DNA from: Bacteroidota bacterium
GTDB taxonomy: Bacteria; Bacteroidota; Bacteroidia; Chitinophagales; Saprospiraceae
NCBI GenBank assembly: GCA_018222965.1
Contig: JAAEZH010000007.1
Span: 62,001 to 126,000, forward strand
Direction of reading: 5' to 3'
DNA: 64,000 nucleotides
The translations under genes were made by a program, and so were the position numbers. Below are positions 1 to 64,000 of the stretch, piece after piece. Below the pieces are notes generated by a model. That model made no database searches and was not told where the DNA came from. It was given only the letters and a program-made list of their open reading frames with translations. Position 1 is the first letter of the stretch; the number at the start of each line of letters is the position of its first letter.

Positions 1-465
1 AGAGGGATGATTCCAAACCTCCGGGCAGATAAGACGATACCGACCACTGTGGGGAGATTCCCACTTTCTATGGTGCTGTGCATTACTCACCTGACTCAGA
101 TTTCACTCGTAATAAAGGAGAAAAAAATGAGTTTTCCAAATGCCTGCAATAAAGTTCTTTGCCGATAGTACCATACTATACCCAAAGCCAAGTAGTTTGG
201 GATATTATAATTGCTCAAACTCTTTGGTTTGGAGGAATGCCGTACACGAAGTGGCCCAAACAACTTCGATGTAGGTATATTCTGCGGAAATAGTAGATTC
301 AGGAAACTATTTTTACTTTAGATGCATTATAATTGTGGAAATATCCAAAAGGGGCTTTTTTGATGATTGTTGAGTTTGTAGCCATTTTTAATAGAGATGG
401 AGACGTACTTGAGGTCTTTTTTAACTCTTTGCGGAATAATTGTTGGTTTTTACAAACAGAATTGC
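1..465. other. left edge, no supported gene
   Basis: I find no gene I can support here. One plus-strand frame is open from the window edge to a stop at 166-168 and another ends at a stop at 28-30, so the first bases could be the tail of a gene lying outside the window, but neither tail is recognisable. A weak hairpin with GTGGG/CCCAC arms lies at 49-64 and could be that gene's terminator. The rest is AT-rich and looks like an upstream region of the sigma factor gene. Confidence 0.4.
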
Positions 466-496
466 TTGACTACAAACAAAAATTCCGGTACTTTTG
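466..496 (+). promoter_or_regulatory. Bacteroidota-type promoter for rpoD
   Basis: TTG at 466-468 and TACTTTTG at 489-496 match the Bacteroidota -33 (TTG) and -7 (TAnnTTTG) elements, with 20 nt between them. Transcription would start near 503, leaving a leader of about 145 nt before the rpoD start codon. A 70-codon open frame that spans this promoter (397-609) is therefore probably not a gene. Confidence 0.6.
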
Positions 497-648
497 CACT
501 TTGTAAGACCACTTGCAAATGCGACAAAACCAGAGCCCTGATTTCCACTCTAACACGTACACCCCTTTATTACGGAAGCGATAATAACTTTCGGGCCTCT
601 CTGGCCTGAGCATCATACTATTGTATACTTTAAAATACGGTTGCCTAA

Positions 649-1518
649 ATGAGACAGCTTAAGATCACAAAGTCGATTACGAATCGCGAGAGTCAGTCAC
701 TTGAAAAGTACTTGCAGGAAATTGGTAAAGTTGACCTGCTTACTCCGGAAGAGGAGGTTGATCTTGCGAAACGGATCAAACAAGGCGACCAGACAGCACT
801 GGAAAAGCTTACCAAAGCCAACTTACGCTTCGTAGTGTCAGTGGCCAAACAATATCAAAATCAGGGTTTATCACTGAGTGACCTGATCAACGAGGGCAAC
901 CTGGGTTTGATCAAAGCCGCACAGCGATTTGATGAAACCCGTGGTTTTAAGTTTATTTCCTATGCCGTTTGGTGGATTCGACAATCGATCCTGCAGGCTC
1001 TTGCTGAGCAGTCACGGATTGTGCGTCTGCCACTGAATAAGGTAGGTTCACTAAATAAAATCAACAAAGCTTTTTCCGAGCTTGAGCAGGAATTTGAGCG
1101 CGAGCCCTCTCCGGAAGAGTTGGCAGAGCAACTCGAAATTCCTACAGAAGAAGTAGAAACTACGCTGGGCGTAGCTGCCCGTCACGTATCCATGGATGCT
1201 CCATTTGTGGAAGGGGAAGATAACTCTTTGTTGGATGTGCTTGAAAACAGTGCCACACCTGGTACTGATCAGGCATTGGAGTATCAGGAGTCTCTCCGTC
1301 GGGAAATCGAACGTTCACTAAGCACGCTAACAGAGCGTCAGTGTGATGTCATCAAATTGTACTTCGGCATTGGTGTCGAACACCCGATGTCGCTGGAAGA
1401 TATAGGTGAAAAATTTGGCCTCACCCGGGAGCGGGTAAGGCAGATCAAGGATAAAGCAATCAACAAACTGCGCTCCGCCAACCGGAGTAAATTGTTGAAA
1501 CACTATCTCGGCTCCTAA
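649..1518 (+). CDS. rpoD: primary RNA polymerase sigma factor (RpoD/SigA)
   Basis: This 289-residue protein is the housekeeping sigma factor that directs core RNA polymerase to most promoters. The N-terminus ([20 protein letters not shown]) opens directly with region 1.2. Region 2, at about residues 75-140, contains [19 protein letters not shown] and [10 protein letters not shown], the core-binding, -10 recognition and melting segments. Region 3 follows, and region 4.2 near the C-terminus carries the helix-turn-helix [19 protein letters not shown]. The length and the absence of region 1.1 and of the non-conserved insert fit the short Bacteroidota RpoD, whose holoenzyme reads TAnnTTTG promoters like several in this window. 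It is a single-gene unit with its own promoter and a strong terminator. The start is the only ATG in register with the family N-terminus. Confidence 0.97.
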
Positions 1519-1539
1519 GCAGGACTTGCCGAGCCCGGG

Positions 1540-1577
1540 CGCCCGGCTGGAGATTTCACTCCGGCCGGGCGTTTTTT
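1540..1577 (+). terminator. rho-independent terminator of rpoD
   Basis: GC-rich inverted repeat (GCCCGGCTGGAG / CTCCGGCCGGGC, 1541-1570) with a six-base loop, followed by a T tract, 22 nt after the rpoD stop codon. Confidence 0.93.
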
Positions 1578-1625
1578 AATATTGCTTAACTGAATAGCTC
1601 AACCATAACCATATAAAACCTACAC

Positions 1626-3101
1626 ATGAACGAAAAGGAAATGCTTATCCGCAGTCAGTCGGATCAGTCATTGCAGAACTGGCGCGAACAGGAAAAACGC
1701 GCTTTGGAGTTGCTTCGGATCGTTGGAGAATTGCGCTTCGACCGCTCTGTAGAGTTGATCCTCTTCCGCCGGGACATTTACGATGCCCGTCCCAGTAAGG
1801 TGCTTAACGATCACCTCTTTGCCAAAAATTATGTGCAGAAGCCGATTTCCATTGAAACAACGCTGGCAGTAGCCCGTGAGATCGAAAAAATGCCCGAACT
1901 CGGCCCGGCCCGTATCGATATCGGAATGATCGGTGCCGAATGGCTGATCGAACACGAGATTGAAAACCTCAGCGACTTTGTACGAAACCGCCTGCGCCAT
2001 ATCCTGGATGCGCCGCTTCCGGAACTCGAAGCATCAGATGTGGTTTTGTATGGATTTGGTCGTATCGGGCGCCTGGCTGCTCGCCGGATCCTGGAACTGA
2101 CCGGCCGCGGAGAACAGCTTCGTCTCAAAGCCATTGTCCTGCGTTCTAAAATGAAGGACCGGTATGAGGAAGTGAAAAAACGGGCCGCTCTGCTTCAATC
2201 TGATTCGGTGCACGGCGATTTCCACGGGACCGTTGAGGTTTCGGCAGATGGCAATGAGCTGATCGTAAATGGCAACCGCATTCAAATGATCTTTGCCAAT
2301 CAGCCGAGTGATATTGACTACACAATTTATGGCATTACCAATGCTCTGCTGATTGATAATACAGGTGTTTGGCGCGATAAGGAAGCCCTGAGCCAGCATT
2401 TGCGTCCCGGTATTCAACAGGTGATGCTCACCGCACCGGGGAAGGATGTACCTAATATTGTATACGGAGTCAATCAGGACGACTTTGACCTGAAGAAGGA
2501 CAACGTTTTCTGTGCAGCTTCCTGCACAACTAATGCCATTGTTCCCGTACTTAAAGTCATGGACTCTAAATACGGCATTGCTTCGGGCCATATCGAAACC
2601 ATTCACGCATATACCAGTGACCAGAATTTGCTGGATAATTTCCATAAGAAACCACGCAGGGGGAGGGGAGCTGCCGTAAATATGGTGCTTACAACTACCG
2701 GTGCTGCAAAAGCAGTAGCCAAAGTACTCCCGCGTCTGGGCGGTAAACTAACCGGCAATGCAGTGCGCGTACCCACGCCAAATGTATCACTGGCTATCCT
2801 GAACCTTCGACTGGAGTCCAAAACTTCGATGAAGGAACTCAATAATATGTTGCGGGAAGCAGCTTACCACGGCGACCTGGTGGAGCAGATTCACTTCTCC
2901 AACTCGACTGAATACGTTTCTACCAATGCGGTTGGAATGACCAGTACTTCGGTTCTGGATGCTCCCTCCACCATTGTTTCGGAAGACGGACACAATGCTA
3001 CCATATATCTTTGGTATGACAATGAATACGGCTATACCTGTCAGGTTGTACGCCTGGCAAAACACGCAGCTGCTGTGCGTCGTCCTTGTTTTTATGGATG
3101 A
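1626..3101 (+). CDS. glyceraldehyde-3-phosphate dehydrogenase, long form
   Basis: This enzyme oxidises glyceraldehyde 3-phosphate to 1,3-bisphosphoglycerate with NAD(P), or runs in reverse in gluconeogenesis, in the cytoplasm. At 491 residues it is about 150 longer than classical GAPDH. The extra length is an N-terminal segment of roughly 135 residues, predicted helical and rich in charged residues. The Rossmann glycine motif VVLYGFGRIGRLAARRIL begins near residue 140. The catalytic cysteine lies in AASCTTNAI and the catalytic histidine in ETIHAYTSDQ. GRGAAVNMVLTTTGAAKAVA and WYDNEYGYTCQV are typical of the catalytic and C-terminal parts. Long GAPDHs of this design occur in Bacteroidota beside classical ones, and the role of the extension is unknown to me. 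The gene sits alone between the rpoD terminator and a convergent Lrp gene. Confidence 0.93.
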   Translation: MNEKEMLIRSQSDQSLQNWREQEKRALELLRIVGELRFDRSVELILFRRDIYDARPSKVLNDHLFAKNYVQKPISIETTLAVAREIEKMPELGPARIDIGMIGAEWLIEHEIENLSDFVRNRLRHILDAPLPELEASDVVLYGFGRIGRLAARRILELTGRGEQLRLKAIVLRSKMKDRYEEVKKRAALLQSDSVHGDFHGTVEVSADGNELIVNGNRIQMIFANQPSDIDYTIYGITNALLIDNTGVWRDKEALSQHLRPGIQQVMLTAPGKDVPNIVYGVNQDDFDLKKDNVFCAASCTTNAIVPVLKVMDSKYGIASGHIETIHAYTSDQNLLDNFHKKPRRGRGAAVNMVLTTTGAAKAVAKVLPRLGGKLTGNAVRVPTPNVSLAILNLRLESKTSMKELNNMLREAAYHGDLVEQIHFSNSTEYVSTNAVGMTSTSVLDAPSTIVSEDGHNATIYLWYDNEYGYTCQVVRLAKHAAAVRRPCFYG

Positions 3102-3106
3102 TAGAT

Positions 3107-3165
3107 AGTTTGGGTTTGAGTGTGGGTGTGGGTGTGTGGGTTGGCCTCACACTCAAACCCAAACT
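3107..3165. terminator. GT/CA-rich inverted repeat between convergent genes
   Basis: An 18-nt arm, AGTTTGGGTTTGAGTGTG at 3107-3124, is the exact reverse complement of 3148-3165. The loop and flanks are built from further GGGTGT and CCCACT words, out to about 3184. It lies between the convergent GAPDH and Lrp genes and overlaps the last codons of the latter, so it probably stops transcription from both sides. There is no T tract, so termination is inferred from position and stem length. Confidence 0.6.
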
Positions 3166-3182
3166 CAAACTCCCACTCCCAC

Positions 3183-3653
3183 TCACTTATCCGTTATATC
3201 CAATGGTCTGTTGATGCTCTCCTGCAAAGATATGAGCGTCTCTGTGCGCTGAATGCCGGAGATCTTTTGAATCTTATCGTGCAATACTTCCCGAAGGTGA
3301 TTGGTGTCCCGACAGATAATTTTGGCGAGAATGTTGTATTGACCGGTGGTATAATGCGCACCCACGATTTCAGGAATGCGGGCCAGTTCTTCAGCCACTT
3401 CATCATAGAGGGAGCTTCGGTCCAGATAGATACCCAGAAAGGCACTGATGTCATATCCCAGCAAACTGTGGTCAATGTCGAGATTATAGCCCTGTACAAT
3501 CCCCATGTCTTCCAGTTTCTTCATTCTTACATGAATGGTTCCTCCGGATACAAATAGCTTTTTGGCAATTTCTGTAAACGGGGTTTTGGAATTGTGCATG
3601 AGGATGGAAAGGATCTGCCGATCCAATTGATCCAATTCCTGATTTTTACTCAT
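3183..3653 (-). CDS. Lrp/AsnC family transcriptional regulator
   Basis: A 156-residue DNA-binding regulator of the feast/famine family, which controls amino-acid and related metabolism in response to small ligands. The N-terminal helix-turn-helix covers about residues 5-55 (LDQLDRQILSILMHNSKTPF, then IAKKLFVSGGTIHVRMKKLE). The C-terminal half is the RAM ligand-binding and oligomerisation domain, including GAHYTTGQYNILAKIICRD. I chose the internal start MSKNQELD because the family begins right before the LDxxDxxIL helix; an upstream ATG at 3689 would add 12 residues without family support. It is transcribed alone, convergent with GAPDH. The ligand and targets cannot be told from the sequence. 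Confidence 0.92.
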   Translation of the reverse strand: MSKNQELDQLDRQILSILMHNSKTPFTEIAKKLFVSGGTIHVRMKKLEDMGIVQGYNLDIDHSLLGYDISAFLGIYLDRSSLYDEVAEELARIPEIVGAHYTTGQYNILAKIICRDTNHLREVLHDKIQKISGIQRTETLISLQESINRPLDITDK

Positions 3654-3762
3654 ACTTTGTTCTGCAAGTGGTTTCAAAATTGTCAACAATTTGCGAAATT
3701 CCTTTCGATAATTGAAATACTAGCTGCATATTTCCGTAATAATTAAGTAATTGCAAATTGGA

Positions 3763-3789
3763 TTGCCCTTGCTTTCGCGAAAGCGGCAA
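3763..3789. repeat. GCTTTCGCGAAAGC palindrome in a larger hairpin
   Basis: A perfect 14-nt palindrome, GCTTTCGCGAAAGC (3771-3784), flanked by TTGCC (3763-3767) and GGCAA (3785-3789). It sits in the divergent region between the Lrp gene and the S41 protease gene and could be a regulator site, possibly for the neighbouring Lrp protein, or a dispersed palindrome. No other perfect copy was seen in the window. Confidence 0.4.
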
Positions 3790-3899
3790 TAGCAAAAACA
3801 AGCGACAGACTAATTATTCAATACGGAATAAGGGGCTCATGCTAAACAATTTGCTCTTCCATGTGTAGTATTTTTCGAGTATTATAGATGGATATCAAA

Positions 3900-3947
3900 T
3901 ATCTTTGGTTCAATTAGGAAGAAGCAGCGCAACTTCCCTTATTTTTG
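3900..3947 (+). promoter_or_regulatory. two TAnnTTTG elements upstream of the S41 protease gene
   Basis: TATCTTTG at 3900-3907 and TATTTTTG at 3940-3947 both fit the Bacteroidota -7 element, 60 and 20 nt before the start codon. No convincing TTG -33 element is correctly spaced for either, so which one is used is open. Confidence 0.4.
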
Positions 3948-3966
3948 CTCCCGACAATAACTTTTC

Positions 3967-5628
3967 ATGGTACAACAATCAACAAATCGAAACTGGAAAA
4001 TCTGGTTGCCTTTCCTGATCTCGCTGGTTTTGGTAATCGGAATACTGGTAGGGATGCGACTGCCTTCTGCACAGCCTGCAATACGGGTAGTGCATCAGGA
4101 TGATGTAAATGCCAATGCGCTTGGCAGGGGGAAAGTCGAGGAATTGATCCGGTACATAGAGGCCAAATATGTGGACCCGGTAGACCGTGAAAAGTTGCTC
4201 AATGATGCCATCGCCAGTGTAATGGATGATCTCGATCCCCATTCTAATTATTACTCTGCCGAAGATGCCATTGGAGTCAAGGAAAGCCTGGAAGGGAAAT
4301 TCGATGGCATTGGAATAGAATTTCTGATCATCGACGATACCATAATGGTGCTCAATGCCATGCCAGATGGTCCTTCCTGGGAAGCGGGTATCAAACAGGG
4401 AGATAAGCTGATTAGTGTGGGCGATAGTCTGGTAGCCGGTGTAGGTATCAACAGCGAACAGATCATGAATCTTTTGCGCGGAGAGAAAGGCAGCGAAGTA
4501 GATATTACTGTTCTCGATGCGGAAACACAGGAGTTGACTGATTATACCATCGCCCGCGATCGCATACCAACGAGTAGCGTTGAAACAGCTTTTATGCTTG
4601 ATCCCAATACGGGATTCATCAGGCTTTCTCGTTTTACCGCCCAAACCTATGAAGAGTTTATGCAAAACCTCGAGGGGATGGTGGAAAAGGATAAGCTGGA
4701 AAACCTGGTCATAGATCTTCGTCAAAATCCAGGGGGTTATTTACAGGAAACCACCCAGATCCTGAGTCAGTTGTTTCATGAAAATGATAAATTACTGGTT
4801 TACACCGAAGGGAGAACATCTCCCAGAAAAGAATTTGAAACAACAGGCCGACCGTTCTTCGATGTAAATCGCATTGTGGTTCTTATTGATGAAGGATCTG
4901 CTTCGGCCAGTGAAATTCTTGCCGGTGCTATTCAGGATAATGACAGGGGGATTCTGGTTGGTAGAAGGTCTTTTGGAAAGGGTCTTGTTCAGGAACGGTA
5001 CAGCCTTTCCGATGGCTCCGAGATACATCTCACGGTGGCTCGATATTATACGCCATCCGGCCGTTCGATCCAGAAATCATATTCCGACAAGGATGAATAC
5101 AGTCGGGATGTTGCTGATCGCTATATGAATGGGGAAATGATTGATGAGGATAGCATTAAGCTCCAGGATTCAACGGTGTTTTACACAAGCCGGGGCCGCG
5201 CGGTTTATGCAGGAGGAGGCATTACACCTGATGTCTTTGTCCCTATCGATACCCAATTGTTGAGCGATACTTATCTGCTTTTGCTTCGACAAATCCCTGC
5301 ATTTGTGTTCCGATACATGGAAGGAGAAAAGAAATCCTTTGAAGGGGTTTCGGAAGAGGAATTTATTGCAGAGTATCGGGTGCCGGAGTCGGTTTTTGAA
5401 GATTTTTTGGCTTACGCCGAAGGACGTATTGATCGCTTTGAAAGTACGGAAACGGAGATTCAGGATGTTTCTCCCTGGCTTCGAAACGATGTTAAGGCTC
5501 GTATGGGGCGCTACCTGTATGGAGCGGATGCTTACTTTGCCATTAGCAACCAAATGGATGCCGATGTGCAAAAAGCTCTGGAATTGGTAGTGAAGCCGGA
5601 AGATCAGTGGAGAGCAAGTATCGAGTAG
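3967..5628 (+). CDS. S41 family C-terminal processing protease
   Basis: A 553-residue serine protease of the tail-specific (CtpA/Prc) family, which trims or degrades envelope proteins from their C-termini. An N-terminal membrane anchor (WLPFLISLVLVIGILVGM, about residues 13-30) puts the enzyme in the periplasm. The CtpA N-terminal helical segment is followed by a PDZ domain at about 105-195 that would bind substrate C-termini. The peptidase core contains RQNPGGYL, then the nucleophile Ser313 in DEGSASASEILAGA and the general base Lys338 in RRSFGKGLVQ, 25 residues later as in the Prc Ser-Lys dyad. A C-terminal extension of about 130 residues resembles that of other Bacteroidota members. It ends one base before the end of the opposite-strand GH36-like gene. 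Confidence 0.95.
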   Translation: MVQQSTNRNWKIWLPFLISLVLVIGILVGMRLPSAQPAIRVVHQDDVNANALGRGKVEELIRYIEAKYVDPVDREKLLNDAIASVMDDLDPHSNYYSAEDAIGVKESLEGKFDGIGIEFLIIDDTIMVLNAMPDGPSWEAGIKQGDKLISVGDSLVAGVGINSEQIMNLLRGEKGSEVDITVLDAETQELTDYTIARDRIPTSSVETAFMLDPNTGFIRLSRFTAQTYEEFMQNLEGMVEKDKLENLVIDLRQNPGGYLQETTQILSQLFHENDKLLVYTEGRTSPRKEFETTGRPFFDVNRIVVLIDEGSASASEILAGAIQDNDRGILVGRRSFGKGLVQERYSLSDGSEIHLTVARYYTPSGRSIQKSYSDKDEYSRDVADRYMNGEMIDEDSIKLQDSTVFYTSRGRAVYAGGGITPDVFVPIDTQLLSDTYLLLLRQIPAFVFRYMEGEKKSFEGVSEEEFIAEYRVPESVFEDFLAYAEGRIDRFESTETEIQDVSPWLRNDVKARMGRYLYGADAYFAISNQMDADVQKALELVVKPEDQWRASIE

Positions 5629-5629
5629 G

Positions 5630-7327
5630 CTAAGGTTCGAGTTCGAGGCTGCTAATTTCCCAGGTTTCCCGGCTTAGGTTAAAGATAGCCCGCCCAAAAC
5701 TTCCCTGGTATTTAAAAATGACCATGTACCGATTATCATCCAGTCTGGAGACTTCGGAGACTGCTGCATGTCGGTATCCCTTAAGTTCCTGAAACTGCTT
5801 CTTTTCACTTTCGGCGTAAGCCGCAAAATTATCAGCAGTAAAATGGATGTCTCCCAGTAATAAGTTGAGCATAAACAGCATTTGCCTTTGGTGATCACTC
5901 AGGGCATTTCCCTTTTCCGAAAGTAGAAAAATCCCGGGATCCACCCGGAAGAAGCGATTGTTGAGCATCCAACGGGCCAGTATGTTTTTTAAGGCATTTC
6001 GAGTCGATGATCTTTCCCTGTTTCTCAACCAGGAGGCCACTTTATGCTCTTTTTTTAAATGCAGTTCCGGACTGATCTGCGCAAAGTCGCATTGGCCGAA
6101 TGCGGCTGCCATCGGCACGCCACAGGCCAGCAGTTTAACCTCCGGGCCAACGAGATGCCGAATGAATTCCACCGCTTCAAACATGACCTGCCCCCGGGTT
6201 TTTGAGGTGGGAGGAGCCAGTGCAGCTGCAAAAAGGCAATCCAGTTTTAGCAGTTGGAATCCCCAGTGTCGACAGATTACATGAAAGATCCCTGTGAGGT
6301 ATTCCCGGACCCCGGGATGAAAAACATTGAGTGCGTAATACCAGCCGCCCCATTTTCTGTTGTTCCCCACTGCGAGCGGTTTCCCTTTTTTATCCTTTAG
6401 CAACCAGTCCTTGTGTTTTTGGTAAATCGCTGATTTCCTGCTGCATATATACGGAGCGATCCACAATCCGGCATCCATTTGCTGGAAATTGATTTCCCGA
6501 ACCAGGCGATTCATCTGATTGTCAAATGCTTTATTCAATTGCAGCCAGTCACCTACCTGGGCCTGATACCCCTGACCGATCAGAAAATAACTGATATCCG
6601 GATTAGCTTGTTTGCAGGATCTTGCTTCCTCAATCAGGATGTCCGGACTTATGGCCCTTTGGTATTGTTGCCAACTTTGCCAGCCAAAGGCATTTTCAGG
6701 GGGTAAACCCGGTAGATCATACATGTTTCGCCAACGATCTGCAGCTTCGGAAAGTCGACCTTTAAACAGCAACATCTCCAGAGCAGGGTAGGAGTGCGAT
6801 AATTTCAACTGGTCTATGTCCAGGGAGATACACAGGCGACCGGCTCGGGTATCGTGTTGAATTAGGCTGAAGCAGCTTCTTTCATTTAGGGAGGCTATGA
6901 AACAAACAGCCGGCCCCGCTTCCCGAATGTAGGAATAAGTCCAGCTGTGCAGTTGCCCTTTTCCCCGCTTGATCCCCTTGATCCACTCGTCTCCAAAATA
7001 TTTGAAATAGGGTCGTCCGAGTTTTCGAAGGCGTGGGATTTCACTACCGGCAAACATCTCTCCGCTTTCCGACCAGGACTGATAGCCATTGATGAAAATG
7101 CGCTGTTTCTTTTGGTACTGGTAGGCACAAGTAAGTCGGCAGGCCTTAAGCGTTATGCTTTTCTTGGGATGAATAGTGAGTTGAAATTGGGCACCCTCTG
7201 CTTGTTGTATGCGGTTCCAGCCGGCATCTATAAACAGATCCTCGTTGCGAAAAGGCCTTGCCAATATCTGGCTGATCTTGTGATCGTCGTATTCGAGTTC
7301 CAGTGTCCAGTCTGCCGGTGATAACAT
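5630..7327 (-). CDS. GH36-like alpha-galactosidase homologue with altered active site
   Basis: A 565-residue homologue of GH36 alpha-galactosidases, which cleave terminal alpha-galactosides by a retaining mechanism. The beta-sandwich N-terminal part runs to about 200 and the catalytic barrel from about 210. The nucleophile is present (Asp363 in LLKLDCLFAAAL). The acid/base position, Asp in the usual RIGPD motif, reads QISPE (Glu421) and its arginine is Gln417. The substrate-binding DDG motif reads GQG at 251-253. No signal peptide is visible. It follows the DUF389 gene by 17 nt and is probably co-transcribed. The fold assignment is secure; the activity is doubtful, since three active-site positions differ from the family pattern as I know it. 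Confidence 0.8.
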   Translation of the reverse strand: MLSPADWTLELEYDDHKISQILARPFRNEDLFIDAGWNRIQQAEGAQFQLTIHPKKSITLKACRLTCAYQYQKKQRIFINGYQSWSESGEMFAGSEIPRLRKLGRPYFKYFGDEWIKGIKRGKGQLHSWTYSYIREAGPAVCFIASLNERSCFSLIQHDTRAGRLCISLDIDQLKLSHSYPALEMLLFKGRLSEAADRWRNMYDLPGLPPENAFGWQSWQQYQRAISPDILIEEARSCKQANPDISYFLIGQGYQAQVGDWLQLNKAFDNQMNRLVREINFQQMDAGLWIAPYICSRKSAIYQKHKDWLLKDKKGKPLAVGNNRKWGGWYYALNVFHPGVREYLTGIFHVICRHWGFQLLKLDCLFAAALAPPTSKTRGQVMFEAVEFIRHLVGPEVKLLACGVPMAAAFGQCDFAQISPELHLKKEHKVASWLRNRERSSTRNALKNILARWMLNNRFFRVDPGIFLLSEKGNALSDHQRQMLFMLNLLLGDIHFTADNFAAYAESEKKQFQELKGYRHAAVSEVSRLDDNRYMVIFKYQGSFGRAIFNLSRETWEISSLELEP

Positions 7328-7344
7328 GCGGGAAAATTTAATGC

Positions 7345-8742
7345 TTATTCAGTAACCAGACGGATCTTGTTGGTCTTTGTGCGGGCTTTCAGCCAGTCAC
7401 TGAGCTGGTTTAATTCCTGCTTCCGCGGATTGCGTTTAAATTTGACATACGCCAGATAGGCAGTATCCATTTGAAGGCTGTCGATGTGGGATATTATGCT
7501 GTATGACACAGAAAGTTCTTCCACATTTTGATTGATGGTGCGTACCTCGGAAACCAGATCCTGTATAGGCATTTCCTGAGACCGATATCGAATGATCTCT
7601 TCTTCCAGTAATTTGATACGGGCGTCTTTGGTGGCCAGTAGTTCTTCGTTTCGTTTATAGAGGTCTTCAATGATACCTGTGCGCATCTGCTGGTTTAGTT
7701 GTTCCAGGGTTTGCATGTCGACGCCATTGTCCTCCTGGTATCCCTGGCGGATGGTAAGCTTGGCATCTTCAATGCCGTATTCTACCATTTTAGACCGGGC
7801 CTGCTCCAGGAATTCTTCGGGCACTGGTTCTCCGTAAAGCGTTACATCTATGGTTCTTTTTCCGGCTTCCGTTTCAATGCGTTTGGAGATGACCTGGCAA
7901 TTGTCAAATTGCAATTCGTCCCGGATGTAAAGGTTTGCATTTTGCTCGAACACAGTCTTTTGTACAACCCGGTAAGCAGTAATAACACTGGGAATGATGG
8001 TCAGGATAACCAGGATGCTGATGTATTGCCTTACTTTAGATTCCCGCTCGGAGTCGACAAATTCCTTTTTCGGAAATTTAAGGTAGCGCACAATTACATA
8101 GGTAGCCACGCTGATAAATACGCTGTTGATGAAGAAGAGATACATGGCTCCAAAGAAAAAATTCCACTGGGCCGTTGCCAGTCCATAACCTGCTGTACAG
8201 AGCGGCGGCATGAGCGCAGTAGCAATAGCTACTCCCGGGATGGCGTTGCTTTTCTCTGCTCTGGAGCCGGCAATAATTCCCGCCAGGCCGCCAAACAGGG
8301 CAATAAGCACATCCCACATGGTGGGCTGTGTTCGGGCCAGTAATTCGGAGGAAGCTTCCTGTAAAGGGGTTATCCAGAAGTAAGCGGCAGAGGTCAATAC
8401 CGCCATGGCAACCGCAATTAGCAGATTCTTGGCAGCTTTTATAATCAACTGAAAATCATTGATCCCAACCCCGAGTCCGACACCCATGATCGGGCCCATA
8501 AGCGGGGATATTAGCATCGCACCGATAACGACTGCCGTGCTGTTTACGTTTAGACCGACAGAAGCGACCAGGATGGCAAAGATGAGAATCCAAAGATTGG
8601 TACCCCGAAAAATCACCTGCTTGCGAATTTCTTCTATAGTCTGTCTTTCGCTTGCCTGGTCTTCCTGCAGGTCAAAGCGATCTCTAAAAAAGTTTCGGAC
8701 TTCGGATAACAATCTTAGTCCGGTTGTTTTTCTTCCAGGCAT
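7345..8742 (-). CDS. DUF389 family membrane protein
   Basis: A 465-residue integral membrane protein of the DUF389 (TIGR00341) family, whose biochemical role is not established. A short charged N-terminus is followed by membrane segments containing the family signature VVIGAMLISPLMGPIMGVG and a second conserved stretch, SNAIPGVAIATALMPPLCTA. The C-terminal 190 residues are soluble, with a coiled-coil-like section rich in Glu, Gln and Arg (MRTGIIEDLYKRNEELLATK). I start it at MPGRKTTG (8742); an in-frame ATG at 8829 would add 29 residues unlike the family. It is the first gene of a probable two-gene unit with the GH36-like gene. Confidence 0.85.
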   Translation of the reverse strand: MPGRKTTGLRLLSEVRNFFRDRFDLQEDQASERQTIEEIRKQVIFRGTNLWILIFAILVASVGLNVNSTAVVIGAMLISPLMGPIMGVGLGVGINDFQLIIKAAKNLLIAVAMAVLTSAAYFWITPLQEASSELLARTQPTMWDVLIALFGGLAGIIAGSRAEKSNAIPGVAIATALMPPLCTAGYGLATAQWNFFFGAMYLFFINSVFISVATYVIVRYLKFPKKEFVDSERESKVRQYISILVILTIIPSVITAYRVVQKTVFEQNANLYIRDELQFDNCQVISKRIETEAGKRTIDVTLYGEPVPEEFLEQARSKMVEYGIEDAKLTIRQGYQEDNGVDMQTLEQLNQQMRTGIIEDLYKRNEELLATKDARIKLLEEEIIRYRSQEMPIQDLVSEVRTINQNVEELSVSYSIISHIDSLQMDTAYLAYVKFKRNPRKQELNQLSDWLKARTKTNKIRLVTE

Positions 8743-8898
8743 AAGGAGTTCTAAGAATATGCCTAAAGGTATTGAAGTTTTTTTTCCTTTAGACAGGATA
8801 TTAGACGTGCAAATTGGGAAAAAGAACATGGGAGTTGGATTTTTTGACCAGAAATCCCTAATTTTTAGGATCGCTTTGAGTAATCAATCCCGTAACCC

Positions 8899-9363
8899 AT
8901 GAACATTTTTCACGCCTTATGTGGAGTAATTTCCCTGTTGGCCGGCCTTGGCATTTTCCTTTCCAGAAAAGGAACCAGGCTACACCGGCGAATGGGATGG
9001 ACCTATACGATCTCCATGTTTGTATTGCTAATAACCTCTTTTTTTATTTATGATTTTTTTGGCCGCTTTGGTGCATTTCATATACTGTTTCTGCTTTCCG
9101 CCGGGACTCTTATGATTGGCTTATCTATGCCGCTTTTTTTTCGAAACCGATGGCAGAATTGGGTGATACATCATTATTTCTGGATGAGTTATTCTTACGT
9201 GGGATTGGTTATGGCAACCGGTTCTCATTTGTTTGGGCTTGTACCTGCCTGGCCTGTCTGGCTCCGGATATGCGCCTTTTGGTTATTCCCTTACCTGGTT
9301 GGTACCATCCTGATTTATTCCTGGAAAAATCGGGTATTGGCGTCTCTTCCCGGGAAAGACTAA
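8899..9363 (+). CDS. DUF2306-like small membrane protein
   Basis: A 154-residue protein with four predicted membrane helices (about 3-20, 33-52, 57-77 and 122-142). HRRMGWTYTISMF and IHHYFWMSYSYVGLVMA resemble the DUF2306 family of uncharacterised membrane proteins, in which conserved histidines lie near the membrane face. It is divergent from the DUF389 gene and stands alone, since a repeat-rich stretch follows. The function is unknown. Confidence 0.75.
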   Translation: MNIFHALCGVISLLAGLGIFLSRKGTRLHRRMGWTYTISMFVLLITSFFIYDFFGRFGAFHILFLLSAGTLMIGLSMPLFFRNRWQNWVIHHYFWMSYSYVGLVMATGSHLFGLVPAWPVWLRICAFWLFPYLVGTILIYSWKNRVLASLPGKD

Positions 9364-9403
9364 AAATGATAAACCATTAAGAAATTGGATTGGATTGTAG
9401 TTC

Positions 9404-9474
9404 GACCCGCCTACGCGGGTCGGCGTTTGAATGAAACTCTGGCGTTAGGAAGGGGGGACCCGCCTACGCGGGTC
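9404..9474 (+). repeat. REP doublet A1 (REPIN-like)
   Basis: Two copies of the hairpin GACCCGCCTACGCGGGTC (9404-9421 and 9457-9474), with 7-bp arms and a 4-nt loop, separated by 35 nt. The doublet is identical to A2 (10372-10442) except for one loop base. I take this orientation as plus. Confidence 0.85.
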
Positions 9475-9558
9475 TGATTGACATGGCAAATTCTTTATTA
9501 ATTAATTTGGAGTTCTGTACAGGACAAAACCATATTGTGGAACAAATCATTATGGTGC

Positions 9559-9628
9559 GACCTGCTTACGTGGGTCGTTTTTGTTGGGTACCATTGTGCT
9601 AATGATGGGAGACTCGCCTACGTGAGTC
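9559..9628 (+). repeat. diverged REP doublet C
   Basis: GACCTGCTTACGTGGGTC (9559-9576) and GACTCGCCTACGTGAGTC (9611-9628), separated by 34 nt. The right hairpin carries a paired change in both arms (C to T opposite G to A), so base pairing is kept. The spacer resembles that of B1 and B2 read on the minus strand. Confidence 0.75.
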
Positions 9629-9706
9629 TGATTTGCTTCTCGATTAGGATATTCACTTTTCCTGGAAAACCCTCTGGGCTTCAGGTAACTCATTATAACC
9701 ATTTTA

Positions 9707-9777
9707 GACCCGCGCTGGCGGGTCAGACCTCCTTAGCACATGGTTGCCCCCAATGAAACGACCCGCGCCGGCGGGTC
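9707..9777 (-). repeat. REP doublet B1 (inverted)
   Basis: Hairpins GACCCGCGCTGGCGGGTC (9707-9724) and GACCCGCGCCGGCGGGTC (9760-9777), 35 nt apart. Read on the minus strand, the spacer shows the same pattern as doublets A and C, with GTTT near the left hairpin and TAAGGAGG near the right. It lies 127 nt before the transposase gene. The 80-nt stretches between the doublets hold nothing else I can identify. Confidence 0.82.
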
Positions 9778-9904
9778 GAACCATTTTGAATTTTGAAAAT
9801 TGCCTGATTTCCTCTATTATTAAAGAGAATTCCAACATCCCATTCCATTTTATAGATTTATTATTCAACACCTGGGCCCTCAGGGTGGCTAAGAGGTATC
9901 GTTT

Positions 9905-10357
9905 ATGGAATTCACCTATTCACAAATCCAAATTCACGTAGTTTTTGCTGTACGATTTAGGCAACCCTTAATTTCTCCGGATTGGGAGGAGAGACTTCAC
10001 AAGTATATAACTGGGGTTATTCAAAATAGAGGGCAAAAAGTACTTGCTATTGGTGGCATGCCGGATCACCTTCATGTATTGATTGGAATGAGACCGAATT
10101 ATCTGATTTCCGATCTGGTTCGGGAAATAAAAAAAAGCTCTTCCAAATTTATTAAGGAGAATTATTCAACCAAGAGCCCTTTTTATTGGCAAAGAGGCTT
10201 TGGTGCCTTTTCCGTAAGCTCAAAAAGCACAAGCGTTGTAATACGATATATCCTAAATCAAAAAACACATCACAAGGATAATTCCTCCAAAGCTGAATTC
10301 AAAAATTTGTTGGATGAACACTTAATCGATTACGATTTGGAGAAACTTCCTGATTAA
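9905..10357 (+). CDS. REP-associated Y1 transposase (RAYT, IS200-like)
   Basis: A 150-residue single-tyrosine HUH transposase of the IS200/IS605 TnpA superfamily (COG1943). The metal-binding HUH motif is His55-Leu-His57 in GGMPDHLHVLIGM, and the likely catalytic tyrosine is Tyr115 in VIRYILNQKTHH. WQRGFGAFSVS is another family hallmark. Such enzymes nick and join single-stranded DNA at hairpins. The gene is flanked on both sides by 18-nt palindrome doublets, the arrangement expected of REP-associated (domesticated, non-self-mobilising) transposases rather than of a simple insertion sequence. No second gene (tnpB) is present. All motifs are intact, so it may be active. The first ATG is used. 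Confidence 0.9.
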   Translation: MEFTYSQIQIHVVFAVRFRQPLISPDWEERLHKYITGVIQNRGQKVLAIGGMPDHLHVLIGMRPNYLISDLVREIKKSSSKFIKENYSTKSPFYWQRGFGAFSVSSKSTSVVIRYILNQKTHHKDNSSKAEFKNLLDEHLIDYDLEKLPD

Positions 10358-10371
10358 TAGGTGGAAGGTTC

Positions 10372-10442
10372 GACCCGCCTGCGCGGGTCGGCGTTTGAAT
10401 GAAACTCTGGCGTTAGGAAGGGGGGACCCGCCTACGCGGGTC
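10372..10442 (+). repeat. REP doublet A2
   Basis: Begins 14 nt after the transposase stop. Hairpins lie at 10372-10389 and 10425-10442. The spacer and the flanks are the same as in A1, including several bases outside the hairpins (GGTTC-like before, TGATT after), so the duplicated block is slightly larger than the doublet. Confidence 0.85.
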
Positions 10443-10669
10443 TGATTTTGATGTGTTTATTTCTGGTGTTTTTTTGGGAGCATTTATAACCTAGCTCCAG
10501 GATTGTACAGTGGATTTTTAAATTATTGGGTACAACAAGTCAGGCATGCCCATTCAGGTTTTTCTCTTTTTCAGTACAACGTCGGACAGAATATTTCCCC
10601 CTGTTTCTTTTGTCCTATGTCGAAGGAAATCATTTTTAATACGGCTTATCCTTTAATGTCTGGCAGATT

Positions 10670-10740
10670 GACCCGCGTAGGCGGGTCAGACCTCCTTAGC
10701 ACATGGTTGCCCCCAATGAAACGACCCGCGCCGGCGGGTC
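10670..10740 (-). repeat. REP doublet B2 (inverted)
   Basis: Hairpins lie at 10670-10687 and 10723-10740, with a spacer identical to that of B1. Together with A2 it repeats on the right of the transposase gene the A-then-inverted-B order found on the left. The 227 nt between A2 and B2 and the 96 nt after B2 contain no gene I can support. Confidence 0.85.
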
Positions 10741-10836
10741 GAACTCAACAATATTTATCGAGATATATGAAGAATGCATAGGGGTTCCTCCGGAGCAATT
10801 GCATCTATTGGGTGAAATCATCAAAAATCACCCGAT

Positions 10837-11409
10837 ATGTACAAATGGACCCTCCTGGTTCTGTGTATGCTGTTTTGCAGCATAGGCAATGCCCAGATTG
10901 CAGATTATGTTTCTCTAAGCTTTTACCACCAGGCTTATGCACTCCCCGGTCCTGCCAGTTGGCAGGGTACCCTACACCCTGGTATAGAAATCGGAGCTGG
11001 TAAGACATTCCGCGAAAGCGAAAAAACAAGCCAGTTTTTCACAGCCCGAATAGGTGGCTATTACCACGAAAAAATCGAAACTGGTATTTACCTGGGCGGC
11101 GGATATTCCTTTGAATACCAGGCCCTTTCCTGGCTCAACCTAATGGCCGGAGCCGATTTGGCCTATATGCACACCTTCCATACCAAGTCTCTTTACACCT
11201 TAGATCCGGAAAGCGGCAAATATATGGAGGCCAAACAGTTTGGTCGTCCGCATGCCCTGGGCGGTGTCGGGATTGGTGCGGGCTTTGGAGGCGGTGCCTG
11301 GCAACCCTTTATTCGATATAGCCTGCGTCTAGAAACCCCTTTCGTAATTGCTACGCCCGTAATTCCTCAGACTGCGCTGGAAGTGGGCATTCGTCGAACT
11401 TTTAATTGA
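10837..11409 (+). CDS. secreted protein, probable outer-membrane beta-barrel
   Basis: A 190-residue protein with a signal peptide (MYKWTLLVLCMLFCSIGNAQ, cleavage likely after the alanine in GNAQ). The mature part alternates aromatic and glycine residues (YYHEKIETGIYLGGGYSFEY, then GGVGIGAGFGGGAWQPFIRY) and ends in a strand finishing with an aromatic (VGIRRTFN), as in small eight-stranded outer-membrane barrels. I do not recognise a named family. It may be co-transcribed with the serine hydrolase 74 nt downstream. Confidence 0.7.
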   Translation: MYKWTLLVLCMLFCSIGNAQIADYVSLSFYHQAYALPGPASWQGTLHPGIEIGAGKTFRESEKTSQFFTARIGGYYHEKIETGIYLGGGYSFEYQALSWLNLMAGADLAYMHTFHTKSLYTLDPESGKYMEAKQFGRPHALGGVGIGAGFGGGAWQPFIRYSLRLETPFVIATPVIPQTALEVGIRRTFN

Positions 11410-11483
11410 ATTTTTTAACGCCTCTTGCCTTACGGCCTGCCGGCCTCGGCGAATGTATTTCTCATACCAATAAAATTTAGACC

Positions 11484-12665
11484 ATGCTATCAATACGTTT
11501 AAATATTCTTCTTTTTCTGCTTCCAGCCCTTATCGTAATATTGTCGTCCTGCGACAAGGAGGAAGTGCGCCCTCAAAGTAATTATACCTGTGACTTTGTA
11601 TTTGCAGACAGTTCGGGGCAACATCCTAATGCCAGCCGTTATCAGCAAATCCTGGAAGCCAATTTGTCCAATGGAATGGTTGGAGGAACCATGATGATCA
11701 AAGATGCCTATGGTACCTGGACCGGAGCAGTCGGAATGGCCGACCTCACAAGCGGAGCCGAAGCAGTTGCTTGTCAGCCTTTTCTTATTGCCAGCATTTC
11801 GAAAGTGTTTACAGCAGCAGCGATTATGAGTTATGTAGAAGAAGGCAAGCTTTCGCTGAATGCCCGTATTGCAGATTATTTGCCGGCAGAAGTCGTTGAA
11901 AAAGTAGCTAATGTGGATCAGGCAACCATCAGCCATCTGCTCACACATACCAGCGGTATACCCGACTACTATACCACAGCCCTGGAACTGGCCAGAATCA
12001 ACAACGCCAATAATGAGTGGACCCAGGAAGACATCCTGGCATATACCTACGGACAGGCAGCCAGTAATGAAGTAGGGGAGACCTATTATTATTGCAACAC
12101 CAATTTTTTATTGCTCGGTATGATCCTGGAAAAAGTTGGCGGAAAAGACCAGGCTGATATACTGCAAGAACGGATTTTTGCTCCGCTAAACCTGGAGAGT
12201 GCCTCCTTTTGCACCAGTACAACCGTGCCAAAGGAAGTCGTCCAGGGGTATGCAGATATTTACGACAATGGTAAAATTACCGAAACATCCATGGTCTACC
12301 TCGATGAACTGGGCACCGGAGATGGCAGCATCGCCATCAATGCCTGGGACCTGGGGCGATTCCTGGAAGGATTGGAACAGGAAGTCCTGATCAGTGGAGA
12401 GTCAGTTGCCCAAATGAAAGAATGGTTTGATTTGCCGGAAGACTGGGTTTGGGAAAGCCTGGGACAAACGAAAAACGGTTACGGGCTGGAATATTTTGAG
12501 TCTGATTACGGCTATGCTTACGGCCATACTGGCGGGATCGACGGATTCGGGTCGAGGGCCTTTTACTTTCCGGAGAGCGGGTACACCTTTGTGCTACTTT
12601 CCAATTGTGTTACGGCACCGATTGATGAGGTGTACCTCAATGTTCTGGAGGTGATGTTTGAGTAG
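11484..12665 (+). CDS. serine hydrolase, class C beta-lactamase fold lipoprotein
   Basis: A 393-residue protein of the beta-lactamase/DD-peptidase (Pfam Beta-lactamase, PF00144) family. The signal peptide ends in a lipobox (IVILSSC, Cys23), so it should be lipid-anchored. The catalytic SxxK motif is Ser104-Ile-Ser-Lys107, the YxN motif is YCN in YYYCNTNFLLLGMIL, and HTGG near residue 350 stands in the place of the KTG triad. Members include D-aminopeptidases, esterases and peptidoglycan enzymes as well as AmpC-like enzymes. HTG rather than KTG favours an esterase or peptidase over an antibiotic-destroying enzyme, but that is inference. A convergent hairpin region follows the gene. Confidence 0.9.
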   Translation: MLSIRLNILLFLLPALIVILSSCDKEEVRPQSNYTCDFVFADSSGQHPNASRYQQILEANLSNGMVGGTMMIKDAYGTWTGAVGMADLTSGAEAVACQPFLIASISKVFTAAAIMSYVEEGKLSLNARIADYLPAEVVEKVANVDQATISHLLTHTSGIPDYYTTALELARINNANNEWTQEDILAYTYGQAASNEVGETYYYCNTNFLLLGMILEKVGGKDQADILQERIFAPLNLESASFCTSTTVPKEVVQGYADIYDNGKITETSMVYLDELGTGDGSIAINAWDLGRFLEGLEQEVLISGESVAQMKEWFDLPEDWVWESLGQTKNGYGLEYFESDYGYAYGHTGGIDGFGSRAFYFPESGYTFVLLSNCVTAPIDEVYLNVLEVMFE

Positions 12666-12673
12666 AAAAGAGG

Positions 12674-12745
12674 GAATGTTGAATGCAGAATTTTAAATGT
12701 TGATGAAATTCAAATTTCTAAATTCAACATTCAACATTATTTTTT
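12674..12745. terminator. AT-rich inverted repeat between convergent genes
   Basis: Word repeats AATGTTGAAT on the left and ATTCAACATT on the right (12676-12737) can pair over the whole 70-nt gap, and a T tract follows on the plus strand. The gap separates the serine hydrolase gene from the convergent YrdC gene, so it probably ends both transcripts. Confidence 0.65.
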
Positions 12746-13345
12746 CTATTCGCGGATGAAAATCAATTCTGCTTTATCGGAGAGCCTGGCAATTACAGAG
12801 GGTTCTCCGATTTCTCTTTCGGCTCTGCGGTGCGGCATTACCAGATCCACGCCTTGAATGATATCTGAGTTTATCTCTCCAAAATGCTTTGGACGGGGTG
12901 CCCCGTGCACATTGGCCGAACTAGCCACCAGTGGTCGGCCATATTCCCGTATCAGATCCCGGCAAAAATCGTCCTGCGGTATCCGTATAGCAATGCTGCC
13001 ATCAGAAGCGGTAAGTCTCTGAGGCAGTTTTTCAGCCTGATCATAAACAATGGTAAGCGGACGAACGTGAAAGGAAAGCAATGTCTCAATACGTGGATGT
13101 ACGTGATCTACGTAATCTTTCAGCATATCAATGGATTCAACTAAAACGGTAAGGGGCTGATCGGCCGGTCTTTTTTTCAAACGGAAAACCCGGGCAACGG
13201 CCACTTCGCTGGTAGCATCACATCCAATGGACCAATTTGTATCGGTGGGATACAAAATCAATCCGTCGGATTCCAGTGTTTGGACTGCTTTTTTTACGTC
13301 GTAGTAGTCAACCATAGAGGTCATTTGGTCGGGAAATGTATTCAT
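12746..13345 (-). CDS. L-threonylcarbamoyladenylate synthase (YrdC/Sua5 family)
   Basis: A 199-residue YrdC-domain protein. The family makes threonylcarbamoyl-AMP from threonine, bicarbonate and ATP for the t6A37 modification of ANN-decoding tRNAs. The nucleotide-binding signature is clear: GLILYPTDTNWSIGCDA, FRLKKRPADQPLTVLV, SIAIRIPQDDFC and VASSANVHGAPRPK. It lacks the C-terminal Sua5 domain, so it is TsaC-sized. Many Bacteroidota carry a second, longer Sua5, so this copy may be a paralogue. The true start could be a few codons downstream (MTSMVDYYD). Confidence 0.88.
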   Translation of the reverse strand: MNTFPDQMTSMVDYYDVKKAVQTLESDGLILYPTDTNWSIGCDATSEVAVARVFRLKKRPADQPLTVLVESIDMLKDYVDHVHPRIETLLSFHVRPLTIVYDQAEKLPQRLTASDGSIAIRIPQDDFCRDLIREYGRPLVASSANVHGAPRPKHFGEINSDIIQGVDLVMPHRRAEREIGEPSVIARLSDKAELIFIRE

Positions 13346-13520
13346 GGGTAAAAGTTCCTCTTGTAATTTCTGTTTTTTCAGCTAGAAAACAAAGGCAACA
13401 CAAGATAGTTCTGTGTAATTTTTAGGATTCCGGCTGCTGATACAGCATTAAATTAATAGCGCAGCAGGATTTGTTGAAAAGCTATAATTAAGCAGTTTGC
13501 CAAACAGCTCAATGCTTTGA

Positions 13521-13778
13521 CAATATAATCCTTTTGCAATCGGTTACTATCCGGGTGGTGGTTTCTGGGAAGATTGGAATGACACCAAACAGGCTTTACA
13601 GCCTCTGGTATACTATCAAATCGCAGATTTGGTTGTAATATTATCCAAACTCCGTTTTTTAGGAGAATTCACCAACCCGTTTCCAGCCTTTGCCGGAATT
13701 AGAATACCATCATCTATATTCCAGACACTTTTGATGGATCAAATGTCGCAAAGTCAAGGGTTTTTAAGAGTAATTTAA
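13521..13778 (+). pseudogene. possible gene remnant in the 13.35-14.04 kb gap
   Basis: An 85-codon open frame without an ATG near its left end (preceded by an in-frame TGA at 13518) has a protein-like composition (YYPGGGFWEDWNDTKQ, LVYYQIADLVV). It could be a decayed gene or chance. The rest of this 698-nt gap holds only scattered AT-rich sequence and two related strings (GTTGAAAAGCTATAA near 13473 and GTTGAAAAGCATAAA near 13965) that might be regulatory. Confidence 0.2.
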
Positions 13779-14043
13779 CGCAAGCTTTTGCGATGAAATG
13801 AACAGATCACTCTGATGTGTCTATTCCAAAGATGCTCTTTTTAGCCATTTCGTTGTATGCTTAAACGACCACCGGAAAGGATTTGCTGCATCAGACATAA
13901 AATGAATTGTCGGCTGGAATTCAATCCATTGCACTGTTTGTCAAACCCCTGTGCCCCGGTCGTTGTTGAAAAGCATAAATAATGTAACTTGGATTTTCGA
14001 CCAGCCGTTAATCAGGTAGAATTTTGAATTTGAGAATTTAACT

Positions 14044-16308
14044 ATGAAAGGATTGATGCGGATCGGCCTGCTGTTTGGACTGGCTCTGTTTTTAGTGCCG
14101 ACAGCAAAAGCCGCCCATATTATTGGAGGGGAAATCACCTATGTATGCAATGGGGGGGATTCTTATACATTTACCTTGAAGATGTATAGGGATTGTGCTG
14201 GCCAGGGAGCCTTGTTTGACGGAGCAGGAAATGCGCCTTTTGATTTGCAGTTATCAATTTATCAGGGAGATTCCAATCAGGAATTTGCAAGCATTAATCC
14301 TGGTGCCCCGGTTGTGGTGCCTGTAAACCCTGAGATCAGTAATCCCTGTCTGATTGTTCCTCCAAATGTTTGTGTAGAAGAAGGCACCTATGTTTTCTCA
14401 CTCAATCTGCCGTATACGGGAGAGTCTTACCATTTGGTGTATCAACGTTGCTGCAGAAATAATACCATAACCAATATTAGTAACCCGGGTGATACAGGAG
14501 CTACCTATACCATGGAGTTGACTGCAGAGGCCCAGTTGGAATGCAACAGCAGTCCGACTTTCAATAACTTCCCACCTATCATTATCTGTGCAGGAGAACC
14601 AATCGATTTTGATTTTTCAGCTACTGATATAGACGGCGATGAATTGGTTTACGAGCTTTGCGTTCCCTATACAGGTGGTGGCCCTGATACAGACAATGCC
14701 TTTTCTCCAAACGGCGTTGCTCCCAACCCGGATCTGCCCCCAAACACAAATGGTGCGAATGCTTATCCGCCCGTAAATTTCATTGATCCGCCTTATAGTT
14801 TTGACAGTCCCCTAAACGGCAATCCTGGCTTGACCATTGATCCGAATACAGGGTTTATGACAGGAGTTCCTACAAATTTGGGCCAGTATGTGGTAGGGGT
14901 TTGCGTCAAGGAGTACAGGAATGGAGAATTACTCAGTGTGTTGAGGCGCGACTTTCAATTTAATGTAGCCAACTGCGAACCCACGGTGGTAGCTGATATT
15001 CGGGAGGATTTTATTATTGACAATACCTTTCAGGTGATCTCCTGTGGAGATAGTGTTGTGACTATGATCAACGAAAGCTACCAGGCTCAGTTTATCGATG
15101 AATACCAATGGACCTTTGATCTGGGAGGAGGTGTAATAGAAAACTACAGCTCAGAGGATGTTACGGTTGAGTTTCCGGGAGTGGGTACTTATCCCGGGCA
15201 GCTGGTTTTGAACCCCGGAACAAATTGTGCGGATACCGCCAACATTGAAGTAAATATCTATCCGGATATAGTGGCAGATTTTGAGTTTGAATACGATACC
15301 TGTATATCCGGCCCTGTCCTTTTTACGGATCTTTCTATCTCCGGAGCCGGTCCCAATGCAATCACAGACTGGGCATGGGATTTTGGCGATGGCAATAGTC
15401 GCACCGATCAGAATCCGGATCATTTGTACATGATACCGGGTAATTTGCCGGTGGAATTGAGAGTAACTGATATAAACGGTTGTGAAGATTCTCTGACACA
15501 GGAAATCAACTACTTTCCGGTGCCGGCGCTTTTGGTGGTGGATCCGGGAGATCTGATTGTTTGCCAACCGGCCGAAGTGTTTTTTGATAACTTGTCCTTC
15601 CCAATCGATGAAACCTATGATGTTTTCTGGGATTTTGGAGATGGCAATTTTGGGCAGGGAGTGTCCCCAACGCATGTGTTTGAAGACCCGGGCGTTTATA
15701 CGGTAAGTCTGGAGATTACATCTCCGATTGGGTGTTATACGGATACGATATTTCCAAACCTGATAGAGGTGTTGCCTTCACCGGTTGCCGGCTTTGACTA
15801 TAGCCCGGAAGAACTAAGTAATTTCAATCCGACAGTGACTTTCATTGATGAGTCAATCGATGCCGAAAGTTGGAAATGGGAATTCGGACCTTTTGGCGTT
15901 TCTTTTCTGACCGAACCGGTATTTACCTTCCCGGATACGGGGCTGGTGGATGTATTGCAAATTGTAACTCACCTGAGTGGATGTAAAGATACTGCGGTTG
16001 CCCGCCTGGATATAGAACCCCAGGTTCGATATTTTCTCCCCAATGCATTCACGCCGAATACCGATGGGGTAAATGATTCTTTCCGGGGAGAAGGCGTCAT
16101 GGAGGGAGCGCGGGATTTTACTTTCCAGATATGGAACCGTTATGGCGAATTGATCTTCGAAACAAATGATCCTTACGAATCCTGGAACGGCCGCAAATTT
16201 AACACCGGAGAAATGGCACCAGCCGGAAATTACCTGGTGGTCGTCGCCTATGTGGAACCCCGTGGGCAGCAAATAAAGATCAATGGTTATGTGACGCTGA
16301 TCAAGTAA
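14044..16308 (+). CDS. PKD-domain surface protein, T9SS type B cargo
   Basis: A 754-residue exported protein. The signal peptide (MRIGLLFGLALFLVPTAKA) is followed by an N-terminal domain beginning AHIIGGEITYVC, with paired cysteines and the string YQRCCRNNTITNI. A cadherin/putative-Ig-like section (SATDIDGDELVYELC) follows, then at least two PKD domains with their signature (WDFGDGNSRT, WDFGDGNFGQG). The last 90 residues are the gliding-motility-associated C-terminal domain (FLPNAFTPNTDGVND, IWNRYGELIFET, GNYLVVVAY), the T9SS type B signal that usually sends proteins to the cell surface or medium. It is the first of two tandem paralogues. Binding or adhesion is a reasonable guess; no enzyme motif is present. 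Confidence 0.93.
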   Translation: MKGLMRIGLLFGLALFLVPTAKAAHIIGGEITYVCNGGDSYTFTLKMYRDCAGQGALFDGAGNAPFDLQLSIYQGDSNQEFASINPGAPVVVPVNPEISNPCLIVPPNVCVEEGTYVFSLNLPYTGESYHLVYQRCCRNNTITNISNPGDTGATYTMELTAEAQLECNSSPTFNNFPPIIICAGEPIDFDFSATDIDGDELVYELCVPYTGGGPDTDNAFSPNGVAPNPDLPPNTNGANAYPPVNFIDPPYSFDSPLNGNPGLTIDPNTGFMTGVPTNLGQYVVGVCVKEYRNGELLSVLRRDFQFNVANCEPTVVADIREDFIIDNTFQVISCGDSVVTMINESYQAQFIDEYQWTFDLGGGVIENYSSEDVTVEFPGVGTYPGQLVLNPGTNCADTANIEVNIYPDIVADFEFEYDTCISGPVLFTDLSISGAGPNAITDWAWDFGDGNSRTDQNPDHLYMIPGNLPVELRVTDINGCEDSLTQEINYFPVPALLVVDPGDLIVCQPAEVFFDNLSFPIDETYDVFWDFGDGNFGQGVSPTHVFEDPGVYTVSLEITSPIGCYTDTIFPNLIEVLPSPVAGFDYSPEELSNFNPTVTFIDESIDAESWKWEFGPFGVSFLTEPVFTFPDTGLVDVLQIVTHLSGCKDTAVARLDIEPQVRYFLPNAFTPNTDGVNDSFRGEGVMEGARDFTFQIWNRYGELIFETNDPYESWNGRKFNTGEMAPAGNYLVVVAYVEPRGQQIKINGYVTLIK

Positions 16309-16540
16309 AAGTTTGGCTGAAAGTATAGCCCGTTGTCTGTCATGAAACAGGCAAATACCCTTCTTAAGATGATCAATTATTTGAAATTGTCGGCAATCGT
16401 AGGCAAATGTTCAGGAGCCTTTGTATTTTCCCATTTAGTTACAGGCAGCTAATCAGCCTGGTTAGCGATCAATTGTGAGAAGAACCATTTCAGCAGAGCA
16501 TCTATTTTAGGGTGTTACATGCTTTAAAACCCAACATACT

Positions 16541-18766
16541 ATGCACAGGTATTTTATACCCGTACTTTTATTTTGCTTTTTAATGCCTTCCGGGCTGTTT
16601 GCCAAACACATTATTGGAGGGGGCTGGACCTACGAATGTCTGGGAAACGGAACCTACGAATTTAAACTGACCATGTACCGGGATTGCAACGATCCCACAG
16701 GTGCCGGTTTTGACTTTCAGGCTCCGGTGAGTATTTACCGGGGGGCTGCCGGAGATCCGGAAGCCACGATACTTGTTCCATTCAATTTTGATGTAGAAAA
16801 TGTGCAGCCGGATATTGACAATCCCTGTGTGATCCTTCCGCCAAACCTCTGTGTGGAAGTAGGTACTTATACCTTTACTTATACTTTTGATATCTGGCCT
16901 GCTAACGAAGCATATACTATTTCTTATCAGCGCTGTTGCCGAAATAACACTATTTCGAATGTGGTAAATCCAGGCGATATTGGTGCCACTTTTACCATTG
17001 AGATCACTCCCGCTTCTCAGGATGTTTGCAACAATAGTCCGGTCTTTGAGACTTTCCCGCCCACCGTTATTTGTGTAAATGAACCGCTTGAATACGATCA
17101 CAGTGCTACGGATGTGGAGGGCGACCAGCTGATCTATGAGTTGTGTTCCGGTTTTGAAGGTGGCGGAAATACAGGGGCTCCCGGAAACGCTTGCGACGGG
17201 GTAGCACCTAACCCGGCTTGTCCGCCACCCTATGATCCAATTCAGTACTTACCACCTTATAGCCCCTTAAACCCATTAGGTGGCAATCCGGCAATGACCA
17301 TTGATGCCAATACCGGTTTACTGACCGGTACCCCGGATATTCAGGGGCAATTCGTGGTGGGTGTCTGTGTGTATGAATATAGAAATGGGGAATTACTTAC
17401 CGTATTGAGAAGAGAATTTCAGTTTAATGTTGCTTACTGCGAACCCTTAGTTGCCGTAGACCTTCCGGCTGATATCAATTTAGGGGATATTGAGATCTTC
17501 GAATTTTGCCCCTACGAAGAGGTCATGCTTGAAAATAACAGCATTCTGGATCCGGATGCAGACTTCTTTAGTTGGGAATTTGATATAGGTGATACTACCT
17601 ATGTATACGATGAATTTGAACCGGTGATTTCGCTTCCGGGGCCCGGAACCTATACGGGAGAGTTTACCATCGTCCAACCTACGGGCTGCGCAGATTCTTC
17701 CATGGTATGGATTCGCGTGCATCCTGAAACTACTGCAGATTTTGAATTTGAATACGATACCTGTATTGCCGGGCCTGTGTTTTTTAGCGATGAATCCTTA
17801 ACCGATTCGGAAGGTCTGGTTGCCTGGGATTGGGATTTTGGTGATTCTGAGTCTTCCGAATCTGCCTATCCGCTTCATTTCTTCGAAGAACCGGGCTTGT
17901 ATGATGTGCAGTTGGTGGTGACAGATACGAATTATTGCCAGGCGGGTGTTGAGATTCCGGTCAACTATTTCCCGGTACCCGGCTTGATCCTCGTTTCTCC
18001 AAACGATACCTCCAGTTGTCCGCCTGCCAATATTACCTTCGAAAATCTGTCTTCCCCCATTGATGATTCCTACGAGGTCAGTTGGGACTTTGGCGATGGA
18101 GGTACAGGGACGGATATTAGCCCGGAATATGAATACAAAGAGCCGGGCACTTATTCGGTAAACCTCAACATTATTTCTCCCATTGGTTGCGAAACCGATA
18201 CCACCTTTGAAAACCTGATCTATATAAGCGAAAGGCCGGAAGCTGATTTCAATTTCAGCCCGGAGTCTTTTTCTCAGCTTTCGCCGGATATTAATTTACA
18301 GGACCAGTCTACACCCGATGTGGTGTTCTGGGATTGGTTTATCGACTCCGTGCGCATTGGCAACAAAGCCAATTTCAATTATGTACTGCAGGATACGGGA
18401 TGGCAGGAGATCAAACTGATTGTAAATAATGAGGTTGGTTGCCTGGACACCATAACGAAACGAATAGATGTGGTGCCTGAAATTCGGTACTTCTTACCCA
18501 CCGCATTTAGTCCGAATTACGATGATACCAATGATTTCTTCGGACCAGCCGGGGTCTATCTCGGGATTACCAATTACCGCATGGAAATCTGGAACCGCTG
18601 GGGCGAAAAGGTTTTCCAAACCAATGACATCAATGAGCATTGGGATGGACGAAAAGCAGGAAGCAATAGAATAGCACCTTCCGGTGTGTATACCTGTATT
18701 GTGCAATTTACAGGTCCGAGGGGCGAAGCATTTGAGTACAAACAATATTTGACTTTAATGAAGTAA
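16541..18766 (+). CDS. PKD-domain surface protein, tandem paralogue, T9SS type B cargo
   Basis: A 741-residue paralogue of the preceding gene with the same domain order: signal peptide ending GLFAK, HIIGGGWTYECLGN domain with YQRCCRNNTIS, a cadherin-like section (SATDVEGDQLIYELC), PKD domains (WDWDFGDSESSES, WDFGDGGTGT) and a type B C-terminal domain (FLPTAFSPNYDDTND, IWNRWGEKVF). The N-terminal and C-terminal parts are the most alike; the PKD section has diverged. The 232-nt gap before it holds no gene, and a hairpin terminator follows. Tandem duplication with divergence is the simplest history. Confidence 0.93.
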   Translation: MHRYFIPVLLFCFLMPSGLFAKHIIGGGWTYECLGNGTYEFKLTMYRDCNDPTGAGFDFQAPVSIYRGAAGDPEATILVPFNFDVENVQPDIDNPCVILPPNLCVEVGTYTFTYTFDIWPANEAYTISYQRCCRNNTISNVVNPGDIGATFTIEITPASQDVCNNSPVFETFPPTVICVNEPLEYDHSATDVEGDQLIYELCSGFEGGGNTGAPGNACDGVAPNPACPPPYDPIQYLPPYSPLNPLGGNPAMTIDANTGLLTGTPDIQGQFVVGVCVYEYRNGELLTVLRREFQFNVAYCEPLVAVDLPADINLGDIEIFEFCPYEEVMLENNSILDPDADFFSWEFDIGDTTYVYDEFEPVISLPGPGTYTGEFTIVQPTGCADSSMVWIRVHPETTADFEFEYDTCIAGPVFFSDESLTDSEGLVAWDWDFGDSESSESAYPLHFFEEPGLYDVQLVVTDTNYCQAGVEIPVNYFPVPGLILVSPNDTSSCPPANITFENLSSPIDDSYEVSWDFGDGGTGTDISPEYEYKEPGTYSVNLNIISPIGCETDTTFENLIYISERPEADFNFSPESFSQLSPDINLQDQSTPDVVFWDWFIDSVRIGNKANFNYVLQDTGWQEIKLIVNNEVGCLDTITKRIDVVPEIRYFLPTAFSPNYDDTNDFFGPAGVYLGITNYRMEIWNRWGEKVFQTNDINEHWDGRKAGSNRIAPSGVYTCIVQFTGPRGEAFEYKQYLTLMK

Positions 18767-18835
18767 AAGTCGTATATTGGTTTTGAACAAACGATGCGGG
18801 TGGAGCTCCAGCCCGTGAAATACATCTAAAAAGCA

Positions 18836-18876
18836 AAGTAGCAAGGTCTGCCTGACAGTCCTTGCTACTTTTTTTA
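18836..18876 (+). terminator. rho-independent terminator
   Basis: AGTAGCAAGG / CCTTGCTACT arms (18837-18846 and 18860-18869) with a T tract, 70 nt after the second PKD protein gene. Confidence 0.9.
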
Positions 18877-18890
18877 TTAAACCAATGATT

Positions 18891-19490
18891 ATGAAAAACT
18901 TGCTTTTTGTATGTATCCTTTGTTTAACAGGATCAATGAGCCTTCATGCCCAACTGAGTTTTGGTCTGAAAGCAGGCGTGAACTTCTCCTGGGTGGGAGA
19001 AATTTCTGAAAACAATAACTACTCCAGTGAAGATGTCAATGAGATGTTGATAGGCGGAGCCGGAGGGGTTTTTGTGCAAAGCTCGCGACAGAGGCCGGTC
19101 GGCTTTAGAGCCGAATTGTTATACTCCATGAAAGGAGAAAAGGACGAAGTGCAGCTAAGTTCCAATACCTTTGAAAACCTGAACCTCAATTACCTGACCT
19201 TGCCGCTTTCTTTTATTTATACGCCCGCAAGTTTCCTTGATCTGGAAGCCGGAGTAGAGCCGGCACTGGTTGTTTCCAAAAATCCAGAATTCGTTGAACT
19301 GGATTCTGAACTGGATGTTGGCCTGTTTCTGGGGGCAATTGTTCCGGTAGGGGATAAGCTCTCCCTTGGCTTGCGATTTACGCTGGGCATGTTAAATTTC
19401 TACGAAGTAACTTATCTGGACGGCAATGAGCTTGATACGATATTTACCCGAAACCGGAGTGGGCAGCTCTGGCTCGCATACTCCTTTTAG
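18891..19490 (+). CDS. outer-membrane beta-barrel protein (PorT-like fold)
   Basis: A 199-residue exported protein with a signal peptide (MKNLLFVCILCLTGSMSLHA) and a mature part typical of the porin-family/outer-membrane beta-barrel domain of Bacteroidota (LSFGLKAGVNFSWVG, GFRAELLYSMKGEK, YLTLPLSFIYTP, LWLAYSF at the end). Conserved opening and closing strands suggest an eight- to ten-stranded barrel. I use the second ATG (18891) because it gives a canonical signal peptide; 18885 would add two residues. Its function is unknown. It may start just after the terminator at 18836-18876, as a separate unit. Confidence 0.8.
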   Translation: MKNLLFVCILCLTGSMSLHAQLSFGLKAGVNFSWVGEISENNNYSSEDVNEMLIGGAGGVFVQSSRQRPVGFRAELLYSMKGEKDEVQLSSNTFENLNLNYLTLPLSFIYTPASFLDLEAGVEPALVVSKNPEFVELDSELDVGLFLGAIVPVGDKLSLGLRFTLGMLNFYEVTYLDGNELDTIFTRNRSGQLWLAYSF

Positions 19491-19561
19491 ACCGGATTTG
19501 AAAGTGTGCTGAATTCCTGATAAATATATTAGAATGTATATGAGGGAATAATATTTTTTCT

Positions 19562-19569
19562 TACCTTTG
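19562..19569 (+). promoter_or_regulatory. TAnnTTTG promoter element of rplS
   Basis: TACCTTTG matches the Bacteroidota -7 element, 44 nt before the rplS start. A -33 TTG is not evident. Confidence 0.5.
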
Positions 19570-19613
19570 CGAAACTTTAATCAGACCATCCTAGGCAAAA
19601 AGAAAATAACGTG

Positions 19614-19970
19614 ATGGACGCTATAAAATTCGTTGAAGAGCAAATTACCCGTGAGTCGAACTTTCCAAAATTTCGTCCGGGTGATAATATTAATGTTGAT
19701 TACAAGATTGTAGAGGGCGCCAAAGAGCGTATCCAGTCTTTTCGTGGAAACGTGATCCAAATCAACGGATCCGGTGCAACTCGTACTTTTACCGTTCGCA
19801 AGATGTCAAACGGTGTAGGTGTGGAGCGTATCTTCCCATTTGCTTCTCCAAATATTACGGAGATTAAAATTCTGAAACGCGGTAAAGTGCGTCGTGCAAA
19901 ATTGTATTACCTCCGCGAATTGGTAGGTAAGAAAGCACGTATCAAAGAGCGTACCCATATTAAGAAGTAA
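19614..19970 (+). CDS. rplS: 50S ribosomal protein L19
   Basis: A 118-residue ribosomal protein that sits at the 30S-50S interface near helix 14 of 16S rRNA. The family signatures [47 protein letters not shown] and [19 protein letters not shown] are all present, and the length is normal. The ATG at 19614 is preferred over the GTG directly before it. The gene is alone here, with its own promoter element and terminator, rather than in an rpsP-rimM-trmD-rplS operon. Confidence 0.97.
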
Positions 19971-19990
19971 TTTCTTAAGTTGGCATAAAT

Positions 19991-20028
19991 AAAAATCCGT
20001 AGGTCATTTGATCTACGGATTTTTTTTT
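19991..20028 (+). terminator. rho-independent terminator of rplS
   Basis: AAAATCCGTAG / CTACGGATTTT stem (about 19992-20022), ten-base loop and a long T tract, 20 nt after the stop codon. The A tract on the other side would let it also serve the convergent lipoprotein gene. Confidence 0.93.
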
Positions 20029-20077
20029 GTCTCAACTCTTTGAGAATCCTCTCCAAAAGAAGGGGCATCCCGATTCC

Positions 20078-20479
20078 TTAATTCATCTGGTCTTCCTGGC
20101 TGGATCTTTTAAGGTTAAGCTCGAATGGGATTTCTCTCAACTCCATGCTTAGGACCAGGGTTGAATCTGAAAAATTGAGAATAGTATATTCGGTTTGAAA
20201 TCGGCCGGAGAGTTGTTGGATCGTACTTTCAGTCAGGTTGTAATCCACTTCTTCCCGGGCTCCGGTACCCAGATTTGTAGCCATCTTTTCCTTAGAAATA
20301 AACTCGAAAAAGGTTGTGTTTAAAGTTTCAGTTGGTTGTCCGTCGCGGGTGGCTGATTCCAGCTCCCATCGGCCAAACAGCATATCCTCGGTTAGGACTT
20401 CATCAGCTTCATCCGGATTTCCTGCACAGGATATCATAAACAAGCCGAGCGTGAAAAGGAGGTTCTTTACGCGGAACAT
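20078..20479 (-). CDS. small lipoprotein of unknown function
   Basis: A 133-residue protein with a lipoprotein signal peptide (LLFTLGLFMISC, Cys18) and a mature part resembling lipocalin-like or DUF-type small Bacteroidota lipoproteins (LFGRWELESATRDG, then TFFEFISKEKMATN, and a run of beta strands). The GRWEL opening is common in lipocalin-like domains; a specific family cannot be named. It lies 112 nt downstream of the metallophosphoesterase gene on the same strand and could share its transcript. Confidence 0.7.
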   Translation of the reverse strand: MFRVKNLLFTLGLFMISCAGNPDEADEVLTEDMLFGRWELESATRDGQPTETLNTTFFEFISKEKMATNLGTGAREEVDYNLTESTIQQLSGRFQTEYTILNFSDSTLVLSMELREIPFELNLKRSSQEDQMN

Positions 20480-20591
20480 TTGTAATTGTTGTGATTATTT
20501 AGGCGTGGACATTCATTCGGCGAAAGCCAAACCTGAAAAATTAATTCCCGGTAAAGGTAAAAAATAAGCGCGTGATTGAGAATGGCCTTTA

Positions 20592-21821
20592 TCAGGCGTT
20601 TTGAAATTCTAAAACAGTAATTTCTGGTAAAATCCCTACCCGTCCCGGATAGCCGAGGTATCCCAATCCCCGGTTTACATATAGAAATTGATCTGCTTCT
20701 CGATATAAACCGGCCCACTCCCGGTACATATACTTGGCAGGGCTCCATTTTATCCAACCCGGAATTTCCAACCCAAATTGCATACCGTGGGTGTGTCCGG
20801 AGAGGGTGAGCGAAATATCCTTAAAAGCATCGGCAGTAACCTGCTCTTTCCAGTGGGTAGGATCGTGCGAAAGCAAGATTTTCAGGTCGGCACCTTCTGT
20901 ACCTTCGCTGGCTTTTTTCAGGTCTCCGTATTTGGGAAAACGATCCAGCGCGGAGTAGTTTTCGACACCGATCACGCCGAGATTAGATTCGCCGAAAGGC
21001 ACCAACTCATTTTCATTCCGAAGCAGATTCCAGCCCATACGACGATGAATATCAAACAGCAAATTCAAGTTCTGTTCCTTTTCTGCCTCATTGTTCCAGC
21101 GCACATAATCGCCGTAATCGTGGTTTCCAAGAATGGAGTACACGCCTTTTCGAGCACGGATGGCACCGAATACATCGACAAATTCGAGTGCTTCTTCAGC
21201 CTTGTAATTTACCAGGTCACCCGTAAAAAAGACCAGATCTGCTTCTTCCTGATTGATGAGATCGACCGCTTTTCGAACGGGCTCTTTATCGGTAAAACTA
21301 CCGGAGTGTATGTCGGAAATCTGAATGATCTTAAGTCCTTCAAATTCTTTTGATAAACCAGGGATCTGGATTTTCCGTCGAATGACCTGATAACGATGGC
21401 GGTTTCGGATGATGCCATAAGAAAGAGTGGCCAGCGGAATAGCCGCCAGGATAAGTCCCAGCTGGGCCATGAATACCGAACGTCCTTTGTTAAAACGTAC
21501 CGGTCCGGCAAGGCCTTCATAGGCCCGGAGAACTACCCTGCGCAAATCGTCTACAATAAGCATGGAAGCTACCAGGAATTTGGCCAGGTAAAAAATAAAT
21601 ACGAAAGCTCGTAGCAGCGTGACCGTGCCTTTTCCCCAGTTTTCCGTATAGCCAAATTGAGCCGACAGTAAGTAGACGACTGCCAGCACGGGAGTGGCCC
21701 AGTATAAACTGAACAGACTCGTGCGCAACCAGGCGGGCCAGTTTACGGCGACCAGGCGCAATGCCTGAAAAGCATAAACATCCAGAAAGAGCAAAAAGCC
21801 AATAAACAGTATGCTACGCAT
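20592..21821 (-). CDS. membrane-anchored metallophosphoesterase
   Basis: A 409-residue calcineurin-like phosphoesterase with four predicted N-terminal membrane helices (about residues 1-130) and a soluble catalytic domain from about 150. All dimetal motifs are present: IIQISDIHSG (Asp and His), FFTGDLVN (Asp), ILGNHDYGD (Asn-His-Asp), LLSHDPTHW (His) and LSGHTHGMQ (His-x-His). This architecture resembles YkuE/YaeI-like phosphoesterases, some of which act on lipid-linked phosphates; the substrate here is not determined. It is divergently arranged with the M1 peptidase gene. Confidence 0.92.
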   Translation of the reverse strand: MRSILFIGFLLFLDVYAFQALRLVAVNWPAWLRTSLFSLYWATPVLAVVYLLSAQFGYTENWGKGTVTLLRAFVFIFYLAKFLVASMLIVDDLRRVVLRAYEGLAGPVRFNKGRSVFMAQLGLILAAIPLATLSYGIIRNRHRYQVIRRKIQIPGLSKEFEGLKIIQISDIHSGSFTDKEPVRKAVDLINQEEADLVFFTGDLVNYKAEEALEFVDVFGAIRARKGVYSILGNHDYGDYVRWNNEAEKEQNLNLLFDIHRRMGWNLLRNENELVPFGESNLGVIGVENYSALDRFPKYGDLKKASEGTEGADLKILLSHDPTHWKEQVTADAFKDISLTLSGHTHGMQFGLEIPGWIKWSPAKYMYREWAGLYREADQFLYVNRGLGYLGYPGRVGILPEITVLEFQNA

Positions 21822-21906
21822 AGGACGTTAAATTTTTGGAATAACATATTTAATGGCCTGTTGGTTGGATGTTATAGACAAAATGCCCGATTTTTCAGAC
21901 TTAGTA

Positions 21907-21914
21907 TATTTTTG
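21907..21914 (+). promoter_or_regulatory. TAnnTTTG promoter element of the M1 peptidase gene
   Basis: TATTTTTG, followed by CC, lies 69 nt before the start codon. No clear TTG -33 element is present. Confidence 0.45.
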
Positions 21915-21982
21915 CCAGCAATTTCCATTCCGGGAAACCAAAGTAGTGGTCCCTGACGTTGTTTTTCTGAAAGCAAAGATTT

Positions 21983-23659
21983 ATGAACAAGCACCTGTTA
22001 CTCCTATTTACGATTTTGACTATCGGCCTGTCCCCATTAGAGGGGCAACGGGATTTTTACGATCAGTATCACTTTACAGAAGCGGATAGTTTACGAGGAA
22101 TGCTGGGGCCGGAGCGCAGCTGCTACGACGTAAGTGCTTATGCGCTCGATATCCGGATTTTGCCGGATGAAAAACAGATCGAAGGCTTTGTGGATATGGC
22201 CTTTGTGGCTACGACCGATTTTAAGCGGCTTCAGTTTGACCTGTTTTCCAATATGGAGGTAGACAAGATTGTATTTGAAGGAAAAAAGCTGAGCTTCGAA
22301 CGCAAGTTTAACGCCGTGTTTGTAAATATGCCTGCCACCCTAAGCAAGGGTACTCAAAGTGCTTTACGGATTTATTACCACGGAAGTCCTGTTCGGGCAG
22401 CAAATCCGCCCTGGGACGGCGGTTTTATCTGGCGCCGGGACAGGAAGGGGAATCCCTGGATTGCGGTTGCCTGTGAAGGGACCGGAGCATCTTTGTGGTG
22501 GCCCAATAAAGATCATTTGTCGGATGAGCCAGACAGCGTTTCTATTGCAGTAAGTGTACCGGATCCATTGGTTTGTGTAAGCAACGGGGTTCTGCGTGCT
22601 CAGAAACCGGATTCCCAAAAGCGGGGGTTTACCCGATATGAGTGGTTTGTTTCTTATCCCATCAACAATTACAATGTAACAGTAAACATCGGGGATTATG
22701 TCCATTTTTCAGATGTTTATCAGGCCGATGACGGGGAGAAACTGGATTTGGATTATTACGTACTGTCTTACAATCTGGAGAAAGCCCGAATTCATTTTAA
22801 TCAGGTTCATCAGACGCTTGCCTGCTTTGAGCGGTACTTTGGCAAATATCCCTTTTGGGAGGATGGCTTTGGCATGGTTGAAACCCCTTATCTGGGCATG
22901 GAACATCAAGGCGCAATCGCTTATGGCAATAATTACATGCGGGGTTATCTGGGGGGCATGATTCCCGATGACATGGATTGGGATTATATCATTGTACATG
23001 AAACGGGGCATGAATATTTTGGCAACAGCATCAGTATTGGAGATTTGTCGGAAATGTGGATTCACGAGTCTTTTACGACTTATATGGAAGCATTGTTTGT
23101 AGAATGTGAGTATGGTTATGATGATGCGATAAGATACCTGAATGGCCAGCGTAGTTTTATTGGGAATGAACAACCCATACTCGGTCCTCGAGATGTAAAT
23201 TGGGAAGAATGGGAGCATAGCGATCATTATTTTAAGGGTAGTTGGGTGTTACATACCCTGCGCCATGCCATTAATAACGATGATCTTTGGTTTGAACTCC
23301 TGCGGGAATTCTACGATAAGCATGCCCTGTCCATAGTGGGTACAGACGATTTTACCCGTTTCGTAAATGATAAAACGGGCAAAGATTTTGGACCTTTTTT
23401 TGAGCAATACCTCTGGTATCCCCGTCCGCCAGTTCTGGAATATCGCCTTACAGAAATTGAAGATGAACTGGTTGTAGAGTATCGGTGGAAGGCGGATGTA
23501 GCTGCCTTTGATATGCCGGTAAAAATGGGAACGCCCGGTAATTTAAAATACTATCAACCTAAAACGGGTGCCTTTCAGCGATTGATGCTAAAAGACACCC
23601 GTAAGGAAGATTTCTTTGTTGATACGGATTTGTTTTATATCCGGACAAAAAGGCTGTGA
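21983..23659 (+). CDS. M1 family metallopeptidase (aminopeptidase)
   Basis: A 558-residue zinc aminopeptidase exported by a signal peptide (LLLLFTILTIGLSPLEG). The zinc site HExxH-x18-E is complete: His339-Glu340 and His343 in IIVHETGHEYFGN, with the third ligand Glu362 in WIHESFTTYME. The substrate-binding GxMEN motif appears as GMEHQG (305-310), a form also found in other Bacteroidota M1 enzymes. The N-terminal beta domain (about 45-240) binds the peptide N-terminus. It lacks the long C-terminal helical domain of ERAP-type enzymes and has no T9SS sorting domain, so it is probably periplasmic. It converges with the GWxTD gene, 6 nt away. Confidence 0.93.
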   Translation: MNKHLLLLFTILTIGLSPLEGQRDFYDQYHFTEADSLRGMLGPERSCYDVSAYALDIRILPDEKQIEGFVDMAFVATTDFKRLQFDLFSNMEVDKIVFEGKKLSFERKFNAVFVNMPATLSKGTQSALRIYYHGSPVRAANPPWDGGFIWRRDRKGNPWIAVACEGTGASLWWPNKDHLSDEPDSVSIAVSVPDPLVCVSNGVLRAQKPDSQKRGFTRYEWFVSYPINNYNVTVNIGDYVHFSDVYQADDGEKLDLDYYVLSYNLEKARIHFNQVHQTLACFERYFGKYPFWEDGFGMVETPYLGMEHQGAIAYGNNYMRGYLGGMIPDDMDWDYIIVHETGHEYFGNSISIGDLSEMWIHESFTTYMEALFVECEYGYDDAIRYLNGQRSFIGNEQPILGPRDVNWEEWEHSDHYFKGSWVLHTLRHAINNDDLWFELLREFYDKHALSIVGTDDFTRFVNDKTGKDFGPFFEQYLWYPRPPVLEYRLTEIEDELVVEYRWKADVAAFDMPVKMGTPGNLKYYQPKTGAFQRLMLKDTRKEDFFVDTDLFYIRTKRL

Positions 23660-23665
23660 TCGATC

Positions 23666-25111
23666 TTACCAGTCGGTAATGTTGCTGCGAATATTGCGGC
23701 CAAATCCATCTGATCCATTACTTCGTCCCTGATCGTTATACGGATTTGGATTGGCATCCTGATACAGAATATTCTCCCAATTTGGGTTGTTTACTTCTCC
23801 GATTGCAGTAGAATGCAGCAGTCGGAAATCTCCTGAAGCCAGGCTGGCGTTGTAGAATATAAACTTCACATTGTTCTGACCGGTAGCCGGAAAATCGTAA
23901 TAAACCCACACTTCATAAGGCGGTGCCACGGGATCATTCATTTCGGTGACTATATCATCCGGTGCCCCATATTTGAGGTAGGTATAACCGCGGTCTGATT
24001 CAAATCCGTGACCGAAGCCGGAGTAAAAGGTTTTGTCTACTGCCCGGGCCAGTTCCATATATTCGTCGTAGGCCAATTCCGGCTGGTTTGGATTGATTTT
24101 TACATAATAGGAGAAAAGATATAAGCGCTGTGCGGCTGGTTCGCCGTCTTTCCAAAGCTCGTTGAGAAGTTCGCCATCCTGAAAGTCAACTTTGGGGGTC
24201 AGGGCCCGAATGCTGTACTCCAGTTCTTCTTTGGTTAGTTTTGATACAAAAGCATCCTCCAGGCCAACAGACGCGATTTCTTCATCGGAGGCATTAAGGA
24301 AAGGATTGGCGCGAGTGAATTCAGCTTCTCGATGGCTCAATAACTCCTGATGGCGGTTTCTTGCCTCCATCACGAGTTTGTAAGATCCGGATGCCAATTC
24401 GGTGATATCCAGTTGCAGCAATACCACATTTACGGGTTTCGGCGAAAGCCTTTTATGCCCGATCAAAACCGTTTCTGATTTTCCCTGGCCATTAATTCTT
24501 TCAATCGAATAGCTGATCATATAATCCTCACCAACTACACTGTCTGAATTGTAAATTTCGTGATAGAAAGCCAGCTTGTCGGCGTACTTACCATAGAAAT
24601 GAAAGGGTAGGGGGTCCAAAAAATAACCGTTCTTAATGAAAGCACTGGTTTCATCAGATTGTCGGTAACCTTTGAGCAACTGAACATCTGATTGTACCAG
24701 AGCAGGTGCATTCATGGCCATTTCTACAGTTGCTTTATGAGTAAATCTGTTTTCGGGATTGGCTTTGTCCTCCAGAATGATTTCCATTTCATAGTTTCCA
24801 TCTTTTAAGGGATATCTGCGCAAATCCTGGAAATCTATAGGAGCGGAGGCCACCGGACTGCTCAATTCGAGGCGATCAAATTTTACGATCTCCCCATTCT
24901 GGCGAAAAATTATAGCAATATCTACCATTGCCTGTCCATGCGTAGAATCAATAGGTACGTACTCTACACTTTCACCGAGAATATGCAGGTAAATTTCAAT
25001 GTACCCCATATCCGGACTTTTGAAGCGGCTGTATTCGACACTTGCATCCAATGCAAATCCCATGGAATAACACATTAAACCGAGACAAAGAGCCAATAAT
25101 CGATTTTTCAT
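23666..25111 (-). CDS. GWxTD domain-containing protein
   Basis: A 481-residue exported protein (signal peptide LLALCLGLMCYSMGFA). The C-terminal half contains the GWxTD domain, an uncharacterised domain frequent in Bacteroidota and Acidobacteriota; the match is SDRGYTYLKYGAPDDIV near residue 370, within GFGHGFESDRG. The N-terminal half is predicted beta-rich. The function is unknown. It shares a divergent intergenic region of about 280 nt with the subtilisin gene, in which I see only a promoter element on the other strand. Confidence 0.85.
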   Translation of the reverse strand: MKNRLLALCLGLMCYSMGFALDASVEYSRFKSPDMGYIEIYLHILGESVEYVPIDSTHGQAMVDIAIIFRQNGEIVKFDRLELSSPVASAPIDFQDLRRYPLKDGNYEMEIILEDKANPENRFTHKATVEMAMNAPALVQSDVQLLKGYRQSDETSAFIKNGYFLDPLPFHFYGKYADKLAFYHEIYNSDSVVGEDYMISYSIERINGQGKSETVLIGHKRLSPKPVNVVLLQLDITELASGSYKLVMEARNRHQELLSHREAEFTRANPFLNASDEEIASVGLEDAFVSKLTKEELEYSIRALTPKVDFQDGELLNELWKDGEPAAQRLYLFSYYVKINPNQPELAYDEYMELARAVDKTFYSGFGHGFESDRGYTYLKYGAPDDIVTEMNDPVAPPYEVWVYYDFPATGQNNVKFIFYNASLASGDFRLLHSTAIGEVNNPNWENILYQDANPNPYNDQGRSNGSDGFGRNIRSNITDW

Positions 25112-25329
25112 ATCTGTGGTTTTTGCTTCTGTGAAGATACAGATTTCTCAATCCCCTTGCTTCCATATAAATGAATAAGTCAGGTTTTTGATTTGGAGCC
25201 GACCAGACTTTACTTCATTTAATCAACAAGAAATGTTTAGTCATCTTTTAGTAAAAGACCTCATTTGTCAGGCGGAAGATGTATGACATAGAAGCTCAAT
25301 GGGAGAAACAGCTGTCGGGCACAATTTGT

Positions 25330-25337
25330 TATCTTTG
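25330..25337 (+). promoter_or_regulatory. TAnnTTTG promoter element of the subtilisin gene
   Basis: TATCTTTG, 51 nt before the start codon, in the divergent gap with the GWxTD gene. There is no well-spaced TTG. Confidence 0.5.
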
Positions 25338-25387
25338 GCGACCCTTCGAAACCAGCCTTTAGCATTGAACATTTAGATCGAATTAAT

Positions 25388-28351
25388 ATGCGACCACTGA
25401 TTACCATTATCGTGCTGTGTCTTTTTGGCAGCTTGCAAGCCCAAAATATCAATACAGCCGTTCTTTCCCAGAACCTTTTAGATAAAATCGAAACCGATCC
25501 GCAGGGAGCGCACGACTTTTACATCCTCCTGAAAGATCAGGTGGAAATTAGAGAAATGGCACTGCGTTTTAATGAATTGAAAAGTCCTGTATCCGAGCGG
25601 GCTCCTCAGGTTTTGGAAGCTCTCCAACAGAAAGCGCGGGAAACTCAGGGCCCTTTGCTGGAATTTCTAAACAATCACCCGGCAACCAAAACTGGAAGTG
25701 TCAATGAGTACTGGATTACCAATGTGATCTATGCTACGGGCACAGCCGAACTGATTGCGGAACTCAGCTTGCGGGAGGATGTAGGATATATTGACCTCGA
25801 TGGTCCGGTAGAGTTGGTATCTGTTGAAGAGTCCTGCGAATTTCTGCCGGTATCTCCCGATGGAGTGGAACCGGGACTGGAAGCGATCAACTCCCGATTT
25901 ATGTGGGATATGGGATATACCGGATATGGTAGAATAGGGTTTATTAGCGATACGGGGGTGGATCCTGATCATCCTTCATTAAGAGATAATTACCGGGGAG
26001 TATATGCGCCCAATGATGAGAGCTTTTTCAATGATCAATATCCCTTTGATTGCGATGATCATGGTACGCACGTTGCCGGGACTGTGGTTGGATTGGATCG
26101 GGTTGAGCGAGATACAATCGGTGTAGCTTATAATTCCCACTGGATTGGTGGTGCAACCATTTGCGGCATCCAGGGACAGGGTACCGTTAGTGCCTTTCAA
26201 TGGGCATTGAATCCAGACGGTAATATTGGAACCACGGAAGATATGCCGGATGTAATTAATAATTCCTGGCGCAATCCCAATGTAGATTTTTGTATGAATG
26301 AATATGTGAGTGTATTAAATGCCCTCGATGCTGCGGGAGTTGCCGTTGTCTTTTCGGCCGGAAACGAAGGACCGGGTGACATGACAATTACACGTCCGCA
26401 TAACATCAATACAGACATCGTAAATACTTTTACAGTAGGAGCCCTGAACGGAAGTACGACTACCTTCCCAATCGCTGATTTCTCCAGTCGCGGCCCCTCA
26501 ATCTGTGGAGGAACCGGATCCTTGCTCATTAAACCAGAAGTATCTGCGCCAGGCGTTTCGGTACGTTCCTGTGTGCCTGATGGCGGCTACGGATTAAAAT
26601 CCGGTACTTCCATGGCAGCACCTCATACTTCCGGGGCAATTTTGTTGCTAAAGGAAGCTTTCCCTGATGCAGCGGGCAATGATATTAAAAGAGCCCTGTA
26701 TTTTACCTGTACTGATCTTGGAGCACCTGGGGAAGACAATGATTACGGAATGGGGATGATCAATTTGGAAGAAGCATTCTACTATCTGATTGATCAGGGA
26801 TTTACGCCGGTTGACCCGATTGTAGAGCACGATGCGGTAATCGTTGACATGGAGCAGAATGACATTTATTGTGAAGGCTTGCCATTAGCGCCAATTGTTA
26901 CTGTTGAGAATGGTGGTACAAACAGTCTTACAAGCTTCGTGGTAGAATACTATTGCGACAATGGTCCGGTGTTTGAATACGAATGGGAGGGACTACTTAT
27001 GCCCGGTGAAAGAGTGACCGTAGAACTACCGGGAGAAACTGCAAGTCTGGGTGCCGAATGGGTATATGCAGAAGTGAAATCGCCCAACGGACTGGAAGAA
27101 GAAAAACCACTCAATAATAAACTGCGCCGTCGGGTTCAGGTGTTAGACAAACTGGCTTTGTTTAATACCACGCTGGAAACAGAAAACGGCAGCTTCTGTA
27201 TGGGAGCTCCAGCATTCCTGCGGGTAGAGGCAGACGGCCCGGGCACACCGGTATTTGACTGGTATGCCGAGCCTGTAGGAGGTACTTCCCTGTTTACGGG
27301 TGACGTTTTTCAAACGCCGCCGCTCAATGGACCACAAACCTATTACGTAGATGCTGAATTTAATAATCAGGTTGGTCCGGGATTGGGTATCGGAGAATTG
27401 GAATTGATGACACAGGAGGTTGACGAGCAAGGAATTCTATTCGATGCTGAATTACCTTTTACCATAAACAGTGTTTTGGTCAATGCGCCACAAACCGGTC
27501 CCCGGATCATCGAATTGCGGGATGCTGATGAAAACTTGTTATCCACTCGTTTTGTACAAATTACAGAAACTGGTGAGAGTCGTATTGATCTAAACATTAA
27601 TGTACCGACCGGAACGGGGCACAGACTTGTAATAGGAGTCGGACTTCCACTCTCTCACCATAATACCGGAGCGGATTACCCGTATGAGATCGAAGGATTT
27701 GTGAAGATCCGAAGAAGTTTTGGGCAGTTTGGATTAACCTCTCAGGGCTACTATTTCTTTTATGATTGGGATATCTCTATTCCTGAGCCTTGCGGGCGCA
27801 CAGAAATTGTTGTTGAACCTATTGGTGATGGTCTGGCTCCAGGTGCTTCCTTTAATCCGAATGCCACTGAAGTTGACCTTGGGACTTCGATTTCATTTAC
27901 GAATGAAACAGCCAATGCCGACGAATATCTCTGGGTCTTTGGAGATGGCAGTATGAGCCTGGAAGAAAGTCCGAATCACCTGTTTCAGGAGCCCGGAGTT
28001 TATACCGTTAGCCTGAGTGCTTCCAATGCCGATGGCTGTACAGATGTGGCTTTCGCCGAAATTACGGTTTCAGAGCCATTTAGTAGTGTGTCCGGATTTG
28101 AAATTGCCGGACTGAGTTGTCAGGTTTCTCCCAACCCTGCGGGAGAATATCTTCGATTGGAATTTGAGAAGCCGCTGACATCCGCCATTGCTTATCGCAT
28201 GTACGATGCTTCCGGACGTACGGTAGTTGCCGGATTCTTGCAAGATCAAATTAATACTTTGTCGACTCAATCATTGCCAAATGGTATTTATTTTCTGGAG
28301 TTGACATCCGACGAAAGTCGCCAATTGCAAAAAGTAGTCATTCAGCACTAG
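25388..28351 (+). CDS. S8 subtilisin-like protease, T9SS type A cargo
   Basis: A 987-residue secreted serine protease. A signal peptide (IVLCLFGSLQAQ) and an inhibitor_I9-like propeptide (to about 150) precede the S8 catalytic domain. The triad is visible: Asp in GFISDTGVDPDHP, His in DDHGTHVAGTVVG and Ser in KSGTSMAAPHTSGA. A CARDB-like and Ig-like middle part follows, then a PKD domain (YLWVFGDGSMSLEESPNH). The last 80 residues are a T9SS type A sorting domain (VSPNPAGEYLRLEF, YDASGRTV, LPNGIYFLEL), so the enzyme should be exported and attached to the surface by the PorU sortase-like pathway. The aldose 1-epimerase gene begins at the very next base, so the two are co-transcribed. Confidence 0.95.
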   Translation: MRPLITIIVLCLFGSLQAQNINTAVLSQNLLDKIETDPQGAHDFYILLKDQVEIREMALRFNELKSPVSERAPQVLEALQQKARETQGPLLEFLNNHPATKTGSVNEYWITNVIYATGTAELIAELSLREDVGYIDLDGPVELVSVEESCEFLPVSPDGVEPGLEAINSRFMWDMGYTGYGRIGFISDTGVDPDHPSLRDNYRGVYAPNDESFFNDQYPFDCDDHGTHVAGTVVGLDRVERDTIGVAYNSHWIGGATICGIQGQGTVSAFQWALNPDGNIGTTEDMPDVINNSWRNPNVDFCMNEYVSVLNALDAAGVAVVFSAGNEGPGDMTITRPHNINTDIVNTFTVGALNGSTTTFPIADFSSRGPSICGGTGSLLIKPEVSAPGVSVRSCVPDGGYGLKSGTSMAAPHTSGAILLLKEAFPDAAGNDIKRALYFTCTDLGAPGEDNDYGMGMINLEEAFYYLIDQGFTPVDPIVEHDAVIVDMEQNDIYCEGLPLAPIVTVENGGTNSLTSFVVEYYCDNGPVFEYEWEGLLMPGERVTVELPGETASLGAEWVYAEVKSPNGLEEEKPLNNKLRRRVQVLDKLALFNTTLETENGSFCMGAPAFLRVEADGPGTPVFDWYAEPVGGTSLFTGDVFQTPPLNGPQTYYVDAEFNNQVGPGLGIGELELMTQEVDEQGILFDAELPFTINSVLVNAPQTGPRIIELRDADENLLSTRFVQITETGESRIDLNINVPTGTGHRLVIGVGLPLSHHNTGADYPYEIEGFVKIRRSFGQFGLTSQGYYFFYDWDISIPEPCGRTEIVVEPIGDGLAPGASFNPNATEVDLGTSISFTNETANADEYLWVFGDGSMSLEESPNHLFQEPGVYTVSLSASNADGCTDVAFAEITVSEPFSSVSGFEIAGLSCQVSPNPAGEYLRLEFEKPLTSAIAYRMYDASGRTVVAGFLQDQINTLSTQSLPNGIYFLELTSDESRQLQKVVIQH

Positions 28352-29284
28352 ATGTTTCGGATAGAAAATAAGGAGCTGGGGGATTGGAAGGTGATAAAAC
28401 TTTCCAATCCCTCTCACTCATCTATGGAAATTGTTCCTGCCCGTGGGGCTTGTTTACTTGATATTCGCTTTCGCGGAAAATCGATCTTACACGCTTATAG
28501 AAATGCAGAAGAGCTGGATCGTCTGGATTGGATGCGGTCGGCGCTTTTATTTCCCTTTCCCAACAGACTAAAGAATGGGAAATACCATTGGGAAGGCAAG
28601 CACTACCAGTTTCCGCTCAATGATCCCATTCACGATAACGCGCTGCATGGATTTGGCGCTTCCACCTGTTTCTCAGTAGATGCTATTGAGCTTCATTCCA
28701 ATAAAGCCGTTATTGCATTAAGCCTTGATTTTAAAGGACTGGAGTACTACCCGTTTCCCTTTAAGTTAAAGGTGAGGTATACTCTTTGGTCAGAACCAGA
28801 CAGGTTTGAATTGGAGGTGGAAATCGAAAACAGAGGTCAAACTTCCATGCCCTTTGCTTTTGGGTGGCATCCATATTTTAAGTTGGACGAAAATGGATGT
28901 GAAAACTGGCAGCTTCAATTGCCGGTATCCGAAGAAATCCTCGTATCCGAAACGATGATACCAACCGGCAAAACAAAAACCTTTTCGGAATTTGATTCTC
29001 TTCAAAAAATTGGGGACAGAGATTTTGATACCTGTTACCAAATTGCCGGGCAAAGTGCCGTTCTTAAATTAAATCACGGCCAACAATTCTTACAAATCAA
29101 GCCTTTGGATAAACAAAAGGCATTTCCTTATTACCAGCTTTTTATTCCTCCGGATCGGATGAGCATCGCCCTGGAACCAATGACAGCCAATATTAATGCC
29201 TTTCAGAATATGGATGGTTTGTGGGCTTTAAAGGCAGGCGAATCCCGGAAAACGGGCTTTAAGCTTGAGCTTTCTTCCCAATAA
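28352..29284 (+). CDS. aldose 1-epimerase family protein
   Basis: A 310-residue galactose-mutarotase-like protein that interconverts alpha and beta anomers of hexoses, or binds sugars. The family signatures are RSALLFPFPNRLKNGKY and HDNALHGFG (with catalytic-type His), then PFAFGWHPYFKLDE (second His) and LEPMTANINAF near the C-terminus (the acidic catalytic residue is in the SIALEPMT segment). It has no signal peptide and is cytoplasmic. The start codon follows the subtilisin stop without a gap, which implies translational coupling although the two products act in different places. Confidence 0.88.
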   Translation: MFRIENKELGDWKVIKLSNPSHSSMEIVPARGACLLDIRFRGKSILHAYRNAEELDRLDWMRSALLFPFPNRLKNGKYHWEGKHYQFPLNDPIHDNALHGFGASTCFSVDAIELHSNKAVIALSLDFKGLEYYPFPFKLKVRYTLWSEPDRFELEVEIENRGQTSMPFAFGWHPYFKLDENGCENWQLQLPVSEEILVSETMIPTGKTKTFSEFDSLQKIGDRDFDTCYQIAGQSAVLKLNHGQQFLQIKPLDKQKAFPYYQLFIPPDRMSIALEPMTANINAFQNMDGLWALKAGESRKTGFKLELSSQ

Positions 29285-29569
29285 AGACGTAAATGTCTTG
29301 TTTAGTACGCCTCCTTCCCTGTTCAGCGTATTTTTTCCAAAAAAATTGGGTCATAACCGTATTTTGTTCTTAGTTTTTGGAAATTGAAAATTTACATTGT
29401 TGTCTGGTTGTCAGGCAGCAATATGATTAATTGAGGTATCTGCTAATTACTGGCATTTTATGTGGCCGGCAAATGCCGGTGGAGAGCAAAATCTGATGTA
29501 AAATGTTAAGTATCCTCATAACCCCCGGACCAAGCGGTATATAAAAACTCCTACTTATCAGCTTTCCTT
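29285..29569. other. intergenic region before the first giant gene
   Basis: 285 nt without a gene. A small hairpin CCGGCAAATGCCGG is present near 29465, and there are AT-rich promoter-like stretches, but no full TAnnTTTG element. Confidence 0.4.
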
Positions 29570-32500
29570 ATGAAGAAACACTCTACACCCAAATGGCTTT
29601 TTTTCATTCTTTTGTTCCTTCCGCTTCAATTTGCTTTCAAGGGGACAGAATCCAACCTGTATTCTGGTCCGATTATTACGCTTGAAAGCAGTGCAGAGCG
29701 GCACTGGGTGCAATTGGATGGAGCAGAAACGATTATTACACTTTGTGGCCTGGATGCCGGAAATTCTTATCACATTCAGATCTCAGACCGAAATGTCAAA
29801 ACGGTTTGTGCCCCTTCGCTGAAGGCCAATCCTTTGTTTATGGGCGATGGAGAATTGCTCGGAGACTTTGGTACCGGTCTTCTGGTGAAAGCCACTTCGA
29901 ATTGCCTTTCCATAAGGGCTGTGGTCAATGAAGAGACTTGTCCCAATCCCAGTGGTGATATCATGCTTTCTATTTCGGCGCAAGCCGGTCCCAAGCCGCC
30001 ACCATCCAGTAGCAGTATGTTGATGCCACCGGCGATCTCTACAAATTCGGGCGTACCCGGGATAACTTTGATCCAGGATTTTTTACTTGGTGGAAATTGT
30101 TTTGAGGTCTCCAATATTTCCCACGCGGGATCGAATGCCCAAAAGGGAACATTTACCAATGGAGCCAGCTCGATAGGTTTTAACTCCGGTGTCATCCTTT
30201 CTACGGGCAACACTTCCGTTGCTACCGGGCCAAATAACCAAACCGGTGCTTCAACTGATGAGCCCAATACTGCTACAGATGTGGATTTGGGTCAAATTGT
30301 AGGGGCAGGTGTTTTAAATGACGTCGCAAAAATAGAGTTCGATTTCGTTCCAACAGTGGATACAATTCGATTTAACTATGTATTTGCTTCTGAAGAATAT
30401 TGTGATTTTACCAACTCTGCCTTTAATGATGTCTTCGGGTTCTTTATCAGTGGCCCGGGGATAAACGGTCCCTTTTCCAATAATGCAGAAAATATCGCGG
30501 TAGTTCCAGGTACCACAACTCCGGTAACGATCAATAACGTAAACCACACTAGCAATACGGCCTACTATGTTGGTAACATACCAGTCGGTGATCCACAACT
30601 TAATAATGCCAACTGTGCCGGTCACCCAACTTCAGGCCCTCCAGGTACCAGCGACTGTCAGTTTGATGGTTTTACCACAGTTCTGACGGCTGAGGCGGTG
30701 GTTATTCCTTGTAGCACCTACCATATAAAACTGGCGATTGCAGACGTATTGGATGGCATTTATGATTCGGCCGTATTCTTTGAGGAAAACAGTTTGGAAC
30801 TGGGAGGAGAAGCTCAGGTAGAAGCATTCGGAACCGTTGCAGGAACCAATGTTGTCTATGAAGGTTGTACGGGAGCTTACTACGAATTTATCCGGGATGA
30901 TCCGACCGACCTTTCCGAACCACAGGTAATCAATTTTACCATTTCCGTAGCCAGTACCGCTGAGAACGGAACAGACTATGTTACCATTCCCCTGACTGTT
31001 ACGATTCCTGCCGGACAGGTCTCAGTACAAATACCAATTGATGCCATCAATGATGGAATTCCGGAAGGAACAGAAACCATAATCCTTGAATTGGAATCGC
31101 CCTGTACCTGTAGTAATTCCACGATAGAAATGTTGATAGAGGATCCTCCTGAGATAACGACCCCGCTGGAAGATATAACGATATGTGAAGGAGAAACCCC
31201 GATTGATTTGAATGCAACTGCAAGCGGCGGTATACCTGCCTTTACCTACAGTTGGAGCACGGGGGGGTCTTCTCCTAACATTTCTGTAAGCCCAACAGAT
31301 GACGAAACTTATTACGTTACCATTACCGATGATTGTGGAAATACGACAGTTGATTCAGCCACAGTAACCGTATTAACAGCTCCTTCTGCAGATTTGAGCG
31401 GGAGTGGTACGCTTTGCGCGAATGGTGGTTCGGGTGCAACGGTAGATTTGACCATTACATTTACCGGCGATGCTCCCTGGGAGTTTACCTATGCCATAGA
31501 CGGGGTGCAGCAACCTCCAATTGTGACCTCCGATAACCCATATACACTGACAATTGATGCTACAGCGACTTACAGCCTGGTTTCGGTTGCGAATCCGGGC
31601 GGAGGCTGTCCGGGGCCCGTATCGGGATCAGTTCCCATCACAGAAGTTACCCTTAGTCCAAACCTCACTCCGATAAATCCGCTGTGTAATGGGGAAGACG
31701 ATGGATCGATAATCCTCGTGGTCTCCGGTGGAGATCCGGCTTACACCTATCAATGGGACAATGGGGCCGGCAACTCCCAGAATCCGCAGGACCTGCCTGC
31801 CGGAACATACAACGTGACCATTACAGATGCTAATGGTTGTGAAGAAACAGCAAGCGTAGACCTGACGGATCCGCCGATTTTGGATGCCACTATATCCAAC
31901 ACACAGGATGTGGATTGCAACAACCCGACAGGCAACGCCGGAGTAAATGTATCCGGTGGAACTCCGGGATACAGCTACGACTGGAGTAATGGCGGGAGCG
32001 GAGCCAATGTTGGCAATCTGCCTCCTGGCAATTACGATGTAACGGTTACAGATGCCAATGGCTGTGAGGATATTGCTTCCCTGACTATTGGGGAGAACCT
32101 GACACCGCCTAATGCTGCCGCTGCAACGAATGATATCCTCACCTGTGAACAGACCACTGTTTCCATCAGTGGTAATGGTTCAAGTACCGGATCAGAATTT
32201 ACCTATAATTGGTCCGGACCAGGGATTGTTTCGGGTGGAACGACCCTCGATCCGGAGGTTAATGCTCCGGGTACGTATACGATTACGGTAACAAATACCG
32301 ACAATGGTTGTACCGAAATGGCAACGGTTACGGTAGGAGAGGATATTACGCCTCCTGTGGCCAATGCTGTTACTGATCCAATTACCTGTACCAATCCTTC
32401 TGTAATCATCGATGGTAACGGTACTTCTACCGGATCTGAATTTAATTACAACTGGTCCGGCCCCGGAATTGTATCCGGCGGCAACACCCTCAACCCGGAA

Positions 32501-35500
32501 GTAAATGCTCCCGGAACTTATACATTGACTGTAGCCAATTCAGATAATGGTTGTGAAACCATATTGAATATCAATGTGCCAGACGACACCACACCACCAG
32601 CCGTAAATGCTTCAGGGGGTACCTTAACCTGTGTGGTAACACAGCTGATGATCAGTGGAAACGGATCTGCGGTAGGGCCCGAATATAGTTATGACTGGAC
32701 AACCAATGATGGCAACATTGTTTCCGGAGAAACCACTTTAAATCCAATGGTTGATGCACCAGGCACCTACACCTTACAGGTGATGGATGCGTCCAACGGA
32801 TGTGATAATACTATTTCCGTAACCGTAGGACTGGATGATACACCTCCAATTGTAGATGCCGGCCCGCCTGCGGAAATCAATTGTGCCAATCCGACCATCA
32901 CCCTTGACGGTACGGGCTCCCAATCGGGACCCAATATTACCTACAATTGGTCCACCAATGATGGGCAAATAGTTGGAGGTTCCAATACGGAAACACCAAC
33001 TGTTAGTGAACCGGGTACTTATTCCATCACTGTTATTAATACCAACAATGGGTGTATTGCTACTGACGAGGTTGTTGTCACGGAAGACGTGGATCTGCCC
33101 TTTGTTCAAATTGCACCGGCAGACCTGATCGATTGTTACAATCCGGAAGTCACGCTGGATGGAACAGGAACCAGTACCGGCAATGAGTTTTCCTATACCT
33201 GGATTACCAGTACCGGAAACATCGTGTCTGGTGGAAATACACTAAATCCGGTCGTGAATATGCCGGGTAACTATACCCTTATTGTCAGCAATAGTGATAA
33301 CTTCTGCAGCGATCAGTTATCTGTGGTAGTTCCTGCTGACCTGGCATTCCCTATTGCAAATGCGGGTCCGCCAATGGAAATTACCTGTACGATTTCTGAG
33401 GTACAACTACTGGGACTGGGATCCAGCAGTGGGCCGGAGTATACCTACAACTGGACAACAGCCACCGGAAATATTATCTCCGGAGGAGACACTCCCACAC
33501 CCATTGTCAACGAACCGGGCACTTATGTACTCACGGTAACAAACACCATCAACGGCTGCGAAACAACTGCTGAGGTTGATGTAACGGTCGATGCCAATGT
33601 GCCACAGGCAGATGCCGGGCCAAATCAGGAAATTAATTGCCTAAATACAACCGTCGTACTGGATGGTTCGGACTCCAGCGTTGGAGGCAGTGTTACCTAT
33701 GTATGGGTAACCAATGATGGGAATATTACCAGTGGTGCCAATTCGCTTACACCAACCGTAAATGAAGCCGGCACCTACGAACTACAAGTTACCAATGCAG
33801 ATAATGGTTGTGTTGCTATCTCGACAGCCATTGTAACCGAGGATAATGAGATTCCGCAAATTACCATTGCACCACCTGCAATCATTAGTTGCGACGAACC
33901 AGAATTGGTGTTGGATGCAACAGGCTCATCGACACAGGGAGACCTGGACTATGTTTGGGTGGCCAGTTCCGGCGGAAATATTATCTCCGGACAAAACACC
34001 CTGATGCCAACTGTCAATGCCGGGGGTACGTATACGCTTAATATTATTAATAATGACAATTACTGTTCCAACGGAGGTTCGGTGGTGGTAACGGATATTA
34101 CCGATGATCCGATCATTGCCGTGGCTCAACCGGAAACACTGACCTGTGGCGTAACCAGCATACAATTGGATGGAAGCGGTTCAGAAGATGGACCTAATTT
34201 CCAAATCAACTGGTCAACACCGAATGGTAATATTGTGTCCGGCTCCGACGGATTGAATCCGACTGTCAATGCAGCCGGAACATATACACTTACAATTACC
34301 GATACCAGCAATAATTGTGTGTCGGAAGAGGAAGTAGTGGTGCCGGAAGATGTGGCCTTGCCTATGGTAGATGCCGGAACACCAAATGAATTGAATTGTG
34401 CCATTGAATCCATTAACCTGAGCGGAAGTGCCGCCGGATCTGCAAATTTACAGCTACAATGGTCGACCTTCGATGGCAATATTGTTTCCGGCGCAAATGG
34501 ATTGAATCCGGAGATTGATGCACCGGGTACATATTCGCTGGAAGTCGTTAATCAGGATAATGAATGTGTTAATACCGATGAGGTGTTAATAACAGAAGAT
34601 GTTATTCTTCCAAATGTGGACGCAGGTCCTGCCTCTGAGATCAATTGTTATACCCCGGATTATCAACTCGATGGTACGGCCTCAGATTCGGGCAATCCAT
34701 TTACTTATCAATGGAGTACCGGAGATGGTAATATCGTGTCCGGAGGAACGAGTCTTAATCCAACGGTCGATGCCGGCGGTAATTATACCCTCGTCATTCT
34801 GAATACAGACAACTTTTGTACAGATTCAGCAAGTGTTCAGATTGCAGAAGATCTAATTCTCCCGGGAGCCGACGCCGGGGCAAATGATGTAATCAATTGC
34901 TACGCACTCGAATTAAACCTGGATGCTTCCGGCTCAGACCAGGGACCGGCTATGGAATACAATTGGCAAACCAGTGATGGGAATATTATTTCCGGTCAGG
35001 ATGCCATCGATCCGTTGATCGATCAACCAGGTACCTACCAGCTGACTGTAACAAATACTGACAACGGTTGTGTATCAACAGACGATGTTTTGGTGGATAT
35101 CAATCTGGAAGAACCCGTAGTTGATGCGGGCATCGGCGGAGAATTAACCTGTACCAATGCCACTATTCAACTTGTTGGTAATGCCCAGGGAAACATCCCC
35201 GGCTTTGAATATGAGTGGGAAACAGCTGATGGAAATATCCTAAGTGGGGGAGACGGCCTGGATCCTGTTGTGGATGCACCAGGTATATACACCCTCGTAG
35301 TTACTGATATTGAGAACGGATGTACACAGCAAGATGAGGTAGAAGTTACACAAGATGCCAATTTGCCATCAGCTATTGTGTCTCCCGATACAGCTCTAAA
35401 CTGTGTAAACAATATTGTGGTGCTGGATGGTACTGCTTCAACGCAGGGACCCTCCGTCACCTTTGAATGGCAGGTTTCCAATGGTGGAAATATTGTGTCT

Positions 35501-38500
35501 GGAGACAATACGCTGACACCGACCATTGATGCAGCAGGTCAATACACCCTGATAATTACCGATTCCGCAAATGATTGTGTGGATCAAACAAGCTTAACGA
35601 TTGAACCAGACACCTTGAATCCGGTGATATCCTTCCTTCCACCCGATTTGTTGACCTGTGATCTAACCAGCCTGGATCTATCAGCCGATGTGGTATCAAG
35701 TTCAGGTAATTTAGAAATCAACTGGTCTACAGCCAACGGTAACATTGTGGATGGAGCAAATGAACTGGATCCTACCGTTGATGCACCAGGAACTTACACC
35801 CTGGAAATTCTGGACAATCAAAATGGCTGTTCAACGCTGGAAACGGTTGATGTGGCAGAAGATGTCGCTTTCCCGGATCTGGATATTGATGATCCAACTA
35901 TTTTGAATTGTAATGTAGTTGAATTGGATCTTTCAGGATCTTATGACAGCAACGGCGTACCGGTAGATATTCTTTGGACCAGTCCGGATGGAAATATTGT
36001 TTCAGGAGATACGACCCTGAATCCGACTGTTAATTCACCGGGTAGTTACACCCTGAGTGTGACCAATGTGGAAAACGGATGTGAGTCAACCATCTCAATA
36101 CCGGTTGACCAGGATATTGAGCAACCAATTGTTGAAGCGGGGCCACCGGATATTCTCAATTGTGACATTACCGAACTAAACCTTAGCGGAGAAAACTCTT
36201 CTCAGGGAGTTGATTTTGAGTATGTATGGACCACCCTCGACGGAAATATTATTTCAGGAGTAAATGATCCCAATCCATTGGTTGATGCTCCCGGAACTTA
36301 TATCCTTGAAATCCTGAATGCCGATAATGGCTGTTTCAACAGCGACAGTGTATTGGTAGACGAGGATGTGGCTTTGCCCACAGCAGAAGCGGGCGATCCG
36401 GGTTTGCTTACCTGTGCCATTACCGATTATCAATTACAGGGGAGTGGTTCTACGGGAACAGACATTGTATACAGCTGGACAACTCCGGATGGGAATATTC
36501 TCAATGGAGCCGATCAGCCTGATCCTTTGGTTAATGCCCCGGGAACCTATGTATTGGAAGTCCTTAACAATACCAATGGTTGCGAAACTTATGATACAGT
36601 AAATGTAGCAGAAGATGTCGCCCTACCAACGGCTATTATTGAAGATACAGATATCCTTACCTGTGTTGTTACAGAGCTTAATCTTTCGGGAATGGGTTCT
36701 TCTTCCGGCCTGGATTTTGTGTATAACTGGACTACCAATGATGGAAGTATTTTAAATGGTGCCGATGGGCTGGAACCTGAGATTGACGCGCCGGGTACCT
36801 ATGAACTGGAAGTTACCAATACTTCAAATGGATGTGTCAGCCTGGAAACCATTACGGTAGATGAGGATATAACACCTCCAGCTGCGGATGCCGGGCCTGC
36901 CTCAACGCTAACCTGTGATGTCATCAGTCTGGCGCTGGATGGATCTGGTTCCAGCCAGGGTATGATTTACACCTATGAATGGACTACCAATAACGGTAAT
37001 ATTCTCAATGGGGAAACAACGGATAATCCGCAAATTGATGCACCTGGTACTTATGAAATCCTGGTTACTAATACTGAAAATGGTTGTACGAATCTGGCCA
37101 GTGTGGATATAAGCCAGGATGTTGAAGCTCCGGCACTGGTCATTGCCGGTCCCGAAATATTAACCTGTGTGCTTACCAGCCAGAATCTGGATGCTTCCGC
37201 TTCCGCGAATGGAGAATATCAGTGGACAACTGCTGATGGAAATATTGTATCGGGTGCTAATTCGCCAAACCCGGTTGTTGATGCTCCCGGAACCTATGAG
37301 CTTTTACTCGAAAACCCCGACAATGGATGTACTTCCACGGAAACAGTAGAGGTCACAGAGAATGTGATTTATCCGGAGGCTGATGCAGGTCCCGATGGCG
37401 AAATCACCTGTCTGGTTACCAGCTTTAACCTGAGCGGTACCGCCACTGGCAATAGCAATATGCTTGACATAGAATGGACCACCAACAACGGTAATATCCT
37501 ATCGGGCGGCAATACCAGCGATCCGCTTATTGACCAACCGGGTACCTACCAGATTATGGTAACGGATGCAGAAAACGGATGTGCCACTACAGACCTGGTT
37601 GAGGTTATTCCTAATAATCTTCCTCCGCTCGTATCTGCCATTGATCCGGCCATTCTAACCTGTGTGGTAGAAGAAGTAGAACTGGATGCCAGTGCTTCCG
37701 AAGACGGTGCAGATATAGCTTATGCCTGGAGTACAACAAACGGAAATATCCTTGGAGATCCAGCCTCAGAAGTCGTTTCTGCTGATGCACCCGGTACTTA
37801 TACATTCCAGGTCGTAAATACTTATACCGGATGTGAAGATGAGGTAAGCATTATTGTGGAAGAAGATGTGGAAGAACCGGTAGTTGATGCCGGAGAGGAG
37901 TGGATACTTCCTTGTGATGAAGATTTTATTAACCTAAATGGCACCGCATCTGCTTCTGTAAATCAATTGAGTTTTTCCTGGTCTACCACCAACGGTAGTA
38001 TAGTTTCTGGTGCTCAAAGTCTGGACCCGGCTGTGAATGCCGGAGGAGTTTATGAGCTTCTGGTAACGAATATGGTAAATGGATGTACGAGTTCTGATTT
38101 CACGGAAGTGACAGAAGTAAAACCAGAAGAGGCACTCTGGGATCCTGAATCTCCAATTTGTGTGGATGATCACGGGGTACTGATTGCCGTTGAAGTCATT
38201 GGAGGTACACCACCATATGTATATTCCATCGACGGAGGAAATACCTTCAATACCTCAAATGTCTTTGTACCGTTGGATCCCGGATCCTACGATGTAGTAG
38301 TCCAGGATGCGCTGGGATGCGAAGTAACAGGTGTAGAGGTAATTGAGCAGCCACAGGAAGTTGTAGTTGATCTGGAAACACGGGTAGAATTAGAATTTGG
38401 GGACAGCTATCAGCTGCAGGCTCAGACCAACCTGGTTCCGGGACAAATCGGTTCTGTGCAATGGAGTCCGGCAACAGGTCTGGATTGTACGGATTGCCTG

Positions 38501-38902
38501 AATCCAATAGCTACACCTTTTGAAACAACCGAATATGAAGTAGTCATTACGGATATAAATGGTTGTGTGGCAGAAGGACGTGTATTGCTGGTTGTGGACC
38601 GTTCTGCAGGTATCTACATACCGAATGCCTTTAGTCCGGACACCGATGGAAACAACGATGTCTTTATGATCTTTGCCAAGGACAATACGGTTAAGGAAGT
38701 TCAATCCTTCCTGGTCTTTAGCAGATGGGGAGAGACCGTCTTTGAATACAGTAATTTCCAACCCAACGATCCTGCATTTGGATGGGATGGAAATCACAGA
38801 GGTGAGCCCTTAAATCCGGCTGTATTTGCCTGGTATGCAATAATTGAAATGGCAGATGGCCGAATAGAATTGTTTGAGGGAGATGTAACTCTGGTTCGTT
38901 GA
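29570..38902 (+). CDS. giant repeat surface protein, T9SS type B cargo (3110 residues)
   Basis: A 3110-residue secreted protein. Order: signal peptide (WLFFILLFLPLQFAF); a unique N-terminal part; a choice-of-anchor L domain at about 160-400 (FNYVFASEEYCDF, FGFFISGPGINGPFS, NNVNHTSN); a Calx-beta-like domain (YVTIPLTVTIPAGQVSVQIP); Ig-like and SprB-type modules (GDPAYTYQWDNG, then AGTYNVTITDANGC); 24 tandem about 84-residue repeats; a final SprB-like module; and the gliding-motility-associated C-terminal domain (IPNAFSPDTDGNNDVFMIF, FSRWGETVFEY). It is almost certainly an adhesin or surface filament exported by the T9SS. No enzyme motif is present. Its nearest relative in the window is the 2424-residue protein at 40442. 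Confidence 0.95.
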   Translation: MKKHSTPKWLFFILLFLPLQFAFKGTESNLYSGPIITLESSAERHWVQLDGAETIITLCGLDAGNSYHIQISDRNVKTVCAPSLKANPLFMGDGELLGDFGTGLLVKATSNCLSIRAVVNEETCPNPSGDIMLSISAQAGPKPPPSSSSMLMPPAISTNSGVPGITLIQDFLLGGNCFEVSNISHAGSNAQKGTFTNGASSIGFNSGVILSTGNTSVATGPNNQTGASTDEPNTATDVDLGQIVGAGVLNDVAKIEFDFVPTVDTIRFNYVFASEEYCDFTNSAFNDVFGFFISGPGINGPFSNNAENIAVVPGTTTPVTINNVNHTSNTAYYVGNIPVGDPQLNNANCAGHPTSGPPGTSDCQFDGFTTVLTAEAVVIPCSTYHIKLAIADVLDGIYDSAVFFEENSLELGGEAQVEAFGTVAGTNVVYEGCTGAYYEFIRDDPTDLSEPQVINFTISVASTAENGTDYVTIPLTVTIPAGQVSVQIPIDAINDGIPEGTETIILELESPCTCSNSTIEMLIEDPPEITTPLEDITICEGETPIDLNATASGGIPAFTYSWSTGGSSPNISVSPTDDETYYVTITDDCGNTTVDSATVTVLTAPSADLSGSGTLCANGGSGATVDLTITFTGDAPWEFTYAIDGVQQPPIVTSDNPYTLTIDATATYSLVSVANPGGGCPGPVSGSVPITEVTLSPNLTPINPLCNGEDDGSIILVVSGGDPAYTYQWDNGAGNSQNPQDLPAGTYNVTITDANGCEETASVDLTDPPILDATISNTQDVDCNNPTGNAGVNVSGGTPGYSYDWSNGGSGANVGNLPPGNYDVTVTDANGCEDIASLTIGENLTPPNAAAATNDILTCEQTTVSISGNGSSTGSEFTYNWSGPGIVSGGTTLDPEVNAPGTYTITVTNTDNGCTEMATVTVGEDITPPVANAVTDPITCTNPSVIIDGNGTSTGSEFNYNWSGPGIVSGGNTLNPEVNAPGTYTLTVANSDNGCETILNINVPDDTTPPAVNASGGTLTCVVTQLMISGNGSAVGPEYSYDWTTNDGNIVSGETTLNPMVDAPGTYTLQVMDASNGCDNTISVTVGLDDTPPIVDAGPPAEINCANPTITLDGTGSQSGPNITYNWSTNDGQIVGGSNTETPTVSEPGTYSITVINTNNGCIATDEVVVTEDVDLPFVQIAPADLIDCYNPEVTLDGTGTSTGNEFSYTWITSTGNIVSGGNTLNPVVNMPGNYTLIVSNSDNFCSDQLSVVVPADLAFPIANAGPPMEITCTISEVQLLGLGSSSGPEYTYNWTTATGNIISGGDTPTPIVNEPGTYVLTVTNTINGCETTAEVDVTVDANVPQADAGPNQEINCLNTTVVLDGSDSSVGGSVTYVWVTNDGNITSGANSLTPTVNEAGTYELQVTNADNGCVAISTAIVTEDNEIPQITIAPPAIISCDEPELVLDATGSSTQGDLDYVWVASSGGNIISGQNTLMPTVNAGGTYTLNIINNDNYCSNGGSVVVTDITDDPIIAVAQPETLTCGVTSIQLDGSGSEDGPNFQINWSTPNGNIVSGSDGLNPTVNAAGTYTLTITDTSNNCVSEEEVVVPEDVALPMVDAGTPNELNCAIESINLSGSAAGSANLQLQWSTFDGNIVSGANGLNPEIDAPGTYSLEVVNQDNECVNTDEVLITEDVILPNVDAGPASEINCYTPDYQLDGTASDSGNPFTYQWSTGDGNIVSGGTSLNPTVDAGGNYTLVILNTDNFCTDSASVQIAEDLILPGADAGANDVINCYALELNLDASGSDQGPAMEYNWQTSDGNIISGQDAIDPLIDQPGTYQLTVTNTDNGCVSTDDVLVDINLEEPVVDAGIGGELTCTNATIQLVGNAQGNIPGFEYEWETADGNILSGGDGLDPVVDAPGIYTLVVTDIENGCTQQDEVEVTQDANLPSAIVSPDTALNCVNNIVVLDGTASTQGPSVTFEWQVSNGGNIVSGDNTLTPTIDAAGQYTLIITDSANDCVDQTSLTIEPDTLNPVISFLPPDLLTCDLTSLDLSADVVSSSGNLEINWSTANGNIVDGANELDPTVDAPGTYTLEILDNQNGCSTLETVDVAEDVAFPDLDIDDPTILNCNVVELDLSGSYDSNGVPVDILWTSPDGNIVSGDTTLNPTVNSPGSYTLSVTNVENGCESTISIPVDQDIEQPIVEAGPPDILNCDITELNLSGENSSQGVDFEYVWTTLDGNIISGVNDPNPLVDAPGTYILEILNADNGCFNSDSVLVDEDVALPTAEAGDPGLLTCAITDYQLQGSGSTGTDIVYSWTTPDGNILNGADQPDPLVNAPGTYVLEVLNNTNGCETYDTVNVAEDVALPTAIIEDTDILTCVVTELNLSGMGSSSGLDFVYNWTTNDGSILNGADGLEPEIDAPGTYELEVTNTSNGCVSLETITVDEDITPPAADAGPASTLTCDVISLALDGSGSSQGMIYTYEWTTNNGNILNGETTDNPQIDAPGTYEILVTNTENGCTNLASVDISQDVEAPALVIAGPEILTCVLTSQNLDASASANGEYQWTTADGNIVSGANSPNPVVDAPGTYELLLENPDNGCTSTETVEVTENVIYPEADAGPDGEITCLVTSFNLSGTATGNSNMLDIEWTTNNGNILSGGNTSDPLIDQPGTYQIMVTDAENGCATTDLVEVIPNNLPPLVSAIDPAILTCVVEEVELDASASEDGADIAYAWSTTNGNILGDPASEVVSADAPGTYTFQVVNTYTGCEDEVSIIVEEDVEEPVVDAGEEWILPCDEDFINLNGTASASVNQLSFSWSTTNGSIVSGAQSLDPAVNAGGVYELLVTNMVNGCTSSDFTEVTEVKPEEALWDPESPICVDDHGVLIAVEVIGGTPPYVYSIDGGNTFNTSNVFVPLDPGSYDVVVQDALGCEVTGVEVIEQPQEVVVDLETRVELEFGDSYQLQAQTNLVPGQIGSVQWSPATGLDCTDCLNPIATPFETTEYEVVITDINGCVAEGRVLLVVDRSAGIYIPNAFSPDTDGNNDVFMIFAKDNTVKEVQSFLVFSRWGETVFEYSNFQPNDPAFGWDGNHRGEPLNPAVFAWYAIIEMADGRIELFEGDVTLVR
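32111..38128 (+). repeat. 24-unit repeat array (about 84 residues per unit) within the giant gene
   Basis: Twenty-four diverged 250-nt units, each reading roughly LTC...L.GSGSS.G....Y.W.T.DGNI.SG...L.P.VDAPGTY.L.VTN..NGC......V.EDV..P. Two cysteines, one in LTC or INC near the start and one in NGC near the end, are kept in all units, suggesting one disulfide per domain. Units 1 and 2 (GPGIVSGG) differ in type from the later DGNIVSG ones. At the DNA level the units are clearly diverged, unlike the young repeat at 62.7 kb. Confidence 0.9.
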
Positions 38903-38921
38903 CCTGAGAATTAAATGTATA

Positions 38922-38956
38922 AAAAAACCGGTATCGAATTTTCGATACCGGTTTTT
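38922..38956. terminator. bidirectional terminator
   Basis: AAAAACCGGTATCGA / TCGATACCGGTTTTT stem with a short loop, A and T tracts on both sides, between the convergent giant gene and the PorG-like gene. Confidence 0.93.
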
Positions 38957-38973
38957 CTATATTGGGGCTTGAC

Positions 38974-39828
38974 TTACCAGGTAGGACATCCCTCCGGAAC
39001 ACCGCCAAATATTGAACTGGCGTCAATGTCAAAAGAGAGCCCAACCGTTACAAAAATATACCAGTCGTCATACTCCGGGCCTCCGCGTAATTGCGTGCCT
39101 GTTTCATATTCGTTAGGTATGCCGTTGATTTCGTCTGTCCGATAGGCCAGTTCAGCCGCAAGAATACCATTACCGGCTTCTAATTCTCTATCACTTACAT
39201 AAAACCCACTAACGTCATCGAGGTAGTCGGTAAATAATTTACGGCTGCCTACTTCTCCATGCAGTGTAATGGACTTGGAAAGTGCAAATTTTAATCCGGC
39301 TCCAAACGGAATGGCCACTTGAAGGAGTGAGTATTTTTCATCAAAACCAGGGAGTCCCTGTCCTTCTGTACCCAGTGGTTGTAATTCATACAACTCCCCC
39401 TGGTATTCCGTTTTCGGATTGAAGTACATGGCTGCGACACCAAAATAAATATAAGGGGTGAAAATCATTCCTTCATTGGGGTTGAAACCCACCAGATTGA
39501 TTTCCTCAATCAGACCCAGTTCAAAAATGTTGGTTTGAAAACTAAGGTTCCGATTAATCCTGCCCGGATCAATTGATTCGGAATCCGCAGCGCTGATATA
39601 GCCGTATTGGAGACCCAGGCGGGTGTTGAATACATTGTTGTGGTTCCAGCGTGCAAAAACACCTGCAGAAGCTCCGGGAGTACCAATAGCGTCGAGACTA
39701 ATACTATTGGAAGGCTGTAGATCACCCTGGTAGATGGTAATGCCGCCGTTAAAACCCAACTGCATGTCCTGAGCCTGAAATACTAATGGAACAAGCAAAG
39801 CAAAACAAAGAAGTGTAATACGATTCAT
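38974..39828 (-). CDS. PorG/DUF6089-like outer-membrane protein, candidate T9SS component
   Basis: A 284-residue exported beta-barrel protein (signal peptide ending VFQAQD). The sequence GFNGGITIYQGDLQPS, YFGVAAMYFNPKTEY and PLGTEGQGLPG, and a glycine/aromatic-rich C-terminal half match DUF6089 proteins, the family containing PorG, an outer-membrane protein of the T9SS that contacts the PorK/PorN ring. YIFVTVGLSFDID is the penultimate strand. Assignment to the family is good; the T9SS role is inferred from the family and from its position between two giant T9SS cargo genes. Confidence 0.75.
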   Translation of the reverse strand: MNRITLLCFALLVPLVFQAQDMQLGFNGGITIYQGDLQPSNSISLDAIGTPGASAGVFARWNHNNVFNTRLGLQYGYISAADSESIDPGRINRNLSFQTNIFELGLIEEINLVGFNPNEGMIFTPYIYFGVAAMYFNPKTEYQGELYELQPLGTEGQGLPGFDEKYSLLQVAIPFGAGLKFALSKSITLHGEVGSRKLFTDYLDDVSGFYVSDRELEAGNGILAAELAYRTDEINGIPNEYETGTQLRGGPEYDDWYIFVTVGLSFDIDASSIFGGVPEGCPTW

Positions 39829-39885
39829 GGAGTTTGATTTGAAATAATATAAAAGCTGCTGGAATTATAGTGAAAATGTATGCAA

Positions 39886-39914
39886 TAAAGTTATTGTTCG
39901 ATTTTTCATGCAAA
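39886..39914 (-). promoter_or_regulatory. candidate promoter of the PorG-like gene
   Basis: On the minus strand TTTG (39911-39914) is followed after 17 nt by TAACTTTA (39886-39893), close to TAnnTTTG, with the last base differing. It is 57 nt before the start codon. The 8-bp palindrome TAACCGAT-CTGC-ATCGGTTA at 39923-39942 lies just upstream and could be a regulator site. The rest of this 613-nt gap contains no gene. Confidence 0.4.
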
Positions 39915-40346
39915 CACTTACATAACCGATCTGCATCGGTTAAATATTGTATCAGGAGAGGGCTTTGTTTGAATAATCAAAGTTACAAAAACCGACTGCA
40001 AATAGAACCTCCGTAACTCAATAGAAGGTAAATAAGTCTGGCAATGTTTAAGTACTTCCGTAGTAAACTGAACGAATAAGATCCGAAATTGTGAATATCG
40101 TGTCAAGTATACAGGATTCTTTTTATCAGAAAAAGCGTGTTTCTACCTGTTTTATACCCTGAAATTATAGAAAGTTACCTGAAAAAACCCCTTAAGGACA
40201 TTTAAGGCACAGGCAGCGATTTTCCGGTTTTCGGTATCATTTAAGTGAGTTTCGGTTTAGTTTCGCTATTTTTCGGAATTCGGGAATTTATAGAGGGAGA
40301 TCGGGAATCTGCCTTATTTTAATATGGAGAGCGGCAAAGAAATCAG

Positions 40347-40354
40347 TATATTTG
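40347..40354 (+). promoter_or_regulatory. TAnnTTTG promoter element of the second giant gene
   Basis: TATATTTG, 87 nt before the start codon of the 2424-residue protein gene. No obvious TTG is correctly spaced. Confidence 0.45.
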
Positions 40355-40441
40355 AAATAACAGACCTTTCCGTCAAACTTCACCAGGACCCTTTTAGGAA
40401 TTTTACTTAATCATTTATCCGTCCAGATAAAAAATCAAGGC

Positions 40442-43400
40442 ATGGGAACACGTGTACTTCTGCTTTTTTTATTGCCAATCTTTTTTGGCTTTACAACAAA
40501 AACCGATCAGAGATCTTCCAACGATCCTGTATTTGTAGAGATATCCGAACAAACACATCGTTTCACTATCTATCCAAAAAGTGATAAACAAGAGGTCGTT
40601 CTACAAGGGGTAGTTGTAGGCGGGACGTATCAATTATCTGTTATTCAGGATAGTGGTGATTGTTTTCCTGCAGTTGGTTCCATCAGTGGTACCGACATGA
40701 GTTCGATGTATGTTTTTGACGCTTCCGCGAATAAAGTAAGTGTGCTGATCGATGTAACTAATGCATGCTCCGGACCCGTTTACTTAATGGTGCACCGGCA
40801 TGAAGCATTTACAAAACCTATTGTAAACAGCAACAGCAGCCTGCTTCCTGTAATTACCACTTCTACTGCTTTAGGACCTCAACAACTCATTGAGGATGTG
40901 TTGATTGGCGGGGGCTGTTTCTCTGTTTCAGGGGCAAGTTTCTCCGGATCTACATCAGCCAGAGGAACATTTGCAGGTGGAAGTACTAATATTGGTCTGG
41001 CTAGTGGAGTGATCCTGTCTTCCGGACCGATTGCTATTGCTTCAGGTCCCAATAATGCGACAGGTGCCGGCGGTGCAACGGGAGGAGGAAGTGACCCGGA
41101 TCTTAGCGCCATTGCGAATGGTGTAGGCATCAACGATGCCGCCGTTCTGGAATTTGATTTCGAACCTACCGAACCAGTGATCACCTTCCGCTACGTGTTT
41201 GCATCGGAAGAGTATTGTGATTATGCGAATACAGCCTTTAATGATGCCTTTGGTTTCTTCATCAGCGGCCCGGGAATCAATGGCCCTTATTCTAATAATT
41301 CTGAAAATATTGCTGTTATTCCGGGTACGGCAACACCCGTATCCATCAACAATGTAAACCACATTAACAACCCGGCTTACTACGTAAGTAATGTTTCTCC
41401 GGATGACTTTGGCCAATTGGCAGATCCACAATGTGCCGGTACTCCAACCGGGACCTTCCCGGCAATTAATGAGGTACAATATGATGGTTACACAATTGTA
41501 CTGGAAGCAACAGCCAATGTAATACCCTGTGAAACTTACCACATCAAACTGGCTGTGGGCGATGCTTCCGATTCTGTTTTTGACTCTGCCGTATTCCTCG
41601 AGGAAAATAGTTTTGATGCAGGTGGAGAAGGGGAGGTGTCAGCCGCTAATCCGGTCTCAGGCGATAATCACGCCTATGAAGATTGTGATACCGGGTTCTT
41701 TACATTTACCCGTACAGCCGGCGATCCAAATGTGCCCCTAACCATCAACTTTACAGTGGGAGGTACAGCTACTCCAGGAGCAGATTATGCGCCGCTGCCA
41801 TCCAGTGTTACCATCCCCCCCGGAGTTAACCAGATCCAAATTCCTATCTCGATCGTTGCTGATGCTATCACAGAAGGCATCGAAAATATACTGCTGATCC
41901 TGGATCAACCCTGTAATTGTGATATGAATACGGCAGAATTTTTTATTGAAGACTTGCCTCCACTCAGCGTATCCCTGGATGACCAATCCGTATGTCAGGG
42001 ATTACCCGTAATAATGGATGCCGCTGTTTCAGGTGGTGTCGAACCCTATTTCTACAGTTGGTCCAATGGCTCGCCTGCGCCCCAATATATTAATGTACCG
42101 CTGGAATCCGGACCCGTTTCGGTAACCGTTACAGATTTTTGCGGGCAAACGGCTGTGGCTACCGCAGACGTAGAAGTCTTTACCCTCGAAGCCGAAATAA
42201 CCGGCTCCGGTAATATCTGTGCAGAAGGGGATGAAGTAGATCTTACCATTGAATTTACCGGTGATGGCCCCTGGGATCTTACTTATACCATTGACGGCCA
42301 GGGACCCTTTAATATCAACGGCATTACTGATAACCCATTCACCCTTCCGGCAACGGAAGAAGGAGAGTACGAAATCGTTGCTATTATCAGCGGAGGTTGC
42401 CTGGGAGATGGTATTGGAACCGCAACAGTGACAAGTTCTTCGGTGGATTTAGGAGGTACAGAAACCGACCTCGTCTGTGCCGGAGATGCCAATGGATCCA
42501 TTGACCTGCAGGTGAATGGAAACAATGGTCCCTATACCTATGACTGGAGTAATGGCGTACAGGTTGAAGACCCCGCAAACCTGGGGGCTGATACCTATAC
42601 GGTGACCGTAACAGACGGAAGTGGTTGCCAAAGTGATACAAGCTTTATCATAGATGCCCCACCGATCATTGATCCGGTAATTGTATCTACGGTAGGTGTG
42701 GATTGTGATAATCCAACCGGCGGCAGCATTGACCTGGAAGTTTCAGGAGGAGCCGGCGGTTATACCTATCAGTGGAGTAATGGCGATGTAGTTCAGGATC
42801 CTACCGGACTTCCCGCCGGTACATACGATGTGGTTATTGAAGATATTAATGGGTGTACATCCACGGTTTCCGCAACGGTAGAAGGAGACTCGGAGGTACC
42901 TGAAGCAGATGTTTCTGTAATTGGTCAAATCGATTGTATCAATACAGAAATCATGATCGATGGTTCCTCCAGTACAAGCGGCTCAAATATTTCTTACGAA
43001 TGGGTGGCTTCCGGTGGCGGCAGTATTGTCGGACCAACCGATCAACCTTCCATTACGGTAGATGCAGCAGGGACCTATCAACTTACGGTTACCAATACGG
43101 ATAATGGATGCTTCTCTGCTTCTTCGGTGATTGTTCAGGCCGACCTGAATACACCCGTTGCCGATGCCGGCCCGCAAGGAGAATTGACCTGTGAAGTGCC
43201 TGACCTCAATCTAAACGGAAACGGTTCCAGCTCAGGACCGAATATCTCTTATAACTGGTCTACCACAGACGGAAACATTACTTCCGCTACGGATGTTGTC
43301 AATCCAAATATTGATGCACCGGGTACTTACACCCTGGTGGTTACCAATACAGACAATGGTTGTACAGATGAATCTACCGTAGTCGTTTCTGAAGATGTAT

Positions 43401-46400
43401 CCATTCCCGTTGCTGATCCGGGTGGCGATGAAACCATTGATTGTATTGCTACCAGTGTGATACTTGATGGAAGCAACTCTACCGCCGGACCCAATATCGA
43501 ATACGTGTGGTCTACCACCGATGGTAATATCATAAGTGGTGGCAATACGGCTATGCCGGAAGTGGATGCAGCGGGGACTTACCAGTTGCTCGTACTAAAT
43601 GGTGAAAATGGCTGTGTGGATTCTTCTGCTGTGGTGGTAGATGATTTGGGCGACGCCCCGATTATCAGCATCATTGAGCCCGATACACTTACCTGTAACT
43701 TTGAAAGCATCTTCCTGGATGCATCCGGTTCCAGTTCTGGATCGGAATTCTCCTATCAGTGGTCTGCCTCAGGAGGAGGAAATATCGTTGATGGAGATAC
43801 AACGCTGAATCCTTTAGTTGATGAATCCGGAACCTACCAGTTGGAAATCATCAACAATGATAATGGATGTAGCTCGGTGCTGGATGTCTTCGTAGAAGCC
43901 GATCAGGTTTCGCCCGTTGCCGATGCCGGAACGCCCGAAGAAATTTCCTGTACAGATCCGCAAGTCATCCTTGATGGCAGCGGTTCTACAGCCGGTCCGG
44001 ATATTACCTATGAATGGGTAACGGTCAATGGCGGAAATATTGTTAGCGGGGAAAATACAGCTACACCGACGATTGATGCCCCGGGTACCTATCAGTTGAC
44101 AGTGATCAATACGGCCAATGGTTGTGCTGCTTCCCAAAATATCGTCATTGAAGGAGATAGTGAGACTCCGGTGGCTACGGCTACCGGCCCTGGTAATATA
44201 AACTGTATAACGCCCCAAGTGACTATCAATGGGTCTGGTTCCTCCATCGGGCCGAATTATACCTATGGCTGGTCTACCGGCAACGGAAGTATCGTTTCCG
44301 GTTCTTCCAGCTTGTTCCTGCAAGTGGATGGAGCGGGAACCTATACACTGTCGGTTACCAATACCAACAACGATTGTGTGACCACCTTTGATGTTACAGT
44401 AGGGGTGGATACCCTGGCCCCCGATGCCAATGCGGCAGCCATGGGCTTGCTAACCTGTACCAACACGGAGTTAATCCTGGATGGTACCGGATCCAGCACT
44501 GGGCCGCAAATCGAATACCAATGGTCGACGGGTGATGGTAACATTGTTCAGGATGATACCAGCCTCAATCCGACGATTGATGCGCCGGGTACGTATATGC
44601 TGGAGGTCTACAATGCAGAAAATGAATGTACAAATACGGTAGAAGTTACGGTAGATGAAGATGTAGTCATACCCGATGCCGACGCGGTTGTAACCGAAAC
44701 GCTAAACTGTGCGGTTACCGAATTTGAGATTGATGGTACAGCTTCCAGCCAGGGAGCAAATATCGTTTATGCCTGGGATACACCAAATGGAAATGTAGTG
44801 ACCGGTGACGACACAGACTCTCCAACGATTGATGCGCCGGGCACCTACAATCTGGAAGTTACCAATTCGGATAACGGTTGTGTGAATACCACTTCCGTGA
44901 ATGTCGATCAGGACATCGATCAACCTGTTGCTGATCCGGGGAGCAGCTTTACGCTGAATTGCCTGGTGACCACTGGCACCTTGGATGCCGGAGCATCCGC
45001 TCCATTTGCAGATCTGTCTTTCGACTGGTCAACAGCAGATGGCAGCATTATTTCGGGTTCCAATTCAGCCGAACCGGAAGTAGATGCCCCGGGGACTTAT
45101 GAGTTGATCGTAACTGATGAAACCAATTTCTGCACAGATACAATTACACTGACTATTGATGAGGATATTACCCCTCCGGATGCAGAAGCGGGTGTTACTT
45201 TCGAATTGGATTGTAATGCAACAGCTTTGAATCTGGATGGAACCGGTTCCAGTACAGGAGGCAATTATTCCTATAACTGGTCTACCCTGGACGGAAACAT
45301 CGTTGAAGATGAGACCACGCTCAATCCCTTAGTCAACGCTCCCGGTACTTACGAACTGACTGTAGTCAACAACGACAACGGTTGTGAAACCACAGACCTC
45401 GTAGACATTACTCAGGACGACAATGCACCGGAAGCAGATGCGATCGCACTGGCAGATATTACTTGCGTCAATAATGAAGTAACCATTGACGGTGGATCTT
45501 CAACCAGTGGCGCAGGCATTGAATACACCTGGGAGGTACAAAGTGGCAGCGGTACGATCACCGCCGGACAGGGAACCGATCAGGCAACCGTTGACGGAGC
45601 CGGTGTTTACCAACTGACTGTGCTCAATACCAACAATGATTGCCAGTCAGTAACCACCGTTACCGTGGAGGAGAATACGGTTCTTCCAACGGTACTGGTT
45701 GATGCAAACGAAGACATAACCTGTACAAATCTGGATGTTCCTCTCGAAGGTACAGGCAGTAGTACCGGTCCTGAATTTACCTACAACTGGTCCACAATCG
45801 ACGGAAGTATTGCTTCCGGGCAAACAAGTATAGATGCCGTTGCAGATGCACCGGGCACCTACACGCTCGAAGTAACCAATACCGTAAATGGTTGTATAAA
45901 TGCCCTCGATATTACAGTCGATGAAGACGTTGAATTGCCAGCTATTTCAATAGATGATCCCGAATTGCTTACCTGCTCGGTGACAGATTTCAACCTGGAT
46001 GCAACGGCCAGCGATCAGGGACCGGACTTTAATTACGATTGGTCTACGCTGGATGGAAGCATTCTTTCCGGCAACAACGGGCCGCAGCCGCAAATCAATG
46101 CACCGGGTACTTATGAGTTGACTATTACCAATCAGGTGAATGGATGTGTATCCACAGAAACCGTAACGGTAGATGAAGACGTCGAGTTGCCATTCGCGGA
46201 AGCGGGACCAACCTTCGAATTAACCTGTGTACTAACAGCTCTTAATTTGGATGGTACGGCCAGTGATCAGGGACCTGCCTACGCATATCAATGGACAGCA
46301 ACCAATGGCGGGGTTATTCAATCCGGCGCAACAAGCCTTGATCCGGTGATCACCGAAGCGGGAACATATACCCTCGAAGTGACAAATGGAGACAATGATT

Positions 46401-47716
46401 GTGTCTCTACCGACCTTGTAACCATTACCGAGGATGTAGTGGCTCCTGACCTGATTATTGCCGATCCGGATATGCTGACATGTATCGTGGAAGAGTTGAA
46501 CTTGAATGCGACCGGATCAGATGCCGGTCCGAATTTTGAGTACAACTGGTCTACGGTCAACGGTAATATCGTTGATCAAACCAATGCCAGCATGCCCCTT
46601 GTGAATGCACCAGGTACATATACACTGACCATTGAGAATACCGAAAATGGTTGTGTGGAAAGCCTCGATGTAAGTGTCGGAGAAGACATCCAGGTGCCAG
46701 GTGCCGATGCCGGACCGACTTTCGAATTGAATTGTAATCTTGAACAAGTCGAACTTGAAGGCAGCTCCAATGCAGGAGACGCCAGCTTTGAATGGACAAC
46801 CATGGGCTCCGGCTCGATTGTAAGTGGATCCGCTTCCGCGAATCCGGTGATCAACGGACCGGGTACTTATTCATTGACTGTAACCGATGGCTCCAATGGC
46901 TGTACATCGGTCGATGAAGTGTCCATTACCGAAAACAATCCGGAAGCCTTTGATACGGAGACGATTCCGCCGGCCTGTAGCGATGACTCCGGAGTCATTC
47001 AATTTGTGAATGTAATTGGTGGTGCGCCGCCATACACTTACTCCATAGACGGCGGTAGTACCTTCTCAACAGGAAACTTCTATACAGCGCTTGACCCGGG
47101 CACCTATGATGTAGCCATTCAGGATGCCAATGGATGTGCTTTGCTGGATGAGATTATCTTACCGGAAGGGATTGACGTGAGCATTTCTGTGGAAGACTTT
47201 GTGCTGGTTTCTCTGGGAGATACTTACCAGATCAATGCCCTCACAAATATTCCGCCGGGTGACATTGCCGAGATCATTTGGTCGCCAACCGAAGGATTGA
47301 GCTGTACGGATTGTCTCAATCCGGAAGTGACGCCGACCGAGCAGATCGATTATAAGCTGACGATTAAAACCGAAGAAGGTTGTGAGTCTACGGAGATTAT
47401 TTCTCTCCGGGTAGATAAAACAGCCGAGGTCTTTATTCCGAATGCTTTCTCTCCGGATAACGACGGAAACAACGACGTCTTTATGATCTTTGCCGGTGAT
47501 CAGGTAGCTCGTATCAACAGCTTCCTGGTATTTGACCGCTGGGGCGAATCGGTATATGAATATTACAACTTCCTGCCAAATGATCCGGCCTACGGCTGGA
47601 ATGGTCAATTACGCGGGAAGAACATGAATCCTGGCGTGTTTGTCTACTATGCTGAAATAGAGTTTGTAGACGGCCGCGTAGAATTGTTTGAAGGCGATGT
47701 AACGCTATTTAGATAA
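40442..47716 (+). CDS. giant repeat surface protein, T9SS type B cargo (2424 residues)
   Basis: A 2424-residue paralogue of the giant protein at 29570, with the same order: signal peptide (LLLFLLPIFFGF), a unique N-terminal part, choice-of-anchor L (FRYVFASEEYCDYANTA, FGFFISGPGINGPYS), a Calx-beta-like module (YAPLPSSVTIPPGVNQIQIP), SprB-type modules (NNGPYTYDWSNG, GGYTYQWSNG), 16 repeats of about 84 residues, a last SprB-like module (GAPPYTYSIDGGSTFSTG) and the type B C-terminal domain (IPNAFSPDNDGNNDVFMIF, FDRWGESVYEY). The flanking modules match the first giant closely, and the difference in size is mostly the eight fewer repeats. It is a probable adhesin or surface fibre. Confidence 0.95.
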   Translation: MGTRVLLLFLLPIFFGFTTKTDQRSSNDPVFVEISEQTHRFTIYPKSDKQEVVLQGVVVGGTYQLSVIQDSGDCFPAVGSISGTDMSSMYVFDASANKVSVLIDVTNACSGPVYLMVHRHEAFTKPIVNSNSSLLPVITTSTALGPQQLIEDVLIGGGCFSVSGASFSGSTSARGTFAGGSTNIGLASGVILSSGPIAIASGPNNATGAGGATGGGSDPDLSAIANGVGINDAAVLEFDFEPTEPVITFRYVFASEEYCDYANTAFNDAFGFFISGPGINGPYSNNSENIAVIPGTATPVSINNVNHINNPAYYVSNVSPDDFGQLADPQCAGTPTGTFPAINEVQYDGYTIVLEATANVIPCETYHIKLAVGDASDSVFDSAVFLEENSFDAGGEGEVSAANPVSGDNHAYEDCDTGFFTFTRTAGDPNVPLTINFTVGGTATPGADYAPLPSSVTIPPGVNQIQIPISIVADAITEGIENILLILDQPCNCDMNTAEFFIEDLPPLSVSLDDQSVCQGLPVIMDAAVSGGVEPYFYSWSNGSPAPQYINVPLESGPVSVTVTDFCGQTAVATADVEVFTLEAEITGSGNICAEGDEVDLTIEFTGDGPWDLTYTIDGQGPFNINGITDNPFTLPATEEGEYEIVAIISGGCLGDGIGTATVTSSSVDLGGTETDLVCAGDANGSIDLQVNGNNGPYTYDWSNGVQVEDPANLGADTYTVTVTDGSGCQSDTSFIIDAPPIIDPVIVSTVGVDCDNPTGGSIDLEVSGGAGGYTYQWSNGDVVQDPTGLPAGTYDVVIEDINGCTSTVSATVEGDSEVPEADVSVIGQIDCINTEIMIDGSSSTSGSNISYEWVASGGGSIVGPTDQPSITVDAAGTYQLTVTNTDNGCFSASSVIVQADLNTPVADAGPQGELTCEVPDLNLNGNGSSSGPNISYNWSTTDGNITSATDVVNPNIDAPGTYTLVVTNTDNGCTDESTVVVSEDVSIPVADPGGDETIDCIATSVILDGSNSTAGPNIEYVWSTTDGNIISGGNTAMPEVDAAGTYQLLVLNGENGCVDSSAVVVDDLGDAPIISIIEPDTLTCNFESIFLDASGSSSGSEFSYQWSASGGGNIVDGDTTLNPLVDESGTYQLEIINNDNGCSSVLDVFVEADQVSPVADAGTPEEISCTDPQVILDGSGSTAGPDITYEWVTVNGGNIVSGENTATPTIDAPGTYQLTVINTANGCAASQNIVIEGDSETPVATATGPGNINCITPQVTINGSGSSIGPNYTYGWSTGNGSIVSGSSSLFLQVDGAGTYTLSVTNTNNDCVTTFDVTVGVDTLAPDANAAAMGLLTCTNTELILDGTGSSTGPQIEYQWSTGDGNIVQDDTSLNPTIDAPGTYMLEVYNAENECTNTVEVTVDEDVVIPDADAVVTETLNCAVTEFEIDGTASSQGANIVYAWDTPNGNVVTGDDTDSPTIDAPGTYNLEVTNSDNGCVNTTSVNVDQDIDQPVADPGSSFTLNCLVTTGTLDAGASAPFADLSFDWSTADGSIISGSNSAEPEVDAPGTYELIVTDETNFCTDTITLTIDEDITPPDAEAGVTFELDCNATALNLDGTGSSTGGNYSYNWSTLDGNIVEDETTLNPLVNAPGTYELTVVNNDNGCETTDLVDITQDDNAPEADAIALADITCVNNEVTIDGGSSTSGAGIEYTWEVQSGSGTITAGQGTDQATVDGAGVYQLTVLNTNNDCQSVTTVTVEENTVLPTVLVDANEDITCTNLDVPLEGTGSSTGPEFTYNWSTIDGSIASGQTSIDAVADAPGTYTLEVTNTVNGCINALDITVDEDVELPAISIDDPELLTCSVTDFNLDATASDQGPDFNYDWSTLDGSILSGNNGPQPQINAPGTYELTITNQVNGCVSTETVTVDEDVELPFAEAGPTFELTCVLTALNLDGTASDQGPAYAYQWTATNGGVIQSGATSLDPVITEAGTYTLEVTNGDNDCVSTDLVTITEDVVAPDLIIADPDMLTCIVEELNLNATGSDAGPNFEYNWSTVNGNIVDQTNASMPLVNAPGTYTLTIENTENGCVESLDVSVGEDIQVPGADAGPTFELNCNLEQVELEGSSNAGDASFEWTTMGSGSIVSGSASANPVINGPGTYSLTVTDGSNGCTSVDEVSITENNPEAFDTETIPPACSDDSGVIQFVNVIGGAPPYTYSIDGGSTFSTGNFYTALDPGTYDVAIQDANGCALLDEIILPEGIDVSISVEDFVLVSLGDTYQINALTNIPPGDIAEIIWSPTEGLSCTDCLNPEVTPTEQIDYKLTIKTEEGCESTEIISLRVDKTAEVFIPNAFSPDNDGNNDVFMIFAGDQVARINSFLVFDRWGESVYEYYNFLPNDPAYGWNGQLRGKNMNPGVFVYYAEIEFVDGRVELFEGDVTLFR
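42902..46945 (+). repeat. 16-unit repeat array (about 84 residues per unit)
   Basis: Sixteen tandem units of about 253 nt with the same consensus and paired cysteines as the array at 32111-38128. The linker motif VDEDV.LP or SEDV.IP separates the domains. As in the first array, the units are diverged at the DNA level. Confidence 0.9.
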
Positions 47717-47799
47717 TTATGGATTAAATGTATTGACACATTGACTTCTGGATATATCAGAAAAGTGAAAATTATATAAAAAAGCCGGGGAGTTTTCCT

Positions 47800-48160
47800 C
47801 CACATTGATCAAATCGGCTGAAAGCCGGTTTTATCAATGTGGTCGTCAGGGGAGAGCTTTGCATGCTGCAAAGCAGGGGAGTTGCGCGTCTGCTCCTGTG
47901 TCGCATCCTTGCGTCTGCCTGCCCGCCGGACAGGCAGGGGGAGATTTTTTTTCCATTGGTGAATAGTATCACCATTTCTGCTCGCCCTTGGGCGAGCAAA
48001 GGAGCAGTCTTTTTTCCTTATAGATCAAAGTCCCTCCCCGCAATATCCGACGTAGCCAAAGGCGAAGGCGGATGCGCATCTCCCCAGGCTTGCCTCTGGC
48101 AAGACGCTCCTCAAAAAAATTCGCCGAAAGGCGAATAAAATTACTCCCCGAATAATATCT
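47800..48160 (+). repeat. intergenic palindromic repeat element, copy 1
   Basis: A non-coding element rich in hairpins. It opens with a stem of about 20 bp and a GAA loop (CCACATTGAT at 47800-47809, ATCAATGTGG at 47833-47842), then has CCTGCC/GGCAGG and GCTCGCCC/GGGCGAGC stems and ends near AATTCGCCGAAAGGCGAATAA. It shares blocks with 51040-51285, partly in inverted and partly in direct orientation, including an exact 18-nt match, GTTGCGCGTCTGCTCCTG (47881-47898). Open frames inside it are artefacts of its composition. Confidence 0.65.
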
Positions 48161-48204
48161 ACTATTGTCCCCATGAAGTCGCGTCAGTATAATTAAACAA
48201 TAGA

Positions 48205-48239
48205 AAAGAAGGCAGCTCACACGAGGAGCTGCCTTTTTT
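48205..48239 (+). terminator. rho-independent terminator without an upstream gene
   Basis: AAGGCAGCTC / GAGCTGCCTT arms (48209-48218 and 48226-48235), seven-base loop and T tract. The nearest upstream plus-strand gene ends almost 500 nt earlier, so it may serve an RNA from the repeat region or the very long giant-gene transcript. Confidence 0.85.
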
Positions 48240-48328
48240 CGTTCATAATGATGTCTGTTGAATGAACGGTCTGTCATTTGCCTTTCGGCGAAAAGACACA
48301 GGCTGTCTGGTTATCAGATAAAACCGTT

Positions 48329-48336
48329 TATATTTG
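48329..48336 (+). promoter_or_regulatory. TAnnTTTG promoter element of the envelope cluster
   Basis: TATATTTG, followed by CC, 31 nt before the start codon of the BatA-domain gene. Confidence 0.5.
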
Positions 48337-48367
48337 CCCAATCCGTGATTGAATAACCTGGTGCAGC

Positions 48368-50398
48368 ATGCAATTTGTATTCCCGACATTTTTATTCGCT
48401 TTGGCAGCTATTGCCATTCCGATTATCATACACCTCTTTTATTTCAGAAGGTTTAAGAAGGTATATTTTACCAACGTACGCTTTTTGAAAGAAGTAAAAG
48501 AGGAGACCAGCGCCCGCTCTAAATTGCGGAACCTGCTAGTATTGCTGATGCGCTGTCTGGCCATAGCCTTTCTGGTTTTTGCCTTCGTACAACCCTTCCT
48601 GCAACGGGATAAAACAGTTAATCTGGGCGAAAAATCGGTAAGCGTTTTTGTCGATAACTCTTTCAGCATGAATGCAGTAAACGATGAAATTCCCTTGCTA
48701 ACCATCGCAAAAGATCGGGCTCGAGCTATCGTGGAAGCCTACGGGGCCGGAGATCGATTTCAAATCCTTACCAATGATTTTGAAGGCCGCCACCAGCGAT
48801 TGCTGAGCCAGGAAGATGCACTGGGATTGATTGATGAGATCGATCCAAGTCCGGCGGTGCGGAAAATTTCCTCCGTACTCAATCGCCAAAAGCAAACCCT
48901 CGAAACGGGAACATCCGATCAGTGGGTATCCTATCTGGTAACCGACTTTCAGGAAAATATCACAGATTTTGAAAACTGGCAGGATACCAGTGTAGAAGTC
49001 AATCTAATTCCGCTGCAATCGGTAAGAGAACAAAACCTCAGCATCGACTCGGCCTGGTTTGAAAGTCCGGTGCAGATGTTTAATCAAAACAGCCGCTTGT
49101 TTGTGCGCATCAAAAACTGGTCGGAGCAGGATGCGGAAAATATTCGGCTGAGCTTCCGTCACGAAGGCCAAACCAAACCGGTAGGGACCTTTTCCGTGCC
49201 GGCAGGAGGTTCGGTGCAGGACACCGTAAATGTGACCATCCTGCGCACTGGTTGGCACGAAGCCGAATTAGAACTCACCGATTATCCGGTACAGTTTGAC
49301 GATCGCTATCTACTCACCTTTGAGGTGGCCGAAAAGATCAATGTACTTGAAGTTTACGATGCACAACCCAATGCCTTTCTGGAACGAGCATTTGGCGGCA
49401 TGGGCTATTTTGATTTGACCAGTCGCCCCGGCAAGAATTTGGATTACTCCTCCTTTCCGGGCTATCAGTTGATCATTTTACACGGATTGCCATCCATCTC
49501 CTCCGGACTCGCTTTCGAATTGGAGCAGTACCTGGAAAATGGCGGGAATTTATTGGTCTTTCCCGACCGCAATGCCAATTTGGATAGTTACAATGCCTTT
49601 TTGCAGAGCCTTCCGGCGAATGAATTGCAGTCCTTTTCGGAGACCGTACGCACCGGAGCGACGCTCAACACCCAGGCATTTGTCTTTCGGGAAGTATTTG
49701 AGAATGCGGGGTCCAATTTGAAATTGCCCGTTACACAAGGTAATTTTCCATTGACCCGATACGGCAGCCGGGCAGAAGAAGCGCTGATTACCTACCGCGA
49801 CGGCAGCACCTTCCTCGGACAATACCGGGTAGATCAGGGACATTTCTTCCTTTGTTCCGCTCCGCTTGACCCGGACTACAGCAACCTGATCCGCAGTGGA
49901 GAAATCTTTGTTCCGATGCTATACCGCACTGCCTTATCATCGGGTCGTACCCGTCCGATTGCCTACACCATTGGCAGGGATGAAGTGATCGAAGTACAAA
50001 GTGCCTTGAGCAGCTCCGATGATGTATTTAAGATTGCCGGCAACGATCAGGAGTTTATTCCTGAGCAACGAAAATTCGGCCCAAAAACCATCCTCGACGT
50101 ACACAACCAAATCGAAAGATCCGGATTCTACAATCTGGTAGGAGAGGAGGAAGCCATCGAGAGATTTGCATTCAACTACGACCGCCGCGAGTCAGATCTC
50201 AAATGCTACCGAGTTTCCGACCTGGAAGACCAGACCGCCGGAGGAAAGATTAGCATAGTAGACGCCAGCCTGCGCGCCGACTTCAGCAGCCTCATTGGCG
50301 AAAGAAATCAGGGGGTATCCCTTTGGCGTTGGTGTATTATTCTGGCTTTGATCTTCCTGGCGCTGGAGGCTTTGATTTTGCGGCTTTGGAAGGTTTAG
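48368..50398 (+). CDS. BatA N-terminal domain membrane protein
   Basis: A 676-residue membrane protein. The N-terminus (FLFALAAIAIPIIIHLFYFRR, then KLRNLLVLLMRCLAIAFLVFA) is the BatA N-terminal double-membrane-helix domain (TIGR02226). A von Willebrand factor A-like segment follows (SVSVFVDNSFSMN, with the MIDAS-type DxSxS), then a long periplasmic region and a C-terminal membrane helix (WCIILALIFLALEALILRLW). Proteins of this design occur widely in Bacteroidota, usually followed by a dihydroorotase-like gene as here. Their function is not established; Bat proteins have been linked to aerotolerance and envelope integrity. Confidence 0.9.
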   Translation: MQFVFPTFLFALAAIAIPIIIHLFYFRRFKKVYFTNVRFLKEVKEETSARSKLRNLLVLLMRCLAIAFLVFAFVQPFLQRDKTVNLGEKSVSVFVDNSFSMNAVNDEIPLLTIAKDRARAIVEAYGAGDRFQILTNDFEGRHQRLLSQEDALGLIDEIDPSPAVRKISSVLNRQKQTLETGTSDQWVSYLVTDFQENITDFENWQDTSVEVNLIPLQSVREQNLSIDSAWFESPVQMFNQNSRLFVRIKNWSEQDAENIRLSFRHEGQTKPVGTFSVPAGGSVQDTVNVTILRTGWHEAELELTDYPVQFDDRYLLTFEVAEKINVLEVYDAQPNAFLERAFGGMGYFDLTSRPGKNLDYSSFPGYQLIILHGLPSISSGLAFELEQYLENGGNLLVFPDRNANLDSYNAFLQSLPANELQSFSETVRTGATLNTQAFVFREVFENAGSNLKLPVTQGNFPLTRYGSRAEEALITYRDGSTFLGQYRVDQGHFFLCSAPLDPDYSNLIRSGEIFVPMLYRTALSSGRTRPIAYTIGRDEVIEVQSALSSSDDVFKIAGNDQEFIPEQRKFGPKTILDVHNQIERSGFYNLVGEEEAIERFAFNYDRRESDLKCYRVSDLEDQTAGGKISIVDASLRADFSSLIGERNQGVSLWRWCIILALIFLALEALILRLWKV

Positions 50399-51039
50399 GA
50401 ACGTTTAATACGTTGTACGTTTAACTCGTTTTAAACGTAAATCCCGGGTTGATTTTTGAGTCTTTTTTCTATAAGAGAAGAGAGGGTTGGTTGGCTAGTG
50501 TGCTGGTTGGCTTGTTAGTAAGTTTTTTCTGTATTGAAGGAGTTAACAAACAAACTGACCAACTTGCAAAGCAATAACCAAAAACGTTTAATACGTTGTA
50601 CGTTTAAGAAGTTTTATACGTGAATTCTGCTTGGATTTGACCTTCTGTATTTTGTTCAAATGAAAGGCAGCGGTGAAGTTTATGACAGGCTTCCGAGTAA
50701 AACGCATCAAACGTGTGAAACGAATAAAACATGCGAAGCAACCGACATCAGATTTAAAAACGTTTTAAGCGTTGATCGTTTAATTGGTTTTAAGCGTTGA
50801 TCGTTTAATTGGTTTTAAGCGTAAAGCTGTATTTCTGTGGAATCCACTAATCCGTAAAATCCGTGATCCTGGTTTTTTGGGTTGGCATTTGTCTCCGGAA
50901 TTTAGAATCACAGATTGGACGGATTTTGAGATTTACACAGATGTAAAGCTCCATATGAAACGGTACGAATGAAACGCATAAAACGAGAAACGAGTAAAAC
51001 ATGCGAAGCATTTCCCATCAGATTTTTAGCTGCTGATAC
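50399..51039. repeat. short-word hairpin repeats, no gene
   Basis: Several clusters of reiterated short words, many able to fold. CGTTTAA words lie at 50401-50440 and 50582-50622; they are the reverse complement of the AAACG words spaced 9 nt apart at 50698-50737 and the looser run at 50957-51003. A TTGG-rich pair of arms lies around 50488-50560. A 25-nt unit (TTTTAAGCGTTGATCGTTTAA core) is repeated in tandem at 50763-50825. AATCCGT words form an inverted repeat (50849-50869 with 50906-50925). A 17-nt string, TAAAACATGCGAAGCA with flanks, occurs in both the 50.7 and 51.0 kb clusters. Small open frames here (for example at 50784 and 50969) follow the repeats and are not supported. Confidence 0.6.
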
Positions 51040-51285
51040 TTTTGGGAATTGCTCCCTCCACCTTCGGCGGATGTTGCGGGGAGGGGCAATCGGAGAAGCA
51101 GAATATAACGCTATTCCTGCTCGCCCCCGGGCGAGCAAATGCGTCGGATTTTCCCTCTTCATCGAAACAACCCTCCCCGCCAGGCTGCACCGCAGGAGCA
51201 GACGCGCAACTCCCCCTATGTGCCAGCGGCACAAAGCTCCCCAAAAAAATTCGCTGTAAAGCGAATAAAACTACTCCCCAATACC
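51040..51285 (-). repeat. intergenic palindromic repeat element, copy 2
   Basis: Related to 47800-48160. The central part matches it in inverted orientation (the exact 18-nt block is at 51193-51210), and GCTCGCCC..GGGCGAGC recurs at 51118-51137. The right end (CAAAAAAATTCGC, then GCGAATAAAA and TACTCCCC) matches in direct orientation, as expected of an element that is itself nearly palindromic. A last cluster of AAACG words in 9-nt phase follows at 51292-51325, just before the dihydroorotase-like gene. Confidence 0.65.
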
Positions 51286-51352
51286 ATCGTGTAAAACGAA
51301 TCAAACTCGTAAAACGAGTTAAACTTTCATTTTTTTTCCGAAATTTGCCGAC

Positions 51353-52615
51353 ATGCGAATTCTTCTTAAAAAATGTCGGATCGTAGATGAATCCGGGATT
51401 AGCAGCCCAAAGGATATTTTAATTGTCGACGGAACGATCGAATCCATTGCTTCGGATATTTCCGAGAAAGCAGATGAGGTCATTGAAGGTGACGATTTGC
51501 ATGTCTCTGCCGGATGGATTGACCTCGGCGTTCAAGCCTGGGATCCGGGAAATGAACATCGAGAAGATCTGGACACCGTGCGCGAAGCCGCCGCCGTTGG
51601 CGGATATACCGCTGTTTCTCTCTGGCCCGATACCGACCCCTGTACCGACTCCAAGGCAGGGGTTCGTTATATTTTGGAACAGGCCGAAAGACATCCGGTG
51701 GATCTGCTACCCATGGGTGCCCTTTCAAAAGGTTGTGCCGGAAAGGATATTACGGAGATGATCGATATGCGCGCTGCAGGAGCTGTGGCTTTTTCGGATG
51801 GCTTACATCCGGTGAAGAATAACGGTTTGTTTCTGCGGGCCCTGCAGTATGTCAAGGCATTCGACGGACTGATAATCCACTTTCCCTTTGATGACTCTAT
51901 TGATAAAAACGGCCAGATGCATGAAGGGGAGGTGAGTACTTCCCTGGGATTGCCGGGGATTCCTTCCCTGGCTGAAGAACTGATGGTCGTGCGCGACCTT
52001 CGTTTGCTGGAGTATTCAGAAAGTCGCCTCTTTTTGGCAAATATCTCCGCCAAAGGCGCCGTTGCCCGCATTCGGGAAGCCAAAGCTGCCGGACTGAAAG
52101 TCAACTGCTCGGTTCCCGTTTGGAACCTGATCTACGAAGACGATAAACTGTCTGAATTTGACAGCCTGTATAAGATGCTGCCGCCGCTTCGCAGCTCCGA
52201 AGACCGGGAAGCTCTGATCGAAGGGGTGCTAGACGGCACCATCGACCACATCACCTCCAATCACCTGCCCTGGGAAGATGAGAACAAATCCCTGGAATTC
52301 CCGTACGCAAACTTTGGAGCAACCGGGCTGGAAACAACTTTCGCCCTGATGCAAACCCACCTAAGCGAACGGATTCCGCTGGAAAAACAAATTGCGGCAC
52401 TGAGCAGCAAGGTACACGCCATTTTGGGAAAAGCCCAGGGCAAACCCGAAGCTGGCCAGCCAGCCAATCTGACTGTCTTTTCGCCGAAAGGCAAATGGAT
52501 GTATAGTCGAGACAAAGTAAAATCCCGTTCATTAAATAATCCGGTGATCGGGGAGAGCCTGACAGGTCGGGTGAAAGCGGTCTTGCGCAACAACTGGTAT
52601 AGGATTATCGACTGA
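51353..52615 (+). CDS. dihydroorotase homologue lacking metal ligands (pseudo-DHOase)
   Basis: A 420-residue member of the dihydroorotase branch of the amidohydrolases, a family that closes the pyrimidine ring in de novo UMP synthesis. The zinc-binding residues are missing: the HxH of strand 1 (usual IDLHVH) reads IDLGVQ (Gly59, Gln61), a later His position reads LFLANISA (Asn230), and the catalytic Asp of the usual TDHAPH reads SNHLPWED (Asn303). His176 (IIHFPFD) remains. This predicts no catalysis, as in the inactive PyrC-like subunits that support aspartate transcarbamoylase in some bacteria. The gene follows the BatA gene and precedes two DUF4199 genes, an order I recall from other Bacteroidota. 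It is usually annotated pyrC. Confidence 0.88.
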   Translation: MRILLKKCRIVDESGISSPKDILIVDGTIESIASDISEKADEVIEGDDLHVSAGWIDLGVQAWDPGNEHREDLDTVREAAAVGGYTAVSLWPDTDPCTDSKAGVRYILEQAERHPVDLLPMGALSKGCAGKDITEMIDMRAAGAVAFSDGLHPVKNNGLFLRALQYVKAFDGLIIHFPFDDSIDKNGQMHEGEVSTSLGLPGIPSLAEELMVVRDLRLLEYSESRLFLANISAKGAVARIREAKAAGLKVNCSVPVWNLIYEDDKLSEFDSLYKMLPPLRSSEDREALIEGVLDGTIDHITSNHLPWEDENKSLEFPYANFGATGLETTFALMQTHLSERIPLEKQIAALSSKVHAILGKAQGKPEAGQPANLTVFSPKGKWMYSRDKVKSRSLNNPVIGESLTGRVKAVLRNNWYRIID

Positions 52616-52695
52616 TCGTCGATAGATGATACATATTTCAAGGGAATTTCGGACCTTCCGAATATCTACTGATTTATTCACCTAATCGTTTTACT

Positions 52696-53271
52696 ATGAC
52701 CAACCTGACCACACCTAATCCGAAAGACGTTTCTCCCTGGCCGGATATTATGCGCTACGGACTGATCTCCGGAATAATCTTCATTGCCGTTTTTATGCTG
52801 GGCAATCTCACCGGATTAAGCTCTCAAAGCAGTCTGATGGGAAGCCTGGGCTTTTTGCTTGTTAATATCATTATCATTGTAGGCGTTTGCGTCTGGGCGG
52901 TTCGCTCGCATCGCGAACAATCCCTGGGGGGATACATCAGCTTTGGCAGAGCCTTTTTGGTCGGCTTTGGCGTTTTGTTTCTGGCCATGGTGCTCCAGAC
53001 ATTTTTTACTTATGTTTACGTGACAATGATCGATCCGGGCTACGCAGATGATATTGTAAAGAATATGTCTGAGATGATGGAAAACATGGGAGCCGCGGAA
53101 GCAGAGATCGAGAAGCAGGTAAAAGCGGCACAAGAACGGTTTACGCCGGCTGGTTTAATCAAACAGGGAGCCATTAGCACCATCGTTGGTTCACTGATCT
53201 TTTCCCTGATCTCCGCTGCGATTTTGAAAAAGAATCGCCCGGTGGTAGAGGATATCCTCGATGAAAATTAG
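52696..53271 (+). CDS. DUF4199 family membrane protein
   Basis: A 191-residue protein with four predicted membrane helices (about 20-36, 48-68, 85-108 and 155-175) and a cytoplasmic or periplasmic loop rich in Glu, Met and Lys (VKNMSEMMENMGAAEAEIEK) between the third and fourth. SFGRAFLVGFGVLFLAMVLQ and GAISTIVGSLIFSLISAAIL fit DUF4199, a Bacteroidota family of unknown function. It is followed after 9 nt by a second member. Confidence 0.88.
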   Translation: MTNLTTPNPKDVSPWPDIMRYGLISGIIFIAVFMLGNLTGLSSQSSLMGSLGFLLVNIIIIVGVCVWAVRSHREQSLGGYISFGRAFLVGFGVLFLAMVLQTFFTYVYVTMIDPGYADDIVKNMSEMMENMGAAEAEIEKQVKAAQERFTPAGLIKQGAISTIVGSLIFSLISAAILKKNRPVVEDILDEN

Positions 53272-53280
53272 AATTATTTG

Positions 53281-53799
53281 ATGAATATCTTTTCTTCTAT
53301 AAAAAACAACGGAGTCCGGTTCGGCTTGCTGGCCGGACTCCTCACTTTGGCCTATTTTGGCCTTTTTTATTTTGTCGATAAAGCCTGGATGCTGAGTCCG
53401 GTGGTTTATTATGGCTCCCTGTTTATCTACCTCTGGGCCATGTACCAGGCCATCCGCGAAGAATCAAAAGCCCAGCAGGCTATGCTTAGCTGGAAAGATG
53501 CGCTGCGCACCGGTTTTGTGGTTTTCCTGATCGCAAATGCCTTTTTTATACCGTTTTTTGTATTGTTGCATGCAACAGATCCGGTTTTAGAAGATATTCA
53601 GCGAGCTTCCCTTCGCGAATGGTATCCCCGGATCATTCCAAAAGATCAACTGGCTGAACAGCTACGCCAGCTGGAAACAGCCGATCTGAAAATGGATCCA
53701 AAAGAAGCGGTGTTTGCATACGCCAGAGCCGCAATTGGCGGTTTTATAATGGCAGCATTCCTCGCAATTCTGCACCGAAGAGATTCTATTAAATTCTAA
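53281..53799 (+). CDS. DUF4199 family membrane protein, second copy
   Basis: A 172-residue paralogue of the preceding protein with the same four-helix plan (FGLLAGLLTLAYFGLFYFV, then YYGSLFIYLWAMYQAI, SWKDALRTGFVVFLIANAFF and AAIGGFIMAAFLAIL). The ATG at 53281 is preferred over the TTG directly before it. The paired arrangement suggests the two proteins form a heteromer or act in the same step, which is inference. It ends 4 nt before the glycosyltransferase gene. Confidence 0.87.
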   Translation: MNIFSSIKNNGVRFGLLAGLLTLAYFGLFYFVDKAWMLSPVVYYGSLFIYLWAMYQAIREESKAQQAMLSWKDALRTGFVVFLIANAFFIPFFVLLHATDPVLEDIQRASLREWYPRIIPKDQLAEQLRQLETADLKMDPKEAVFAYARAAIGGFIMAAFLAILHRRDSIKF

Positions 53800-53803
53800 G
53801 CCT

Positions 53804-54772
53804 TTGAAAGAAAGCAAGGATATAGCGATCAGTATTGTCATTCCGGCCCTGAATGAGGAAGAATCCCTACCCGAACTGGAAGCCTGGATCAGGCGGGTGA
53901 TGCGGGAAAACAAGCTGACCTACGAAGTGATTTTTATCGACGACGGCAGTACGGATAAAACCTGGCAGGTCATGCAGCAACTCGTTTTGGAAAATCCATC
54001 TGTCCGGGCGATAAAATTCCGCCGCAATTATGGCAAATCAGCGGCCCTCAATGTAGGTTTTGAAGAATGTAGGGGAGAAGTGGTATTTACCATGGATGCC
54101 GACCTCCAGGACAGCCCCGACGAGGTGCCCGAAATGTATCGCATGGTCACCGAAGACGGACTCGATATAGTCTCCGGATGGAAGAAAAAACGACACGATC
54201 CGCTCAATAAGAGGTTGCCCTCGAAGCTCTACAATGCTGTTACCCGCTACATCAGTGGCATCCACTTGCACGACTTCAACTGCGGACTAAAAGCCTACCG
54301 GGGCGAGGTGGTTCATGCAATAGAGGTGTATGGCGAGATGCATCGCTACATCCCTATGATTGCAAAAGCTGCTGGTTTCAAAAAGATTGGAGAGAAAGTG
54401 GTGCAGCATCAGGCCCGCAAATACGGGGTTACCAAGTTTGGCTGGAAACGATACATAACCGGATTTTTGGATTTGCTTTCTGTGACTTTCGTCGGAAGGT
54501 TTGGGAAGGCTCCGATGCACTTTTTCGGAACCATTGGTACCATTTCCTTTTTCATCGGTGTTGTAATCCTGGTTTACCTAAGCATTTCTAAGATATTTTA
54601 TACAGAGTATGGCATTGCCGATCGTCCGCTGTTTTTCTTTGGCATCGTAGCGCTGATCATCGGTACCCAGCTTTTTGTTACCGGCTTCCTCGCTGAACTG
54701 GTGGCCCGTTCTTCCCCCAATCGCAACAATTACGTGATCGAAACCAGCATCGGAGGAGGGGAGGAGTCATGA
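53804..54772 (+). CDS. family 2 glycosyltransferase (DPM1/GtrB-like)
   Basis: A 322-residue membrane glycosyltransferase. The GT-A domain starts ISIVIPALNEEES and carries IDDGSTDKTW and the DxD-type motif MDADLQDSPDE, then SGWKKKRHDP and FNCGLKAYR. Two C-terminal membrane helices (about 235-260 and 280-305) complete a polyprenyl-phosphate glycosyltransferase architecture, so the likely product is undecaprenyl-phosphate-linked sugar for cell-surface glycans. The start is a TTG (53804), since the first ATG lies well inside the conserved nucleotide-binding domain. It overlaps the next gene by ATGA. Confidence 0.93.
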   Translation: MKESKDIAISIVIPALNEEESLPELEAWIRRVMRENKLTYEVIFIDDGSTDKTWQVMQQLVLENPSVRAIKFRRNYGKSAALNVGFEECRGEVVFTMDADLQDSPDEVPEMYRMVTEDGLDIVSGWKKKRHDPLNKRLPSKLYNAVTRYISGIHLHDFNCGLKAYRGEVVHAIEVYGEMHRYIPMIAKAAGFKKIGEKVVQHQARKYGVTKFGWKRYITGFLDLLSVTFVGRFGKAPMHFFGTIGTISFFIGVVILVYLSISKIFYTEYGIADRPLFFFGIVALIIGTQLFVTGFLAELVARSSPNRNNYVIETSIGGGEES

Positions 54773-55914
54773 AGTCTGTCGTAATCCTGAGTCCGGCACA
54801 TCCCCTGCGCGGAGGCATCGCTTCCTCCAGCGAACGCCTGGCCCGCGAGTTTCAAATCACGGGCTACGAGGTGGAAATCTGGTCTTTTAAGTTTCAGTAT
54901 CCCGGCTTTCTCTTTCCGGGAAAAACCCAATACAGCGACGACCCGGCACCGGAAGGACTGGAGATCAAACAATTGATCCACAGCATCAATCCGTTCAACT
55001 GGCTTCACATTGGCAATAAACTGCGTAAAAAGAAACCCGATCTGATCGTCCTGCGCTATTGGCTGCCTTTTATGGCCCCTTCTTTGGGTACAATCCTTCG
55101 GGTTGCCCGGAGAAATAAGCACAGCAAGGTCATTTGCATCGCCGATAATATCATTCCACACGAAAAACGACCCGGTGATAATATGCTGACCCGATATTTC
55201 GTGCCGGCAGTGGATGCTTTTATCGGGATGTCGAAAGCGGTCACCGAGCAAATCGAAAAGTTTAATCCGAATGGCCCGGTAGCTTTTAGTCCGCATCCGC
55301 TTTACGACAATTATGGGGATCCGGCTTCCTACAAAGAATCCCTTCAAAAACTCGGACTGGATCCGAAATTCAGATACCTGTTATTCTTTGGTTTTATCCG
55401 GGATTATAAAGGACTGGATTTATTATTGGAAGCTATGGCTGATTCCCGCTTGCGCGGAATGCCTTTGCGATTGATTGTGGCGGGCGAGTATTATTCCAAC
55501 GAAGAAAAATACCAGAATCTCATCGACAAGCTGGACATCTCCGATCAATTGATCCTGCATACAAAATACATACCCAAAGAAGACGTACGCTATTATTTTG
55601 GGGCAGCCGATTTGGTGGTTCAGACATACCGCTCAGCCACGGTAAGCGGTATTTCGCAGATGGCTTACTTTTACGAAGTGCCCATGGTCGTTACCAATGT
55701 AGGCGGTCTGCCGGAGATTGTGCCGCATGGCGAAGCCGGATATGTTACTAATGTGGATGCCGGTGAAATTGCAGATGCGATTTATGATTATTTCTCAGCA
55801 GATCGCAAAGCAGAATTTGAGAAAGGCGTCCGTAAAAATAAAAAGCGATTTGCCTGGTCGGCTATGGTGGAGACCATGGAAATGCTGGCCGATACCATTT
55901 CAAAAAACCGCTGA
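54769..55914 (+). CDS. family 4 glycosyltransferase
   Basis: A 381-residue GT-B glycosyltransferase. The N-terminal donor-side motif HPLRGGIASSSERLAREF, the central FFGFIRDYKGLDLLLEAMA and LRLIVAGEYY, and the C-terminal SQMAYFYEVPMVVTNVGGLPE with its Glu mark the GT4 family, which uses nucleotide-sugar donors with retention. No membrane helix is present, so it probably acts at the inner membrane's cytoplasmic face. It shares four bases with the GT2 gene and is followed after 2 nt by a membrane protein gene, so the block is translated as one operon. The acceptor is unknown. Confidence 0.92.
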   Translation: MKSVVILSPAHPLRGGIASSSERLAREFQITGYEVEIWSFKFQYPGFLFPGKTQYSDDPAPEGLEIKQLIHSINPFNWLHIGNKLRKKKPDLIVLRYWLPFMAPSLGTILRVARRNKHSKVICIADNIIPHEKRPGDNMLTRYFVPAVDAFIGMSKAVTEQIEKFNPNGPVAFSPHPLYDNYGDPASYKESLQKLGLDPKFRYLLFFGFIRDYKGLDLLLEAMADSRLRGMPLRLIVAGEYYSNEEKYQNLIDKLDISDQLILHTKYIPKEDVRYYFGAADLVVQTYRSATVSGISQMAYFYEVPMVVTNVGGLPEIVPHGEAGYVTNVDAGEIADAIYDYFSADRKAEFEKGVRKNKKRFAWSAMVETMEMLADTISKNR

Positions 55915-55916
55915 TC

Positions 55917-56432
55917 ATGGCTCGAAAAAAGTCAAAGTCAAAATCTGCCGCCAAATCAAGGTACGTCTTTTGGCAAACGGTAATCATGAGCTCCCTGGCA
56001 CTTGGGGGGCTATTGCTTGTAGCCGTTTTTGCCGGCAATAAGATTGTAGAAGCGCAACCCAAATTGGGACCTTCTTTTCGCACGGCCCTCCTGCTGTTTG
56101 TAATGTGGCTGGTGGTGAGTGCAGGCGTGCGGAGCATTCGCAGTTTGAATAAAAAATCCGGTTTTGCCGATTTGCTGGCTGGAGGAGCTTTGATTGGGGC
56201 ATTGGGCAGCATTGCCTGTTTCAGTTTTGCCCGGGTGGTTTCCTTTTTCGCCAAAAGCAGCACCCTAGCTTCGGTTTTTGATCACCGCAATCTGATGTTT
56301 TTTGCCGGTCTTGGCGTGGTTGCCGCTTTATTGGCTGCCATAAATGCACAAACTAAAAACCGGGCACTCGGAAACCTGCTGGAGGTTTTGGTGATTGTCG
56401 CAATCATTTTACTTTTGATCTACTTTGCCTGA
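55917..56432 (+). CDS. small membrane protein of unknown function
   Basis: A 171-residue protein with a very basic N-terminus (MARKKSKSKSAAKSR) and four predicted membrane helices (about 20-40, 58-74, 88-108 and 150-170). I do not recognise the family. Its place between a glycosyltransferase and gmhA within a tight operon suggests a role in envelope polysaccharide assembly or membrane anchoring of a partner. Confidence 0.7.
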   Translation: MARKKSKSKSAAKSRYVFWQTVIMSSLALGGLLLVAVFAGNKIVEAQPKLGPSFRTALLLFVMWLVVSAGVRSIRSLNKKSGFADLLAGGALIGALGSIACFSFARVVSFFAKSSTLASVFDHRNLMFFAGLGVVAALLAAINAQTKNRALGNLLEVLVIVAIILLLIYFA

Positions 56433-56453
56433 TCTTCCTGTCAAAACGAGTAA

Positions 56454-57032
56454 ATGAGAGAACAAATTCGTCATATCCTGGAGAAAGCCGCTGCGGTAAA
56501 AAACCACATGCTGGAGGATGAGCAGATGATGCTGCAGATTGAGAATGTGACCAAAGTAATGGTTCGCTGTTTCCAGCAGGGAGGCAAGGTTTTGTTTTGC
56601 GGCAATGGCGGGAGCGCCGCAGATGCTCAACACATCGCTGCCGAATTATCTGGCAGATTCTACCTGGATCGCGAACCGCTATTCGCGGAAGCGCTGCACG
56701 TAAACAGCAGCTTCCTGACGGCCGTGGCCAATGATTATGGATACGAGGAAGTATATGCCCGCATGGTGAAAGCCGCCGGGAGAAAAGGAGATGTACTGGT
56801 CGGCCTTTCTACCTCCGGTTCTTCCCCAAATATCTTAAAAGCACTTAGAGCAGCCCGCAAGCAAGAGATGACTACCATCGGAATGACCGGTGCTGGCGGA
56901 CAAAGCATGGTCGTGGATTGCGATTATGTACTCATGGCTCCCTCCACAGATACGCCCCGTATTCAGGAAGCACACATAACCATGGGCCATATTTTTTGTG
57001 AGTTAATCGAACAAGCACTTTTCAATGCCTGA
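56454..57032 (+). CDS. gmhA: D-sedoheptulose-7-phosphate isomerase
   Basis: A 192-residue SIS-domain isomerase that converts sedoheptulose 7-phosphate to D-glycero-D-manno-heptose 7-phosphate, the first step to ADP-heptose or GDP-heptose used in lipopolysaccharide and S-layer glycans. FCGNGGSAADAQHIAAEL, VGLSTSGSSPNILKAL and the C-terminal RIQEAHITMGHIFCELIE with catalytic Glu and His match GmhA. It overlaps gmhB by 8 nt. Confidence 0.95.
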   Translation: MREQIRHILEKAAAVKNHMLEDEQMMLQIENVTKVMVRCFQQGGKVLFCGNGGSAADAQHIAAELSGRFYLDREPLFAEALHVNSSFLTAVANDYGYEEVYARMVKAAGRKGDVLVGLSTSGSSPNILKALRAARKQEMTTIGMTGAGGQSMVVDCDYVLMAPSTDTPRIQEAHITMGHIFCELIEQALFNA

Positions 57033-57591
57033 TTCCCCGTTTCAAAACTGGACCCTCTTCCTGGATCGGGACGGCGTGATCAATCACAGATTGCCGGGAC
57101 GCTATGTCCAAAATCCCGATGAGTTTGACTTTATGCCCGGAGTACCGGAGGCTATCGCTCAACTAAACCGCCTGTTTTCACCAGTAGTTGTGGTAACCAA
57201 TCAGCAGGGGATTGGCAAAGGCCTGATGACAGAAACGGATCTGGCCGGGGTGCATGCGTACATGCTTTCAGAAATTGCTGCTGCCGGCGGAAAAATTGAT
57301 GGGGTGTACTTTTGCCCGGAACTGGCTGTAGGTAATCCGGATTGCCGCAAACCAAATACCGGTATGGCGAGAGAGGCGCAAAAGGACTTCCCCAATATCC
57401 GATTTGATCAGGCGGTGATGGTTGGCGATTCCTGGAGCGATATGGAATTTGGCAATCGACTCGGGATGTATACGGTGTTTCTTTCTACCAAAGAAGGAGA
57501 GGAGGCCATCCTTAAAGAGAAAAATATAGCCGTTAATGCCATTTACCCGGGTTTGAAGGTATTCGCGGATGTATTGTTACAGACCAAATAG
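57025..57591 (+). CDS. gmhB: D-glycero-D-manno-heptose 1,7-bisphosphate 7-phosphatase
   Basis: A 188-residue HAD-superfamily phosphatase. Motif I is FLDRDGVINHR (two catalytic Asp), motif II VVVTNQQGIGKG, and the last acidic motif GDSWSDMEFG. The three to four cysteine zinc ligands of typical GmhB proteins are only partly visible (CPELAVGNPDCRKP). The pairing with gmhA supports the heptose assignment; the alpha- or beta-anomer preference is not readable. The start overlaps the end of gmhA. Confidence 0.92.
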   Translation: MPDSPFQNWTLFLDRDGVINHRLPGRYVQNPDEFDFMPGVPEAIAQLNRLFSPVVVVTNQQGIGKGLMTETDLAGVHAYMLSEIAAAGGKIDGVYFCPELAVGNPDCRKPNTGMAREAQKDFPNIRFDQAVMVGDSWSDMEFGNRLGMYTVFLSTKEGEEAILKEKNIAVNAIYPGLKVFADVLLQTK

Positions 57592-57674
57592 GTTTTCCCG
57601 GGATTCGGGATAATCTCCGATTCTTATTTTCCTTACTTTTATTATCCCTTTTCCATTCAAAATGTCATAAGCAC

Positions 57675-59528
57675 ATGAAGAAACTATACGTACTGTTTTT
57701 GTTTATCACCTTCTCGGCAGCCACCTATGCCCAGGGGCTGGAATATTATACCGAAAAACGCCAGCCGGTACCTTTGGCAGCGACCATCAATTTTTCGGAG
57801 CTGGGACCCGACTTTGCGCCTGAGCTTCGATATGTGGCTCCTATTCCGGGTGGGGAAGCTTATATGAATTTTCTGATGGAGCAGAAAGCGGCTTCCGCCG
57901 AAAGGTTTCCCCGGCAGGAGGGCGTAACTCAAAATCGGGGATTGGCTGAACCTCCATTACTGCTCACTGAATTTGCCGGTAATAACTCGACCTCGAGTAC
58001 GCCTCAGGATAACCATGTAGCCGTTTCCAACGGCGGCCAGATCGTATCGGTGATCAATCGGCACGTAGCTATCAAAGATCCGACAGGCGACTGGTTAGGA
58101 GCTGCAACCCTGAATAACTTTATCTCCGAACTGAACCTCGACAATGATCAGTTTGATCCGCGGATCATGTACGATCCGGAAGCTGATCGCTTTATCATTT
58201 TTATGATCCACGACCGGGTGAGTACAGCCAATAAGATTGTAGTTGGATTTTCACAAACCAATGATGCCGACGGCGAATGGAACTTCTATTTGCTAGCCGG
58301 TAATCCTTTTGGCGAAAACGTGTGGTCTGATTATCCGATCATTGCTCAAACTGCCTCGGAAGTTTTTGTAACCATCAATCTGATCATTGACAATGAGTCC
58401 TGGCAGGACGGGTTTACGCAAAGTCTTATTTGGCAGATTGACAAAGAAAACGGTTATAACGGAGACCCGCTCGATACCCGTATCTGGTCTGACATTACCT
58501 GGGACGGAGTGCCGATCCGGAATCTTTGTCCGGTCAATAAAGGCGACGGAATGCCCGGCGACAACCTCTATCTGTTGTCCAACCGCAATTTTGACGTGGA
58601 GAATGATTCCATCTTCGTTATGGAGCTCACCGGTGTTCAGGACGATCCGGATGTGGAGCTGTTGATGGATGTGCAAAAAGCCGATCAGCCTTACGGGCTT
58701 GCGCCTGATGCCATGCAGGAATTGGGTTCGTTGGCTACCAATGATGCCCGTATTCTGGATGCTTTCCTGCAGGATAATACCATTCAGTTTGTTGGCAATT
58801 CAGTGGATCCGAATACGGGACAGGCGGCTGTATATCACGGGATTATCGACGATGTGGCTGGTGCACGAGACATAACGGGTTACATCGTTAATGGCGGAGC
58901 CGACGATATTGGTTATCCGGCTATCGCTTATACCGGTATTGAAGGCGGAGATCAGGATGCGATCATTGTTTTCAGCCACAGCTCTGCAACGCGTTATCCG
59001 GGTTGTTCGGCCATTTACTTTGACAACGATCGTCACCACTCTGATATGGTTACCATTAAAGAAGGCAACAACTTCATCAATATGATCGGCGGCGTAGGGC
59101 AGGAGCGCTGGGGCGATTACTCCGGCAATCAGCGAAAATACGATGAGCCGGGTGTGGTTTGGATCAGCTGTTCATTCGGCGAAAGCAACAATGATAATGA
59201 TACCTGGATAGGCGAATTGGCTCGTCCGGATTTGTTTTCAAATACGGAAGAACAAGCAGCCGAAGAGTCGGATATGAAGTTGTTCCCGAATCCGGCATCC
59301 GATCGGGTGGAAGTGCAATTTGATACACAGGCGGAAACGGAGAATATCCAAATTGAATTGATGGATGTAAACGGGCGATTGGTTAAAACGCTGATGGATC
59401 GCAAGCCAAAATTCAACGGAACTTTGCAGTTCTCCTTTAGCGTGGCACCGCTTTCTTCCGGAGTCTACTTTTTACGAGTAAGTGGGGATGGTCAGCTCTT
59501 ACATACCGAGCGAGTGATTGTAGAATAA
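57675..59528 (+). CDS. T9SS type A sorting domain protein of unknown function
   Basis: A 617-residue secreted protein. Signal peptide LFLFITFSAATYAQ; a central beta-propeller-like region (SIFVMELTGVQDDPDVELLM, then WGDYSGNQRKYDEP and VWISCSFGES) rich in Asp-Asn repeats; and a type A C-terminal domain (LFPNPASDRVEVQF, LMDVNGRLVKTL, LSSGVYFLRV). The catalytic residues of no known family are recognisable. The central part resembles surface proteins that hold a structured repeat for binding. A hairpin terminator follows at once. Confidence 0.85.
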   Translation: MKKLYVLFLFITFSAATYAQGLEYYTEKRQPVPLAATINFSELGPDFAPELRYVAPIPGGEAYMNFLMEQKAASAERFPRQEGVTQNRGLAEPPLLLTEFAGNNSTSSTPQDNHVAVSNGGQIVSVINRHVAIKDPTGDWLGAATLNNFISELNLDNDQFDPRIMYDPEADRFIIFMIHDRVSTANKIVVGFSQTNDADGEWNFYLLAGNPFGENVWSDYPIIAQTASEVFVTINLIIDNESWQDGFTQSLIWQIDKENGYNGDPLDTRIWSDITWDGVPIRNLCPVNKGDGMPGDNLYLLSNRNFDVENDSIFVMELTGVQDDPDVELLMDVQKADQPYGLAPDAMQELGSLATNDARILDAFLQDNTIQFVGNSVDPNTGQAAVYHGIIDDVAGARDITGYIVNGGADDIGYPAIAYTGIEGGDQDAIIVFSHSSATRYPGCSAIYFDNDRHHSDMVTIKEGNNFINMIGGVGQERWGDYSGNQRKYDEPGVVWISCSFGESNNDNDTWIGELARPDLFSNTEEQAAEESDMKLFPNPASDRVEVQFDTQAETENIQIELMDVNGRLVKTLMDRKPKFNGTLQFSFSVAPLSSGVYFLRVSGDGQLLHTERVIVE

Positions 59529-59531
59529 TAA

Positions 59532-59566
59532 AAAAGGGGTTGTCTCCAGTTAAGACAACCCCTTTT
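59532..59566. terminator. bidirectional terminator
   Basis: AAAAGGGGTTGTCT / AGACAACCCCTTTT stem with a seven-base loop, between the convergent T9SS protein gene and merC. Confidence 0.95.
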
Positions 59567-59603
59567 ACTTTTATCCCCCTTTCGGGGAATGGAATTATGC
59601 TTC

Positions 59604-60026
59604 TTAGGCAGCTACCTGTTTGGCTTGGAACTCTTCGAGTTTCCCTGCCGGAACTTTACAGGCTTTGTTGAGGATGCGCCAATTTACCCAATGCGCTGAA
59701 GCAATGAAGATGCCTCCGATTGCCGTTAGGATGTGTTCTCCTTCTCCCGGTACAAATCGGCTGATAATCAAAAAAACAAAACCAACGAGGGCAATCTGGA
59801 TAGGGCGCCAGGAGTTGTGTTCTGGTTTGCTTCTTCCCAATGACCAGGTAGCAACGACCAGGCTGATAATGATAAATACAAATTCTACCACTCCGTGAGC
59901 CAGCCACTCCAAGCCACTAAGCATCCCTAAAGTAAGTATAAAAGGAAGTGCCAGGCAATGTATGGCACACAGGGCGGAGGCGAAAAATCCCACAAAATCC
60001 AGATTCCAGCTGGTAAATTTAGACAT
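59604..60026 (-). CDS. MerC-family membrane protein
   Basis: A 140-residue integral membrane protein of the MerC mercury-transport family, with four predicted helices (about 10-32, 37-58, 75-95 and 98-116). The paired cysteines of MerC appear as ALCAIHCLALPFIL in helix 1. A C-terminal tail (KLEEFQAKQVAA) is unusual. No merA, merR or merP gene is near, so it may handle another metal (zinc or copper) rather than mercury. A promoter with an overlapping palindrome precedes it. Confidence 0.85.
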   Translation of the reverse strand: MSKFTSWNLDFVGFFASALCAIHCLALPFILTLGMLSGLEWLAHGVVEFVFIIISLVVATWSLGRSKPEHNSWRPIQIALVGFVFLIISRFVPGEGEHILTAIGGIFIASAHWVNWRILNKACKVPAGKLEEFQAKQVAA

Positions 60027-60048
60027 AGTCTTATCAAGTTTCAGAACA

Positions 60049-60079
60049 CAAAACTAATAAAAATGCAACATTGTTGCAA
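60049..60079 (-). promoter_or_regulatory. MerC promoter
   Basis: On the minus strand TTG (60077-60079) and TAGTTTTG (60049-60056) match the Bacteroidota -33 and -7 elements with 20 nt between, 22 nt before the merC start codon. It is among the best promoter matches in the window. Confidence 0.65.
60064..60078. promoter_or_regulatory. 15-nt palindrome over the merC promoter, candidate operator
   Basis: TGCAACATTGTTGCA is a perfect 7+1+7 palindrome that covers the spacer and touches the -33 element, where a bound repressor would block polymerase. Fur-family metal sensors such as Zur use 15-nt 7-1-7 sites, so metal control is a reasonable inference. Confidence 0.55.
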
Positions 60080-61558
60080 CTAACTATTATTTTTCGATAA
60101 AGGCCGGATGTTTTTATCGAGTTCGTGGATCTTTTCCAATAGCCAGTTCTTGTTTATAAGTGATTGAGAATCATTTATTTGATGCTGTAGCTTGTGGAGG
60201 TCTTTTTGGAGTGAACTCGCTGATTGATAATCCAGTCTATTTCTTAGTAGCATGGCCCTTTTTGTAAATTTGAAGAGGTTGCTAAGCCCCTGGATTCGAT
60301 GACTGGTCATTCGCTTGTTGCGTTTCATATTTTGCCGAAAGGCATTGGAGAGCGCCTGAAGCGCCTCATATTCCCCCAGGTCGTAATAGGTTCGTAAGAG
60401 CAAGGCTTTGGTAGCCAGATAATACCGCGGATCGTTGTACTCCAATCCGGCAAGCATCTCGAGGGCCTGATCCGGATTTCCGATTGCATAATAATAGGAT
60501 GCCAGATTAAATCGCCAGGCACGGGTTTGGGAGTCCGGATGTAATTTTCCTTTGTAGTCCTGCAAAAACTGGTATACCCATTCGGTTTCTCCGGCTCGCA
60601 GAGCGATGGCAGTTATGTTTTTATAATGCCATTCCGGGAGAATGCCCTGTTGGAAAATGAGCTCTTTTTTCAATTGCCAACGAATGATTTTTAAAGCTTT
60701 GGCATGGTAGGAATCGTCTCCCCGGTTTATATGTCCGATGCAATAATTGAGTAGCATATTGTACAGGTCCTGTTGCTCCGAGCGGGAGAAGTTCCCGTGT
60801 TGTTTCTGCAAGGCTGCCAATACGGATTCCAGTTGGTAATCGGGATGACCGGTCAACAGACGATACAATTGGTGATAAACATTGACAGCCGGGATGGTTT
60901 CAAAATAGGCTTTGCGGGATTCTACATATGTTAGAATCTCATCCAACAGATAGGGCGTGTAAGTACCTTTCAGGATTTTTCTTCTGATGCGTAATTCGCA
61001 ATGGTCCTTTAATTTTTCAGAGATAAAAAAGTAGTCGAGTTCTTCCTGTTTTTTCTGTAAATTAGGATCCCATTCGTGCTCTCCTTTTTGCCGGTAGTCG
61101 AAATCGGCTTCCCGGGCTATGTAAGAGGCTCGCAAGTGGTAATCACTGTTTTTTATTTTTGCCTGCCTAAGCCCTTTTTGAATCTTATTTAAATGTTTTT
61201 TGTAGAGCACACTGTGCTGGTCTTTTCGCAATCTTTCGAGTAAAAACAGCTCGGAGGCAGCATTGGATTCGGCGAAAGCCTCTACCTGAAAGAATTGTTC
61301 GACCAATTTTACCGCATAACTAAACACGACTGAAATACGCTGATAGTCAAAGGTCTCTTCGGGGAAAATATGCGGAAACAGTTGTTTTTTGTCGCAACTG
61401 CTTTCAGAGAAATCCGGATAAATTGCGCTTAAATGGCTGATGAGATTAATAACACCAATATGCTTATTGTGATAGGGAGATTCGGCAAATTCCCTCAAAC
61501 GGCTCATTTCCCGGCGGGAAAGCGGTGTTAAAAGTTGTATCAGGCGAGAATTAATCAT
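60080..61558 (-). CDS. conserved-looking protein of unknown function (492 residues)
   Basis: A 492-residue soluble protein with no signal peptide or membrane helix. It is predicted mostly helical and its C-terminal half resembles tetratricopeptide-like repeats (WRFNLASYYYAIGNPDQALE, YYLATKALLLRTYYDLGEYE). The N-terminus RLIQLLTPLSRREMSRLREF could be a DNA- or protein-binding helical pair. I do not recognise a named family. Its stop codon lies 2 nt from the merC palindrome, so it and merC face the same way and might be read in tandem. Confidence 0.7.
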   Translation of the reverse strand: MINSRLIQLLTPLSRREMSRLREFAESPYHNKHIGVINLISHLSAIYPDFSESSCDKKQLFPHIFPEETFDYQRISVVFSYAVKLVEQFFQVEAFAESNAASELFLLERLRKDQHSVLYKKHLNKIQKGLRQAKIKNSDYHLRASYIAREADFDYRQKGEHEWDPNLQKKQEELDYFFISEKLKDHCELRIRRKILKGTYTPYLLDEILTYVESRKAYFETIPAVNVYHQLYRLLTGHPDYQLESVLAALQKQHGNFSRSEQQDLYNMLLNYCIGHINRGDDSYHAKALKIIRWQLKKELIFQQGILPEWHYKNITAIALRAGETEWVYQFLQDYKGKLHPDSQTRAWRFNLASYYYAIGNPDQALEMLAGLEYNDPRYYLATKALLLRTYYDLGEYEALQALSNAFRQNMKRNKRMTSHRIQGLSNLFKFTKRAMLLRNRLDYQSASSLQKDLHKLQHQINDSQSLINKNWLLEKIHELDKNIRPLSKNNS

Positions 61559-61692
61559 AAAAAATATCCAAAAAATAATTACACAAAAGACCTGTTAAAT
61601 ATGGATTTTGCTGCTTTAATTATGGAAAAATATCCAAAAAAACCTAAAAAATGTATTTTTTTTAACCACGATCTATAGGCATTTTTGTAATG

Positions 61693-61712
61693 GTGTCAGA
61701 ACAGGCTGACAC
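61693..61712. promoter_or_regulatory. short inverted repeat upstream of the right-edge gene
   Basis: GTGTCAG-AACAGG-CTGACAC, perfect 7-bp arms and 6-nt loop, 32 nt before the start codon at 61744. It could be a regulator site or a small hairpin in the leader. Confidence 0.35.
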
Positions 61713-61743
61713 ATCAGTTCCGGTTCATCAAAAAAATTCGACC

Positions 61744-64000
61744 ATGAGCAAACCGATTTCAAGCTTTTACCTTTTTATACTCAGTTTCATTTTGCTGGGT
61801 TTCTCTTTTGATCTCAACGCCAATTCTATTCCGGAAGGGAAGGAGGTCGTGTGTGAGATTTTTGACATGACGGCTGTCCCAACAGAATGTAATGCCGATG
61901 GCTTTTTCTTTGTGGAAATAGACTTTGAAGTTGTCGATCCCGCCAGTAGTACGTTCTCCGTCGTGGGCAATGGCAACGATTATGGTGATTTCGCCTACGT
62001 CGATTTGCCGGTTACTCTTGGGCCTTTCCCCGGTGATGATGGAACTCCCTGGGAGTTTGTGGTGATTGATAATGACAATCCGGATTGTTCTGATTTTGTG
62101 GATCTCGGCGAGGTCATGTGTACCACCTGCGATTCGGAGAATGTCTACATTGAATCTATAAGTGCCAGTGCCGACGGCACCTTATTTGAAATTGGTTACG
62201 ATGCAGCAGCGCCTCCTCCAACCACGCTTGGAGTGGATCTTTCCTATAATGGGATTTCACTTGGGTTTTTTCCCTTTTCTCAAATGCCGGCTGAAATTTT
62301 CATTCCCTGTTCTTCTGGAATCAATGGTACCCTGACAGTCTGCGACAATGACACCAACTGCTGTGTCGACTTTAATATTGAACTTGCCCAGTGTGCTGCG
62401 GTTGATTGCAACATTTTTGACATCATAGTAGAAGTGCTTCCCTGTACGCCAAACGGCGTATTTAGTGTGGAACTTGACTTTCAATACGATAATGTAGGAA
62501 ACGCCGGATTTACCGTCCTGGGTAATGGCAATAATTACGGAACCTTCCAGTATGCCGATTTACCGATTACCATCGGGCCTCTCAGTGGAGATGGAACTAC
62601 CGTTTATGAGTTTGTAGCCATTGATAATGAAAGTCCCGGTTGTATGGATGCTACCGCGATTGATCCTGTAGATTGTGGAACCGGCGGCAATTGTGAGATT
62701 TGGGACCTGGTTGTTGAAGCCTTCGAATGTGATGCTGACGGCAACTTCATGGTAGATTTGGACTTCAATTACGCGAATACGGGTGACTTATTTAAGGTAC
62801 TTGTTAATGGAGACATCTATGGCGAATATTCGTACGACGACCTGTTCCTTACCATTGGTCCGTTTGAAGGAAATGGCAATGCTTATGTCTTTGAAGTACA
62901 GGATCTGAACCACCCGGATTGTGCAGCCATACTAACCATTGAAGCTCCCAATTGCGGAAATGGTTGTGAGTTGTGGGACCTGACAGCTGAATTGATCAGC
63001 GACAATGCAGACGGCTCCCTTTTCCTGATTGATTTCAACAGTCAGGGTACCGGAGGCTTCGGCTTTGACGTGTACTATAATGACGAGCTTATTGAGTTTT
63101 ACAATTACGATGACCTTCCTGTCGAAGTGTTCATTCCCTGTAACCTGGGGACGCCGGGTGTGTTGACTGTATGCGACAACGATAATTTGGATTGTTGCAC
63201 TTCGATCGAGGTGGAGTTGAATGATTGTACCGGCGGCAATTGCGAAATCTGGGACCTGGTCGTTGAGCCTTTTGAATGTGATGCCGAAGGCAACTTCATG
63301 GTAGATCTGGACTTCAATTACGCCAATACGGGTGACTTCTTTAAGGTACTTGTTAATGGAGATTTCTATGGCGAATATTCGTACGACGACCTGTTCCTTA
63401 CCATTGGCCCTTTTGAAGGAAATGGCAATGCTTATGTCTTTGAAGTACAGGATCTGAACCACCCGGATTGTGCAGCCATACTAACCATTGAAGCTCCCAA
63501 TTGCGGAAATGGTTGTGAGTTGTGGGACCTGACAGCTGAATTGATCAGCGACAATGCAGACGGCTCCCTTTTCCTGATTGATTTCAACAGTCAGGGTACC
63601 GGAGGCTTCGGCTTTGACGTGTACTATAATGACGAGCTTATTGAATTTTACAATTACGATGACCTTCCTGTCGAAGTGTTCATTCCCTGTAACCTGGGAA
63701 CGCCGGGTGTGTTGACGGTATGCGACAACGATAATTTGGATTGTTGCACCTCGATCGAGGTTGAGCTGAATGATTGTACCGGCGGCAATTGCGAAATCTG
63801 GGACCTGGTCGTTGAGCCTTTTGAATGTGATGCCGACGGCAACTTCATGGTAGATTTGGACTTCAATTACGCGAATACGGGTGACTTATTTAAGGTACTT
63901 GTTAATGGAGACATCTATGGCGAATATTCGTACGACGACCTGTTCCTTACCATTGGTCCGTTTGAAGGAAATGGCAATGCTTATGTCTTTGAAGTACAGG
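61744..64000 (+). CDS. secreted repeat protein, 3'-truncated by the window edge
   Basis: An open frame of 752 codons from ATG 61744 without a stop before the window ends. The signal peptide (FYLFILSFILLGFSFDLNA) is followed by cysteine-rich domains of two related types of about 91 residues. Type A holds CEIWDLVVE, YSYDDLFLTIGPFEGNGNAY and HPDCA; type B holds CELWDLTAEL, VYYNDELIEFYNYDDLP, VFIPCN and VCDNDNLDCC. The order is A-B-A-A-B-A-B-A, the last cut. Domains A2-B2 and A3-B3 form a 183-residue unit repeated almost exactly. I do not recognise the family. The T9SS-rich surroundings suggest a surface protein, but the C-terminus that would show a sorting domain is outside the window. Confidence 0.9.
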   Translation, partial: MSKPISSFYLFILSFILLGFSFDLNANSIPEGKEVVCEIFDMTAVPTECNADGFFFVEIDFEVVDPASSTFSVVGNGNDYGDFAYVDLPVTLGPFPGDDGTPWEFVVIDNDNPDCSDFVDLGEVMCTTCDSENVYIESISASADGTLFEIGYDAAAPPPTTLGVDLSYNGISLGFFPFSQMPAEIFIPCSSGINGTLTVCDNDTNCCVDFNIELAQCAAVDCNIFDIIVEVLPCTPNGVFSVELDFQYDNVGNAGFTVLGNGNNYGTFQYADLPITIGPLSGDGTTVYEFVAIDNESPGCMDATAIDPVDCGTGGNCEIWDLVVEAFECDADGNFMVDLDFNYANTGDLFKVLVNGDIYGEYSYDDLFLTIGPFEGNGNAYVFEVQDLNHPDCAAILTIEAPNCGNGCELWDLTAELISDNADGSLFLIDFNSQGTGGFGFDVYYNDELIEFYNYDDLPVEVFIPCNLGTPGVLTVCDNDNLDCCTSIEVELNDCTGGNCEIWDLVVEPFECDAEGNFMVDLDFNYANTGDFFKVLVNGDFYGEYSYDDLFLTIGPFEGNGNAYVFEVQDLNHPDCAAILTIEAPNCGNGCELWDLTAELISDNADGSLFLIDFNSQGTGGFGFDVYYNDELIEFYNYDDLPVEVFIPCNLGTPGVLTVCDNDNLDCCTSIEVELNDCTGGNCEIWDLVVEPFECDADGNFMVDLDFNYANTGDLFKVLVNGDIYGEYSYDDLFLTIGPFEGNGNAYVFEVQ
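62681..64000 (+). repeat. 549-bp tandem DNA repeat, at least 2.4 copies
   Basis: The string CCGGCGGCAATT recurs at 62681 (as CCGGCGGCAATT), 63230 and 63779, exactly 549 nt apart each time, and the sequence between is nearly identical at the DNA level. The third copy continues past the window edge. Near identity means the expansion is recent, or is kept uniform by recombination. Confidence 0.93.

Follow-up and report, generated by a model that had tools for sequence, protein, structure and literature searches.

Hairpin doublets as candidate substrates of a low-copy IS200-like transposase in a Bacteroidota genome

The window, as we call the whole stretch of 64,000 nucleotides analysed here, contains between positions 9404 and 10740 five hairpin doublets of 70-71 nt each, which lie on both sides of a gene for a Y1 HUH transposase. 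All five were located where a first-pass annotation had placed them. The features are listed below, with X and Y denoting the units that recur on the two sides of the gene.

9400 to 9474, minus strand: doublet X1, a 75-nt unit reading hairpin A, box, hairpin B and GAAC on the minus strand; TAA box at 9445-9447
9555 to 9628, minus strand: doublet 2, with diverged hairpins and a TAG box at 9599-9601 on the minus strand; it adjoins one arm (CTGTACAGGACAAAA) of a TIR element
9707 to 9781, plus strand: doublet Y1, reading hairpin A, box, hairpin B and GAAC on the plus strand; TAG box at 9734-9736
9905 to 10357, plus strand: Y1 HUH transposase gene, intact, 150 aa, of the TnpA_Y1 subclass 1.2 type (DHLH, YWQ, YILNQKTHH)
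10368 to 10442, minus strand: doublet X2, 99% identical to X1; TAA box at 10413-10415 on the minus strand
10670 to 10744, plus strand: doublet Y2, 97% identical to Y1; TAG box at 10697-10699

Two neighbouring genes encode a DUF389 membrane protein (7345-8829, minus strand) and a DUF2306 membrane protein (8899-9363, plus strand), neither with an evident link to the transposase. The pattern GACCCGC-N4-GCGGGTC, initially ascribed to every hairpin, is exact in eight of the ten in the window, and both hairpins of the doublet at 9559-9628 are variants, with two and three changes. Allowing up to two mismatches gave nine sites in the window versus 0.13 in shuffled sequence. Read on the strand that places the hairpin first, a doublet unit consists of hairpin A, 8-9 nt, TA(G/A), about 22 nt, hairpin B and the edge GMAC. 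All 17 aligned doublets preserve the TA and, at the GMAC edge, the G and the C, and the loops of the two hairpins share one orientation in every one of these (17/17).

The X copies (9400-9479 and 10368-10447) are 99% identical and the Y copies (9707-9781 and 10670-10744) 97% identical, and in both pairs the identity ends at the unit edges, except for 5 nt beyond X. The DNA between X and Y is dissimilar on the two sides of the gene, with an alignment score of 26 versus a shuffled mean of 29 and maximum of 49. The repeated items around the gene are therefore the units and not a duplicated block, and the first view of the flanks as a duplicated pair holds for the units but not for the DNA between them. 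The X-to-Y distances are oddly alike, 303 nt (9404-9707) and 298 nt (10372-10670), though the intervening DNA does not align.

The window protein matches Pfam Y1_Tnp with an E-value of 2.9e-28, and His55, His57 and Tyr115 are invariant in an alignment of 17 sequences, in agreement with the initial description of an intact Y1 HUH transposase. Its designation as a RAYT, in the strict sense, had to be given up. The protein carries the signature Y---Q--HH (YILNQ) and not the Y---NP of class 2 RAYTs; it scores 36.4 bits against the NCBIfam profile REP_Tyr_transpos (NF047646), far below the cut-off of 80, and 77.8 bits against the NCBIfam IS200 profile, above the cut-off of 55. The form Y---Q--[HN]H is present in 80 of the 80 best named relatives. 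The genome, of 5.48 Mb in 105 contigs, contains two Y1 genes that are 47% identical to each other, a low copy number and non-IS character as in subclass 1.2; several near-identical gene-bearing copies, as in IS200/IS605 (subclass 1.1), were not found in this genome. The likeness to subclass 1.2, as far as it is described in the relevant passages of PMC6006769, extends to protein length (theirs about 148 aa), the DH[IV]H-type and WQ motifs, Y---Q--HH, low copy number and occurrence in Bacteroidetes. Judged by its sequence, the window protein fits TnpA_Y1 subclass 1.2 and not RAYT proper. Among plasmid and phage records we found only relatives below 60% identity, the best among the matches listed being 49%, on a Bernardetia plasmid.

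An AlphaFold model of the window protein has a confident Y1 fold (mean pLDDT 86.8) and superposes on the E. coli RAYT 4er8 with an rmsd of 2.7 Å over 119 columns. The solved structures nearest by E-value are chains of ISDra2 and IS608, with the E. coli RAYT further down; their E-values are better than that of 4er8 but their rmsd is larger, most at 6 to 9 Å. In a single-chain model a cis and a swapped arrangement look the same, and we build no conclusion on structure. The second subclass 1.2 gene of the genome (C96:76226-76657, locus L055) has its own hairpin, TGCCTCC-N3-GGAGGCA, on both sides, with TAA at +9, and two more copies of this hairpin lie on C34 and C42.

Across the genome the perfect window hairpin occurs at 35 sites on 15 contigs, and the pattern read backward at none. 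When T was permitted for C in one arm, giving G-T wobble, with a loop of 3 or 4 nt, we counted 76 cognate hairpins, 35 perfect and 41 with wobble (35 + 17 + 24), so the doublets are not confined to one locus. A covariance model of the doublet gave 45 hits in the genome, several of which are one place read on the other strand. Two subfamilies can be distinguished, GACCCGC with a 4-nt loop and GACCTGC-GNA-GCGGGTC, and in ten inspected doublets of the latter the wobble lies on whichever strand has the hairpin first in the model's reading. Compensated base changes are few: GACCCAC/GTGGGTC on C58, and one pair in the variant hairpin at 9611-9628. At 22 sites examined the element lies between neighbouring ORFs of at least 300 bp in a mechanical ORF call, with four exceptions where a mechanically called ORF of 267-588 nt spans it; at one of the 22 a hairpin cluster overlaps an ORF start by 24 nt. 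Doublets were found between tandem, convergent and divergent gene pairs, and the 17 aligned copies contain no gene remnant. On C45 (L022, 4171-4442) about 181 nt are duplicated in tandem, one doublet of the second subfamily included.

In 39 related genomes the perfect window hairpin is absent (0/39), versus the 35 copies here, which upholds the initial proposal of a family of palindromes that is dispersed in the genome and goes with a Y1 transposase. The wider pattern has two isolated single matches among these relatives, one each in G034 and G037, which have no relative of the transposase gene; the hairpins are thus not equally common in relatives lacking the gene. A relative of the gene is encoded in 22 of the 40 genomes, our own included. 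The same-genus genome G001 has 29 TTGCTCC-N3 hairpins, spread over 25 contigs, and G025 has 14, with none in 38 others; CGATCCC-N3 hairpins number 50 in G002 and four in G038, with none in 38 others; and TGCCTCC-N3, the stem of the second own gene, occurs four times in the own genome and in none of the 39 others. Every carrier of these three stems encodes a relative of the gene. All 14 TTGCTCC hairpins of G025 lie at its gene, without dispersal. At that locus (L043, C218) about 14 near-identical hairpins form array-like runs on both sides of the gene, often 54 nt apart, with none elsewhere in the genome. In G038 a gene fragment with 63% identity to the window protein (C159:5113-5343, L249) sits beside a CGATCCC hairpin in another family, a hint that gene and hairpin travel together.

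A search for CGACTCC-N3,4, with 50 of the 80 loci submitted and 47 genomes searched, found the hairpin in four genomes whose gene locus showed that stem, as expected by construction, and in two of the 43 others; what carries information is the lack of the hairpin in 41 of these 43. G059 has CGACTCC hairpins though its gene locus showed a different stem. In the complete genome of Draconibacterium orientale dispersal is slight, with five copies, two of them at the gene. Twelve gene pairs flanking doublets, from 12 of the 22 examined sites, were compared with G001. Four of the 12 are adjacent there, and none of the four holds such a doublet; by match ends their gaps are 27, 65, 82 and 89 nt in G001 versus 372, 567, 329 and 428 nt in the own genome. 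As the intergenic DNA of G001 has diverged, precise insertion junctions are not readable there. At one of the four empty sites (L023) the insert in the own genome includes TIR arms too, and the other three have no TIR arm.

The association of gene and hairpins extends to other loci. Of the best 80 named loci with relatives of the gene, most of them Bacteroidota according to the record titles, 69 extend for at least 400 nt to either side of it. Up to a distance of 900 nt from the gene, at least three similar hairpins occur in 24 of these 69, versus five of 523 control windows centred at least 3 kb away in the same loci; the figures for at least two are 41/69 versus 23/523, and with identical stems required 19/69 versus 10/759. 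No two similar hairpins were found at 28 of the 69. The stems vary by locus and share NNRYYCC, with C at position 6 in 28 and at position 7 in 29 of 30 loci. The window stem GACCCGC is an exception at position 6; aligned on the stem base (C-GAC...GTC-G), its box position equals that of the other loci. Stem difference grows with protein distance (Mantel rho 0.29, 0/5000 permutations) in a test that covers 30 loci, ignores shared ancestry beyond distance, and had L109, L062, L071, L042 and L048 removed by hand, their repeats looking unlike the rest. In the hairpins of L079 and L087 the second position of the stem retains an A-G mismatch (TAGCTCC/GGAGCGA and TAGCCCC/GGGGCGA), which is perhaps a recognition feature.

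Repeated hairpins are strongly enriched near subclass 1.2 relatives. The table of Quentin et al. 2018 gives 'no' under REP for this subclass, which is there described as IS200-like proteins without IS properties or REPs, and the automatic REP search of that study required GTAG or GTGG 5' of the hairpin (PMC6006769). Unlike that listing, the window gene and many of its relatives are flanked by repeated hairpins; this corrects the 'no REP' entry and leaves the membership of the subclass as it is. In the open-licence PMC literature we found no earlier report of REPs for subclass 1.2.

A TA(G/A) box accompanies many of these hairpins. In 35 loci selected for their repeats, TAG starts exactly 9 nt past the 7-bp stem in a mean of 37% of hairpins (those flanked by TAG at either end count twice), and other offsets from 1 to 37 reach at most 9%; with TAA also allowed, in the same selected loci, offset 9 has 44% and the next best 12%. 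The sample comprised 28 loci with at least three similar hairpins and nine added by eye, of which 35/37 had at least three hairpins. With TAA counted, the peak offset is 9 in 18 of the 35 loci with repeats and another offset in 17. Around the box the loci with repeats have a consensus of approximately AATRTYKRTAGMAA, with no conserved 5' foot. Because these loci had been chosen for repeated hairpins, the box was tested on held-out loci and dispersed copies. At 52 held-out loci TAG stands at 9 in 15 of 48 perfect hairpins versus a mean of 1.1 at other offsets, and in distal hairpins in 2 of 51. The dispersed G001 copies have TAG at 9 in 18 of 20 and, by eye, mostly a second, weaker hairpin about 35 nt on, followed by GCACC or near, which is the edge of the window family. 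The G002 copies away from the gene have it in 17 of 32, with TAA there in many others, and the G038 copies in none of four (12 G002 and 4 G038 stretches inspected, a subset of copies). The second own family (TGCCTCC) has TAG in none and TAA at the box position.

Of 95 hairpin strands in the own genome, 17 have TAG at +10 counted from GAC...GTC (next best offset, 4), and within the GACCTGC subfamily TA(G/A) was read in just 4 of 10 doublets inspected. Downstream of 68 TAG hairpins near the transposase genes, the next hairpin follows at 28-39 nt in 40, and none lies within 90 nt in 23. The held-out loci and the same-genus dispersed copies bear out the box, and many loci are without it. GTAG occurs near the foot in one of 17 doublets (X1), and no 5' consensus was found over loci. 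A shared 5' foot, GTNC, failed across loci and was dropped, and an IS608-type complementarity between guide and cleavage site, examined by eye, yielded no rule.

A TIR element with the ends CTGTACAGGACAAAA and TTTTGTCCTGTACA encloses or adjoins hairpins at at least nine sites of the own genome, the following having hairpins inside or adjoining:

window, 9517-9558
C25:23202-23317
C42:12231-12331
C50:27068-27225
C3:55701
C7:2923
C73:15906
C28:698
C65, about 18900

The C25 and C42 copies hold one hairpin and the C50 copy a doublet, which looks like the loss or gain of one hairpin with its spacer. We looked for hairpin-free copies among 23 matches; all but three weak ones were inspected, and these carried one hairpin, a doublet or a remnant. 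The TIR element may have carried some hairpin copies. That it accounts for the family as a whole, the hairpins being passengers spread by this unrelated element and by local tandem duplication, with the Y1 gene merely among them, we consider unlikely. Such spread would agree with the one or both TIR arms beside hairpins at these sites, with the doublet inside the C45 duplication and with the TIR arms at L023, but the other three sites empty in G001 have no TIR arm, the X and Y units recur without the element, and the link between hairpin and gene holds at many unrelated loci with other stems.

It is also possible to see the gene and its flanking doublets as one IS200-like insertion sequence, with the outer hairpins as its ends and the dispersed doublets as decayed or internally deleted copies. 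The protein does exceed the IS200 cut-off and subterminal hairpins are typical of the IS200 family, but we regard this as very unlikely, since the genome has just two Y1 genes, which share 47% identity and differ in their hairpins, and since the 17 aligned doublets hold no gene remnant. Least credible of all is a role as regulatory RNA or terminator elements that selection keeps downstream of genes and that at present have no connection with the transposase: the doublets are mostly intergenic and wobble pairs on one strand would suit RNA too, but they lie between tandem, convergent and divergent genes alike, no Rfam family matches the window at the gathering threshold, the repeats cluster at the transposase and not elsewhere, and the genomes of close relatives lack the doublets.

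Considering the observed unit anatomy, the genome-specific dispersal, the presence and absence within the genus, the association of gene, hairpin and box, and the correlation of stem with protein distance, we think it probable that the hairpin doublets are cognate, non-autonomous substrates of the low-copy IS200-like transposase of subclass 1.2, moved in trans. The ends of IS200/IS605 elements such as IS608 and ISDra2 consist of two hairpins in the same orientation, and in IS608 a possible cut site, the right-end cleavage site, lies about 10 nt 3' of the hairpin. Lying about 10 nt 3' of hairpin A, the box matches this site in position, and we therefore propose that it may be where cleavage occurs or may act as a guide, and that the two hairpins would form the ends of the unit. 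Enzymes of the Y1 superfamily cut and join single-stranded DNA beside hairpins through their tyrosine (PMC8266576). The protein would bind single-stranded DNA at its folded hairpins, for example on the lagging-strand template, and Tyr115 would cut where the hairpin, and probably the TA(G/A) box as well, directs it. The unit of about 75 nt could then be rejoined elsewhere between genes, in trans and without target duplication.

Several known systems resemble this one in part. As in class 2 REP systems with TnpA_REP (RAYT), in the descriptions given by PMC6006769 and PMC8266576, a single gene has its own flanking palindromes, which also disperse between genes of its genome; the hairpins are strand-asymmetric, and gene and hairpin vary together across genomes. 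Unlike those systems, as the same passages describe them, the window family has a class 1 protein (Y---Q--HH), no GT[AG]G foot, TA(G/A) 8-9 nt 3' of the hairpin and doublets in direct orientation. The dispersed unit resembles REPINs or BIMEs in being a short palindrome pair with a short linker, but these are pairs of inverted REPs (PMC8266576, in its account of such units), whereas in all 17 doublets the hairpins point the same way, and the name REPIN given in the first-pass annotation does not apply. The GTAG- and CGTC-tagged palindromes of Di Nocera 2013 are likewise short and intergenic and some are RAYT-linked, in the sections of PMC3733652 that deal with them, but neither tag is conserved at the window-family hairpins. 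IS200/IS605 elements (IS608, ISDra2) offer the closest solved folds by E-value and the same-orientation hairpin pair; unlike them, the own genome has no identical gene-bearing copies, and no gene lies between the two hairpins of a doublet. The system works like a REP system, is neither a REPIN nor a class 2 RAYT system, and is best filed as a subclass 1.2 REP-like system. The earlier label of a self-contained system would fit the gene and its hairpins, as read from the DNA.

A wider reading, which we put forward tentatively and as somewhat short of an even chance, is that of a widespread class of single-stranded DNA mini-transposons, in which each doublet of some 75 nt would form a full unit with two ends, first hairpin A with its TA(G/A) box and then hairpin B, mobilised in trans by a subclass 1.2 transposase that has itself ceased to be an insertion sequence. 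If this were true, subclass 1.2 would be a missing link from IS200 transposons to REP systems, and its recognition code, stem plus 3' box, would be distinct from GTAG. The design, with a genome-specific stem, a box at fixed distance and a direct doublet, is unlike the REP types set out in the corresponding parts of PMC6006769 and PMC8266576. Subclass 1.2 was previously without a known substrate, and the hairpin doublets are now proposed as one. Many natural pairs of protein and hairpin are available for deriving recognition rules, and it becomes possible to test in cultured Bacteroidota how a transposon turns into a REP system acting in trans.
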